DNA from: Panicum virgatum
Lineage: Eukaryota > Streptophyta > Magnoliopsida > Poales > Poaceae
Reading direction: 5' to 3'
DNA length: 64,000 nt
Assembly (NCBI RefSeq): GCF_016808335.1
Contig: NC_053148.1
Coordinates: forward strand, 12,815,433-12,879,432
Made by a program: the position numbers and the translations under genes. Of the stretch, positions 1 to 64,000 are shown piece by piece; the stretch's first letter is position 1, and every line of letters starts with the position of its first letter. A model generated the notes under the pieces. It did no database searches, was not told the origin of the DNA, and saw only the letters and a list, made by a program, of their open reading frames with translations.

Positions 1-1
1 C

Positions 2-478
2 GGCGCCCGCAGGCTCGACGGGATCCGACCGGAGATGTTCGCCCGCCGCGACGACGGGCAAGGCGGGTGCGTGATCGACCTCGTCACGCCGCTGACGGTG
101 ATGGCCCGGGAGGCGTACGACGTCGTCGAAGCGGCCGTGTGGTCGGACCTTGCGCACTACGGGGCGGAGCGGGTGGAGCTCTCCGGCTACGGCCTCTGCG
201 TCCGAGCATCGTCCGAGGCGATGAAGGGGCGCCTCCCGTCGCTGTCGCTTCACTTTCCCGAGGAGGAGGCGGCGCTGGTGGTCTCGCCGGAGCAGCTGTT
301 CCTGATGGCGGATGACGAGGAGCAGGGGCGGATCGCGTGCCTTGCCATGAAGCCGGGACGCCGAACCGTCATCGGCGCATTGCAGCAGGTGGATACGCGG
401 TTCGTCTTCGACCTCAAGGACTCCAAGCTTTCCTTTGCATCGGAGTTGTGCATCCAGGACACCGTCCAAGACGTTTAG
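2..478 (+). CDS. Pepsin-like aspartic protease (TAXi/nepenthesin type), 3' end only
   Basis: The frame is open from the first bases of the window, so the gene starts outside it; 158 codons remain and end in TAG at 476-478. The protein matches the C-terminal lobe of plant A1 aspartic proteases with the xylanase-inhibitor fold (TAXi_C). Landmarks are the EAYDVVEEAV-like helix (EAYDVVEAAV here), a LPSLSLHF strand, SPEQLF, CLAM and the family-typical tail RTVIGALQQVDTRFVFDLKD. Such proteins are normally secreted or vacuolar endopeptidases, or catalytically dead inhibitors. The second catalytic motif, normally D-[ST]-G-[ST], reads IDLVTP, so its Gly is Val and the flap-side active site is probably impaired. 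The inactivity is my inference. The N-terminal lobe with the first catalytic Asp is not visible. Confidence 0.85.
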   Translation, partial: GARRLDGIRPEMFARRDDGQGGCVIDLVTPLTVMAREAYDVVEAAVWSDLAHYGAERVELSGYGLCVRASSEAMKGRLPSLSLHFPEEEAALVVSPEQLFLMADDEEQGRIACLAMKPGRRTVIGALQQVDTRFVFDLKDSKLSFASELCIQDTVQDV

Positions 479-1072
479 ATGATCCACCGATGCTGTTCGG
501 ATTCCTCTTGAAATAAAATCAGACGAACTAATCTTAGGAACTGCTTGGTGCATAGTATGCCTAGTATGAAATAAGAAATGATGCAGTCAGATGTTCTCGT
601 CGTCACAAACAATTTTTTTTATGGATTCATGGACGTAAGCGTTTTAATTTTTCTGACAGCAAAGATAAATAAAAACGTGTTTTACATTGGAAACCCTTCA
701 AAAAAAACGTTTTAGACTGAAAGAAAATAAAATCCCTATCTTCCACGTCGTCACAGAAAACTAGTCAGCCCGCGAGCCCCCCATGGCCCATATGGCCATA
801 TGACGAACAAGGCCCAATTAATAAAAGGACACAGAGAAGGCCCAATATTGCGGCCCAGAAACCTAACAAATCCATATGCCGAGGCCCATCAGTCGGGCTA
901 AATTCTCCTCCTCGGTCCATCCAACCCAACCATTTCGGCTAATTCGCCTCTCTCTCATACTCCCCACTTTCCAACTTGCCGACCCAAACGCCCAGGACAG
1001 ACAACTCGCCTCTCCGATCCCGCACGCCACCACAGCCGCCGCCGCCGCCGCATCGCCACCGGCACGGTAGCC
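479..1072. other. Intergenic region and presumed PTPA promoter/5'UTR
   Basis: No gene is seen here. The first 300 bases are AT-rich with poly-T and poly-A runs. From about 900 the plus strand becomes pyrimidine- and C-rich, with a CCG trinucleotide run just before the PTPA start codon, as is common in grass 5' leaders. Confidence 0.5.
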
Positions 1073-4000
1073 ATGTCCAACCCCGGCTCGTCCCCGACCT
1101 CCGCCTCCGCCCACCACGACCACGCGCACACCCCGCTCTGCCGCCCCTGCGGCGCAACCACCACGGCTCCGACCCCGGCCCCCTGGTCGGGGACCTCCGA
1201 CTCCCCGCCGCCTGCGTACCGCCCGATCCGCCTCCCGGCCATCAACGCGCCCACCAACACCGCCTCCATCGCCCTCTCCCCAGTCCCGCAGCCCCTGCCC
1301 GTGCCCCCGGCCGCGCCGCCCCACGCCTTCCAGACCCCCACCAAGCGGATCGCCTCCCCCGACGACATCGCCCGCTTCCACGCCTCCCTCCACGGCCGCC
1401 ACTTCCTCGGCTTCGTCGCCGCGCTATCCGCCTCCGTCCACGGCCGTAAGCTCTCGGACCCGCTCCCGGCTCCCCCGTCCGCCGCCGTCTCCGCGCTCCT
1501 CGACCTCATCTCCGCCCTCACGGCACTCGTCGCGTCCGCCCCGCCGCTCCCGCACAACTCTCGCTACGGGAACCCGGCTTTTCGCCTCTGGCACGAGAAG
1601 CTCACCGACTCCGCCAGCGACCTCATCGCGCGGATCACGTCCACCGCCGCGTCCCCCGCTGACCTCGCCGGCGCCGAGGTCGAGCTCGCGCCGTACCTTC
1701 TCGACTCCTTCGGCAACGCCACCCGCATCGACTACGGGACGGGGCACGAGACCAACTTCGCCGCCTTCCTCTACTGCCTCGCCAGGCTCGGGCTCATCAC
1801 CGAGCCCGACTACCCTGCCGTCGTGCTGCGCGTCTTCGCAGCCTACCTCAGCTTTATGCGTACGCTGCAGGACACGTACCAGCTGGAGCCTGCGGGCTCC
1901 CATGGCGTGTGGGGCCTTGATGATTTCCACTTTTTGCCCTTCATATTTGGGGCTGCGCAGCTTATCGATCACAAGTACATGAAACCCAAGTCGATTCACA
2001 ACCCGGATATATTGGAGAACTTCTCCAAGGAGTATATGTACCTGGCATGTGTCGCGTATGTGAAGAAGATAAAGAAGGGGCCCTTCGCAGAGCATTCACC
2101 GATGTTGGATGATATCAGTGGTGTGCCCAATTGGAAGAAGGTAAATAGTGGGCTGCTCAAGATGTACAAGGCCGAGGTGCTTGAGAAAGTGCCGATCATG
2201 CAGCATTTCCTCTTTGGTTCGCTAATCAAATGGTATGAGTCATAGCACTATTTTTTTCTTGTATTTGGTTCGCATGAATTGATCTTGTAGTTCCAATTTA
2301 AAACAAGAGCCCACTGCAGGGAGTGGCTGAGAAACATGCTGAATTGTGCAGTGACTAATTCAGTTTTGTTTCTAGACTAGTTTTGGCATATGAGTCATGA
2401 AATATGACTGATAACCATCTGAGAAAGGAAAATGGGTGTCACCTTTATCAATTGGAACCTCTGGCTACAGTAATTCTAGGAAAGAAATTATAATGCAGAT
2501 TGCTTGTTTTCTTTGCATTTATCTGGCATTGCATCGTTGGAATTAGGAAAAATTCTATGGTGATCCTTATCCTGTTTTGCCTGATAGGCTAACTCTAATG
2601 ATTTGCAGACCCATGGTCAAATAGTTGTGTTTTCAGATGTTCGTATGATAAATGCTGTCTGAGGGAGATGGCCCAAAATGGTCGCCTACTTGCTTTTACC
2701 TTAGTTTTCCAAACCCATCTCTTTCTCATTTCCATGGTATCTCTAATCATTGTTGTAGAATTCCCTATGTTGGAAAGATATCCCAAAATTAATGTTACTG
2801 ATAACCGGTTGACTAGTGTTAAGTGCCAGTTAGAAGATTAGAAGAGCAGACCTGTTCAGACCAAAGTAAGGTTATGTACAGAAAAGTTGCCATTAAACAG
2901 TATTTGGATAAAATACTTGAAGGTCGTTATGGATGTAAGCAGAAATAGTGAGATTGAATTGAATTCATATGATTTACTGGAATATATTTATCTGTCCCTA
3001 GCATGAACAGATGATATGCTTCAAGATATTTGTGGAATGTTGTGATGCTAAATCAACTAACATAGCATAGTATTGAATCATTGAATAGTTCTTTCGAGTC
3101 CTTGGTGAGATCCTGGATTTCCCTAGCTAGTAGGTCACCCACTATGTTTAATAAGAGTTCAAATGCCCAAAATCGTCATATTTGCTTTAGGCTATTCCTG
3201 CAAAAACCATCTACATTCTGTCTATTAGTTGATGCTTAAATTGATAGGAATTTGTCTAGCATGTTTCCTTGTTCTTTATGCCGATGTGCTACATTTTTCC
3301 TTCATATTAAAAAAAAAACTTGACCGGCGGGGCAAAGACCATCCCCATGACATTGTACTAAGAAGAAATGTCAGCCAAGCCGGCCAAGAAAACCCCCGAA
3401 CCCTGGCTTCACCCTATAGGGTCACACCGTAACTTGGACCAAGACAACCCCCTAACCGGCTTCATATTGTTTCTGAAACATGAACTAAAAATCAGTGTAC
3501 TATGTTATCGTTATTTTTATTTCAATATTTTTTATTTACTCTGTGTGCTCTTAGCTTTCTAGTATTCTGTTGTCTTGATCACTTGTATGATGTTGTCCTT
3601 CTGTACCATTACACATTTTGGTTCAGAGAATGGGATAATGTACCACTGCCCCATTCTGCACGGTTCAGCTTTGTTTTAAGTTGTGGATCCAAAGTATGTA
3701 CATGAATCCAGTTTGAAAAGTTTGAGTCTACTCTAAACACTCTTTACCCAGTTTTCCAGCATGCTACATTGCCCACGTTACAGAAGCATCATAGATTTTG
3801 TTGTTTTATCCTTGACCAGCAAAGTCTGAAGCAGCATCTGTTTAATGCAATGGAGAAAATAGCCAAGGGTATGTGCTTAGTTTCATAGGAAAAACGCAGT
3901 TGCATAGTTACACAAGAACAGTACCTTCAAAACTTTTCCCTGGGTTTTACACTGCTCTAACTCGAAAAGAGGAGTTCAGGGGATTTAGCTCAACTTTGGG

Positions 4001-4254
4001 GTTAAATCTATAAATCCAACAAGGTTTTCTTTCATTCAAAACACCCTTAAGTGCAATAAATCAGTTTGCAACATATCCCCCATTGCTTGGGTTATAGCAG
4101 CCGATACACGTTATTTCATCTGTTGCTACTAAATGAAACCATGGTTAGCGATGCATGATAGTGTTGATACAGACCTTGGTGCTTACTGTTGCCTGCACTT
4201 TTCGTCACAGACCAGCTGATGAATTCTGTGCTCCATTTTTTCAGGGAGGATTAA
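1073..4254 (+). CDS. PTPA: PTPA: PP2A activator (peptidyl-prolyl isomerase type)
   Basis: PTPA is a cytosolic and nuclear activator that conditions PP2A catalytic subunits for phosphoserine/threonine activity. The family is recognised from FQTPTKRI near residue 85, the YGNPAFRLWHEKL segment, the AELAPYLLDSFGN-like helix (VELAPYLLDSFGN), RIDYGTGHETNF, GVWGLDDFHFLPF, and the C-terminal MYKAEVLEKVPIMQHFLFGS. The first about 90 residues are a low-complexity Pro/Ala/Ser leader typical of grass copies. Exon 1 is 1073-2232. A good donor (TG|GTATGAG) at 2233 and an acceptor (TTTTTTCAG) ending at 4244 would add only the codons for W-E-D and a TAA at 4252-4254, giving 389 residues and a 2-kb last intron. 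Without splicing the frame stops at 2243-2245 after IKWYES (390 residues). The spliced form fits the AATAAA at 4487. The choice between the two ends is inference. Confidence 0.85.
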
Positions 4255-4486
4255 TTCCATCTAAAGAAGCTCACCATGATCTGTGAGAACTCCTGTGTGA
4301 TGCGAGGACTGGTTGTACAGTAATGCTGCTCAGATTGTGTAGAAGAAAGACCTATAGAGGATCATTTTCCGTCTAGAGGAATGAGTTCTCTGTATGTTTG
4401 CAGCGTGCCATCACACTGCTATTATCGCTCTTCAATTTCTGGGGGCTTGCCCCCTCCTGCTCAGCTTGCATTACTTGTAGCTGCTG

Positions 4487-4492
4487 AATAAA
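4487..4492 (+). terminator. Possible polyadenylation signal of the PTPA transcript
   Basis: A canonical AATAAA lies about 230 bases after the proposed final-exon stop and is followed by T-rich sequence. It is consistent with the 3' end of the spliced PTPA mRNA. It is predicted from sequence only. Confidence 0.4.
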
Positions 4493-4704
4493 CACCTTGT
4501 ATTGAGGCTTTTGATGTAGTCATGTAGATGGGAGAGATGGCTAGAGCAGTGAAGCATTTTTTTTTTTGTATAAGAATCAGTATTGCTTGTAGCCTGAAGG
4601 TGCTGCCGCTTGTAGTGGGTTTGCCTGTGACTTACCTTGAATGCTGTTGTCTTCCGTCGACCTTGCTGAATTCCTAATCCTTGGCACCTCCATGATCTCA
4701 TAGA

Positions 4705-4800
4705 GGCTGTTCGGCTGGTAGAATGAATAGTGTTCGGCTGGTACAATGAATAGTATTATGTGAGAGGAAATAAGTCGAGACAAGTCGAGAACGAACAGCT
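4705..4800. mobile_element. Short MITE-like element with CGAACAGC ends
   Basis: The left end GGCTGTTCG (4705-4713) and the right end CGAACAGCT (4792-4800) are inverted relative to each other, as in common grass hAT-type MITEs. Inside, a 23-bp unit beginning GTTCGGCTGG is tandemly duplicated (4709-4731 and 4732-4754) with one difference. I could not define a clean target-site duplication, so the class is uncertain. Confidence 0.4.
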
Positions 4801-5197
4801 CTATAAACGTTTACTTTAACGAGTCGAAGAAAAAGAAAAATCCAATGCATGGCATTTTACCATTTTGAAATTTGTCACGAATAGCTTCGCATTAATATTG
4901 AGGATCCTCAATTCCTCATTTTGGAATAAAATGAAAAAAAAACATGGCTATTGCACATTTTGTGACTAGGAGAAACCCTGTTTTTTCTCTCTCGAAAAGT
5001 TGGAAAAACCCCAGCTTGTCCAAACTCAAAACCAGCCCGAAACTGATACTACCAAACGAACAAACCGCCACCGGCGCCGCCGTCTACCTCAACTGCGGCA
5101 ACCTTCTCCTACTACCTTGCCGCGGCCCTGCTTCCCGCACGACCTCAACACCGGCAGGATGCGATAGACCCGTGGGTGTCGAATAACGCGCACCGCA

Positions 5198-7663
5198 ATG
5201 ACCCTTGTCAATGGCCAGAAATCCGCCGCCGCGCTCTACTCCTCCCTGCTCCAGAGCTGCATCGGCTCCAACGCCTTCCGGCAAGGCAAGTCCGTGCACC
5301 ACCGGACAGTCATCGCGCCCTCCGCCTCGCTGCCGGACCTCCACCTAAGCACCAAGCTCGTCATCTTCTACTCCCACTTCGGCGACGTCGCGGCCACCCG
5401 CAGGGTGTTCGACGGGATGCCGCACCGGAGCGTGGTGTCCTGGACGGCCATGGTCTCCGCGTACGCCAAGAACGGGCGGCCCCGGGAGGCGCTGGAGCTG
5501 TTCGCGCTCATGGTGCGGTCCGGCACCCGGCCAAACCAGTTCACGTTCGGAAGCGCTGCAAGCGCGTGCGCGGGCGCCCGGTGCGCGCGGAGCGGGGAGC
5601 AGGTGCACGCATGTGCAGCCAAAGGGAGATTCGCGGGGGACATGTTCGTGCAGAGTGCGCTCATGGACATGCACCTGCGGTGCGGGTCGGTGGCGGATGC
5701 GAGTCAGCTGTTTGCGGAGATGGAGAGGAAGGACGTGGTGTCTTGGAATGCCCTCATCAGGGGGTTTGTGGAGCGCAGTCAGTACAGTGATGCACTTGGA
5801 TTGTTTTCGTCAATGCTGAGAGATGGTATGTTAAACATCTTGCTATTCACTAATGAATAGTTTTGCTTATCTTATGCACCTCACATTATATCTAGTTCCA
5901 TACTTCCATAGTTCTACTGAAAAAGAAAAGGTGATACACTAATATTAACAAAGTGCTGGAAATGGAACATTTCTTCTCTCGTTCAAGTAGACTAAATGAA
6001 ATAACTGATACTGCTAAGTGCTGCCCCTCGTGGCCTGTGTTGTAAAGGAAACTACTCTTTTTTCTTCTTAATGCAATGATAGGCAGCTCTCCTGCGTATT
6101 CTCGAAAAAAAATACTGCTAAGTGCTAAATGGCACATTTCTTTGTGGGAACATTGGTGCCTAGATGTATGTTAATTGTTTTCAATGGCTCCTCGCTAATC
6201 TCTTCAGTCCACTTTAATTTCTTTATCGTGTATATTCATACTAAGAGGATTATCCGGAATCATGCATGAATTGGGCTAAGCTAAAAAAAAACTATTTCAA
6301 AAACTAGTCAATTCAATGATGACCTTCCATGGATTCACCTATATAGGCTGCGGCTAACGTTGCAAAAATAAGAGCTTGAATACCGCTTGTAAATAATCCA
6401 AGAAGCATGACCGGTATAGGGACTACTAAGGGGACTAAAGAAACAAGAACAACGACTAATTCATCAGCCAATATATTTCCAAAAAGTCAAAAACTAAACG
6501 ATAATGGTTTTGTGAAATCTTCTAGGATATTAATGGGTTTCATTCGATAATTTGATACCCTTTTGTTTGGATTTCCATTGCCAATCACTCACATCAATAA
6601 TTTGACAGCAATGCTGCCTGACCATTTCACATTTGGAAGTGCTTTAAAGGCTTGTGGAGCAGTGAGTGTGCTCTCCAACGTGAAGCTAATACACACTTGC
6701 ATCATCAAGCTGGGTTATCCAGATGACAAGATTGTTACTGCATCACTTATTGATTCTTATGCAAAATGTCGGAGTTTGAGCAGTGCAAGGGTGATATATG
6801 ACTCCATGTGTGAACCAGACCTCGTTTCATCTACTGCACTGATCAGTGGGTACTCTATGGATAAAAACCACAGCGAAGATGCAATAAAGCTCTTCTGTAA
6901 GATTCACCGTAAGGGTTTAAGAATCGATGGTGTTCTGTTAAGTTCTTTGCTTGCGATTTGTGCTAATACAGCATCAATAAAATTTGGGACACAAGTTCAT
7001 GCTTATATGTGCAAGAAGCAACATATGGGTGATGCAGCATTGGACAATGCTCTAGTTGACATGTACGCGAAAACTGGAGAATTTGCAGATGCTAGGCGTG
7101 CTTTTGATGAAATGCCCCACCGAAATGTGATTTCTTGGACTTCACTTATTACTGCCTGTGGGAAAAATGGTTTAGGAGAAGATGCTGTGACCCTTTTTGA
7201 CAGGATGGCGGAGGATGGTGTAAAGCCAAATGATGTGACATTCCTTGCTCTTCTGTCTGCTTGTAGTCACTCTGGTCTTATGAACAAAGGTATAGAGTAT
7301 TTCACTTCCATGATGAGCAAGTATGGTATCAATCCAAGAGCGGAGCATTATAGCTCTGCTATTGACCTTCTTGCTCGTGGAGGTCAGTTGGAAGATGCAT
7401 GGAAGCTTGTTCAGAAGATGAACGCTGAACCCAGCTCATCAATGTATGGTGCAATGCTTGGAGCTTGTAAAATACATGGAAATGTGCCTCTTGGAGAAAC
7501 TGCAGCCAAGAATCTTTTCAGTATAGATCCTAAGAGCTCTGTAAATTATGCTGTTCTTGCGAATATGTATGCAGAGTCATGTCTATGGGAAAATGCTCAG
7601 AGGACCAGAAAATTATTGGCCGAAACATCCAGTGGAAAAGAAGTTGGTTGCAGTGTCATATGA
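5198..7663 (+). CDS. Pentatricopeptide repeat protein (PLS class, E-type tail)
   Basis: Exon 1 is 5198-5825 and exon 2 is 6609-7663, encoding 560 residues. Plant PLS-class PPR proteins bind single-stranded organellar RNA and usually help C-to-U editing or processing in plastids or mitochondria. Repeats are plain: [92 protein letters not shown], then an E-like tail ([25 protein letters not shown]). There is no DYW deaminase. The two ORFs join through donor GATG|GTATGT and acceptor TTGACAG|CAATG, which restores [12 protein letters not shown], exactly the expected repeat junction. The 783-bp intron (5826-6608) contains a LINE-like scar and plastid DNA. Introns are unusual in PPR genes. A targeting peptide is not obvious. 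Confidence 0.85.
6023..6111 (+). mobile_element. 5'-truncated LINE-like retroposon (89 bp)
   Basis: The insert ends in a short A-tail (CTCGAAAAAAA). It is flanked by perfect 15-bp direct repeats ATACTGCTAAGTGCT at 6008-6022 and 6112-6126, the hallmark of target-primed reverse transcription. The stretch before the tail (ATAGGCAGCTCTCCTGCGTA) resembles 3' ends of grass L1-type elements as I remember them. It lies inside the PPR intron. Confidence 0.75.
6313..6540 (-). pseudogene. atpI: Nuclear copy of the plastid atpI 3' end (NUPT) inside the PPR intron
   Basis: Read on the minus strand, these 76 codons give the C-terminus of the plastid ATP synthase CF0 subunit a/IV. Landmarks are [43 protein letters not shown] and ESMEGHH followed by TGA at 6313-6315. 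One in-frame stop (6487-6489, TGA on the minus strand) replaces the conserved Arg of the F-R-L-F-G motif. This is a CpG-to-TpG change, typical of decaying organelle DNA in a methylated nucleus. Homology stops abruptly at about 6540. The left neighbour (about 6127-6312) is AT-rich and looks like the plastid atpI-atpH spacer, so the insert may begin near 6127; that extension is less certain. It is not functional. Confidence 0.85.
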
Positions 7664-8810
7664 GAAGGTTATGATTGATGGAGACGAAATTTCCTAGGTG
7701 ATGGTTATCTGTCTATTATAAATGCAAAAGACGATGCTGAAATCTGAATCCCCTTAATTGTTCAGGAGCCCAGGTGAACATGAGGCCATACATATTCGAG
7801 AAAAAAAGGACATGAGGCCATACACTCATGAGCATCCTCAACTTGCGGAACTCTGAACTTATGAATGCTTGCCATTTCAATTAAACAATAGGGAACTTGT
7901 GACTTATCAGCAGCCATCATATTGGTCAATGGTAAAGCACATTCTGTACTCCGTAGTAAAACTGCTGTTTAGTTTGTTTGTTATGCCGTGCCTGATGTTT
8001 ACTTGTTTAGGTTCCTTTTGAATGCCTATATTGCAACAGTTGGTTTAGTTTGTGATTTGCATCTTTGAATCCTAAATCGTCTATTGTGTTCACAAACTTC
8101 TTTGTTATTCTGTCTAGTCTTACATCACTATGGACCCGTATTCCCTTTACTTTTTTTTTTGTCAAGTTATCTGCACCATAGGTTTCTATTACTCTTTGGA
8201 AACTATGAACAATTATTTGACCAAGAGCCATTCAGGACCTGCATTCTAGATCTGTAGTCTTCTGGAGTGATCAAGATTTTTTATTTAAATTCAAGAATGT
8301 TTACTGTTCAGGACTCATTTTTTTTTTGTAGGATATAAATACGCAGCTAGTAATCAGAGAGCTTTTACCTGCATTGGTAGTGTCATAACATAACTGTACT
8401 TTGCTGAACTGATTGTGCTATGCAGGGCCTGTGACGCTTTTATTCTGCTGAATGGCTCACCATGATCACCATCTGAAAAAGGAATCCACACCTAGCCTCA
8501 GCTTGTGAGACATCGGCAATTGGCACAATTGGCCATGTCAAGTGCAAGCTGGGTTGTTGTTTAGTGCTGACATCCTGGATGATATCCAGGATCTGGTGGC
8601 AGGGGAGGCTCTTTTCCTGGTAAGAACTAGCAGAACTAGCCATTAATCGTCGTTTGTTCTTTAAGTAAGAAAGGTTAATATTTTGGTGGAAAACAGGCAC
8701 CAAATTAGCTGATTCAGGCTGACAATGGTGGTAAAGGTTTAAATTTCCTCAATTTACCAATACTGCCTCATGTTGCTTGCAGTGATGAGAGTTCAACTAC
8801 TAGCAGAGTT
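7664..8810. other. Intergenic spacer, PPR to LTR element
   Basis: AT-rich sequence with no convincing gene. It contains the small retroposon scar at 7778-7823 described separately. Short minus-strand ORFs near 8007-8231 and 8440-8703 show no recognisable domain. Confidence 0.5.
7792..7809 (+). mobile_element. Ultra-short (18-bp) retroposon tail with target duplication
   Basis: Eighteen bases, ATATTCGAGAAAAAAAGG, lie between perfect 14-bp direct repeats ACATGAGGCCATAC at 7778-7791 and 7810-7823. The TATTC..GA(A)n tail resembles the tail of the 6023-6111 insert. It reads as an extreme 5' truncation of the same type of LINE. Confidence 0.5.
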
Positions 8811-8815
8811 CTTTC

Positions 8816-10568
8816 TGTTAGAGTATATTAGGCAACTCCAGATATGGTAGTTTAGGATTGATGTAATCCCGTGATAGCCTTCCTTATCTCTAGGGGAGGT
8901 GCCTTTCCCTCCAAGCCTTATACTCCTATATATACCGCCCAAGGGGCTCATTGCAATACAGTCGACCACATTATACGCATCCTACTTTCCTACATGGCAT
9001 CAGACGCCTAGGTTACGAGATCCTAACCCTAGCCGCGCCGCCGCTTCCACAGCACCCGCGCGCCCCCGGGGAGATCGAGATTGATCTCCGCCGGGGGCAG
9101 CGCCCTCCTAGGATGCGCCGCGGATCCCTCTGATCCGGGCCGCCGTCGTCGTCAAGCACAGCAGAAGGAACTACCTCTTCCCTGGCCGCCCCATGGCGGC
9201 GCCGCTCGACGTCCCCGTCGGGTACCACATCGCCATGGGGGCGCCACTGGGCCTGCACGCCTCCGCGTCGTCGTCCCCCTCGGCTCCGCATCCGGATCCG
9301 CCCGCCCCTCCCGCGCATCAGGCCAGGCGCCCCGACTCCTACCAGCGCCGCCGCACCGCTGCCATGAGCGCGAGTGCGTGGCTGCGGAGGATCACCACGG
9401 GGACGCCAGGCCACTGCACCATCGGGGCCGGCGGGCCGCCGCACCGCCAATCGACGTCCACGCCGGGCCGCAGCGCTGCCGCCGCCCTCCACCACCGGTC
9501 CTCTCCAACGCGCCGCCGTGAGCCTGCTTCCCCTCCTCCCTCAACGCCACGCCGCCGTCCGCAAGGTCGCGGCTGCGGGGGCGGCTTCTGGGGGTCGTCG
9601 GGCTGCTGCGCGACCTGAGCAGAGGAGCTGCTCGGGCTGCTCCTGCCCCTTCCTTCCTTTGCCCTCTGGCCAACCGGCGGATGAGGATAAGGTTTGAGAG
9701 GGCATTACTTGGTGCACCCGAGATTGTACCCGCAGGTTAGTCTTGATGCTGCTGCTATTTTTTTTCCGATCTAAGATCGGTTTGCGTCGCCCTGCCGTTC
9801 GTCTCCGTTCATCATCGACACTCCCGAAGGACGAGGTTGTTGCTGCGCCCTCCAGGCTGCAGCAACGACGTTCGTGATCAAGCCACCCTATCGGTGTCGT
9901 CTCCTTTTCAGGCGGTGGCGCCACTCGCCGCCGGTCTTCGTCAAGCAAGCACACGATCCGCCTCCGCGCCTCCAGCCGTTCTCGCGCGGACATCGCCGCC
10001 GATGTTCCTGAAGGAAGACGTCGTCGCCACCCCTAATCTGAGCGCGACACTTGCTGCAACCTGCGCCGTCGCCACCCCTGTCCTGAGCGTGACCTAAGTC
10101 GCAAACCGCGCCGTCTACCTTCGTCATCCGCCGCACCGTCCTGCTGCTATCTTCGGCAAGAAGCTGTTGAGTTTGCGTACTCGAGCACCTCGACGACGCT
10201 TCGACCCGCGGCCCCTCCACGGCTTCGACCACGTCCACCTCGACCTCGGCTACTACGACACTAAAGGGCTATCATCTGCATGAGTCTCCAGTCAAAGCTT
10301 TCGCACCGGCGTTCCGACTGCAGGGAGATACATCTCCATTGTTCTCCAGTCTGACCGTTCGTGTTGCTACCGCTACAACTGCGGGGGGATGTTAGAGTAT
10401 ATTAGGCAACTCTAGATATGGTAGTTTAGGATTGATGTAATCCCGTGATAGCCTTCTTTATCTCTAGGGGAGGTACCTTACCCTCCAAGTCTTGTACTCC
10501 TATATATACCGACCAAGAGGCTCATTGCAATATAATCGATCACATTATACGCATCCTACTTTGCTACA
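8816..10568. mobile_element. Complete non-autonomous LTR retrotransposon (TRIM/LARD-like)
   Basis: Two 179-bp LTRs (8816-8994 and 10390-10568) start TGTTAGAGTA and end CCTACA. They are flanked by the perfect 5-bp duplication CTTTC (8811-8815 and 10569-10573). The left LTR is followed directly by TGGCATCAGACGCC, a slightly altered initiator-Met primer binding site. GCGGGGGGA just before the right LTR serves as polypurine tract. The LTRs hold a TATATATA box (near 8930) and differ at about 12 of 179 positions (about 7%), so the insertion is not recent. The 1.4-kb interior is very GC-rich, with no gag, protease, reverse transcriptase or integrase, so it must be mobilised by another element. Its small GC-rich ORFs show no known domain. 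Transcription orientation is inferred as plus from PBS and PPT. Confidence 0.9.
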
Positions 10569-11036
10569 CTTTCTTGTCTTATGCAACAGAACAGAGAGCC
10601 TTGGTTTGCGCTGTTCTGTTCTAATTAAGCAGATGAACTGGATGACACCGGCGAAGGGGATAATTCCTCTCCCCACGAGGGCGTTATGGCGCTGCTCTGA
10701 CCAGGCGGAGGTACCGGACGAGGACCAGACTGGTGAAGGCAGATGGCCAGATGCTGCCAACAGTTATCATTTTTTTTTTTTGCGGATACCATTCAGAACT
10801 TGTTCAGTATTCACACTGTGTAATTTTTATGAGCGCAATAGGATCTAGGGATTCAGCTTTATACATGGACTATTCTGCACGAACTAACTTCTCAATGTCC
10901 TTTAGCTACAAAAATGAAGGTTAAGAGTTGCAGTGCTACATCTCCCTCTTTGAACGAACTAAAGTGCATATCTAAAAAAGGATTGGTTATAGCTGAAGAG
11001 CATCACTCTCTGATTTAGTGCGGGTAAAAAAAATTG
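10569..11036. other. Spacer between LTR element and tRNA gene
   Basis: I see no gene in this 470-bp stretch. It contains the target duplication of the LTR element at its left edge and the tRNA terminator at its right edge. Confidence 0.5.
11026..11033 (-). terminator. Pol III terminator of tRNA-Asp
   Basis: Eight consecutive T on the minus strand begin a few bases after the discriminator base of the tRNA. This is a standard RNA polymerase III stop. Confidence 0.75.
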
Positions 11037-11108
11037 CGCCGTTGCCGGGGATCGAACCCAGGTCGTCCGCGTGACAGGCGAAAATACTCACCACTATACT
11101 ACAACGAT
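11037..11108 (-). tRNA. tRNA-Asp (anticodon GTC)
   Basis: The minus strand folds as a 72-nt cloverleaf with no intron. The D-arm region is TAGTATAGTGGTGAGTAT, the anticodon loop is C-T-G-T-C-A-C, the T arm contains GGTTCGATCCC, and the discriminator base is G. The 5' base is A where nuclear tRNA-Asp has G, giving an A1-C72 mismatch. The top of the anticodon stem is changed to T27-A43 and T28-G42 but still pairs. The A and B box promoters are intact and a T8 terminator follows. It may be a functional but diverged copy or an early pseudogene. Confidence 0.85.
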
Positions 11109-11667
11109 TTATTTGTTGGCTTATTGGTCGGGACAAATAACAACATCTTCATTTGGACGGACATACATAGCTGAACTCTGTTCTCTGGCTGACGCATACG
11201 AATCTCCGTGGCAGACACCTGGTAACCATCAGATTCGAAGAAATCTAGAGCTGACAACACCGTCGGTGCCATCTGCCGTGGAAGCACAGCAAGCGTCCGG
11301 TGTCCGGTGTGCCTTCGTGCTCCCATGTCGATTGTCGAACCAACTGCAGATTCTCATTCCCCGTCGGTATGTCAAACAAAACACCAACGGGATGCCATCG
11401 AAAACAAGTCGGCGACATGGGCAGCATGATCACCACCGTCGATCCCCCTCAACCGCAAGTAACCGCACGACAGGCGACAGCTCCACGTTCATCAAATCAT
11501 CCCTGAAGACCAATAAAAATCGAGCAAATGAAGCGGCCAGAATGAGAGCTGCAACGCAAGCGGCGCAAAAAAGGCTCTGAACTCTTCGTGCAGGGACGCA
11601 GGAACAGGGAGGAGCGAGGAAGAAGACGACGGGACCCGGCGCAGGGCAATACAGCACCGACGCGAGC

Positions 11668-12700
11668 ATGGGCCAGTCTCTGATGAAGCTCTTCTTCGAC
11701 AACTCCTGCCATAAAGAGGTGAAGGTAACAAACACCACTCCTTTGCCATTGCCATTGCTGCAGACGACACCGTGATTAAGCTCTACTTGTGGCTCTGAAT
11801 TCTTTCTCGGTTGTTTTTCTGTTCCTTCCCTTGTCCTGGTGCCAATGTAGGTTGTGATGCTCGGTCTGGACGCCGCCGGCAAGACGACGATCCTGTACCG
11901 GCTGCACGTCGGCGAAGTGTTGTCGACGGTGCCGACGATCGGTAGATTGCTGTAGCTAGATACCGGGAGCGACGCTGCGAGCATGGAGATTGGACAGGCG
12001 TTGCGAGTTGACGCAAATGTTGGTTGCTCGATCCCTGCAGGTTTCAACGTGGAGAAAGTGGAGCACAAGAACGTGGCCTTCACGGTCTGGGACGTGGGAG
12101 GGCAGGACAAGCTGCGGCCGCTCTGGAGGCAGTACCTGAGCAACTCGGACGCCTTGGTATCGTCTGAATTCAGAGCCTGCCATCAGTGCTGCCTGCTTGC
12201 GAACTCTGAACGAGACACGATGTGCCGTGCCGTGCTGAAGATTTTTCACCCCATTTGCGGTGCAGATATACGTGGTCGACTCGATGGACAGGGACCGGAT
12301 TGGGGCGGCCAGGGAGGAGTTCCTGGCCATCGTCAAGGACCCGCTCATGCTCAACAGCGTCATCCTGGTGCCCGCCAACAAGTAGGACATGGTAACTGGC
12401 GATCCAATCCGACCTAACCGAGGCACAGAAGACAGAACACGTTGATAGCTATCCAGCTCTCATCTCTGAATCAGACTCTGAATTTCTTTTTCCCCTTTCT
12501 TCTTTCTGTTCTGCGCGCAGAAGGGGGCGATGAAACCGGCGGAAGTGGGGCAGCGGCTGGGCCTGTACGACCTCAGGAACCGGACGTCGCGCGTGGTGGG
12601 GGCCTGCGCGCTCACCGGCGAGGGCCTGCACGAGGGGCTCGGCTGGCTGGCGGCGACGCTCAAGGACGCGCACGCCTGGGGAAGCGCCGTCCGCTTCTAG
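11668..12700 (+). pseudogene. ARF-family small GTPase (class-B-like) with premature stop
   Basis: Five exons (11668-11724, 11851-11941, 12041-12156, 12266-12391, 12521-12700), all with GT-AG introns, join in frame. They encode MGQSLMKLFFDN (Gly2 myristoylation site), [11 protein letters not shown] (P-loop), VPTIGFNVE (switch I), [13 protein letters not shown] (switch II), IYVVDS and PANK, then a stop, then GAMKPAEVGQRLGLYDLRNR and a CALTGEGL (guanine SAK-like) segment to a final TAG. ARF GTPases recruit coat proteins at Golgi and endosome membranes. The family's NKQD base-recognition motif should follow ILVPA. Here the Gln codon CAG is TAG at 12383-12385, truncating the protein before Asp of NKxD and losing nucleotide specificity. 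Everything else looks intact, so the lesion is young, or a sequencing error is possible. Confidence 0.85.
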
Positions 12701-13045
12701 CTCTTGGCTTTTTGCCAATAGCAGCTGCGTTGCCGTGCAGAGGATCGAATGCTGATTCGAACTGATTTTGCTCACTTGTGTTCCTGTTTAATTGACAGGA
12801 GAATTGCCCATTTTATCGAGCATATCTGCTATTTTTTCTAAAGGAAAAAAAGGGAATGATTTGGCTGCTCGTGTGATTGCAACTTTGCAAGATTGTCGGC
12901 AGGGGCCTGATTACATGGACGGCATCTAAGTCGGGTCTTTGTCTGGACTTTGGATAAACATATTTCCTCCCAATCCGTGTATGGATTGGAGAAAATGAAC
13001 TAAATTTCCACCTCAATCCCTTCCAATACCTATGGATTGAAGGGG

Positions 13046-13104
<59 letters not shown>

Positions 13105-13539
13105 ATCAAAAAGGCCTCAGTGAGGAACGGTGACCAGGCACCCGAGGATTGGGTTCCTCGACAGCACCAGATTTAATTGAACAGAATATTTAGATGCGAT
13201 AAAGTGAAGAAACAAAGCATCAGCCTAAAGACAATCATATTCCAAACATACACATTCATTTAAGCAAAGCACGCTATCGCAGCAACAGCAGCCCGGCAAC
13301 ATCACAATAGTACCTTCCGTGTAACCAAATCGTAATTGTTTTGCACAACCGTCACTGAAAGACAACAATACAGTACAGTACAAGCCTTAAGCATCGTCAA
13401 TTCGAAAACATGTCTGGGAACATAAACCCGGGATGTTGTTACGCTATGAAATAACAGAAAGCGGGAATAAGGCCCAGCTTCCTCCTGAATCTGAACCGAC
13501 TATGCTTCATGTGCTGACAACTCTATGGAGACCTGAGAA
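12701..13539. other. Spacer with MITE-like remnant and microsatellite
   Basis: No gene is seen. Around 12930-13050 a short stretch (repeated TGGATTGGAG / TGGATTGAAGG) resembles the ends of a fold-back grass MITE. It runs into a (TA)n tract at about 13049-13106. Confidence 0.4.
13049..13106. repeat. (TA)n microsatellite
   Basis: About 58 bases of almost perfect TA dinucleotides with one interruption. Length is likely polymorphic. Confidence 0.9.
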
Positions 13540-16500
13540 TCAAAAATAAGGTCTGCGAGGGCGGCGGAATCTGGGGAATCTCCTGCATCAACAAAATAAA
13601 CGGGGATGTTAGAAAAGGGAGGATCGAAATCAGTATCTTCTTGTTTCAGACAGTCTACATGCCATGAAGCTGAATAAACAGTTAACAACTCACCCATAGC
13701 CATAAGGACTATAACCATATGGCCTCATGTAGGGGTGGCCATGGTAGGGATTGAAACCTCGGCCGCGGGGCTGCTTCATCCCAGGAACATTAGTCCTCTT
13801 TGGTGCCACCTGATGAGAAAAAAAAGGTACTAACGTCAATATGCAAATGTCAATGGAGTAAAAAATGTAAATAGATTGTTAGCTGTGTACTTAGTGAAAG
13901 CAAGAAGCACCAAGATTCGCACCTTGAGTTGGCGGCCATGCAACTCTGACTCGTTCAGCTTAATAGCTTCCTGAACAGCTTCAACTTCAACAAATTCCAC
14001 ATAAGCAAAACCTTTAGGCTGCCCAAACTTGTCAGTCAGTATTGTCACTCTGTTGACAGTTCCGCAAGAATTGAAGTGCTGCTGTACTTCTTCTGGAGTG
14101 CATGCATAGTCAACCTGCACTTGTGATTGCACCCAAAGTGAGTGGATTTGTATTGCCAGTTCGCCACACTTCAATAATCAATCAGCTGAAGACAACCATG
14201 CAACTGAAATAAGACAACACTGAATCTAGATTTTTGCAGACATTAAATAATTCATGTGAAGCATCTACAAAGTCACTCATAACATTCTTACATTCATAAG
14301 TTGTCACTGTTCTAAACGAAAATAGTACATGAGTCACGAGTCAGCTATTCCAAAATATCATATGAGAGATGCTGCACCAGAACTAACTCAAAATTGTCCA
14401 GGTGTCACTTTGATTCTTGAAAATCATTCCTATAAACTCCATCTGGGTCAACCTACAGTTTGGTGACAAAAAGTGATGTTTATCCCTACCAAGTCCCAAA
14501 ACTGATTAAATGATGCTCTAAGGTGGTTAGAAAGTTAGTTAACAAAATGAATCCCACATCGCCACTGCACAACAAACCAAATCGCAGACATCAAAATTGC
14601 TTATTAAATTTGAGGGCAACTATTTCAACTATACAGAACATCTACTTTGCATCAGCCAGCATATGGCTGAATGAATGAATGCAACTTGCCAGAAACATGT
14701 GCATAATGCTTTACCTCGAAAAGAAACATGTATTTATGCTATACCAGGAGATTCACTAATTACATAGTTGAAGGCCCTGAGAATGATAAACCTAGGCTGT
14801 ACATGCATAATAAAACAAACTAAATTACAAACCCCCAGTTGCATATAGTCCACAAACATAATATCTAATGACAACAAAGACAAAAGAGTCCATTACTAGC
14901 ACCAGTCCATAGTAAACACTTACCTATATGAATATCTTCCTAAAACATGATATTTTTTTATGAAACGAAATGGAGTGTGAGCTTTAGTGAGAGGTTTCTA
15001 GGATATAATTTGTCTATAATTTGTCAAACTATGAAACCTTCAATCAGGAGAAGTTCTCTTCAGGGACGCATGACATACAGACATCTATCGTGAAGCACTG
15101 GGGCTTTAGCTTAAGCTTATTATAATATGATTTGGCATCCTGCTACGTTTACTGTTTATACAATGCCATGTAGCCATGAAGACATGCCAAAAAAGACACA
15201 AAAATACGGTTGGGTTGTTGAGAAGAACAGTGTTCAGAGATCACACAAAGCAAACTAATGGATAGAAGTTGTCTTCTTTTAAAGATGGATTCAGAAGTGC
15301 CGAAAAGAATGTTTCAGTATGAAAGAGGAGAAAACACATACAAAATAGCAGAAGAAACATCAAGAGTAAAATCCCAACAGGCAAAATATCAATAGAAGCA
15401 TACAATGATTACAGTATACTCAGCATAAATGTGAGGTCAAACTTACATGTCATGCCTATGAACCGTGCCAGTAAATGGCTAATGATATCACGCCACATCA
15501 GTACCAGGAATGTGCCTGACATGTTCTCTGCTGGCTACCTTGGGGGATAATTCCTAGTCTATGATATCATTTTTCCTCTCTATCTTTTCTTTTTTTCTAT
15601 ACTTTTTTCTTTACTTTTTTCAAATCATTTTTCTGATTTTCCCCATTTTTCTTTTCTTTTTTCAAGAATTTCTTTTTATTTTTCCTCTTTTTCTTCCCCC
15701 GATTAAGCTAACACTAGAACTTGTGCCGAGATTCAACCAGATGCCAAAACTTTGATTGAAAGGCTTGATGACAGCAGACTATCCTGCGACCATTGCCATT
15801 GCACAATCAATGCAACAGAGAAAAAAAGGAAATAGATAAAGATAAAGGAGACAAATTTATGATTTGTATCATTAACATACAGTAAGACAGACAGTCCTGT
15901 TGTTCAATGAAATGGAACTTTGCAGCAGGAACTAAAAATAATATAACCCTCACATCGAAATAAGACTTCTAATGGAGCCTGCCCACAGAGACATACTCTA
16001 TACTGAAAGTGATTAAAAACAAATACAAAAACAAGAAAATCATTATTAAAACCCAAATATTATATTTTTAAATAGTCAGCACATGAATATCAATTTTATA
16101 TCTTTATTTCGAAAAAACATATTCTGGTAACGAGGACCAAAACGTGAATCGTCAGAGATACGCAAAGCCATAGGTATAAAATATTGAATTGTACATTAGT
16201 CCTCTTAAATTATATAGAGGGAAGAGAGATAAAACTTACATTTCCAACGAATACTGACCGAGCATCCATCTCCTCTTTGTTTTCAGATGTGGTTGCATTA
16301 GGATCTACACCTACAGAAAAAGAACAATCATTGTCTGTGAGAACTAAGGAATTAATGTCTATATATTTATCTTATTACAAAATGCAACAAACAAATGCTA
16401 AGGGCCTGTTTGGGTAGGGGATGATTGGGATCCAAATACATAGGGTTACTAAATCCAAAAGTTTACGACCAATTGCACATATGTTCGTATTCCAAACATG

Positions 16501-17538
16501 CCCTTGTGTATGGACAAACTCCAAAGGTGCTAAAACAGAAAGCTGAGGTTATTGCAATGGAAAATAGAGGGGATACCAAATACAAAGTAATCTCGGAATT
16601 TCATCATCATGATGAGCCTTCTAGACCCTAAGTGACAAGGAGACCATGATAACAGAGTGGGGTTGACAAACATGATGGGAAACAGAGATGTATGTCACAA
16701 TCACCCATCTCACACCGAGCCTATTAAACACAAAACTACCCAACCAATAATTTCACCTGGTAACATTATGTGCTCACATCCATGCAGAAACCAGAACAAT
16801 CAACCTAAACAACAATCACATGGCTTCTAAAACAACCAGCAGATTCCCAAGTACTGATAATCAGATACAAGTTAATATCACAGCCCACCCTACTATAGAT
16901 AAGCAGTAAAACCATGAAGCAACGAGAACGACCACACCACATCATAATACCATGTACAAGCAGCAATAAAACCGACCACAGTCCACACCATGTGTCCACG
17001 TCACATCACTTCTAACTCAACCTGCCAATTCCCAACTACTGATAAGGAGATACAAGTTAAGACAAATTTCCCAACCACCCTGCATTACTGCCATTGTCCG
17101 CACATCAACGAAAACAAGCAGCCCAGAGCATCAAATTGCTACCTAGTCCCAGTTGAACCAGCTAATTCGCAACTACAAACAAGTATATGCAAGGCAACAA
17201 CCCTACTTCAGATGCGGATCTTGCCACTTCAAGAGGAAAAGTAGCGCACACGGGGAGGGAGGGGTCCCGAACCTTGCATCTCCTTGGCGACCTTGGCCTG
17301 CATCTCGCGGAGCGCGGCTGCCTCCTCTTCCATCTCCTTGAGGCGGCGCTTCATCTCGTCGAGCTCCTGCAGCTGCGCACGCGAGCACGGGTCAGCACAG
17401 CAGCTAGGGTTTGGGCGGCGGGGTCGAAAGGGTGCGGAGCGGGACCTTGGCGGCGTCGTCGCCGGCCCCGGACATGTCGACGTCCTCGCCGTCGACGGGG
17501 ATCTCCTGGCCGTACACCTCGTGCTCCTCGTCCTCCAT
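13540..17538 (-). CDS. Nuclear poly(A)-binding protein (PABPN/PABN type)
   Basis: Six minus-strand exons (17446-17538, 17273-17372, 16240-16310, 13923-14114, 13694-13809, 13540-13582) join in frame to 204 residues. The order is an acidic N-terminus ([10 protein letters not shown]), a coiled coil at about 32-64 ([20 protein letters not shown]), a single RRM at about 82-155 with RNP2 VFVGNV across an exon junction and RNP1 KGFAYVEF at 122-129, and an Arg/Gly/Tyr-rich tail ending in [15 protein letters not shown] binds growing poly(A) tails in nuclear speckles and stimulates poly(A) polymerase. In plants it also shapes poly(A)-site choice. The second exon could start six bases later (two adjacent AG), dropping L-Q. 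The largest intron (14115-16239) carries a long polypurine tract in the sense direction. Confidence 0.9.
15569..15700. repeat. Polypyrimidine/polypurine low-complexity tract
   Basis: About 130 bases of almost pure C/T on the plus strand (purines in the sense of the PABPN gene), inside its third intron. The ORF across it is an artefact of low complexity. Confidence 0.8.
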
Positions 17539-17853
17539 GGCCGTCCGCGCCGGCGTGCGAACTCGGCTGCTAGACGAGACCTCTTCTGATGCGGTCCGGT
17601 TCGCCCCAATCCGGTTTCAGGAGGGGGATGGATGGGACTATGGGAGGACTCGGTGGAGGCGGGGATTAGCCGATTAGGGAAAGAGTCGGGTCCTCGCGGG
17701 CTATATAGGCGCGGCGGGAGCGTGTCGGACCAAAGGATGGACATGGACTGGCTTGGCCTGCTGGGGTGTGGTTTGGGCTAAGTAGGCCCATCACGTTACT
17801 TTTCTCAATCTTTTTTTTTTGTGAGGGTTTCTTTTCTTCGGTGCCCCAGCCTA

Positions 17854-17943
17854 GCATTGTACTATAGATGTCCATTTGGGCTGCAGCCCGCAAGCCCGAC
17901 ACGAAGCACGAAATTTTGGCCTGGCCCAAACCCGGCACGGTTC
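17854..17943. repeat. Fragment of a GC-rich dispersed repeat, cut by the Gypsy insertion
   Basis: The sequence TATAGATGTCCATTTGGGCT followed by CCCG/GCACGA-rich text has an inverted relative at about 34570-34800 (GAATGGCCATCTATA on the plus strand). It stops exactly at the 5' LTR beginning at 17944, suggesting that the retrotransposon inserted into this repeat. Confidence 0.4.
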
Positions 17944-18967
17944 TGTTGACACCAGATTTTGGCATGTGTCAAGGAGGCGTGTTGTGAAGGAGAAAGGGTT
18001 CTGCGTTGTCCGATCGGTAGATTTGGGAGGATGATCGTATGCCACGGTCAAAGATCTTGCTGACCGAAGGAGAAGGAGTTGACCAGATATTTTGGCTTCG
18101 GTTTAGCAAGGGTTATTTTATTTTTAGAAGTAGTTTTTATTTCTTAGAATAGAATCGTATTTTGCCGTAATCGGCTCGGATTGTGTTAGCGCGGGGTATA
18201 AATATGAGCCCTCGGACTATTGTAAAGATTGATACACATCTAAACAAACAAACTTTACTACTTGCAATTTACTTTCTCGTTGGCGACATCGCCATTCCTT
18301 TTTCTTTTCGGCGAGTTCTTTCGAGCTGATCAAGGACGTCTCACATTCGAGTGTCTTGATTTGCTGGTAAGTTTTTGTTTACCGAGTAAATCTGAGCTTT
18401 AGCTTCCGGGCGCATCGCTGTCGCTTCGTTCAGATCTATTTAAAATTTACCGAATTTATCTAAGCTTTGATCTAGGGCGCATTGCTGTTTTCTCGTTTAG
18501 ATTAATTCACAAACTACCCGGCTTAGTGATCTGTTTAATCGGCTGTAAACTCCTTGTTTACCATGATAAACCCTGTAAAGCCGATTAGATTGAATCATAA
18601 GCTTAACTTTGATCAGATCCATACATTCGTGAGTTTGTACATTATTACTCGGCACGTGTCGGCTTTAGATCTAGCCGTCTAGCTGTTTATCGGCATCGGC
18701 AGCTCATTGCCGATCCCTTATAGATCGCTTTTATTACACGCTCATCATACCCGATCTTTTGTCGTCTTCTGTATCGGCAGGACCTTGCCGATACCCACGT
18801 AAGAGTGATTCGGAAATCCAGCCGATACACTCTTAAATTTGACGGTTTGTTGTTTCCTTATCAATTTACAGGTCAAATTGACTGGCACGCCTTGGTTCAA
18901 ATCAAGTGCAGTCCGGGCTTGGCGTACGGGGCTCCTGGGTTTGGTGTGTGATCATCTCGCGTCAACA
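17944..18967 (+). repeat. 5' LTR of the outer Gypsy element
   Basis: 1,024 bp, bounded by the 7-bp inverted ends TGTTGAC and GTCAACA. It contains a TATA box (GTATAAATATG near 18195) and recurrent CGGCATCGGCAG/GCCGAT text. It matches 29595-30610 along its whole length with scattered substitutions. Confidence 0.9.
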
Positions 18968-19005
18968 CATCTTTTGGCACGCTTGGTGGGACAAGAAACA
19001 TCAAG

Positions 19006-21370
19006 ATGTCAGAGAAGGCAGAGGTTTCTGAATAGAACCCGATCCCGATCGATAAGGAGAAGTTGAAGGAAGAACACAAGGCAGAACTTAAAGCAATCAC
19101 AGATATTTTTGAGCAGCAGTGCCTTTTGTCCTTCAGCACCAACAGAAGTGGGGAAGTAATCAAGAAATTCAATTTTCCCACTTTTTGTATCATATGAAGA
19201 ATCACAGAAGGAGGACAGGATGATACATCAGATGAATCAGACGATTGGATATGCTTTTGTAAATCATGCTCCGATCATGGCCAACCACGTTCACAACGCT
19301 GTGCTCAAGACGCTACAAGATAGGGGAACACCTGGCTTTGTGGGACCGGCTTATGATCAGGCTAGTCATATGGTCTTTTCTCCTATTGGATCGGCTATTG
19401 GCACTTCACAAATTCATCCTCAAGCGTGTGCGGATGAGAGTGTCATAGATGCACAGCTGATTAGTACTGTAGCGTCAACTCAGATTCCTCCAGTGTACAC
19501 CAATTCTACGCCAATGACTACATATGCACAGGGGAGCTTTATGCCAGGATACCCAGCTGGTTGGGATCCGGTCTTGGTATGCCTCCAGAATTTATGATTT
19601 CGTCTCCAACAGGGCAACCAAGCACATCGGCTTCTCAGCCGATGAATCAGCAAGTCAATGCGTCGGCTGCACAGCCGACTCAACCTCAAGATACAGCACC
19701 AGCTTCACAACCAGCGGTTACACCTACGTCAGTACCTTCGCTAGCAAGCCCAAGCAACGTGTCAGCCCCATGGCCGATACCTCAACAACAGAATCTGGTG
19801 ATGATGCTGCAGCCCAAGTCTCCTACAGAAGTCCTGGCAAATAGAGTTCCTCATGCCAATGGAGTCACCTGGGTTTTTCAAAATCTTGCGACTGGTTTTG
19901 TGCGTCACGTTAACGTGCCTCTTGTAGCACAGCAACAACCTAATCAGAAGACAGCGCAGAACAATCATGGTAATGAGATGGTGCTCTACCAATCACCATC
20001 CAATCAACCCCCTCAGCAAGTCACACAAACTGCATCGGCTGCACAGCCGATGGCCACACCAAATGTCCAGCCAGCATCGGTAGCCTTGCCGTTGATTCTA
20101 CCAGCACCACAGGCAGCATTAGCTAGTAGTCAGCAGATCGACTGGGCATCCAAGATTGCTGAGGTGATGAGAGATCAATTCGGTTTGAAGCCAAAGCAGC
20201 AGAACCTGATGTACAGAACTCCGTATCCAGCTGCTTATGATCAGTTGCCATTGCCCCACAAGTACAAGCTTCCAGATTTCACCAAGTTTTCTGGACAGGG
20301 GGAAGTCTCCACAGTTGAACACATCAATAGATTCATCGTACAATGTGGAGAAGCGGCTCAACATGACGCATTAAAAGTGCATTTGTTTTCTATGTCTTTG
20401 TCTGGATCGGCCTTTACATAGTTTACTACGTTGCCAGCCAACTCCATTATATATTGGGCCGATCTGGAAAAGTAGTTCCACCAATTCTTTTACTCTGGTG
20501 TAGAGGAGATGAAGCTGACCGATCCAACCAACCTGAGGCAAAGGAATGATGAATCGGTTGTTGCCTTTATTAAGAGGTTCAGAGATGTCAAGAACCGGTG
20601 CTTTAGTCTAGTTCTATCTGATCAGCATCTTGCAGAGGTTGCCTTTCAAGGACTCCTGCCACACATCAAGGAGAAATATGCTTCTCAGGAGTTCTATAGC
20701 ATCAATCAAATGGCCAACAGGATGACAGGGGAGGCAAGACCTTATGAGCAGAAGAGAAGCAACTTCCAGAAAAAGGTTAATTTTGTTGACTGCTCAGATG
20801 CTTCTGACTCAGATGATGATCGGATGGTGGGATCGGCTGAATGAGTTCAGAAAAATAAGAAGCCAATTTCATGTCCTTTCGGTAACAAAGAACCCGAGAA
20901 GTATGGGTTCGATATTACCAAGGCTGACAAGATCTTCGACCTGTTGCTGTCAGAGGGGCAGATCAAGCTGAAACCATATCATACAATCCTGACAGATCAA
21001 GAGTTGAAGAATATCAAGTACTGCAAGTGGCACAATACAACATCTCATGACACCAATGAGTGCAAGGTGTTTCGCCAGCAGATACAATCGGCTATAGAAC
21101 AGGGTAAGCTCAAGTTTGAAACACCCAAAAAGGCTGATGAAGATTGATGGGCATCCGTTTCTAGCAAACATGGTAGATGTTGAAAAAAAGAGAAATGCAT
21201 TACAAACAAAGGTACTCACATCGCAATCGGCCAAGGAGACTGGTGCTGTTGATAACAAAGCACAGATAACGGTCGATGAAGCTAAAGGCAAAGAGCCGCA
21301 ACAGAAAGAAGAATCAGCGGCACCAAAGAAGAAGGTCACGTCCCAGATGCTACTGAACAAATTCTAGCGT
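19006..21370 (+). pseudogene. Degenerate Gypsy gag of the outer element
   Basis: The start MSEKAEVSE is cut by a stop. Then come open segments at 19220-19560, 19561-20418, 20509-20841 and 20944-21144, separated by a frameshift near 19560 and stops at 20419-20421 and 20475-20477. A Retrotrans_gag domain is recognisable: HKYKLPDFTKFSGQG, VEHINRFIVQCGEA, LFSMSLSGSAFT, then NDESVVAFIKRFRDVKNRC and YCKWHN..SHDTNEC. The N-terminal third is rich in Gln, Pro and Ala. It encodes the structural capsid polyprotein and cannot be translated intact. Confidence 0.8.
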
Positions 21371-21619
21371 GATCAAAAGAGAAGACAGTACAGGGAAGAG
21401 TCTGCACGACGACACGAAGGGCATTGGAGATGCCCTTTCTTTGTGTACTGTTGGGAAGAAGAGTAAACTCTGCCGACAGTGGATAATTGTCCAGAGTGCA
21501 ACGGTTTCTACCGTGAAGACCGGTCGCACAAGAAGCCACGTTTCGACCAGAGGCCTCGAGGGCCGATTATTAGAGAGAGAAGGGATGATAGACGCGTCTC
21601 TGTATATGATTGGCTAGGG

Positions 21620-23254
21620 TGTCAGACCCGGGACAGCGGGACTGCTTATAGACATAGAATGTTCTAGAGTAAGGGATAGCTCATGGATGTACCTTATCTC
21701 TTTTGTAACTATTCGAATAGGCATATAACTAGCTGCAGTACAAAGGAAACTATCCGATTATGTTGTAGTAGGATTCCAACTGTACTCGGCTAGGACTTTC
21801 TATGTAACCCTGTCCCCCCGGATATATAAGGGCGGGCAGGAACCCCCTCCAAACAATCATCAACACTTAAGGCAATACAAACCACACAGGACGTAGGGTA
21901 TTATGCAAACTCACGGCCCGAATCTGTCTAAATCTTTGTGTTCCTTGTACCATCGAGTTCTAGAGCAGTCGATCCCTACCTACAAACCCTACTGCTAAGG
22001 GTATCCCTGAGCAGGCTTAGCGGTAAACACCGACAGCTGGCGCGCCAACAACGTGCCAGAAGGCACAACCCTCGTTTTCGGTTCTTGGGCATATACGGCT
22101 GACGGAACGGGAGGCTTCTCCAGTCACCTTGTCACGCCTAACTCGCCTAAATCGAAAACCCGCTCCCAACTCGCCGACATCCGCGAGTCTGCGGATCTCG
22201 ACGAGAAAAGAGTTCCACCCGAACTCGACTCGGACAACCAGAAAAACGTGACAACTCAAAACCGAACTCTTGGTTTGGTCGAGTTTGACACAAATTATGA
22301 TTCCGAAAAGCCTCACCTTTCCAAAACTCTTGGAAAATACCTGGCTCATCTCAAGACGATCAAACGCCCTAAGATCAAAAACTCAGAACTACTCGCCGGA
22401 GTGGATCAAGTTTCACGATCGATAGAGGGCTGCATTAAACTTGCAGAAACCGCTCTCAGCCCATCATTGCCATAGCAGAACCCTAAAGCACTAAACCCAC
22501 CGCAGAAGAGGTCGGGCGATATGCTCTCAGGGATCGATCGGGTAAATTCAAAGCTTGCCGACTGCATTAAGGTGGCTGAAAGCACTCTGCAAAACAAAGA
22601 GCAGAAATCGGGAGGAGGAATCTGCGGGGGAGCTGGTGAGACAAACCCCCAGCTTGTTCGGATGGGACCGTCTATCTCCAGGATACCTCAGAGCCCTTCA
22701 CCGAAACCTGCTCACACTCGGACTCCGAAACCAGTCGAGTCCAAATTCGATCAGGACTTTGATTGCTTCATGAACGGTCTCGAAAACTTTGAACCATTCG
22801 ACGATCTCGAAGAATGATCAGACAACATCGAGCTGTTCATGGATGCTATGGCCAGCCTGCCTAAACACGTCGACGCACTTTGCGAACTGGCCAAGCTTAA
22901 AAAGGGAAAAACCAAGGCTCCAGAACAATCCAGCGACTCAATCTATGACAAACCCTGGATCAAGGAGCCTGAGGGGCTGACTCCTACTCAATCATGGCTA
23001 CACTGGATGAACGAGAACGCCCTCCGTGTAGAGATGGGCATACCGCTTCTCGCTCACCCAAAGCATACATACTCAAAAATCGGTGGGCTAACCGACTCCG
23101 AATCCGAGTACTCTTCCGATCCGGAGGATCAGCTGGATAACCTAATCTAGTACAGTAAACAAGTCGAGTCCAACCCGGTTAAGAATCTCAAGTCCGATCA
23201 GGATACCCTACTGCTAAGGGTATCCCTGAGCAGGTTTGGCTGTAAACACCGACA
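21620..23254 (+). mobile_element. Nested, internally deleted Gypsy retrotransposon
   Basis: It starts TGTCAGACCC and ends ACACCGACA, interrupting the outer gag between the codons for Y-D-W-L-G and G-R-I-S-V. The flanking 5-mers TAGGG (21615-21619) and TGGGG (23255-23259) look like a target duplication with one change. The left LTR is 21620-22035 and holds a TATATAAG box. A CTGGCGCGCCAAC primer-binding-type sequence follows at about 22037. The interior (22053-23150) carries a broken ORF with repeats of the pattern (L/M)(A/S)GVDQVSRSIEGCIKLAE / SGIDRVNSKLADCIKVAE, and no pol. Only about 55 bp of the right LTR remain (CCTACTGCTAAGGGTATCCC...). Confidence 0.8.
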
Positions 23255-24216
23255 TGGGGGGCAGGATTTCAGTGCATGATCAGCTGGGGGGCAGGACCAT
23301 ATTACGTGATCATGCCGGAGGAAGGATTTTTGCCGATGAGCGGGTTGAACAAGCTGCTGCTGCTCAAGTCCCCGATGAATACCCACACCGAAGAGATCCG
23401 GAGAGAGAACCTATTCATGACAACATTGATCAGCCTCGATGGTGCCCAGGAGGTCTGACCAGATCACAGAAGAGACGAGTTCAGAGATTGCGTCAGATAG
23501 AGGCACTGGAGGAAGAGGAAAGAAGAGAAGCTCCTAGGAGGGGAGTCAGATCTGGAGTTTGGCGTGTCAAGCCAAAGGCTGATGAAGGTCAACAATCAAA
23601 ATCAATGGCTACACCGGTTAATGTAACTTCCATGCTTCTACCGATCCAAGCAGTCGATTCTCCCAACCGTTCTTAATGAATGAGTTCCTAGAAGATGAAG
23701 GGAAGTTGGGGCACGGGTTCACGTCGGCCGATGCATTAGAAGAAGTAGTCATTGGAGATAGAGATAGGCCAAGGCCAACGTTTATTAGTGCTAAGTTGAA
23801 TCCTGAGTATAAACAAGAGTTAGTGAAGTTGTTAAAAGAATATAAAGATTGTTTTGCTTGGGAATATTATGAGATGCCAGGTTTGGATCGATCTATTATT
23901 GAACATCGTCTGTCTATCAAGCCTGGGTGTCGGCCACATCAGCAAGGATCAAGGCATATGCAATCCTAAGATTCTACCAAATATAAAGGCCGAGATCACG
24001 AAGTTGATAGAAGCAAAATTCACCAGGCAGTGCAGATATGCTGAGTGGATATCCAATGTGATTCCTATGTATAAGAAGAATGTGAAGCTACGTGTCTGCA
24101 TTGACTTCAGGAATCTCAACAAAGCTACACCGATGGATGGTTACCCAATGCCAGTTGCTGATATGTTGGTGGATGATGCTGCAGGATATAAAGTAATCAG
24201 TTTCATGGATGGAAAT
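23255..24216 (+). pseudogene. Remnant of gag end and reverse transcriptase of the outer element
   Basis: After the nested insert the gag frame resumes (ISVHDQLGGRTI, LTRSQKRRVQRLRQ). It then passes with stops directly into the N-terminus of a Gypsy reverse transcriptase: LKEYKDCFAWEYYEMPGLDR, EHRLSIKPG, AEITKLIEAKF, YAEWISNVIPMYKK, RVCIDFRNLNKATPMDGYPM and ADMLVDDAAG, ending KVISFMDGN. The aspartic protease that should lie between is missing. A frameshift occurs near 23945. The domain is then cut by the chromovirus at 24217. Confidence 0.8.
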
Positions 24217-27200
24217 TGTAACACCCTAATTTAAATTCCAGCATTTAATAATAAATTTAATTGGCTTTATTTGCTTTTCTAAGGTTTAATGTGTTTAGTA
24301 TTGCATTTAATCTAAAAATTTGTTCCTTAAGTAATTAAAATTTTATCATAGGTTTAAACTTTGTTGTTGCATTCATGCTGGTGCATATTTTGTTTATTTT
24401 GGTTGAGTGCTAGGGAGTTTGAATTCAAATTTGTTTGAATTCAAACTAGTTTGTGTGAGTTTGCAAAAGAAAAAGAAATAGAAATGGAAAGAGGACCCAA
24501 ACCCAAAACAACCCAGCCCATCCTTTCCCCACGGCCCATTTCCTTTCCCGCGGCCCAGCAGCCCAGTCCTCCTCCTCCTCTCCCTCTTTTCCCGGGCCTG
24601 CTTCCACGCGCGGCCCATCCCTCCGTGCCGCTCGGCCAGCGCTCGCACGGCCCGGCTTCCTCTCCCAGCTAACGCCCGCGCCCTCCTCTCACCCCGCCTG
24701 ACGCCTGGGCCCTGCAGCTCAGCGCACGCGCGCAGCAGCCTCCTGCGCGACGCGCCCCTCCGCCAGACCTGCCAGTCCCACACCGTGGGTCGCCCGCGCC
24801 TCACTTCCCTCTCCCCTCGCCCGGGCCCACGCGTCAGTGGTCGACCCCGTCGCCCAGCGCCCGCTCGCCCCGCTCCGCAGTGCGCGTCACCGTTGCCACC
24901 CTATCGCTGACAAGCCGGACCCGCCTGTCATCCCCCACCTCCCGCTTTCCTCGCGCGCAACGGCCACGCCGCCACCCGCAATCCTCGCCGCACTCACCGC
25001 GGGAACGCACGCCGAGATCCCCGGCCATCCCTTCTTAAACGCGCCCTGGCCCTCTCAGCACCCCACCTCCCATCCACAACGGCCCCCGCAAACCCTAGCC
25101 GCCGCCGCGCCACATCTTGCTCCGCCACGCAGAGCCTCTGAGCAGCCGGATTCCCGCCGCCCCGCCGCACCTGAGCTCCGTCCAGGGAGCGCACCGGCTC
25201 CGCCTCGACCTCGGGATCATCTTCGAGCTCCTTGGCCCCGGATCGAGTCACGCCTACGCCGGGATTCCGCCAGGGACGCATCACCGGTGAGAAGCTCCGC
25301 CGCCGTTTTTCCCTCGCCGCCGGCCACTCCCAGACCCCTCTGACCCCGTGGCACCATAGCAGGGTCGCCTTGAAGCCGTCCGTGGGACCCAGGAACTAGA
25401 GCACCACCGCGTCAACCACGTCCACGACCACCACGTCGAGCTCCGCCGCCGGTCCGCGCCGTCGCTGCCTCTGTACCGGTCCTCCCTTCAATCCGAACCC
25501 TCGGTGAGCCAAACCCCATTTCCCTCTCTCTTTTGCGCTGGTCTTGGTAGCCGTGGCCCCCTGGAGACCCCGAATCGCCTCACCGCCCGGAGCCGCCATT
25601 GCCTACGAGTTCCACGCTCTGGACCACCCCGAACCCGGCTTAACCCCCCAGTGGGTTACGCACGCCGCCCTTGTTCCTTTGCACCAGCCCGCAGCCCAAA
25701 ATGAGCCCAGGAACGCCGGGAAAGCCAACACCGGCGACGCGCCGCCGCGGAGCAGAGCTCCGGTGACGTCCCGCCGCCGCCCCGCGCCCTGTTGAATCTG
25801 GTACGTCCGATCCGAAACCAGCGCTCTAGATTAGATCGAAGTTTCATTAGATCTAAACCGTTAGATCCAGATCCAGCGGCCCACGTGTGTGGGTACCAGT
25901 TCGGCCCGTTCTTTTTGCATAAGAGCCCCTGAGTTTGTCCTAAATCAAACCGCGGTCCATCATAAGTCAAAACTAATTACGTTTTGGCCCAGAAATTAGC
26001 TAGTAGCACCCTGAGCTTTTTAAATATCAAACCCGCGGTCCAGCCCTTGCCTTTTTGCACGCTAGCCCTTGTATCTAAGGTTTAATTACATTTTAGTCCT
26101 CGATTTTTGCAGAAAACCCCCTGGAACTTAGTTTTTCTCGCAGATAAGCCCCTAGAACTTGTTTTTAACCTAGATTATGCGTTTTAGCTCCGTTTTAGGC
26201 GTTCTTTATGTCCACGGGATCGTTGTAACGCGTAGAATAGTTTTAGACTAGTTTAGTGTGCTGTTTTTATGTATTGATGTACTGTTTCTTAGCTTTTGTT
26301 AGTGTTTGCTTGTATGCTTATTGTTGTGCCTTATTTTTGGCCATGTGTTCGTGAGTAGACGCTGATCCATCTGAGGAGCCCCAGTACCAGTACCCGGAAC
26401 AACCGTCTTCTGAGCACTTTGAGCAGCAGCAGGAGCAGTACGAGGAAGGCAAGTATAACATGAACAACCTATCACTTTTAAATACATTTTCATACTGCAT
26501 TTAATACTATATGCCTACAAGGATTTCCTAGCCACTTTATATCCTTTATATATACCTTTGGGTTGCATTTTGGTTAGTTGTGCTAGGTGCCGCGCTATAA
26601 CACATAATGGTCCTTTTTAATTAATTTGATTAATGGTTTACTTGAACTTAATTCTGAGAGTGGCCCTATGTGCTTCGTGCTTGGGTGGCTCACGTCTCGT
26701 TAAAATATGGTTTTTGTAGAAACATGGTTTAGGGGGCCAGCACGGTGCTTAGTGCTTGGTTGGCCACTCTCCATTAGGACCGGTTCATAGAGCGACAACC
26801 TGGGACAACAGCGCTACCACGAGACTGGAATGGGACGGTCTTGGCGTAATAATTAGGTCTTTTTGGTTTGGAGTAACTTATCTGCGGGGCAGGGGCGGTT
26901 AGCTTCTATGGCCCTCGTGCTGAGTGGCCTCGTCTGTGCTTCGTGTCTTGACGCCCACTAGACCTGCTCCATAGTCGCCGATCCACCCTCGCGGTTACTC
27001 CCTACCAACGAGATTCTTTGTAAAGGCCTCGTAGTGAGTTTGCTAGCCATCTCACCTAAGGAAGTATGATGAACAACTAGCGTAGCTCACGACTTGTGGG
27101 TAAAGATGTGCAACCTCTGCATAGTGTAAAACTGGTATACTAGCCGTGCTCATGGTCATGAGCGGCCCAGATCCTCCTTTTGATTAGTGGGGTTATCTCC

Positions 27201-27796
27201 TTCCGACGAGGGAGGTGCCTCTCGGGGTTACCTTGGCTTGGTTTGGTATGGTTCTCAGTAGCATCATGATTAAATTTGACTAATTACTATGTAACTGGGT
27301 TATGGTAATTCATCAACTCGTAGTAAATAGCTTTAATAAAATTTTGCCAACACTTAAAAGCTAATGCAGTTGAGTCAGCCAACCTTAGAGCCTCATAGTT
27401 TGTGTTATACTTGTTGAGTACAAGTTGTGTACTCACTCTTGCATCTTCTCTACTTTTTTCCTCTTGGATACTCTACTGCTGCTCAGTTCCTGCCGACACG
27501 AGGGAGTTCGCTCAACGCTACCAGGACTACGAGGACTTCTAGGCGTTCGTCTCCCAGTCGACGTCCCTGTGGCGCCTGCTCAGCTTCAGAGAGTGTTATC
27601 GTACTTGTACTTCGCTTCCGCTGTATCAGACATTTTTGTCATTAATGTAATAAATAACATTCGTATTCGCTTTATTATATCTTTTTACGTGATATGTGCT
27701 ATGATATACTGTTCATTCTGTTGTATATACGTGTGACTTGATCCTGGCACGTATATGATTGCTCGGTTTATGTCCTTTTATAAACCGGGTGTTACA
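24217..27796 (+). repeat. Single 5' LTR of the nested chromovirus
   Basis: 3.58 kb between TGTAACACCC and GGGTGTTACA. The last third contains the GAGTACAAGTTGTGTACTCA-type segment seen in Del-like LTRs. It has no partner LTR in the window. Confidence 0.8.
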
Positions 27797-28365
27797 GAGT
27801 GGTATCAGAGCCATATCGACTGTAGGACGAAGCCTAGATAGAACTGGTCGAGTTTTAGGACTTCTTCTCTCCAATCCTTGTCTGCTGAAACTATTTTACT
27901 ATTATACTCCTTGAATTCTATGACTTTTACTCGTCTTGCCTTGATTTCTCCCTCTAAAGAATAGTTTTCGTAGATTTTGGCCCGAATCAGTCATCTGACC
28001 ACCATGAGTAAACTAGGTTACCCTTTTATAATAATACGATAGCACGTTCTGCGACGCGTTGTGTTAGTCGAGTCGTATGTTAAACTCGGCTAAGTCGTGA
28101 AAATTGTCTGCATGTTATTATGCTACATGTTTGATTTGAATTTTTGAATGATTGCATAGCTTAGTAGTTTAAATTTGTTTAAAGAAAATCACTCTTAGGT
28201 TAAGTTAACTAATTAATAAAATAGATTAGATCGTAGGGGGTAAAACAGTCCACTCTATCCTGTCTACTTTATCATGGCTGAGTCTTTTTCCGCAAAGAGT
28301 TATCATATCCATCTAAATTTATTCTTGCAATATCCTTACTCGTGAAATCTTTTGTCCATAATCAG

Positions 28366-28770
28366 ATGGTGAACACCAGGAGCACCGGTTCCGGTTCTGG
28401 CCAGCAGCAGGGTCAGAACAACCAGGGTACCGGGATCCCGATGCCTCCGCCTTTGACTCTGGAGCAGTACTTCCTGCTCCAGATGCAGATGATGGCCACC
28501 CTGAACAATACGGTTCAGGCTCTTCAGCAGGCTCACACTCAGCCTCCGCCTCCTCCACCGCCGCAGCCTCGCGACAGGCGTGCCGAGTTCCTGAGGGGTC
28601 ACCCGCCGACGTTTTCTCACACGTCCGACCCCCTTCAGGCTGACGACTGGCTCCGTGCAGTGGAGCGCCAGCTGGACATTGCCCAGTGCGATGATCGAGA
28701 GCGAGTCTTGTATGCAGCAGGACAGCTGCGAGGTGCAGCTTTGGACTGGTGGGAGTCCCACCCAGTCCAG
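28366..28770 (+). pseudogene. Truncated chromovirus gag
   Basis: It starts MVNTRSTGSG. A Pro-rich linker is followed by the conserved segment FLRGHPPTFSHTSDPLQADD, WLRAVERQLDIAQCDDRERV and LYAAGQLRGAALDWWESH of chromoviral capsid proteins. Homology stops soon after WWESH, where the deletion junction lies. The frame runs on to a stop at 28851 through unrelated sequence. Zinc knuckle and pol are absent. Confidence 0.8.
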
Positions 28771-29206
28771 GACCGCCGAGTCAATGGTGACTCGAGCAGT
28801 GGCCAGGAGGGTCTGGACCTGCGACTCCAGGTCTGGAAAAGAAAAAGTTAGAGTAAAAAATTTGGAGAAAATCGCTGAAGAGGACATGTCCGGAAAACTT
28901 ACTGCTGGCCCTGGTGTCGGCGTTGGTGAGCTGGCCGCGGACGACGACTTGATCTGTCTGAGCTCGGTCAAGGTCGCAGCGGACCTCGGTGAGCTGGTAG
29001 AGGAGGTCGCAGATGTAATCCTGAGTACCCTCATCCAGGACCTGGAAGTTATCGGAGAGCTCGATGGCGGAGTATCTACAGACATGAGGTCAAATGGAGA
29101 TCTAAAATGCAGCAACGACAGGAAGGGCGAATGCTTTACTCGAAGCGGGGACAAAGCGGCGGGGAGCATCGGAGGAACCCTCGCCGGCGCGCTTGTTGCT
29201 GGCCAT
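28770..29206 (-). other. Antisense coding-like exons at the 3' end of the outer Gypsy element
   Basis: On the minus strand a start codon at 29206 opens MASNKRAGEGSSDAPRRFVP. A further open block (about 28898-29076) is framed by an acceptor (GTCTGTAG) and a donor (CAG|GTAAGT) and reads as a heptad-rich helix (LSDNFQVLDEGTQ, LLYQLTEVRCDLDRAQ). A third block after TTTTCCAG (near 28840) reads LESQVQTLLATARVTIDS. The position between pol and the 3' LTR, antisense, with spliced short exons, matches the antisense ORF described in Tat-lineage elements. The blocks do not join cleanly in one frame here, so this copy is probably dead. Function is unknown. Confidence 0.5.
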
Positions 29207-29594
29207 CTGTTTTGGTGAAGGAGAGGAGGCTATGATTTTTTGGGGCTTAAGGAGGAAGAAAGCAAAGGAAGCTCTGGCCGATGAGGAGATTACAATGCTA
29301 ATTGGGTGTTTTATAGCCCAAGATTGGGGAGATGAATCGGTTGCGTGCTACTGGCGCGGCCTTTACTCCTGGGTTTAATCGAGGGACATATGGGTATAAA
29401 GACGGAAGGTGAATCGGCAGATTCTCGTTGTGCGGACGAGAAGGTGAAGGGTAAGGGCAAAGAAGAGATTTTCACTTGCCACCCGCACGAGAAGCGAGAT
29501 TTCAGTAAGTGAAGAGATCGTTCGGCAGCATAATCATGACAGGGTTTAATTTCAAAGTAAAAAGGACATTTTTACTTCAAAATTGGGGGGCATG

Positions 29595-30610
29595 TGTTGA
29601 CACCAGATTTTGGCACGTGTCAAGGAGGCGTGTTGTGAAGGAGAAAGGGTTCTGCGTTGTACGATCGGTAGATTTGGGAGGATGATCGTGTGCCACGGTC
29701 AAAGATCTTGCTGATCGAAGGAGAATGAGTGGACCAGATATTTTGGCTTCGGTTTGGCAAGGGTTATTTTATTTTTAGAAGTAGTTTTTATTCCTTAGAA
29801 TAGAATCGTGCTTTGCCGTAATCGGCTAGGATTGTGTTAACATGGGGTATAAATATAAACCCCTGGACTATTGTAAAGATTGATACTCATCCAAATAAAC
29901 AAACTTTACTATTTGCAATTTATTTTCTTGTCGGTGACTTCGCCATCCCTTTTTCTTTTCGGTGAGTTCTTTCGAGCTGATCAAGGACGTCTCACATTCG
30001 AGCGACTTGATTTGCTGGTAAGTTTTTGTTTACCAAGTAAATCTGAGCTTTAGCTTCCGGGCGCATCGCTGTCGCTTCATTCAGATCTATTCAAAATTTA
30101 TCGAATTTATCTAAGCTTTGATCTCGGGCACATCGCTGTTTTCTCATTTAGATTAATTCACAAACTACCCGACTTAGTGATCTGTTTAATCGGCTGTAAG
30201 CTCCTTATTTATCACGATAAACCCTGTAAATCCGATTAGATTGAATTATAAGCTTAACTTTGTCCAGATCCATATATTTGTGGGTTTGTACATTGTTACT
30301 CGGCACGTGTCGGCTTTAGATCTAGCAGTCTAGCTGCTTATCGGCATCGGCAGCTCATTGCCGATCCCTTATAGATCTCTTTTATTACACGCTCATCATA
30401 CCCGATCTTTTGTCGTCTTCTGTATCGGCAGGACCTTGGCGATACCCCACGTGAGAGTGATTCAGAAATCCAGCCGATACACTCTTGAATTTGACGGTTT
30501 GCTGTTTCCTTGTCAATTTACAGGTCAAATTGACTGGCACGCCTTGGTTCAAATCAAGTGCAGTCCGGGCTTGGCGTACAGGGCTCCTGAGCTTGGTGTG
30601 TGATCATCTC
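29595..30610 (+). repeat. 3' LTR of the outer Gypsy element, end truncated
   Basis: It begins TGTTGACACC after a G-rich polypurine tract and follows the 5' LTR until GATCATCTC. The final GCGTCAACA is missing and unrelated sequence (CAAGTGGCATTC) follows, so the 3' border has been lost by deletion or rearrangement. Confidence 0.85.
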
Positions 30611-30789
30611 CAAGTGGCATTCACTTGCAGTGCGCCGATGACTCCCCTTTTCGCTTAATGAAGAGAGATAGACGCTTCGGTGCACCTTTGTCAAGTACAC
30701 CAATAACCGAAGGCCAATCAATACTGAAGGTCAAATACAATTCCGTAAGACCAAAGTAATGATCATTTTCATATATAACCGTGCTTTGT

Positions 30790-31360
30790 TTCGGGGTGAA
30801 GACCAATAACCCGAAGAATTATCTTTCATAAAACTTGAATAACCGATGTCCCATATATATTTTCTTCGGGGTGAATGCCAATAGCCCGAAGGAGAATCTT
30901 GTATCAACCTCCGATACCGAAACCCGTATACAATTATCTTCGGGGTGAAAACCAATAGCTCGAAGGAGAATCTTGTATCAACCTCGGATAATCGAAGCCC
31001 CATATATAATTCTCTTCGGGGTGAAAACCAATAGCTCGAAGGAGAATCTTGTATCAACCTTGGATAATCGAAACCCCATATATAATTCTCTTCGGGGTGA
31101 AAACCAATAGCCCGAAGGAGAATTTTGTATCAACCTTGGATAATCGAAGCCCCATATATAATTCTCTTTGGGGTGAAAACCAATAGCTCGAAGGAGAATC
31201 TTGTATTAACCTTGGATAATCGAAGCCCCATATATAATTCTCTTCGGGGTGAAAACTAATAGCCCGAAGGAGAATCTTGTATCAACCTTGGATAATCGAA
31301 GCCCCATATATAATTCTAACCAATAGCCCGAAGGAGAATCTTGCATCGAACTTGGATAAC
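30790..31360. repeat. Tandem array, about 75-bp unit, about 8 copies
   Basis: The unit contains CTTCGGGGTGAAAACCAATA, then GCCCGAAGGAGAATCTTG, TATCAACC and CCCCATATATAATTCTC. The GGGGTGAA anchor recurs near 30797, 30871, 30941, 31019, 31095, 31170 and 31246, with a partial copy near 31318. The central copies are nearly identical while the left ones diverge, as expected for unequal exchange or slippage. ORFs across it follow the period and are not genes. Confidence 0.85.
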
Positions 31361-32152
31361 CGAATTCCAAAACTGACGAAGCTAGTAACGACCGAAGCAG
31401 GTTAGTTGTTGGGCCCACAGTAAAAATCCATCGAAGGAAAAACAAACCGGTATTAAATTATTGAGGGTGTCGAAGCCCTTTGCTGCTTCTTATATGCCGA
31501 AGCTCATTTTTTATTTTTCATTCTGGATGGCGAAGCTCATGAGCATATATGAGAATTGAAGCCCGACAGTACAAACCGAAGGCCCTTGGGAAGCTGTAGG
31601 AAACGAAACCCAATAATCAATGAAGGCAAAGAAACCCCATAATAGAGGAAATGCCGGAGCCCAATAATTTGGGAGATGCCGAAGCCCACAGTCAGCGAAG
31701 ATAACACCAAAAAATTTTCATCTACATGGTTAGTCCAGGTAATAAAGATGTATTGCAAACATATATTGCTTAAGGACACATATATTGTTGAGTGCCGAAG
31801 CTCACTGAAATTTAAGTGCCGAAGCCAACGTTTAAAGATACTTTCACCATAAACTAAAGTGGTCCATTCTGAAGATACTTTATTGCTATCAAGATGCTTT
31901 TTGAAAATCATGAGGGCATGACGAACCAACAAATGAGTTGATTAACGTACGCAAAGTAATTGATAAGCGTCGCATGCAAGTGGCTTCGCTTGCCACCTTA
32001 GTGACGAGATATGACGTAGCTATGAATATTAACTATATTGCATAGTAACTTGCAGCTAAATGGAGTAACTTGGTTGGTAACGATGTTACCTCCGAAGGTG
32101 GGCCTTGCAAAGTAATCGATCCCTTGCACACCCTTCCGCGCCCCAGTATTTT

Positions 32153-33145
32153 GGGCTTTTTTCATTTTTATATTTAAAAAAACAAAATTTCAAAAATATA
32201 TGCCGAACTAGAAAATTTTCAAAAATGGGTGCCTGTCGCCTCCCCTAATGGGCGACAGGGTGCCTGCCGGCCATCCAGTGGGCGACAGGACCTGAATGTA
32301 AAAAAATTTACATTTAGGTCCAGGCGCCCAGGGCGCATTAAACAGTGAACTTATAAAATTAATATAAAATTGTAGACAAATCAAAAAAATACAAACGCAA
32401 CTGTTCTATATTCTATGAAATAAGATCTACAACTTTTGTTACATAAAGTTTTTCATTCGATCAATGTATCTTGCTTTATTTTAAATACTAGTTTAATGCA
32501 CTTTTATTTAAATCTCAAGATCCATCTTTTGGATGCATGTCATCTTCGGCCAGAGTGTTGCATATGATGAGAATAGGCTTGTACAAAATTGGTAGGCCCA
32601 GAAAACATATCTAGAATAAGTTTTTAATTTAGATCTTGCAATATATCTAGTTTAAATGGATTATTTATCCATGCTGCTATACTGAGTATTAGAAGTCATA
32701 ACTTTTACAGTACTATTATTTTATTTTCTAAGAGCTATTAAAAAAGTTTGGTAAATTTTAGATAAGCACAACTAGACCAAATGAATTATTTCAGATTTTT
32801 TTAGGTACAAGAACTATTTTTCTTGATTTAGATACATTGATCAAATGAAAAACTTTATTTAACAAAAGTTGTAGATATTATTTCATAGAATCCAGAACAG
32901 TTGAGTTTGTATTTTTCCGGTTTTTCTACGATTTTATATCAATTTTACAATTTCACTATTTAATGCGCCCTGGGCGCCAGGACCTAAATGTAATTTTTTT
33001 TACATTTAGGTCCTGTCGCCCACTGGATGGGCGACATGCACCCTGTCGCCCATTAGGGGGGCGAAAGGCACCCATTTTTGAAAATTTCCATATTCGACAT
33101 ATATTTTTGAAATTTTGTTTTTTTAATATAAAAATGAAAAAAGGC
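32153..33145. mobile_element. 993-bp fold-back element with 9-bp target duplication (Mutator-like)
   Basis: Long inverted arms of roughly 320 bp (about 32153-32475 and 32840-33145) start GGGCTTTTTTCATTTTTAT and GCCTTTTTTCATTTTTAT respectively. They share blocks such as AATTTTCAAAAATGGGTGCC, GGGCGACAGG and GGCGCCCAGGGCGCATTAAA. A perfect 9-bp direct repeat, CAGTATTTT, flanks them (32144-32152 and 33146-33154), the size made by Mutator-family transposases. The loop is AT-rich and has no ORF, so the element is non-autonomous. It inserted into the Gypsy remnant. Confidence 0.85.
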
Positions 33146-33169
33146 CAGTATTTTTGCTGCAATACAAAC

Positions 33170-33870
33170 CATACCTGGGCCGTTCTCTGTGGTGGGCCGA
33201 AGCCAGCTTGCGCGCACCACGTGGCGTCAGTCGAAGCTAGAGCAGTTTTCCGTGCTGGACCGAAGCCAGCTGCGAGCGCCATGGGCCGCCGGTGGCCGCC
33301 TTCGTGGCCGGACGTGGTTGCCTTCGCAGCAGGCCGAAGCCGCTGCGGGCCGAAGCCGTGGCGCTCCGTAGTGGGCCGCCGGTAGCCGCCTTCGCCATGG
33401 GTCGAGGTCTCCGCCGATAGCCGCCTTCGCCATGGGTCGAGGTCTTCGTGGGCTCGGCCGATGGTGAAGGGAGCAGCAGGCTGACGGGAGCTTGACTGAA
33501 GTAGAGCCGAGCTAATGCCGGGGAGCCGAAGCTAGTTGGGCCAAAGGTGGTGGCCTGGAGACGTTGGTGAGGCCTTCGCGAGAGCCGAAGCCAGCTGGAG
33601 CCGTTGGTGAAGCCTTCGCTAGAGCCGATGCCGGGCGAAGCCACCTGACGCTGGAGCCAGCTCATGCTGGAGTCAAAGCCGATGACGGCGGAGCCCTAGC
33701 CGAAGTTGACTCCGGAGCCGAAGCTCAGACGAAGCCGCGAAGCGAATTCTAGACGAAGCCGAAGCTCGGATGAAGCCGCGAAGTGAAGCCTAGCCGCAGC
33801 CGAAGCCGAAGCTGGCGAGCCGAAGTCATGCGAAGAGCCAGAGGCGAAGTGTGGTACTCGTGGGCTTCAT
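33170..33870. repeat. Degenerate GCCGAAGC-rich low-complexity region
   Basis: Dozens of copies of GCCGAAGC/CCGAAGCC variants are irregularly spaced in a GC-rich stretch next to the minus-strand LTR. It is probably untranslated leader of the Gypsy remnant. ORFs here on both strands have no recognisable domain. Confidence 0.5.
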
Positions 33871-34153
33871 TTTCGTGCCAAACTCGTGGGCTTTATTTTC
33901 GTGCCAAACACGCGGTGGGCGCTAAACTGTTGGGGAGGAGACTCCGCCAAGCAGCAGAGGAGCACAACTCAAGAGAGTGAATTGCTCATGCGGGAGAGAG
34001 GGCCCCCCTTGACCCCAAGGGTCATCTATATATAGGAGGGGAGGGAGGTGGTAATTTTTTCCCGGCCCCCTGGCGAGTACAATTTTTACAGTCAGGCCCT
34101 CGGGCCGCCATATGAGGCCCATTACAAACATGGGTTGGGCTATTGCCCCAACA

Positions 34154-36540
34154 GACAGCTGCAATGGTCTCGGTTCAGTTAAAGTGAACTGAGGTTCCCC
34201 ATGGTTCGCCCACTGGAGCTGCTGTTATGGCCTTATCCTCTTCGGCCTCAATGGTTCCTGCTCCCTGGATCCTGGCCCATCGCCTCCCTCCCTCTGACGA
34301 GCTGCGCGGCAGGTGCTGCTAGCGGTCACGGCGTCGGGCGCGTGGCCGGCAGGCACGGCGTCAGCAGCGCAGGCGGAGCCCGGCAGGCACACCGTCGACG
34401 ACACGGCAAGCGCGGGCATGCGGTTGGCGGGCGCGGTGTTGGCAAGTGGGGCCAGCAGATGTGACCTCGATCGGCGGGCGCGGCATCATCGACGTGCGCA
34501 GGCGGCGGCCGGCGGGCGCGGTGGGATCGACAGGCGCAGGCGGTGGTCGGGTGCCGCGACCTCGCGGGCGGCGGACGGCACGAAGCACAACTGAATCTCG
34601 TGCTTTTCGGGCTGACCCGGCACATAAACGGGCCAGTGGGCTCGTGCTTGGGCCCAGGGTGTGGCACGATGGGTGGCACGGCACGGCCCGATAGCCTGGT
34701 CGTGCCGGGCCAGGCCCGATCAGATCGTGCTCGGGCCAGCTCGGGCTCGGGCCGGTCCGGGCCAGACGGCCCGAATGGCCATCTATACATTGTACGGACT
34801 CCACCGCTACCTTTCCTTGCTGCCCTACTTCCGCCACCACAGCTAGCCCAAATAGTCTGTGGCCATTGCTTGAAGCTCGTTGAATTCCTCCAGATTGTAT
34901 AGAATCTACAAAGAAATACAAATAGGAGTGTCATGCTCTCTGGGTCCTCAAAAATACTGGGTGATCTGACACAGTGACACAACCTCATCCCAACCCTAAA
35001 ATAAAGAGCAATATATACTAAGCGATCGTGAGAAATAATCTTCGAAACAAAGGGAACCAGAATTTTCCTTGAACTGATCCAGCCAGAGAAATGCTCATGT
35101 CTAAATACGACCAGACATCAAATATATAAGCATCAATTAAACTAGGCAAAATTGTCGATTCAGTCCTCCAACTTTGATCACAAGCTTAATTTCATCGTTC
35201 ATCTTTCAAACGGGCCAATTAAATCCTTAATTTTTGCTTCATGTGTCAATATGATCCTTTTCTATCCTACATGGCTTCCACATAGGCATGCTAAGTGACA
35301 GTGGAGGACGTGGGGCCGCGGGTGATGGTGGAGGCCGGTGGGGGCGGAGTGGAGGAGGAATTAGGGTTATGGATTTTGGGGTTTTTGAGAAAGGATGGCC
35401 AGCGGTGACAGTTCGGCAGTGGGTGCGGATTGTGTGCGGCAAGGTCGGTGGCAATAGGGGCAATTGCTGGAGGCACGCCATATGTACAAGGCCGCGGCGA
35501 CCACCTCAGCGCCGTGTTCCTACGCACGTTTGTGCTTGTGTGCACCGTCTTGTCGATGCCAAGCACAGCGTCAGGAATTCGCACGTCCCGAGCCTCGCGT
35601 TGCTGCGGTGCTGCACACCGAGCTCGTCGTGTTCCTAGTGCACCTCACCACCATTTCCATCACCAGCACGACGCATGTGCACGAGCATAACCACCACCCC
35701 CCTAGGAGCTTGGGCACCGCCATGGTCTATGACAGGCCGCCCGGGTACTAGCCACGACCACATAAGTGACAAACAGCTAGCAAAAAAAGCATGATGCAAG
35801 TTCTTGCTATGCTTACTCAGCATAAATTCCTAAACTTGAGTCCCGAACTCGAAATATCCGAAATCATTTCCGAAATACCCGAACATGAAATACACAATGC
35901 AATTTGAGGAGTGACTCCCAGAAATCCGAAAATAGTTTGGAAAATTTGGGTACAGACCTCTAGTATCCGAATCCCAAAATACTCGATATTCTAAAAGACC
36001 CAGTAAACCAAGATAGTTAGGCCCATCACAGGCAGACTCCCGGCCCACAACTTTCTAACTATAGACTCACATGCTCGCTTGCACACCCTCCCGGGCTTCG
36101 GCATTGCCCAAGCAACTGCGCCGCCGCTGCCCGCCAGGCGCCCAGGCTGTGCCGCCTCCACCTCTCCTGCCTCCGCGTTCCACGTCTCCGCGCCCCCAGC
36201 CAGCCCCCAGCCCCGACCCCTATCGCCGACCGTGCCGCGTCACCGAGTCGACTGGCATGCCACTGATACGTGCACCCCTAGCCCCTACTGCGCAGCCGCA
36301 TCAGCGACCACGACCAGTGGGCCCGCTGCCGTCTAGGCAACCGACCCCGCCGGTAAGGGTGGTAATGGAACATGACCCTAATACTCTCTTCACAATCTAA
36401 CTTGCCTCTTAAATTTTTTAGAGCCTGACCCTTAAATTATCTAAGTAAAAAATTATGTCCCTTTACCATCCCTACCCGCCGGCCACTCATCTACTCCTCA
36501 CCAATTCCTACTAGGATGAACAGTACGCTTCGCCGCGCCC
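34154..36540. other. Repeat-rich intergenic region without recognised gene
   Basis: 34200-34600 is very GC-rich. 34570-34800 is an inverted relative of the repeat at 17854-17943. 35150-35290 is an AT-rich repeat-like stretch. 35290-35750 and 36070-36340 are GC-rich with short ORFs that show no domain I know. Nothing here is supported as a gene. Confidence 0.4.
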
Positions 36541-36543
36541 TTA

Positions 36544-36815
36544 GAGCAAAGTTAATAATTTAGCCTGCTACTTTTTTTAATAGAGATTTAGCCTGCTACT
36601 GGCTGTAAGGATTCTTATAGTCTATCTCTCAGTCTATTCGTATAGTGGTTCAGTCCTTCATCACTAATACATGGCACACATGTCTCTCTCACAAGATTTC
36701 TTGGTTACTGTGTCGAAGCCGGCTGCCAGTTTATAACCCGCTTCTCTTCTCTTTCCTCTCTTCTCTTCTCCACATCAGTATTTAGTCTGTTTACAGTCTG
36801 TTATAATACTTGCTC
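36544..36815. mobile_element. Tourist-like MITE (PIF/Harbinger)
   Basis: A 272-bp element with imperfect terminal inverted repeats GAGCAAAGTTAATAA and (reverse complement of the right end) GAGCAAGTATTATAA, flanked by TTA on both sides (36541-36543, 36816-36818). This is the target duplication of PIF/Harbinger elements. No coding capacity. Confidence 0.7.
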
Positions 36816-36837
36816 TTATATGAATGACACTAACTCC

Positions 36838-38959
36838 TGAAAGTGCATCTAGGCCCCTAGTGTGTTTTGGTGGATTGATTGACACCACGATTAAAAAACT
36901 AACCATCTTGTTGAGTATATGAGCAGAAATTGATTATCATATTTATTATATATGCGATGAAATGTATCAATGTTCAAGACAAAACTCATATAACAAGATG
37001 AATGCCACAACATGATCTAGTATGAGAATGATAACAAGCAATGAGTATTGTGTGAATTGGGATATGTGTTATTGGTGAGGAATTCACTCCCATATCTAAA
37101 TGAAGCTTGTTGAAGTATGTGGTACTCAAAATAACAAGTCAAGGTATTGAGAATGAGACAAGGTTGTATGCTTATGCATAGTCTCATATATTGGAAAAAT
37201 TATCATAATAATTGCAAGTGATATTTGATGATCAAGCAAGTATGAAAGAAATGGTTTTCATTATAATGTAAAAATTATTGTGAGTTCAAGAGGGCTCTTG
37301 AGAATAAATGGATGGGATCGAAAGGCGAGTTTCTAGAGGCTATGTAAGCAAAGGCTTGGCATGAGCAAGGAAACCGATAATGATCAAGTCCAAGAATTCT
37401 AAGAGATAAGGAGAATTTCACATTGAGAAGCATTATTCATTAGAAGAAGAAAAATAGCTTGAGGATCAAAATGGATTTCATTGTAAGTTAAATGTGATAT
37501 AAGCCTACATGAAGGTATATGTGATGCAAGGATGAAGAGTTGGAATTCGGGAATGGGTTTCTAGGTACTAAGCTTGGAGAAGGGCAATTGTGGTTGTGCC
37601 AAGGAACCAATGCTATGGTGACAAAACGTTCTTTGGGTTCAACTTAAAGAATCTTGATCATGTGTGGTGTTCATGTTGGCAAGTATTAATCTTTCTAGAA
37701 TCTAATTGTGAAGACGGTGACTTTAACTAGAAGTGGATTTCATTCAAGGATAAAAGTTCAAGGTCACTAGCTCAAGGAAGATGTGCTCAAAGTAAAGAAG
37801 CCAAGTTGGATGCACACCTCAGATTGTGATTGATCAACACACGACATAGGATGAAAAAGTGAAGCTCAAGAAGTTGAAATGTAATTTATCTTTGATCTTG
37901 AGTTTATGTATCCCGTACTATCAAGAGGGATGCATCACAATGGTCTTTGGTTTAGTTTCAGTGCTCAAGTAACCCATGTGAGTTGAAAGAGACAAAAGGC
38001 TCACGTACACATTTTAACATTGCTGCTAGGGCAAATCCGGAAGTTTCGGATTTGGAATCCGGAAGTTCCGGATTTGGCACACGTGGCACTAACAGCTAGT
38101 TGGTTTGAAAACCCGGAGGTTCCGGGTTGTAGAATCCGGAAGTTCCGGGTTCTAACTGTCACATAACGGCTAGTTTTGTTGGGACCGGCTATTTATACCC
38201 CTTAGCCCTCTCCTTGGTGGGCTGATGTTCCAGACTTTATTCTATTCATTGATGGTAGTCCCAAGAAGCTTGGTAGCCATAGTTGAGCTCTCCCCAACCT
38301 CTCTTTGTGAGATTGTGTGATTAGTATATATCCTTGAGATGGGTTGAGAGAGTGAATGCGTGAGAGCACTAGAGAGCACATAAAACCTTGAGCACTTGAG
38401 ATTAGCCATGATTTGTGGTGAGCAGCGACAAGTTTATTGCAGCACCGATCTTGTGCCACGAGGGCTCATGGTCATATAGTTGAAGGAGGAAATAGCTTGA
38501 CCTTGGGGTCGATATAAGCTTCCTCAACGGAGACTAGGATTCACACATGGGTGCACGGGGTGAATCTGAACTTCGGTAAAACAAATCCTTGTGTTCATTG
38601 CATTTACATTTGTTTTGTGGATTTGAGGAGCTCTCCATTAGAAACTTGTGTCTTGGAGATATTGTTGTTTCGTATGTGCAGGATCTGCGTGAACCTGCTC
38701 AAAGAACTTCTCTGAGCAGACTCTACAATTGGGGTTTGAATTTACATTCATTTATTAGCACTACTCTTATTGTGTTCACTCTGTTATGAGTGAACTCGGA
38801 AGTTCCGGATTAACAAACCCGGAAGTTCCAAGTTCACCTACTGTCTAGTCCAAATCAAGTTCCGGGTTTGGCAGACAGTCAATTTTATCTGCTGCGTTTG
38901 AGTGAAACTATGTAGGTGCACCTATTCATCCCCCTCTAGGCGACATCAAGGTCCTCTCA
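36838..38959 (+). repeat. 5' LTR of the Copia-type element
   Basis: 2,122 bp. It carries three pairs of the 19-bp motif (38034/38056, 38110/38133, 38793/38816) plus a half copy ending at 38868. It is 18 bp shorter than the 3' LTR, mainly because part of the fourth pair is missing. Confidence 0.9.
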
Positions 38960-39011
38960 ATTGGTATCAGAGCCTAACTTCACATCAAAGCTTAACCGCC
39001 GTGAAGAAATA

Positions 39012-40850
39012 ATGTCGACGTCCTATGAGGTACCCATTGAGCCGCTTGTAAGTGATGGCTCAAATTATGCTTTCTGGTCCATTAATGTTCAAAATCATTT
39101 GCGGAATCTTGGTCCACTTGTGGAACGAGTTGTAGTTGCAAGTATCATTCCTCCAAATTTTAGTTGGAAAAATGTTGACATAACAAACAAAAGGGAAATG
39201 GATTGCATGCAACTCAACGCGTTAGTCCCTGATTATTTGCTGAGTGTTGTATGTGCAGAAATTAGTGATATCATTCTTGAGAATGAAGAAATGCGAGAAA
39301 ACGCATATCTCATTTGGAAATTTCTCAAGAATCTTTATGACAAAAATTGCTCAGTATCATCAGTAACAAGCACAGCTCATCAAGAATCATCTGTCAAGAG
39401 TCAGGAAAACAAAGATTCAAAAGGCATTGACTCAACTCCAAAAATTTCAGCAAACCCGGAAGTTCCGGATTCAGAACCCGGAAGTTCCGGATTGGAGAAT
39501 AATGCTGAAATATATCAATCAGATGATGAATCAGCCTCTAATTGTTCTGCTCAATCACATTATGGACATCATCAGTGCTTTATGGCCACAGCTGAAGACA
39601 ATTCAGATTCAGATATTGATAGTGGTAGTGATTGTGATAGTGATGATGATGACGAGGAGCCAGTGCTTGAACTTAGAAAAGTAAGCAAGAAGAGCAGGGA
39701 AACAATTTTTGGGCTGATGAAAAAGGTGATGAAGCAAGATCAAGAAATAAAGAAACAAAAGAAGGTTCTCAACAAAAAGGATGATGAAATCAAATGTCTT
39801 GCTCTAGTAGAAGAGAGAAATCATGCCCTCAAGACTGAATTGGATGAGCTTACTAGCAAGCATATGGACCTTCAAAATCTGCATCAGAAACTCAAGTGCT
39901 CCAATGACCAACTTGTGGATTCATTTGTCAATCTAGAAGTTGCTCATGAGGTCATAGTTACAATGGTGAAATCATACAAGCAAATTGACAACACTTGCTC
40001 ACAAAATGAGAACAAAGAGAAACAATCTTGGTATAAACAAGTGATCGTGGAAGATTGCAATGATGACCTCGCCCTAGAAAATGAAGTGCTCAAGCAAGAG
40101 GTTGAGAGGCTCTCACAAGACTTATCAAAATTAAAAGGCAAGAGTGTTGTGCAACCTTCTCAAGATAACCGTGAAACCATGGTGAAGAAGTTTGAGAAGG
40201 GGTCCACCGTGCAAAACTCATGCAAACTTATACTCAAGTCAAAGGAGAGCAAGTCTCAAGCAAGGAAGAAAAATATGGATCATATTAAGTGCTACAAAAG
40301 CTCCAACGTGGGACTTTATGCCTCAGTGTGCTCAATCAAAATAGAAGGCCAGCAAACCCTCTCCAAGAGACAAAGAAGCCTTGCCAAAAGAAGATGTTTT
40401 GGCTGCTGCAAAATGGGACACAGAATTGCAACTTGCCCAGACAAGTCAAGCAAACCCGGAAGTTCCGGATGGTACAACCCGGAAGTTCCGGTTTTGAAAT
40501 CACAACGGCACTTCAAGCCAAACAAAGGTTTCAAGAGAGCTCAAGAAAAATACTTGGAGAGGGAAGCAGTTAAAGGCAATAAGAACAATCCATCAAGCAA
40601 CATCAAGCACAAAGTTTGCTATACATGTCGAGAAAAAGGACATCTTGGTAAGGATTGTCCAAACGGTAACTCTCCTAAACCAAACTTGATCAACAATGTA
40701 CCTTTATGCTATAGTAGACCTTCAAATGGTGTTGGTGCTGGTAGGATGATGAGTTCATCAACTACTCGCCCAAGAGCCATTTGGGTTCCCAAATCTTTGT
40801 TGACTAACCTTCGTGGACCTAACTTGGCTTGGGTACCAAAATGTGCTTGA
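39012..40850 (+). CDS. Copia-type gag with two CCHC zinc knuckles
   Basis: The most likely start is the ATG at 39012 (MSTSYEVPIEPLV), giving about 612 residues; the frame is open upstream to 38961. The N-terminal half resembles the Copia capsid (SDGSNYAFWSINVQNHLRNL, AYLIWKFLKNLYDK). Then come an acidic stretch (SDSDIDSGSDCDSDDDDEE), a long coiled coil (about residues 225-385), a knuckle C-F-G-C-C-K-M-G-H-R-I-A-T-C and a second, canonical one C-Y-T-C-R-E-K-G-H-L-G-K-D-C. It ends with repeated WVPK motifs (RAIWVPK, LAWVPK), where SIRE-type polyproteins continue into protease, but here there is a stop. It forms virus-like particles and binds RNA in related elements. Two pairs of the 19-bp motif lie in the frame, giving NPEVPDSEPGSSG and KPGSSGWYNPEVP. 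Confidence 0.85.
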   Translation: MSTSYEVPIEPLVSDGSNYAFWSINVQNHLRNLGPLVERVVVASIIPPNFSWKNVDITNKREMDCMQLNALVPDYLLSVVCAEISDIILENEEMRENAYLIWKFLKNLYDKNCSVSSVTSTAHQESSVKSQENKDSKGIDSTPKISANPEVPDSEPGSSGLENNAEIYQSDDESASNCSAQSHYGHHQCFMATAEDNSDSDIDSGSDCDSDDDDEEPVLELRKVSKKSRETIFGLMKKVMKQDQEIKKQKKVLNKKDDEIKCLALVEERNHALKTELDELTSKHMDLQNLHQKLKCSNDQLVDSFVNLEVAHEVIVTMVKSYKQIDNTCSQNENKEKQSWYKQVIVEDCNDDLALENEVLKQEVERLSQDLSKLKGKSVVQPSQDNRETMVKKFEKGSTVQNSCKLILKSKESKSQARKKNMDHIKCYKSSNVGLYASVCSIKIEGQQTLSKRQRSLAKRRCFGCCKMGHRIATCPDKSSKPGSSGWYNPEVPVLKSQRHFKPNKGFKRAQEKYLEREAVKGNKNNPSSNIKHKVCYTCREKGHLGKDCPNGNSPKPNLINNVPLCYSRPSNGVGAGRMMSSSTTRPRAIWVPKSLLTNLRGPNLAWVPKCA

Positions 40851-42621
40851 AAGAATTAGCAGGTACTCAGAGATGCATTGTGGACTTGGCGAACATGAGA
40901 AGAGCTTCACCTCAATATCATTGTCCAAAGTTCATCTAGAAAATCGCCAAGTTGAACTCAAACCGATCCATCATTCCAATGCATCTCCGATAACATGTAC
41001 ATCTTCCTTGTGCTAATCAAGTTCTTAAATTTAAGATTGCTTTGTGTAATTTCAAATAAAAGGGATTGATTAGCTCACTTTGTTAATTTGTAAAATATAT
41101 GCAATTATCAATTGTGGTGCTCTTAACAAGCTCTTTGGTGGAGCTAGTGCTTTAGTAACATTACAGGAGCATCTACAAGTATTGAAGATTCAAGAAAGAT
41201 CAAGAATTCATGGATTACCTTCAGTCAAGAAAGTCCGATAAACCCGGAAGTTCCAGATTTTACAACCCGGAAGTTCCGGATTTTCAAAAGAATCACTGTT
41301 GAGTAATATCTGTGGACAGACAGTAGCGACGACTTGATTTCTACATTACTCAAGGGACTGTGAGTTTATTCTTGACCTACTCTATATTCTAGACATATTT
41401 CTTGATTAGTTGACCAAGATATGAAATGAGTATCCTAAAGTGTCTTTATTGATCACAAGTGCATATCTCAAGAATTCTATCCTTGATGCACTTATTTAGG
41501 GGGAGCTTATTTCATATTGTGTGTCTTGCTACTAACCTTACTTTCAAGGCTTCATGTGTGTAGAAAACATATACATGATCACAAGGGTAATATGCTTCAC
41601 TATGAGTATGCCACTTGACTTCAAGGTCACCAATCCAACTTGAAAAAGGTGTATCTAAACTCAAAATTGGATTGATTATCACTTTGTGTGGCTGCTCTCC
41701 ATAATATGGCTTAAGTTTCTCATTTGGTCTTAATCGACCAAAAGATGCACATATACTTGCCTCCACATACATGTATGCATTATTCACTCTTGAGAAACTT
41801 AGTCCATGTTATGAGGCTTTACTGCTTGACGATTCATTGCCTTCCACATTTAAAGAATCATCAAGCACAAAGCTAGGGTTTGTACTACTAATGTGATTTA
41901 TTTGGACTTCTAAGCTTTTCATGATTAATCGAATGAAAAGAGTTCAAGTTATGTTTATAATGATTATGTGCAAGTCATGTATGTGAGATCCTTCTCTTGT
42001 GAAGGACATGGAACCTAAAGGGCCAAGGTATGATTTATTAGGGTCAAGTATTTATGATTTGCATCTAGGCCCTCTACATGCTAGTGTGTGCATGTTTTGT
42101 ATCAAGTAATTCAATGTCATTTAGTGTAACTTTAAATATTTGGTTGATACCTTCTTTTGAGATTGAATTAGTGTCAATAGAACTAAATTGTTGTGAGGTA
42201 TGAGCCAAATATACTAAGGACGGTGCTTGACTTGAGTTACTAGATATATGAGTGTTATAGGTTAGATTTTTCGAAAACCCAACTAGTATGCTAGGTTGTA
42301 AGCTGTTTGGAAACTTTTGGTTCTTGGTCTTTGTGACCATGTCAAGTTGCCTTGTGGTTATAGTTACACTTGTTTGATTGTTGGCTAACACAAAGCAACA
42401 AGACACTCTCAAGTCCATAGGATCTATTCCAATCTCATCTCAAGGGCTATATTCTTTGGAAATGCTATCTCTCATCAAATGCAAGCCTAGGTTCCTATTT
42501 CAAATGGATATCTAAGACAAAGGAACCAAAATATCAAAATCTTTCTCTGGTCAAGGCTCTCTCATCTAGAAATCAAACTCTATCAACACTTTTGAGATAT
42601 TTTGCCCAATTTTGAGAATAG

Positions 42622-42757
42622 TCCGGGTTCTCTGGGTTTCAGCCCGGATTCTCTAGGGTGGCCCGGATACTCTGGCTTTTCTCCCGGATTCTCTGGGTTT
42701 CAGCCCGGATACTCTGGGGTGGCCCGGATACTCTGGTTTTTCTCCCGGATTCTCTGG
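42622..42757 (+). repeat. Short tandem array, unit CCCGGATTCTCTGG, period 19-21 bp
   Basis: Seven copies of (C)CCGGAT(T/A)CTCTGG start at 42622, 42643, 42662, 42683, 42704, 42723 and 42744, linked by alternating GTTTCAG and GGTGG or TTTTTCT spacers. The block lies in the non-coding interior of the Copia-type element just before a pair of 19-bp motifs. It shares their CCGGA half-site. Confidence 0.85.
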
Positions 42758-43544
42758 AGTTTACCCAGTACAGCAGTAAACCCGGAAATTCCGAGTTTGT
42801 AACCCGGAACTTCCGGATTTAGTGGGTAAAAATATTCACCACCAAAGTTCTAAAAAATTTCCATGGATATATTTGTTCCAAAAATTTTACGGATATCTAA
42901 GAAGTTGGAACTCACATTTATCTCGGACAAATTCTCCAATATCAAGTCTTGACCGAGGGGTAATGTGAAACCCGAAAGTTCCGGATTTCAACTGGTATAT
43001 CACTATTCAGCCCGTGATTTACCCTTTCACCTCTCATTCCCTCTCCCACTCACTGCTCGACACAAACACAGTTCGGGAGAGGCGATTTTGGGGCGATTCG
43101 GCCATTTGATCAAGGATTTCAAGGATTGAAGGGCGGCTCTTGGTGATTACAATCCAGAGGTTTCGGATCCATCTTCCGGAATCAATTTCAAACCCTTCCC
43201 ACCATGAGCAACGGCACAAAATCAATCTTTTTGCCCGATCTCTTTACCTAGGATTGATCTGTTCGATTCCTTTGGTAGGGCACCTACATTTAGACCATAG
43301 TTGTTATCCCTAGCAAAAGAATCATGTTTACTTGGTCGATTTAGATGATACTCGAATGTACGGTTTTCTGGGCAAACCCGGAAGTTCCGGGTTTCAAATC
43401 CGTAAGTTTCGGATTTACCCAGAAAACTGGAATCCAGCTCTGATCTTCCAAATTGTCGGTTTCTTTCACTCAAAATCATTCCTGTCCTAAATCCAAGGTT
43501 CCTCCTTTGTTTTCATAGATAATTCAGATGAGGAAAGGTTTGTT

Positions 43545-45368
43545 TTGAGGAGGAGGAGCAAAAATCCTAATGTTCCTATTGGGACAAGGAGATCCATGAG
43601 GCAACTTTCCAGAGGCACCTTGCACATTGCAGATGAGCCAGAGATTCAAGAGGAAAACAACACATCTAGTGATGATGGGGAGGAAAGTGATCCAAACTAT
43701 CAGGAATCACCTCCCCATGGGACAAAGAGGAGTGGTAGGCAAATGAGGGGCAGCAGTAGCAGTGGTGGCCATGGGATTAGCAGTGGTGGTGCTCAACTCG
43801 ATGATGATGATGAGGAGGAGGAAGAAGAAGAACATGTACAGCAGTCCAGTCAGCCACTCTTTGTGACTGGAGTCATGTTAAGAAAGCCAAGTGTTTCCCA
43901 TGACTATATCATGACTGATTACATGAAGAGGGGAATGATAGACAAAGTAAGAAAAGAAGGATTGAAGAATCCTTTGCGTGCTAAGAAAGGAAGAAGTGTT
44001 GATTATAGATTTCAAACCAAGTTCCATCAAGACTTCTATGTGAGTGCAATTCTTAGCAAGAAATACAAAGTGGCACGCTCTCAATTTATGAATTGGCCAA
44101 AACTTGAGAGCATGGGAGATCCAATCTTTAATGAGATCATTAGTGCATGCAAGGCTAAGCATATATACAAAATCATGGCATTTCAATATGATTGGAACAT
44201 TGAAGTGATTGCCCAATTTTATGCCACTTGCTATTTTGAAACACATGATGATATGAGATGGGTCCAGTGGATGACAGAGGGAAAATGGTATAAAATTAAT
44301 TATGTTGAGTTTGCAGCCATGTTTGGATTTGGGAGAGCTGATGCAGAAAGAGTTAGACTTCACCTTAGCTCTCCTCTCCCTAAAGAAGAAATGAAATGCA
44401 TGTACTTACCTAGTAGGGAGTCAGAGTTTGGGGGGGCCTAAAGGACTAATTCTATTTTATGCATATCTTAACAAGTTCTTTAGGAAGACACTTGCTACTA
44501 GAGAGGGTGATGCTCACAATATATCGTCATATGGAAAGAATTTGCTATATGCTTTAACTCCTAGCGAACCAGAGTTCAGTGTGTTTGATTACATATGGGA
44601 GCAAATCAAGTCCATATCTGAATCACCTCAAAAGTGTTGTGGTTTTGGAGCTTATCTCATGTTCCTGATTGATCAAAAGACCAACAAAAGATTTGAGTGT
44701 GATTACAAACTTCCTCCTTTGATGTTAAGATGGACTCACACCCCGGACCCACTCTTGCTGAAATTATTGCATCTAGAGAGCAAGCTGCAGCTCCAGGTGA
44801 TGGTGATACAGTCCCACATGCTCCTAGTGCCCCACATGTCCCTACTCGCTCCTATTCTAGGCGTGGTGGCTCTAGATCTCAAAATTGAGAAAAGCCTCCC
44901 TCTCCAATTAGAAAGATGTTCAATATGATTTTTGGGATGTGCAAGTCCACAAATGATGTGGTGCACAAGGAGAGGGAAAGGAGGAAGAAAGACACTTTGA
45001 GGCTAAACAAATTGCAAGAAGCCATATTGCCCAATGATCCTCCCTCACCCATTGGCTCAGAAGGACAGCAAAGTGAGCCTAAAACTATGGAGCAAATGAA
45101 TGCTAGATATCAGCAAGAAGATTATTGGGGGCAGCTCTATGGTAGTGGCACCACATCCTATGTTAACCCTACTTTTGTTGACCCCTCGACCGCTCCTTTC
45201 ATGCCTCAGACTCCTCAATTTCCACCAAAACCTCCTCCATATATTGCACCATCTTATGGGTTTGATGCCTTTGGCTCTTGGATGATTGATCAACCTATTG
45301 GTGATGCCGGCAAAGGGACTAACGGGCAAGGTGGAAGACAAGATGATGAGGATGATGATCAGCAGTAG
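43545..45368 (+). pseudogene. Second ORF of the Copia-type element (plant transposon protein type), frameshifted
   Basis: The frame is open upstream of 43545 to about 43516, where TTTTCATAG could be a splice acceptor. The first block has an Arg-rich start, an acidic serine-rich region (DDDDEEEEEEEH) and a conserved domain: RFQTKFHQDFYVSAILSKKY, AFQYDWNIEVIAQFYATCYF, MRWVQWMTEGKWYKINYVEF. This resembles the 'putative plant transposon protein' domain found in many uncharacterised grass retroelement ORFs. The frame shifts inside a G run (44430-44437), continues as LKGLILFYAYLNKFFRKTLA, shifts again near 44725, and passes a stop near 44888 before a Pro/Gln-rich tail ending in DDEDDDQQ. Role unknown; an accessory or envelope-position protein is conceivable. 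Confidence 0.65.
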
Positions 45369-45910
45369 AAGCTCCAGAAGAACTCCCCATAGACACTTCT
45401 TGGTGATGGATGACAAAGGGGAAGAAATTGTTGAAGATTAAAGCTTCTATTCAGATTTTAGTGGTTCTGGTCTGGCAAACCCGGAGGTTCCGGGTTTCCA
45501 AATCCGGAAGTGTGATAAAATATGATGAAATGATAATTTGTTGCTTTAGGCCAGTTCTGCCTGGCAAATCCGGAGGTTCCGTATTTGGAACCCGGAAGTT
45601 CCGGGCTTGTGTGGACATAACTGATCAGTTTATTTCATCTTGCTATTGTGTGAGATTTCTGTCATATGCATCATGTATTATATGTTCACACATGTATTTT
45701 GCACTCCATGGATGATGAGATTTAGGGAGAGCTCTTTGTTTTCTTGTGAACATGTGCAAAAGGGCATTTGAGGCCAAATTATTTGAATTCCATTCAATGC
45801 ACATTGTAAGGGGGAGCTCCTACTAAATCTAAAAATTCAAAACTTCAATTGATTATATCTTTTTGTAAGCTTTAATCGGTGTTGTCATCAGTCACCAAAA
45901 AGGGGGAGAT

Positions 45911-48050
45911 TGAAAGTGCATCTAGGCCCCTAGTGTGTTTTGGTGGATTGATTGACATCACGATTAAAGGACTAACCATCTTGTTGAGTATATGAGCAGA
46001 AATTGATTATCATATTTATTATATATGCGATGAAATGTATCAATGTTCAAGACAAAACTCATATGACAAGATGAATGCCACAACATGATCTAGTATGAGA
46101 ATGATAACAAGCAATGAGTATTGTGTGAATTGGGATATGTGTTATTGGTGAAGAATTCACTCCCATATCTAAATGAAGCTTGTTGAAGTATGTGGTACTC
46201 AAAATGACAAGTCAAGGTATTGAGAATGAGACAAGGTTGTATGCTTATGCATAGTCTCATATATTGGAAAAATTGTCATAAGAATTGCAAGTGATATTTG
46301 ATGATCAAGCAAGTATGAAAGAAATGGTTTTCATTATAATGTAAAAATCATTGTGAGTTCAAGAGGCCTCTTGAGAATAAATGGATGGGCACGAAAGGCG
46401 AGTTTCTAGAGGCTATGTAAGCAAAGGCTTGGCATGAGCAAGGAAACTGATAATGATCAAGTCCAAGAATTCTAAGAGATAAGGAGAATTTCACATTGAG
46501 AAGCATTATTCATTAGAAGAAGAAAAATAGCTTGAGGGTCAAAATGGATTTCATTGTAAGTAAAATGTGATACAAGCCTACATGAAGCTATATGTGATGC
46601 AAGGATGAAGAGTTGGAATTCGAGAATGGGTTTCTAGGTACTAAGCTTGGAGAAGGGCAATTGTGGTTGTGCCAAGGAACCAATGATATGGTGACAAAAT
46701 GTTCTTTGGGTTCAACTTGAAGAATCTTGGTCATGTGTGGTGTTCATGTTGGCAAGTATTAATCTTTCTAGAATCTTATTGTGAAGACAGTGACTTGAAC
46801 TAGGAGTGGATTTCATTCAAGGATAAAGGTTCAAGGCCACTAGCTCAAGGAAGATGTGCTCAAAGTAAAGAAGCCAAGTTGGATGCACACCTCAGATTGT
46901 GATTGATCAACACACGACATAGGATGAAAAAGTGAAGCTCAAGAAGTTGAAATGTAATTTATCTTTGATCTTGAGTTTAGGTATCCCGTACTATCAAGAG
47001 GGATGCATCACAATGGTCTTTGGTTTAGTCTCAGTGCTCAAGTAACCCATGTGAGTTGAAAGAGACACAAAAGCCTCACGTACACATTTTAACATTGCTG
47101 CTAGGGCAAATCCGGAAGTTCCGGATTTGGAATCCGGAAGTTCCGGATTTGGCACACGTGGCACTAACGGCTAGTTGGTTTGAAAACCCGGAGGTTCCGG
47201 GTTGTAGAATCCGGAAGTTCCGGGTTCTAACTGTCACATAACGGCTAGTTTTGTTGGGACCGGCTATTTATACCCCTTAGCCCCCTCCTTGGTGGGCTGC
47301 TGTTCCAGACTTTATTCTGTTCATTGCTGGTAGTCCCAAGAAGCTTGGTAGCCATAGTTGAGCTCTCCCCAACCTCTCTTTGTGAGATTGTGTGATTAGT
47401 ATATATCCTTGAGATAGGTTGAGAGAGTGAATGCGTGAGAGCACTAGAGAGCACATAAAACCTTGAGCACTTGAGATTAGCCATGATTTGTGGTGAGCAG
47501 CGGCAAGTTTGTTGTAGCACCGATCTTGTGCCACGAGGGCGCATGGTCATATAGTGGAAGGAGGAAATATCTTGACCTTGGGGTCGATATAAGCTTCCTC
47601 AACGGAGACTAGGATTCACACATGGGTGCACGGGGTGAATCTGAACTTCGGTAAAACAAATCCTTGTGTTCATTGCATTTACATTTGTTTTGTGGATTTG
47701 AGGATGTCTCCATTAGACACTTGTGTCTTGGAGATATTGTTGTTTCGTATGTGCAGGATCTGCGTGAACCTGCTCAAAGAACTTCTCTGAGCAGACTCTA
47801 CAATTGGGATTTGAATTTACATTCATTTATTAGCACTACTCTTATTGTGTTCACTCTGTTATGAGTGAACTCGGAAGTTCTGGATTGACAAACCCGGAAG
47901 TTTCGAGTTCACCTACTGTCTAGCCCAGTTCCGGATTTGAAACCCGGAAGTTCCGGGTTTGGCAAACAGTCAATTTTATCCGCTGCGTTTGAGTGAAACT
48001 TTGTAGGTGCGCCTATTCACCCCCCTCTAGGCGACATCAAAGTCCTCTCA
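45911..48050 (+). repeat. 3' LTR of the Copia-type element
   Basis: 2,140 bp and nearly identical to 36838-38959. It keeps four motif pairs, including a perfect AACCCGGAAGTTCCGGGTT at 47942. The last of these is partly deleted in the 5' LTR. Confidence 0.9.
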
Positions 48051-48055
48051 ACTCC

Positions 48056-49225
48056 TCTAAAGTCTGGAGAATTATCTTTAGCATATTGGTTTAAGCACGA
48101 CATTTGTTATTTTACACCACAATAGGAGTAATTAAAAAGCGAGGATATTCACTTGTAGAAATACAACACATTAATGGAGGTAGTAATCTATGCTGGAGTA
48201 CAAAATTGCAATAATTATATGATTTGGAAATATTAAATTAACTGAGATATGTAAATATGCTAATTATAGTGCCTGGAAGATGCGGATGGCCTAGACGATC
48301 CACCATGCTATAAACTTTTATGATAGAAGTAAATAATTATAGCAATTTTTTATATTTCTTCTTAAATAGTACCAAGAGTTAGTAGCTTCATAGTCGGTCA
48401 CCGGAGCAAATCTTCACAGAGAGCTTTGATCTTGTTGTAGTGGCACTTTATTTTGCTTTAATATTTATTATTTTGGCTTTTCTAGATACATTAATTTTGC
48501 TATGCATTTCGACATAGCAAAAACTATGTATCTAAAAAAGGCAAAATGACAAATATTTTTGGAATGAAGGGAGTATTAATCAAAGAGCAAGCTAGTGATG
48601 TGTTTAAAATCTTATTTAAACCAACAAAATTATTTTAATAGATTATTTGCCCCATGCATTAAAGAGCAAGTTAGGGATGAGAAAGCTTATCTAAAGTAAT
48701 GAATTTGTTGCAATGATTTTTTTTTTCAAAAGTATCCCCGATCACAGTGGCGGGTAGCTTTTGGGCCAACAGCTGTTGGGCAAAATTTTTCTAGAACACG
48801 GACGATGGACACAGCAGGCCAAGCCCATGAGGACGTCAAAATGGGCGGGCCTGAAATAGCTACATAGCTACACGTGTCATTCAATGATAGATTGAAACGG
48901 GAGAAGCACTGCCATCGCGCGGATTTCTTCGGGGATACATATTGCTAATTCTTGTATTCGACTATCATCCAAAACTTACATAGCTGAATTGAATTTTGAA
49001 TCTGTTGTGTGCTGGTGCTATCTGACAAGCTGGAGTACTTATGAGGTGTGAATTATAATAAAAACTCAAGTTATTGGGATTACCCGATATCCAACCTAAA
49101 ATTGAGCACGTGAAATTTCATATTTCTTCATTTTCAAATAAATTTCTGTTAGCAATTTCTAAAATTTAAATTTTCAATTACCTGAATTACTGGACCCGAA
49201 CGAACCCATTGCTTACGCTCGATGC
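48056..49225. other. AT-rich spacer, no gene seen
   Basis: Mostly AT-rich sequence that looks like old repeats. A short TAGATACATT/AATGTATCTA-like fold around 48480-48540 (AGATACATTAATTTTGC ... CTATGTATCTAAAAAAGGC) may be a MITE end. Nothing is translated convincingly. Confidence 0.4.
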
Positions 49226-49351
49226 CTGTGGATCTTGTGGGTGGGGCCGTTCGCCCGAGCGGCGCTGGCGGCGGTGTACCACCAGGTCGTGGTCAGGGCC
49301 ATCCCCTTCAAGGCCAGCGATCACTGCTACAGGACGTCGACGTTGGCTTAA
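49226..49351 (+). pseudogene. Aquaporin (PIP1-like) C-terminal fragment
   Basis: The frame reads [20 protein letters not shown], then VVVRAIPFK. This is the last transmembrane helix and C-terminus of plasma-membrane intrinsic proteins (typically W-I-F-W-V-G-P-F-x-G-A-A-L-A-A-x-Y-H-Q-x-x-x-R-A-I-P-F-K). The usual short tail S-R-S is replaced by [12 protein letters not shown] and TAA. Nothing upstream continues the gene: no NPA box and no other helices. It is an isolated gene fragment, perhaps captured by a transposon. Gly in V-G-P-F-x-G is Arg. Confidence 0.75.
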
Positions 49352-49399
49352 TTTTATTTTCACATATTTGCATCCATAGAAAATTAGAAATAGAATGTG

Positions 49400-50451
49400 A
49401 AGTTTATGTACAGTTCAAGAAAAACTATGTGGGTGTGGCCCATTTGTAATGCCTACCCAGGCCATAATATATCACACGGCCCATTTTGCGCCGTGTCTAT
49501 TTATCGCGCGCTGCTGCGAGGGAAGCTATCGCACACATGCGCTGTTCATCTTCTACCTCCCGTCAGGGGAGCGGGGAGCGCCCGCCGGCGAGCTAGGGGA
49601 GGGGGAGGGGCAGGGGGTGGCCGGCGAGGGGTGGGAGGTGGACGGGGCGGCCGCCGACGAGGTCGCCGGCGGCCGAGGTGGTGGCAGAAGGTGGTGGAGC
49701 TTTAGGTTCCGGGTTGCTAGTGGTGGGGGCGGCCTCCATGGTCGCCGGACCTAGAGGAGAGGGCCGGGGGCGGCAGCGGCGGTTCGGCCGGCGGAGGGCG
49801 CGGGAGCGCCGCCGGCCGGCCAGGGCCGGACAACCGGTGGGCGGTGCCGGCGGCGGGGGCGAAGAGAAGGTGGTGCGGCGGTGTTGAGCTCGATTAGCGT
49901 CGGCGGCGCAGTCGGAGCCGGGGAAGCGGGGGAGGCGGGGGAGCAGGCTGCGAGAAGGACATCGCTCGGCTTCTGTGACCGAATCGCAGGGAATCACAAT
50001 TAGCGACGAATAGATGCCCCCCATTTTGAGCATACACAACCAGCTGTGCATTGATCGTGTACAGCTTGTGTTGTGTGAGTCACGTGAACGGTGTGCAACG
50101 TGAGCAACGAATTCGGTGGCCATATATCCAATATGCTTCGAGCCTTGGCTCTTGCGGTCTATCCATAATGCGGAGTGTGGCCCCACGTTTCAGCGACTCG
50201 CTAGCGTCCTCAATCGACGGAGCATGTCCGCCAAGTAGTAGCGGCCAAGCCATCCAGCCCGAGGCCGTTACCACTCTCGGGACTGCACGAATCGCAAAGC
50301 AGGGGACCCAGCGTGAACCGTCGATGCTCCTTGGCCATCCCCTTCCCCAAGAAATCTCCAGCTTTTAAACCCCCCACCCCACTTCGGTCGCTGTCAAGGC
50401 ACTCCTCGCAGCGCTCCGCTAGAATCCAAAACCAAAACCCCAATCACACAG

Positions 50452-50452
<1 letters not shown>
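49400..50452. other. GC-rich upstream region of the first small HSP gene
   Basis: 49560-49890 is extremely GC-rich with overlapping ORFs on both strands and no domain. From 50300 on it probably serves as promoter and leader. I found no convincing array of heat-shock elements by eye. Confidence 0.35.

Positions 50453-50482
<30 letters not shown>
50453..50482. repeat. (GA)n microsatellite in the 5' leader
   Basis: About 15 GA dinucleotides end 12 bases before the start codon of the small HSP gene. GA tracts are frequent in grass 5' leaders. Confidence 0.9.
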
Positions 50483-50487
<5 letters not shown>

Positions 50488-50494
50488 TCCATCC

Positions 50495-51203
50495 ATGGCT
50501 TCCGCCGCCGTCGTCAAGGGGGCCCCAATGGCCGGCCACCTCAAGGAGCTCCTCCCCGCAGCGCCGTCCGCGTTCGAGAAGCCCGTCGACTGCGCCCTCT
50601 GCCTCCTCAACACCAAGGGCAGCGGCGACGACGACACCTCCGAGAAGCCCAGCGGCAAGGACACCGTCGACGGCAGCCTCGCGCTCGACCTCTCCGTCCC
50701 CAAGCGCTTCTCCATAGGTACCGTACTGCCTCGTGTTGCCCCGTCCCTTCCCCTTGTTTGCTCTAAGCTGGCGAATTGAGACCCAGTACTGATGATTTGG
50801 GGTTTTCTGCAGACGACCTGTTCGCCGTGCCGTCCAAGCTGCTCCCGCTGCTGGCGCTGATGGAGGACGGTGGTGCGGCGTCCGGAACCGGCCTCTCCGG
50901 GCACGGGTGGTGGGTTTCGAAGGACGACAACGACGCGATGCAGCTGAAGGTGGCGATGCCGGGGCTGGGGAAGGAGCACGTCAAGGTGTCGGCGGAGAAA
51001 AACACCCTGGTGATCAAGGGGGCGACAAGGACCCCGAGGACAGCAAGGGCCCGGTGCGCTACACCCGCCGCTTCCAGCTCCCCGCGGAGGCCTTCAAGAT
51101 GGACCGGATCAAGGCGGAGATGAACAACGGCGTGCTCAAGGTGACCGTTCCCAAGATCAAGGCAGAGCAGCGCAAGGACGTGTTCCAGATCAAGGTCGAG
51201 TAG
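50495..51203 (+). pseudogene. Small heat-shock protein (organellar HSP20 type), frameshifted copy
   Basis: Exon 1 is 50495-50717 and exon 2 is 50813-51203. The intron falls at the same place and phase as in the intact paralogue at 58035. The N-terminus (MASAAVVKGAPMAGHLKELL) is of the organellar presequence type. The alpha-crystallin domain follows ([39 protein letters not shown]). In a G run at 51018-51022 one base is missing: the correct frame resumes as GDKDPEDSKGPVRYTRRFQL and continues through [20 protein letters not shown] to KDVFQIKVE and TAG. Without correction the product ends in an aberrant Arg/Ala/Pro tail and loses the last beta strands and dimer contacts. Either a recent pseudogene or a base-call error. 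Confidence 0.85.
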
Positions 51204-53557
51204 GGGTGGGGATCGAATCGGTCCGTCCAGGTCTCGTATTTGCAGTCCATATCGTAGTTGCGCAGTGCTCTAGCAGTAGTTTAGTGGAGTGGTCGTTGCT
51301 GATGGAGAGATGTTGCGAACGAGAGGGAGACGTTTCTTTCTGGTGGTGGTGTTGTCTCGTGCATGATGTGTGAGGCGGCCCTGTTTACCTTTCTGTTCGT
51401 CCTGCAGAGTTTAGTTTCTTGGATGGTGATGGTCAATGATGACCTTGTCATGAACTTCTAATGGAAATGGTACTGCAGTTACTTATCGGCATCTATCTGT
51501 GCTTTGTGTTCTTGTGGATTACTGCATTGCTCAGCCTTTATGAATTTGTTTTTGACGTTGGCTAAATCTGAACGTGTTGATGGTTCAGACTTGATGTGAA
51601 GTTTGCAGCTTGCAACCTTTCCCTGTTTATCCTGTTGAGTTTCTTGGATGGATGGTGATGATCTGTCCTGAATTATTTCGAGTAAAATGACGTGCCTCGT
51701 TACTGGCATCTATTCCTGTTGTATTCATGGAAAATATTTGGAATGCAACCATGACCGAAGATAGCTTGCTTTGGTTTTGTGTACCTATAAGCACCTATGT
51801 TTAGATATATTATTTGACTTTGCCATTTACGTCGATTGAAAGAAAAAAAATCAGCACTACTAATGTGTCTGATGAATATAAACATGTGTTTAATATTTTT
51901 ATATAAATATGCTCGTGCCGCGTGGGCACTTTATTATATCAAAATTTTAGTTAGTATCATATATTCGTATCAACGTATCGCACGTGCATGGTTACTAGCG
52001 AATATAAACATGTGTTTAATTTATTTATATAAATACATACGGCACACTATTAAATCAGAATTTTAGTATCATATTAACGTATAGCACGTGCGTTTCGCGC
52101 GCGCCCTTACTAGTAAAGCAAATGATCCCTTATCCATTACATTGCCTAATGCCTTTCCTTTCATGAGCGAATGTAGGTGGTGAAATAAAACGTACCATAC
52201 GGGGAAAAAGAAAGGTGAAGGGGAAGAAACGGGGGAGGATGGGGTTGGTTTCCAACCACAATTAGTACTTGGCGACTTGTGGGATTAAGATTATACGTTA
52301 TGATTTAACCTTGGAGCGAACGGTAACCGATCTAGCAATCCATTTGATGTGCAGGCAGGACGGAGCAAGTACTAATTGTCATTCTTGTCATTCTATCTAA
52401 TTTCTTTGCTTTGTCTACTCATCTCTACGATAAGTAGGTTTTAACTCATGTCGACGTTGTTTAAGAGAGCTGACCCGTTGCCATTTTTAAGCTGGCTTGA
52501 CCACTGTGTGCAGGGGAGTAGAGCACCGGTAGCTCCATTTGATGTGTCTTAGGCTGCCCGCACTGGGTACGCCAAACCCATCCTCCAATACGTGGGTACC
52601 GTTCGGGACGGCTGCAGCGGGCACGCTCCTCGCGTCTGCTCCTTCCCAGGACGCCTCGCCGTCCGCCAAACATGGCGTGGTAGCGTTCGAGCGCTACCAC
52701 GCGACGTGGCGCGGGCCCACCACCGGCAGCGCGCGGCCCCAACCGTTCACCGGGGGAGAGGGAGAGGGAGGCCGGAGCAGGGAGGCGCGCCGGACCGCCG
52801 CTCGGTGTGCTCGAGGCCGCCCGCGACCAGCGACTCGATGCAGGCGACGGAGGAGGGAGAAGGGGGTGCCGGCGTGGATGCCGCCGCCCGAGGCCGCTCC
52901 CGCCACGAGCACACGCCGCACGCAGGCTCCGCCCCGCCTCCGCTGGGAGCTGGCTGCAGCGAGGCCCGTCTGCGCCGCGCGCTCTGCATCCTCCGCCCGA
53001 CCGCCGCACCCTCCGTTGGCGAGGAGCATGGCCGGCGCCAACACCTACAACATTTAGTGTCTTGACATTCTCTGCCCAAACCAGACAAGCATTTAGTATC
53101 TATCTATGAATCACCTATACTTCACTAACCCAGCCGTACCCGTATCCGATACTTGCATATCCGATACTTCGATACACCGATACTCTCTCTATACTACCAC
53201 TATGTCGTTTTTTAAACGCACGTATCGCCATATCGCCGTACCCGTATCGCTGTACCCGTATCGCGTATCGGTGATACATAGGTATCTATTGTGAAAGTAG
53301 AACAATTGCCACATCAAATCCAGAACTGTGCTCTATCTGAAATGTGCCCGTCCTTAGTGTGCTATCATGTGGCAGCTGTTCAAGTTCAATGGCCTCCGAT
53401 GGGACCTCACCTCTGTTGGAGCGGGTTCATGGATCGTCAGCTGTTTCGTGGCAGTCTCTTTTGGGGAATCTGATAAGTTCAGAGGCATAAATTTCGTGGT
53501 TGTCTCTCCTGGGGAATCTATTTCATGGATAGTAAAGTCTGTTTTTGTGGTGTGCAG
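51204..53557. other. Spacer with old repeats and a GC-rich island
   Basis: 51204-51450 matches, patchily, the 3' region after the paralogous HSP gene. 51860-52114 holds two diverged copies of a segment with AATATAAACATGTGTTTAAT and ends in a Helitron-like terminus. 52540-53060 is a GC-rich island with ORFs on both strands and no known domain. 53130-53285 is a degenerate GTATCG/CGATAC-rich stretch. Confidence 0.4.
52084..52113 (+). repeat. Possible Helitron 3' end
   Basis: GCACGTGCG, TTTCGCGCGCGC, a short gap and CTAG at 52110-52113 followed by T. A GC-rich hairpin a few bases before CTAG inserted 5' of T is the known 3' signature of Helitrons. The hairpin here is imperfect and the 5' end was not found. 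Confidence 0.3.
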
Positions 53558-53968
53558 ATGAACCCCGAGCTGTGGGGCAAGGTAGCGGACTGTATTGTCA
53601 TGCTGCTTGTCCCTGCAGGTGTTGTGTGCTCCACATACCTCCTGGCATCCATGGCGTCGGACTCTGTCTGCGTGAAGGCTCCCTCCCTGCTCAAGGTCAT
53701 CCTCCAAATCCTTCCCATCTGCCTGACGATTCCAGCAGTGGCCACGTCGGGTATTGTCAGAGACGGGTTGGAGGCAGAAGAATCAAGGGCTTTGCTCGTG
53801 GGCCAAGCGATCACTGGTGTTATGCTGACGGCCTGGATGTGCATCTGCATGTTTGGTGCGTCAGCGTTTTGGGTGCTTACCATTGGAGCAATGTTGGTCG
53901 CCAGTGTCCTAGGCTCATGGACTTTCTTGGCCCGATTAGTGGCTCAGTGCTTAGTTCTTAGCAGTTAG
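53558..53968 (+). CDS. Unidentified multi-pass membrane protein or exon
   Basis: I do not recognise the family. The ATG at 53558 directly follows a good acceptor (TTTTTGTGGTGTGCAG), so this may be the last exon of a spliced gene rather than a full ORF; the frame is open upstream to 53525. 136 residues from the ATG contain about four hydrophobic segments: CIVMLLVPAGVVCSTYLLA (about 12-30), LLKVILQILPICLTIPAVA, ITGVMLTAWMCICMFGASAF and WVLTIGAMLVASVLGSWTFL. Grass genomes carry similar four-helix uncharacterised membrane proteins, but that is a vague memory. No upstream exon could be fixed. Confidence 0.45.
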   Translation: MNPELWGKVADCIVMLLVPAGVVCSTYLLASMASDSVCVKAPSLLKVILQILPICLTIPAVATSGIVRDGLEAEESRALLVGQAITGVMLTAWMCICMFGASAFWVLTIGAMLVASVLGSWTFLARLVAQCLVLSS

Positions 53969-54593
53969 CTAGTGCTACTATTGTTAGCATGTTCGGCTAT
54001 TTGGACAATCTGGCCGGCATTGCGCGCCATGCTTATTTCTCGCAAAAAAATAAGCGGGTTAAGGCATTCAACGGTTGGTGTTTGTAGATGTTATGAAAGA
54101 CTATAGCGGGTTATAGCCTAGCTAACTCATTTAGTGTTCTCTAAATATGTTGATAAATCGGCGCCCACCTAAACACTAATATGAGAGACTAACTCAATAT
54201 GGGAACTCAAACTCTTTATGCACCATAACTTAGTACAACACAACTCTTTATTCGCTCTTTATGTCGCTACTCTACCATGACACTACTACACTACATGACA
54301 ATATTGTCATCTTCTACGTGAGACCTCTTATGACAAGGTATGTCGAGAGGGTGGTATGTCAAGAGGTGAGGGGAGCACCTCTATTTATTGGACTCCATGG
54401 CTCACATGGTTTTGTCATATGCCCATTGTCTACACAATTCTTTATAAAATATCTAATTTCCTCGTGCTTATCTAACCATACAAATATCTAATTTCTAGAA
54501 TATTCCATATTTCATCATGAAGCATGGTAACCATGGATCATTGATACTCTCTAATTTTCTAGAAACTTCTCACAGTTATGCATTTCAATTTCA

Positions 54594-54687
54594 ACACCAT
54601 GCATAAATCTATCAGTAATTTTGCATATAAACATGAAATTACACCATGCATAAATCTATCAGTAATTTTGCATATAAACATGAAATT
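54594..54687. repeat. Perfect 47-bp tandem duplication
   Basis: ACACCATGCATAAATCTATC and the following bases up to AACATGAAATT occur twice in direct succession (54594-54640, 54641-54687) without visible differences, so the duplication is recent. Confidence 0.8.
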
Positions 54688-54802
54688 TAAAAAAAATCAT
54701 GTCCTGAAGTATGTCTTGGGCTCATTTCCTTTGTTACATTATTAATGAAATACTAAATTTTGTAAATGATGAAGTTCAATACTAAACATACAATAAATAA
54801 AG

Positions 54803-54888
54803 ATTGATTATATGATTTAGCTGGCTAAATAACCCATAATTTAGCATTGATTATATGATTTAGCTGGCTAAATAACCCATAATTTAGC
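54803..54888. repeat. Perfect 43-bp tandem duplication
   Basis: The unit ATTGATTATATGATTTAGCT...ATTTAGC is repeated head to tail (54803-54845, 54846-54888). It lies 115 bp after the previous duplication, inside the same hAT-like remnant. Confidence 0.8.
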
Positions 54889-55335
54889 ACCTATAGCGGG
54901 ATATAGCCGGTTATTAGTGGATTTAGCCTTTTAGAGCTAAGAGATGGATATCCTAGTTTTCTTCTCTTTCAAAGACAATAGATGCTATAGCGGTGACTAT
55001 AGCTGGCTATTTAGAACCTTGATAGAAACAAGTCATCATAAACAACAGAAGTAACAGTTATATTCAAAACACGCGCACGGGGCCGGGGCACGCTAAGTTA
55101 CGGTAGCCCGTAAGTTTACCCCCGTGTGGTCGATTTCCGACCAAGGTATCTATAGTTCATTTGCGAATGCGTGGATGGGCCTCACCCTATTCCCTTTTGG
55201 CTCGGCGCCTCCCCCAGCAAGTTACAGTATATATAATACTGGTCCGTTGCTTCCATCCCATGCTAGCTGTTTCGACAATCCGACGGACCTCACTGATCCC
55301 GTGCCCCCACCAAAGCTCTGACGCATTAATTTAAA

Positions 55336-55737
55336 CAAAAAATATGCTGGTGGTAAAGTTGTATAATAAAAAAATACGAATCGAAAATATTCATGCAACG
55401 TTTTTGGGTAACAATATGGAAAGAGAAAACTTGCAGGAAACATTGAAAAGAAAAAAAATTGATAACAAAAGTTATAGAAAAAATTTCGAAAGGAATAAAA
55501 TTCAGAAACAAAATTTTGGTTCCAAAAAAATAAAAAAGTTGGAGAAATTTTTTTGGAAGAAATAATTGCAGAACAAAAAAATAAAAGGAAAAGGATATGG
55601 TAAAATTTGATGAAATAAATAAACTTCAGAAATAAATTTTTGTTAGAAAAAATATGCTGGTGGTAATATTGTATAAATAAAAAATACGAATCAAAACCGT
55701 TCATGCAACTTTTTTTTGGGTAACAATAAGGAAAGGC
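55336..55737. repeat. Direct repeat, about 90 bp, 310 bp apart
   Basis: A segment beginning AAAAAATATGCTGGTGGTAA and ending GGGTAACAAT occurs at about 55338-55421 and again at about 55647-55730 with scattered changes. The AT-rich sequence between carries FGS/KKIKKLE-like artefact ORFs only. It could be short terminal repeats of a small element. Confidence 0.5.
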
Positions 55738-56400
55738 GTGGCCGACAGCGAGCAAGCGGTGACCGGCGCGAAACACGGCGGGCGACGCGGCGCTGCAGGC
55801 GCGGGCAGGCGAGGCCGTTTTCCCCTCCTTGTCGTGGCGCGGGCCGGCGTGGGTGCCAGGCTGCTGCATGAGCAGCGTGGGGAAAAGCATGGAGAAGAAG
55901 AAGAACAGGGGAGGGGTTTGCTGGCAAGCGGGGCCAGGCTGTCGGTGGCACAGGCGAAGGGAGAAGGGACTGCGTCCGCGGGGTGAACGGGCCGGGAGCG
56001 TGGGTCGGGCTGGCGGTAGAGCAGGGCTGTGCTCGCGGGTTTCTGAGAGGTGTTTAGCTTTAAATCATGATCATGCGAGTTTGTTCAGACAAAAGTCGCT
56101 GTGATTTCCCTGCGAATATTTTTGGCTTTATCACGTTTTTCCCTGCTTCGAAGAGTAACTTTCGGAGTACGTTCACATCCACACGAATCACAGTTTGTTT
56201 TCTACGAGCATCCATATGCATCAATTCTGGCATTGCCGATACACTCCTTGGTTTGTTTGAACCAGTTTGCAATTGCAATCAGATAGACGCTACTGGATCA
56301 GAATTGGAACTTCGATAATAGGCTTTGCTACTTCATAAATAGTGAATTCAAGTTGTCAACCGTTTGCTCGCTTCATCTTGATATTTTATTGTGAAATTAG

Positions 56401-56501
56401 GTCGGTTCTATGCCTTTGAGAAGGCGCACCGGCTGGATCAGAATTCCATCGGCCGTGGTGCAAGGCAGTTCAAGACGGCTCTGCTCCAACTTCTTGAAAA
56501 G
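56401..56501 (+). pseudogene. Isolated callose synthase exon
   Basis: The bases between an acceptor (GTGAAATTAG) and a donor (AAAAG|GTGAGA) read RFYAFEKAHRLDQNSIGRGA and RQFKTALLQLLEK. This is a conserved N-terminal exon of plant callose synthases (glucan synthase-like; normally followed by R-D-N). I see no neighbouring exon of this large (about 40-exon) gene within several kilobases on either side, so it is a captured or left-over fragment. One change (Q-R-L-E to Q-L-L-E) and otherwise intact coding suggest it is young. Confidence 0.75.
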
Positions 56502-58034
56502 GTGAGAAGTGATCTTCCTTGCTCGACATCTTTTGCGTGCAATTAGCGTACTTGTTGTTCTACTACTTCATTTGTATTTTACTCATTTCGGTTCGTTGAA
56601 GCATGCTGCATTGGGTAATCAATTTAGGCTGAAGCATGCTGACACATAGATTAATTAGTCCGGATCTATTTCTTGGAGCTGTTTGGTTGAATTCATACAA
56701 TAAATTGTAATTCCATCATCAGTGTTTAGGTTGAAATAACATTATAGGTTTGATGGATCATTATGAGATTGTGCATATACTAATCAATAAGGATCCAGCA
56801 CATGAAGAACCACATGAAGACCTTTTTTTAATGTGTCTATGTGGAAAAAAGAAATAATCTTTTTCGCTCCTTGAAACAAGAGGTGTTTCAGTAAGACATA
56901 CAAAAGCTAATTCATTAATCACCCAATGATTCCAGCCAACTAAACTGCAGAAAATCAGTTCATCCGTGTTGTGATAAATTATTTGCAGTGAGTTCCTGTT
57001 CAAGCTATATCTTAATTCTGCTTCTATGTAAATATCTCTAATATTAAGTTGTCTTTTTCTAGCAGTCCTTTATGAACATGCTTTTATTGCAATTTTCAAT
57101 ATTTACTGGAAAATTTAGACTAATTTTTATTTGCTTAATTCAGGATTGAAGAAGGCTATTTTCCGTTGATAAAAGTTACTTATTAGGAGACTTTGTTTAT
57201 AACCATACATGATCATTTCAGATTCCAAAAGGTGGGGAGCATCCTGGATTCATCCATTAGCGATGTTGGGATTTTTCTGCAGGTGCAGAGGGTACCTGCA
57301 CGCCGAGAGCATATTGGAAAGGGGTTGGGAGTACTTGCATCGGCTCCAACAGCGACGGACAAATGAAGCCTGCCACCAGCAATAATATGATTATGAGCTC
57401 GACCGAGGTGAACTTCACAGTTTCCTTCTTCCTCTGTGTCTCCCTCCACTCACAACAGCTCCAGCAGTGATGGTCTATGAATTGTGATATATTTGGGTGG
57501 GGGATTCAAATGCCCACAACGTCCATAGCCTGGTACACACCCAATGACCGTGACCGTGTACTGAACTACAGTACTGATGATCGTGGCCGAGTGTGCCGCA
57601 GTGCGTGGATCCTGTATGCGCACACCCAATGACCCAAGATGCACTCACGGCTACTCCTCACTGAAGGAAGGCTCCGTGGCCCACATTTCAGTGACACATC
57701 TACCTCCCAACTTTCCACACCGGAGAAATAGCATGTCAAAAGCGGAAAAGTCTATTCTGCCCCGACGCACAACACGAGCTGTTTCACAGGCTGCAGCACA
57801 AATCGCAAAGCGCCAACTAACTGATAGCTGATAGAGCGCGGAGCGATCCTCGGGACCAAAAGTATCCTCTCGACGCCAATCGCCATCCCCCCGCCGCCAC
57901 GAAAAGCGCAGGCGCGGCATTTCCCCCCACCCCACCCAGGCCAAATCCCGTTGCTGTCTGTCAAGGCATCGCACACCTCGTCGCACCCCGAAAGAATGCA
58001 AGAAGGGAGGCAGAAGAGAGAGAGACGCGCGTCC
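56502..58034. other. Spacer and upstream region of the intact small HSP gene
   Basis: AT-rich to about 57450, with no further callose synthase exon recognised. From 57830 the sequence is GC-rich and probably forms the promoter and leader of the HSP gene. No clear TATA or heat-shock element array is visible by eye. Confidence 0.35.
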
Positions 58035-58793
58035 ATGGCTTTCGCCGTCGCCTCCAAGCGGGCCCCGCTGCTGGCCGGCCTCCTCAAGAAGCTCCTCCTC
58101 GCAGCGCCCACTGCCCTCGCGCTCCGCCCAGCGTCCGTCGCCGCCGCCCGCCGCCTCTTCAACACCGGGGGCGCGCGGTTCCGCCGCGACGACGACGACT
58201 ACGAGGAGGAATCCAGCGGCGACGAGGACGTCTTCTGCGACCGCCGCCGCTGCCGCCGCGCGCGCGACTTCTCCACCCCCACGTTCTTCTCCGCAGGTAC
58301 GCGCCGCACCGCCCGTTCCGTTCCCGCCCTCCCGCTTTAAACCCCGTCGAGAAGAGGATCCGTTCTGATGGGGGTTGCGTGCGTGATTTGCGGGGGGGTT
58401 TCTGCAGACGCGATGGACCCGTTCGGCGAGGGGGTGAGGCTGGGCCGGCTGCTGGCGCTGATGGAGGACGACGCGGCGGCGCCGAGGCGGCGCGGGTGTT
58501 GGGTGTCCAAGGAGGACGCCGACGCGGTGCAGCTGAAGGTGCCGATGCCGGGGCTGGGGAAGGAGCACGTGAAGGTGTGGGCGGACCAGGACGGCCTGGT
58601 GATCGCGGGCGAGGACACCGGCGACGACGACGAGGAGGGCCCGGCGCGGTACAGCGGCTGCATTGCGCTGTCCTGGGACGCGTTCAAGATGGACCAGATC
58701 AAGGCGGAGATGAAGGACGGGGTGCTCAAGGTCACCGTGCCCAAGATCAAGGTCGAGGACCGCAAGGACGTGTTCCAGGTCAAGGTCGAGTAG
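58035..58793 (+). CDS. Small heat-shock protein, organellar (mitochondrial) HSP20 type
   Basis: Exons 58035-58296 and 58408-58793 (111-bp intron, AG|GTACGC to TTTCTGCAG) encode 215 residues. The N-terminus ([28 protein letters not shown]) is basic, Ala/Leu-rich and Arg-containing, typical of a mitochondrial presequence. The acidic linker is [11 protein letters not shown]. The alpha-crystallin domain spans about residues 115-205: [69 protein letters not shown]. Small HSPs are ATP-independent chaperones that hold unfolding proteins under heat stress. The conserved intron between presequence and core is shared with the paralogue at 50495, as is part of the 3'UTR (GTCCAGGTCTCGTA), so the two are a local duplication 7.5 kb apart. 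Confidence 0.9.
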
Positions 58794-59431
58794 GGGAGGG
58801 CGATGGAATCCGGTCGGTCCAGGTCTCGTAGTTCAGTTGTAGCAGTGCTCAAGAACCAGTAGTAGTTTAGTGCAGTAGTTGATGCTGATGGAGAAGGTTG
58901 CGATCGAGAGGGAGACGTGCTTTTTGGTGGTGGTGTTTCGAGCCTGGCGATGTCTGAGGCAGCCGTGTTCGCCTTTCAGTTCGTCCTGTTTTGGTTCATG
59001 ATGGTGACGACGACGACTCCTGATGATCTTGCTATGAACTTCTCATGGGTAATGGCGTAATGACATCTAATCTGTATTCATGTGCTTGTGTTCTTGTGAA
59101 TCCTTGCATTGCCCATCGTTTGAGAATGTACTCGTGAAATCTGAACTTGATATTGGTTCAGACATGCAGCAGTTGCAGCTTGGAGTGAAATGCCCAGTTG
59201 GTCTGATGCCGCCCTGTTTACATTTTTCTGTTCATCCTGTTGAGCTTCTTGAATGGTTGCTTGGTTAATTCTAAACGTGTTGATTGTTCAGAATCAGACA
59301 TGCAGCAACTGCAACTTGGTGTGTGGAATGCCATTTGTGCGTTTGAAATTTCGTCATTCTGATTTGTCGAGGTTGCTCGACTGTGATGACTGATCATCTT
59401 GAAGAGAAATGACAAGTGTAATTGCTTGTTA

Positions 59432-59505
<74 letters not shown>

Positions 59506-60413
59506 TTATTTATTTATTTATATATCCTTCCTTTTTTTGTGTTTTAGCTTTGCTCCTTGTTGGACTGATCATATGGCTGTAAACTTGTACCAAGTGGTAA
59601 ATGTTCCGTGTTCCTACATGGTAATATCCACCAAGTCTGTCAGGGCCTGCCCTCCAATTATTCCCTGCTTGAGAAGTTCAGATGTTTCAGAATGCGAGTG
59701 TTCATCTCCATTGCGATATGCTCCACTACACCATCCATTAACCATGAAATCTGTTGAGCGATTAGATCGATATTACCTGCTCTATGTGGCACAAAAATAG
59801 TATGTGCTCCATCATGAAAGGAAACTACAATAAGATGACCACACATCCCGTCTAAGTTCACTGGGAATCTGGATATGATATTGATATATAGAAACAGCAA
59901 AAGTTCAGAAACCAAAACTGCATTCATAATAACGTGGGTTCAGCCTCAGTATAAAATGTCAAAATCTGTTCATCTAACAACGAAGACGAAGGCACATGAA
60001 AGATGAAACTTTATCTGAGTGAATGTTGATGTCAAGCTGCTCCAGTAATTCTATATTCCTCTGTTCATTACCATCTACTTACAAGAAGTTGAGTTAATTA
60101 TCCCTATCTAAAGATTCACAAAACTTATCTATAGTCCTATAAAGCAATTTGGCTACATATGTGGCCTTGGACAGCTGCTTCCACCTCCAGCTGTCGACTT
60201 CTGAACAAGCCCAACCATGCCAGAACTTCAGCCACAGCTGGACGACGGTGCGCCAACAAATAGTTGGCGCATCAAGTTAGGGACACGGAAGCTCTGGTCA
60301 GTGTGCACCGTGCTCGGTGGAATTATTAGTGTGCATCTTCCTCTGTGTTTCTGAATTGCTCTATTTACACGGGAGTGGCTACCGGGATCAGCAAGGACGA
60401 TCGGCTCCATGGC
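58794..60413. other. Spacer between convergent HSP and O-fucosyltransferase genes
   Basis: Presumed 3'UTR of the HSP gene, then AT-rich sequence. The only notable item is the microsatellite at 59434-59526. Both genes point toward this region. Confidence 0.5.
59434..59526. repeat. (AT)n followed by (TTTA)n microsatellite
   Basis: About 65 bases of perfect AT dinucleotides run into five TTTA units. Likely length-polymorphic. The ORF through it is an artefact. Confidence 0.9.
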
Positions 60414-63400
60414 TTAGATGCTGACAAGAGAATCATCGCTGTCTGGAGACCCTGGTTGACACAGGCAGTCGGGAAGAGGATTCTCATAAAACGCCTCTTC
60501 TGACCGAAACCTGTCTTTGCCCTTTGTTCCCGAGACTGGACCTTTTCGTTTCCGTGGAGAGCCTTGTCTGAAGAGCCAAACAAGATCAAAGATAAAACAA
60601 CAAGCACAGGTAATTGTCTTTTAGTACTCATTATGTTCATCAATTGTTTATTTTGATACCTTTTCCGATGCATGTCTAGTATCCTTTCGGATAGCTTCTT
60701 GCCTTCCTTCAGTAAACCACTGTCAACTTTGTCAAACAATCGAACTAATGCTTTCCTGAACCAGAGAAAGAAAATAATGTGATTTTGAAGGGAACGGTAA
60801 GACAATTTCACCGAAATTGATAAATTAACTTATTTATGGTTTCACCTGTCGGGACTTATTGTCTTCCGATGACCAAGAAAACGGCGATGACCTGCAACAG
60901 CCCGTGCCATGTTCCCTGAATAGGATGGAATAAAGACATCGCTCTCCACCGAAACAATGTAATCCAGAGCTGCCATTTGAGCTGCATATTGGCGAAAAGG
61001 ACGTAGCTCCTCGGCTGAGGCAAGTTTCTCCTGCAATGAAGCGCGGACACATGCTGGCTCAAGAAAGTTGTATTAAACGCTATATAACAGATGGAGTGGT
61101 AGTGGCTGTACCTTGTTCATGAGAATCGGGAAGCGTGATTGCAAATCAACCATATGAGATTCACCTCCATATATTTCCCCTGCGGCTATGTACACTGGGG
61201 TGCTTGATGGATATCTAAGGGCAGAAAGAAACATGCCAACCTCCTTTGGTGTCAAGGGGCAATAGCCATGGGATCTTTGTTCTAATGGATCAATGTCTTT
61301 CACCTTCCAGTAGGTTGTGTTTTCTCTATAAGAATTTTTTTTAAAAAGGAGTAATTCAATTGAACAGCTGATAATATCTACTGTTGTCAAAAAAGACAGG
61401 CAAGACAGTGTGTAATAAATAAATAAATCCTAAGTCCTTGCCTGATCATTGCAAGTTCTTCTGATTCTGTTTGAGATAGACCATATGTGCACCCACTAAA
61501 AGCAAGCATATCCTTCTCATAGCGTAGATGCAAAGCAATATATGGTCCAAATGATCTCATCCTCTCCACCAATAGCTGCCAAAACCAATTACATCTTGGT
61601 TTCTCAAAACAACTCTTGGTATGTAAATAAGGGAAATAATGATCATGATAAAATATTAGAGAATGATTTACCTTGCCTAAAGCTTCAATTGGGGGAGCAA
61701 ATCTAAGTGCATGGAAAAAGGCCCGACAGCGAAGCTTTTGAATGTCAGTAGGAAGGTAGTTGTTTGTGAGGCGAGAATCTGACTTAGCAGCTCGAATGAC
61801 CTACAAGTTTTCAGTCAGTATCACAGTACCAAAAATTGCATCCAGCAGTCGCTGCTTAAAATTGTTTAGTATGGAAGTGCATAGTGGTGGCTAAAACCAG
61901 ACCTGGCGATGATCCCACAGTGGAGAAATTTCATCCTGGTAATAATCTACTCCAGACCAACTCTTGAAGTACCTAACAGACTTTGGAGCTTTCACCAACT
62001 CCTTAGGCAATTTCTTCTCAACTTTCACATCATTTGCTAAAGAATTTATGAAGTGTTCTTCATCAAAGACATCTGAAAAGTTGCTGATATCGAAAAATAG
62101 GCTGTTAGTCTCAGATAAATTATTCGGAGGCTGAAGATAAACCCTACATATGACATACCTTCTGTCATGCCAAAATGATTTCTTATCAAGCTCTGGAATG
62201 ATGAGTGTAGCATTAAGTATGCGCGCAACTGCCACCATATCACTGATCTGCCACAAGATGAAGAACTGGCTATTAAAAAGGAGATAAAAAAATGTGTTGG
62301 TTTTGAGCCCAAAGTATATCTGCCCATGATAGCAGACACGGATCTGTGCCCAGTAAACAAAGGACAAAACATGTGCAACAAGCAATAATAAGCATTTCCC
62401 CTTCTATTACTCAAATCACATGACACTGTTTTCTGAGAGAATTAGTACAAGTGCCAATTGGTAGAAAACTAGTTTCAGTTATCATAAAATGTCATTAACC
62501 ATAATTACGATAACCTAAACAAAAATAGCAAACCCTCCTAGTTCTTTAAACTCAAGTACCACTATAACATTAGTTAGTTTCAGTTATGTAACAATCTGCA
62601 TGCCCGAGAATGTGACTGCTTTTGGTCTCCCCTAACAAAACAAGCAACTTTTTTTGTCCTGCTTTATATCCTGCTATAAATGAAAACCAAGATAATGACG
62701 GAAGACCTGTCAAAGTTGGCAATGGGATAACATCCACCCACCAACTATCTCAGGAGTAAGGGCTCTATATTTTTCACCGCAGTTGAGGCACTCAATCTGT
62801 GTCGGCAACAACTCAGTCAACCAATACTACTATACTAATAGGGAAACAAACAGCTAGTTTCACAACCACCATGTACAGCTTATTTAAGCACATTAGCACC
62901 AGAACGCCAACTACATGTAAGCACCAAATGACTGCTCAGTGCCCACATACACTAATAAAAAGCACCAAAAACATAGTACCCACCAAAAGCAAATCTGATG
63001 ATGTATGCTCACAAATCGTCAAATTTGATTAAACAGCCCACATGCACGCACGCTGTGTTCTCGTACACTCTTGTTTCATTATTGTATTATTTATTGAGCT
63101 ATTGGTTCACACACTGAAGTCTACACATCTAATCCAAACCAGGCAGTGAATCTCATTAGTACAAGCAGGAACAGCTAGATATAAATCTCGACCAGGATGG
63201 TCCAGCTTACCCCAGCGCGCATCTGGTTGAGGCCACCATTGGTGTGTACGAGCAGGTACCCCCTCGACGCCACCGGGCCTGCGAGGCAAGACGAACGAAT
63301 CAGAGCCGCGCACGAGAATTTGGACCGCACGGCGCGAAATCGATGTCGGGTTAGTGTGCCAATAATGCGGTACTTCGAACTCCGGCGACGGCGCCACGCA

Positions 63401-63855
63401 AGGCACGAACCGCCGCGACGGCGCCGGCAGCCACAGGCTCCTCCCCGCCGCGCCGTCCAGCTGTCAAATCTAGAGATTAATCCCGGCGTCATGGACCGCC
63501 TCCCATGGACTCAAAAAAGCAACGGCGGCGGCAGCCAGTAACAGAACAGCGAGATACGCGGGGACCAGCAGAAGACCAATCGATCACCTTTCTCGACTGC
63601 GGCGACGCGAGCTGCGGCGGCGCGACCTCCCGCTCCCACCGCAGCTCCTCGGCCTCCCTGCTGAGAGCGGTAGGGCGCGCCGGCGGAGGAGGAGGACGCG
63701 GGAGCGGCCGGGGAGCCGGAGAGGTGGAGGGCGACGGCGAGCAGCGCGGCCGCGGCGGTGACGGCGGCGCCCGTGGCGGCGAGCGACAGCAGCCACCACC
63801 GCAGCGCCGCCCGCCGCGCCGCCGCGCCCGCCCTCACCTTCCGGCGCAGCGGCAT
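60414..63855 (-). CDS. O-fucosyltransferase family protein (type II Golgi membrane protein)
   Basis: Eleven minus-strand exons: 63588-63855, 63374-63460, 63211-63278, 62159-62247, 61903-62083, 61672-61800, 61442-61575, 61112-61325, 60846-61030, 60660-60755, 60414-60567. They total 535 codons with an open frame. A short Arg-rich N-terminus precedes one signal-anchor helix ([16 protein letters not shown]...LLAVALHL). The catalytic fold is complete: [61 protein letters not shown], IYIAxGEIYGG-type [44 protein letters not shown] and the tail [17 protein letters not shown]. Plant members act in the Golgi, with roles in pectin/RG-I or protein glycosylation. Intron 7 is GC-AG (AG|GCAAGG at 61441). 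Between residues about 48 and 118 the conserved homologous frame is displaced by compensating indels. Confidence 0.85.
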
Positions 63856-64000
63856 CTCATCCGCCTAGGGCCGAAAGGAAGCCCTCTCCTCCCGTCTCGC
63901 TCCTCCAACGATCGACGGCGCCGCTCGCTCTGCGCCGGCGCGGCCAATTGGACCACGGCGTGGCGCGGCGGTGCGCTCGGCGTCTCCGCCTCGAGGGGGA
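63856..64000 (-). promoter_or_regulatory. 5' leader/proximal promoter of the O-fucosyltransferase gene
   Basis: GC-rich sequence directly upstream of the ATG on the minus strand. No TATA box is visible within the remaining 145 bases. Confidence 0.3.

What the first reader, a model, noticed from the sequence alone, without database searches (positions are those of the whole stretch)
38034..47960. Paired 19-bp palindromes spread through one Copia-type element
About 25 copies of AAYCCGGAAGTTCCGGRTT (9-base arms around a single G) lie in both LTRs, in gag and in the non-coding interior. Nearly every copy has a partner starting 22 or 23 bp away. Both the arms and the two-turn spacing are kept, and the variable positions co-vary (C with G, or T with A). 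This points to selection on DNA or RNA structure: a site for a dimeric protein, an RNA hairpin pair for dimerisation or packaging, or an element-specific silencing target. I know of no described plant retrotransposon feature like it. The function is inference; the repeats and spacing are directly visible.
Basis: seen in the sequence. Interest (0 to 1): 0.85.

Follow-up and report, generated by a model that had tools for sequence, protein, structure and literature searches.

The report
Paired, switchable palindromes in a retrotransposon
A switchgrass jumping gene carries a 19-letter mirror-image DNA motif, mostly in closely spaced pairs; this type of motif has been known since 2010, but here it also sits inside a protein-coding gene, and related elements carry versions with different inner letters that are still symmetrical, which points to a partner molecule that evolves along with it.

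Summary
In detail: 27 copies (0.03 expected), 24 of them in pairs 22 or 23 bp apart, inside a complete 11.2-kb LTR element (36838-48050, TSD ACTCC) in switchgrass. It has the marks of a Sirevirus (Copia); no pol was found. The palindrome is that genus's 'RM box' (CGG-CCG core; Bousios et al. 2010), with a core not in their table. The claimed arm covariation is absent: p=0.39 in the element, and 1 of 124 changed arm cells compensated among sister copies, which decay neutrally.

Comparison between families shows more. Thirty homologous switchgrass loci use CCGG-AAGTT-CCGG, CCGG-TCAGA-CCGG or CCGG-TGGCA-CCGG; no locus mixes types among its symmetrical cores. Pairs sit at two homologous places in gag: 22 bp apart in 21 of 30 loci, 23 bp in 28 of 30. 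At the second, two groups share 46% of flank, 96% of CCGG and 1% of inner letters, yet stay symmetrical. The 2010 paper reports RM boxes in LTRs, linker and the start of ENV, not in gag.

Most likely they are paired sites for a dimeric DNA-binding factor whose specificity changes between families (inferred). An RNA hairpin or small-RNA target is the main rival.

The parts
36838..48050 (+). Whole LTR element: Sirevirus-type Copia in which no pol was found; TSD ACTCC at 36833-36837 and 48051-48055
   Evidence: LTR ends TG..CA, TSD, PBS and PPT
36838..38959 (+). 5' LTR (2122 bp)
   Evidence: 61 differences in 2122 aligned bases to the 3' LTR, K2P 0.029
45911..48050 (+). 3' LTR (2140 bp); keeps an RM half plus full copy (47919-47959) where the 5' LTR has a 16-bp deletion
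38034..38151 (+). RM cluster in U3: pairs 38034/38056 and 38110/38133, ending 38 bp before a TATA-like box at 38190
38793..38834 (+). RM pair near the 3' end of the 5' LTR (23 bp)
38958..38973 (+). 5' LTR/PBS junction CA-ATTGG-TATCAGAGC, identical to the published Sirevirus 16-mer
39012..40850 (+). gag reading frame (stop-to-stop frame opens at 38961); CCHC zinc knuckle PF00098
   Evidence: relatives in Panicum virgatum
39453..39493 (+). RM pair, gag site 1 (22 bp); the two copies are read in different frames (NPEVPD.. / EPGSSG)
40453..40494 (+). RM pair, gag site 2 (23 bp), just after a zinc-knuckle-like motif; different frames (KPGSSG / NPEVP)
41241..41282 (+). RM pair after gag (23 bp)
42619..42763 (+). 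Tandem array (61-bp unit, about 20-bp sub-period) of CCCGGATNCTCTGGG-like units, possibly degenerate RM copies
   Evidence: relation to the RM is inference
42779..43415 (+). RM copies upstream of the interior ORF: pair 42779/42801, single 42969, pair 43375/43397
43545..45368 (+). Interior ORF region in the place of the Sirevirus ENV-like gene; broken into several frames here; relatives in Panicum miliaceum
   Evidence: no Pfam match at E<=0.01
45478..45607 (+). RM copies after the interior ORF: 45478 with truncated partner, pair 45567/45589
45901..45908 (+). Terminal polypurine tract AGGGGGAG, 10 bp before the 3' LTR, followed by AT/TG; further octamers in the element at 41498 and 45809
47109..47226 (+). 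RM cluster in U3 of the 3' LTR: 47109/47131 and 47185/47208
47868..47959 (+). RM copies near the end of the 3' LTR: 47868/47891 and 47941 with half partner at 47919

Best explanation
The palindromes are the RM boxes of a Sirevirus retrotransposon. Shown: most are dyad-symmetric sites with a CCGG..CCGG frame and family-specific inner letters, used mostly as a pair about two DNA turns apart, in U3 just before a TATA-like box, near the LTR end, at two homologous places in gag, after gag and around the interior ORF. Inferred: each palindrome binds a dimer (one half-site per monomer), a pair binds two dimers on one face of the DNA, and the bound factor controls transcription or silencing of the element. 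The inner two bases of each half-site set which factor, or which version of it, binds. When specificity changes, the element's copies are replaced together, by selection plus copying between boxes within the element. Whether the factor is host-made (LOB-domain proteins are a lead) or element-made is open.
For: Sequence-blind scan of 30 homologous loci for repeated 13-bp palindromes at spacings 14-60: 81 of 112 hits at 22 or 23 bp; none in 5 mononucleotide shuffles. Exact 17-mers in the genome: among the 100 listed places (of 865), all 16 neighbours under 76 bp apart are at 22 or 23. 30 of 30 loci hold one symmetrical type, 0 mixed; 135 symmetrical cores, plus 21 asymmetric cores in 16 loci left unassigned. 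Of 12 stretches fetched 5' of gag, 10 hold the type of their gag, 0 another, 2 none. Types map on a gag tree with two changes. At gag site 2 (28 of 30 loci): flanks 45-49% identical between groups, CCGG 86-96%, inner letters 0-1% between the AAGTT and TCAGA types and 88% between two deep TCAGA clades. In 142 protein relatives, inner pair 1/5 is complementary in 64 of 72 determined pairs at 22/23, v 13 of 85 at other spacings and 14 of 57 in shuffles. The U3 cluster ends 38 bp before a TATA-like box, as in the published layout.
Against: No binding factor is identified. No covariation inside this element. Within the family RMs are no more conserved than flanks (minority frequency 0.040 v 0.039, 0.057 v 0.038, 0.029 v 0.034). 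Most pairs also fold well as RNA. Copies inside gag and after the ORFs are not promoter-like. In coding DNA the spacing may be kept by the reading frame and by descent. At U5 and after gag, 9 of 30 loci each had a weak best pair or one at another spacing.
Confidence: 0.5

Rival explanations
1. RNA structure: the two copies of a pair fold on each other into one 19-bp hairpin with a 3-4 nt loop, used for dimerisation or packaging, or cut by host Dicers into small RNAs that silence the element.
For: 8 of 9 pairs fold as one long hairpin; z from -2.9 to -7.7 against mononucleotide shuffles, and with 25-nt flanks -1.9 to -7.4 against dinucleotide shuffles in 11 units. Flanks of 3 of 11 units extend the hairpin (permutation p=0.009, one of three structure tests). 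In maize Sireviruses small RNAs map to palindrome clusters (passages in PMC10760457 and PMC5311732 citing Bousios 2016).
Against: C-A mismatch at pair 3/17 in 9 of 27 copies, partner complementarity no better than permuted (p=0.83), 1 compensated of 124 changed cells among sister copies. A hairpin would tolerate loops above 4 nt, yet spacings of 24-30 are nearly absent (2 of 112). Direct repeats of a palindrome fold on each other whatever their use.
Confidence: 0.27
2. Neutral repeat: a minisatellite-like unit spread by duplication, with spacing kept by descent and no function.
For: Within the family arms mutate independently and RMs are not more conserved than flanks; 76 of the arm changes in 124 changed cells are C to T or G to A. 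Units are gained or lost whole: at gag site 2 one copy of 28 gained and one lost exactly 23 bp. The centre base is G in 25 of 27 copies and a short left flank is partly shared, so the copies are probably related by descent.
Against: Symmetrical inner letters of different type at homologous sites in different groups, with flanks near saturation, and 88% inner-letter identity between two deep TCAGA clades where flanks are 45% (gag site 2; at gag site 1 the same comparison is 94% v 75%).
Confidence: 0.08
3. An element-encoded DNA-binding anti-silencing factor recognises the boxes, as VANC proteins do in VANDAL transposons.
For: VANC binds short motifs that are dense in its own element and evolve together with it (PMC5735166, passages). 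Here too the motif is family-specific and uniform within an element.
Against: No DNA-binding domain found: in the ORFs and relatives tested, Pfam at its cut-off sees only the CCHC of Gag. The interior ORF is broken in this copy, and RM boxes occur in Sireviruses without ENV (Table 3). The structure model of a relative of the interior ORF was too poor to use.
Confidence: 0.15

Closest known systems
RM boxes of Sireviruses (Bousios et al. 2010, PMC2829016)
   Same: Palindromic, CGG-CCG core, many copies, in the LTR just before the TATA box and upstream of the ENV-like gene; the switchgrass TCAGA type equals the published Osr8 core CGGTCAGACCG. The paper already notes element-specific cores and, for OPIE-2 v PREM-2, microdomains conserved amid diverged LTR sequence
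   Different: Core CGGAAGTTCCG and the TGGCA type are not among the 13 in Table 3. Copies also lie inside gag and after gag, as pairs 22/23 bp apart at homologous places in different families; the Results, Discussion and Conclusions place RMs in LTRs, linker and at the start of ENV, and give no pair spacing (figures and supplements not seen)
Palindrome clusters of maize Sirevirus LTRs (Bousios et al. 2016, not held; cited in PMC10760457 and PMC5311732)
   Same: Clustered CGG..CCG palindromes with hairpin potential
   Different: Other sequence (CACCGGACNNNGTCCGGTG), placed in LTRs in the passages seen; small-RNA mapping not testable here
VANDAL/VANC motif system (PMC5735166)
   Same: Works alike: element-specific short motif repeated through one element and changing in concert between families
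   Different: DNA transposon, 9-base motif mainly in non-coding DNA, known element-encoded binder; none known here
LOB-domain (LBD) transcription factor sites
   Same: Dimers that discriminate palindromic DNA by a 'molecular calipers' mechanism and bind GCGGCG (passages in PMC10118128); CGG half-sites as here
   Different: No binding shown; the fit to CCGGAAGTTCCGG is a lead from memory, not a test

Membership tests
Sirevirus genus (Copia) | PPT octamer AGGGGGAG precisely 10 bp upstream of the 3' LTR | tested here: met
   45901, distance 10
Sirevirus genus (Copia) | AT/TG attachment site after the terminal PPT | tested here: met
   AGGGGGAGATTG at 45901, the only such 12-mer in the window
Sirevirus genus (Copia) | Several PPT copies (3-5) in the linker, clustered near the 3' LTR | tested here: met
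   Octamers at 41498, 45809 and 45901; two of three within 0.5 kb of the 3' LTR
Sirevirus genus (Copia) | Inverted repeat bordering the PPT, right arm about 28 bp inside the 3' LTR | tested here: met
   Right arm starts at offset 27; score 35 v best of 500 shuffles 21
Sirevirus genus (Copia) | 5' LTR/PBS junction CA/ATTGG/TATCAGAGC | tested here: met
   CAATTGGTATCAGAGC at 38958 (published motif)
Sirevirus genus (Copia) | C-rich integrase signal about 21 bp from the LTR end | tested here: inconclusive
   A CCCCCTCTAGG stretch lies about 20 bp from both LTR ends; the published alignment was not seen
Sirevirus genus (Copia) | Place in the Sirevirus clade by RT sequence | not testable with these tools
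   No pol found: no Pfam match at the curated cut-off in 10 of 15 plus-strand ORFs of 45 aa or more over 40804-44441 (3 weak sub-threshold matches)
Sirevirus RM box | High-copy palindrome with CGG-CCG core | tested here: met
   27 copies, mostly CGG-N5-CCG
Sirevirus RM box | LTR copies upstream of a TATA box | tested here: met
   Cluster 38034-38151, TATA-like 38190; but it starts about 1.2 kb into a 2.1-kb LTR, later than the published 200-400 bp, and there are more copies near the LTR end
Sirevirus RM box | Extra copies upstream of the ENV-like gene | tested here: met
   42779-43415 before the ORF at 43545; that the ORF is ENV-like rests on position only
Sirevirus RM box | RM clusters form predicted CpG islands | not tested
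   Only GC content was profiled
LBD (LOB-domain) binding site | Bound by an LBD protein | not testable with these tools
   Lead only

The most novel reading that the evidence does not exclude
Grass Sireviruses carry an address code: paired palindromes at fixed places through LTR, gag and linker whose inner letters name the family. A binding factor, possibly encoded by the elements, reads the code and has repeatedly changed specificity, forcing replacement of every box in the element while dyad symmetry and two-turn spacing are kept, so that sister families in one genome are regulated or mobilised separately. The boxes inside gag would be coding sequence that is also regulatory DNA.
Probability: 0.3. 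Interest if true: 0.82.

Novelty: new variant of a known kind. Interest (0 to 1): 0.6.

Why it matters
RM boxes have no assigned reader in what I could see: their describers could not find a common binding site. Finding them as phased pairs at homologous places, with type switches between families in one genome, gives concrete bait (AAGTT, TCAGA and TGGCA pairs, spacing variants) to find the factor and to ask how plant retrotransposon families keep separate identities. Sireviruses make up 21% of the maize B73 genome (as stated in PMC10760457).

Tried and rejected
Rejected: covariation within the element; chance. No Rfam family at gathering threshold. Spread outside plants was not supported: exact singles lie in 27 viral stretches, about what chance gives by my own estimate, and no gag relative was confirmed in viral contigs. 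The 63 generic-pair viral stretches, 21 bacterial places and the one PBS match were not examined.
Led nowhere: structure of a P. miliaceum relative of the interior ORF (pLDDT 49.6), so no fold search was run; Bousios 2016 and two LBD papers are not held; motif searches for LBD gave nothing usable.
Limits: one search keeps only loci whose pair scores 21 of 26 or more at 22/23 (21 of 30 at gag site 1, 28 of 30 at site 2), which lifts RM identity there; at gag site 1 two loci scored best at spacing 18 and seven were too low; at site 2 one at 28 and one low. At U5, 6 low and 3 at other spacings of 30; after gag, 5 low and 4 other of 30. The two TGGCA loci are not in the identity figures. The three types were defined. 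In one search three proteins are counted in two registers and many rows are close relatives, so about four types stand behind the 73 pairs. Back-translated inner letters assume the two copies of a pair agree; 14 of 73 rows did not. At perfect score spacing 32 also has 9 pairs; one search shows them at 23-bp pair sites with a further CCGG-compatible stretch (8 begin 9 nt before a 23-bp pair, 1 at its start). Stretches were taken as the LTR side without checking LTR ends. One search listed 120 of 317 relatives; one search gave loci for 30 of 78 matches; for 30 of 40.
Full report
What is there. The window comes from switchgrass: close gag relatives are Panicum virgatum proteins with PVAP13 tags, and contig lengths of the window's own assembly (69,011,629, 70,326,446, 56,040,097 and 62,386,477) equal those listed for PVAP13 2K, 2N, 8K and 5K proteins. 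The finding sits in one complete LTR element at 36838-48050, with a 5-bp target duplication ACTCC, LTRs of 2122 and 2140 bp and K2P distance 0.029 (about 1.1 million years at a rate of 1.3e-8 recalled from memory). It has a gag frame with a CCHC knuckle, no pol found (10 of 15 plus-strand interior ORFs of 45 aa or more searched in Pfam, none at the cut-off), and a broken interior ORF at 43545-45368 whose relatives are in Panicum miliaceum and in JGI and ENA contigs.

The palindromes. 27 places match AAYCCGGAAGTTCCGGRTT with up to three mismatches, against 0.03 expected, all inside the element. 24 of 27 have a full partner 22 or 23 bp away. Both gag pairs put their two copies in different reading frames, so a DNA or RNA motif is repeated, not a peptide.

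Already known kind. Bousios et al. 2010 (PMC2829016; I read the abstract, Results, Discussion and Conclusions and passages elsewhere, not figures or supplements) describe palindromic RM boxes with a CGG-CCG core in LTRs before the TATA box, upstream of the ENV-like gene and in two elements at its start, in 13 of 21 Sireviruses. The element meets the Sirevirus marks I could test: PPT octamer 10 bp before the 3' LTR, AT/TG, three PPT octamers, the inverted repeat bordering the PPT, and the LTR/PBS junction. The core CGGAAGTTCCG is not in their Table 3. They also note, for OPIE-2 and PREM-2, motifs kept amid diverged LTRs. Papers holding both 'sirevirus' and 'palindrom' number 13; I opened four of them (PMC2829016, PMC3414828, PMC5311732, PMC10760457; passages only for the last three). 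The listings (12 of 2,524 listed) showed no paper on RM pairs or RMs in gag; the library lacks most subscription papers, among them Bousios 2016.

Within the family: neutral decay. In 30, 28 and 25 copies (window included; 0, 2 and 5 of the 29 other loci missed) of the gag-1, gag-2 and U5 units, RM columns vary about as much as flanks. Of 124 changed arm cells, 113 break a pair, 3 restore one and 1 is compensated. The length of the unit is unchanged in 29 of 30, 26 of 28 and 22 of 25; at gag site 2 the two exceptions are exactly plus and minus 23 bp.

Between families: symmetry and place kept, letters switched. The 142 protein relatives are 121 from gag searches and 21 from the interior ORF. 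A search for CCGG-N5-CCGG pairs consistent with the peptides, with no assumption on the inner letters, gives 21 pairs at spacing 22 and 15 at 23 with a perfect score, out of 51 at spacings 13-60; shuffled proteins give 0.05 and 0 there and 1.85 in all. Spacing 32 has 9, which lie at the same 23-bp sites. At 15 of 16 or better there are 73 pairs at 22/23 in 55 proteins, with inner types AAGTT 26, TGGCA 9 and TCAGA or compatible 11, 13 rarer ones, and 14 whose copies disagree, several of which read as ACNGT. Position 1/5 is complementary in 64 of 72, against 13 of 85 at other spacings and 14 of 57 in shuffles; position 2/4 pairs or can pair in 53 of 61, against 62 of 90 at other spacings and 15 of 57 in shuffles, so that column is the weaker one. 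41 of 73 lie within 45 residues after a zinc-knuckle-like motif, 15 before an HxCxM-like landmark, 17 elsewhere or unplaced. Named species among the hits with pairs include Eragrostis curvula (P0073) and Setaria italica (P0046, P0023).

DNA confirms it. Thirty of the 78 matches to a distant gag in the same genome were fetched and scanned for any repeated 13-bp palindrome: 81 of 112 hits are 22 or 23 bp apart, none in shuffles. By exact CCGG-N5-CCGG cores, 20 loci are TCAGA, 8 AAGTT, 2 TGGCA and 0 mixed; 135 cores are symmetrical, and 21 in 16 loci are asymmetric and unassigned. The TGGCA loci rest on one exact core each. On a tree of gag DNA without the RM pair, types form single groups with two changes; identity is 55-66% between types and as low as 64% within TCAGA. 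At gag site 2 (28 of 30 loci), two deep TCAGA clades share 45% of flank, 88% of CCGG and 88% of inner letters; AAGTT and TCAGA clade B share 46% of flank, 96% of CCGG and 1% of inner letters. At gag site 1 (21 of 30 loci) the same figures are 75, 91 and 94%, and 28, 90 and 1%. Of 12 stretches fetched 5' of gag, 10 hold symmetrical cores of the same type as their gag, 0 another type, 2 none. A 54-55 bp step between pairs is seen in AAGTT stretches (L191, L192, window) and in three TCAGA ones (L182, L183, L190); 44-45 bp steps occur in four (L181, L182, L187, L189).

Mechanism. Kept outer CCGG, switchable inner letters, dyad symmetry and two-turn pairing are what a pair of dimer sites would show (inference). 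Independent C/T choice at position 3 of each half-site fits half-site recognition better than RNA pairing. The RNA rival stays: pairs fold as one long hairpin in 8 of 9 cases, and three of 11 units have matching flanks that extend it (p=0.009, one of three structure tests). In maize, small RNAs map to such clusters (as cited there). Spacing in gag may be kept by the reading frame, but the same 22/23 is found at non-coding sites, and the after-gag pair is 23 in 5 of 8 AAGTT loci and 22 in 12 of 14 TCAGA clade-B loci.

Verdict. A known kind of element feature in a new and informative form. Shown: existence, Sirevirus marks, pair spacing, gag copies, one symmetrical type per locus, different symmetrical types at homologous sites. 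Inferred: dimeric factor, function, direction of the switches, and how copies are replaced together.

Noticed in passing
window 27800-27811: A second TGGTATCAGAGC (PBS-like) on the + strand, probably another Copia element upstream.
   Followed up: no
L121 (G000:C13:13042052-13042252): A copy whose gag-1 region (201 bp) is 100% identical to the window lies about 187 kb further on the same contig: recent insertion or duplication.
   Followed up: no
window 42619-42763: Tandem array of CCCGGATNCTCTGGG-like units at about 20-bp steps, resembling decayed RM palindromes (TCCGGG to TCTGGG).
   Followed up: partly
window 43375-43415 with flanks, 42779-42819, 39453-39493: Flanks of these three RM pairs are themselves inverted repeats that lengthen the possible hairpin.
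   Followed up: partly
window 38075-38092: A CACGTG (G-box-like) site directly after the U3 RM pair (sequence; the label is recalled).
   Followed up: no
L091, L100, L101, L108 and L095, L103, L104: The same CCGGAAGTTCCGG pair occurs on four contigs of one Polyangiaceae MAG and three of one Clostridiales MAG; probably unrelated bacterial repeats.
   Followed up: no
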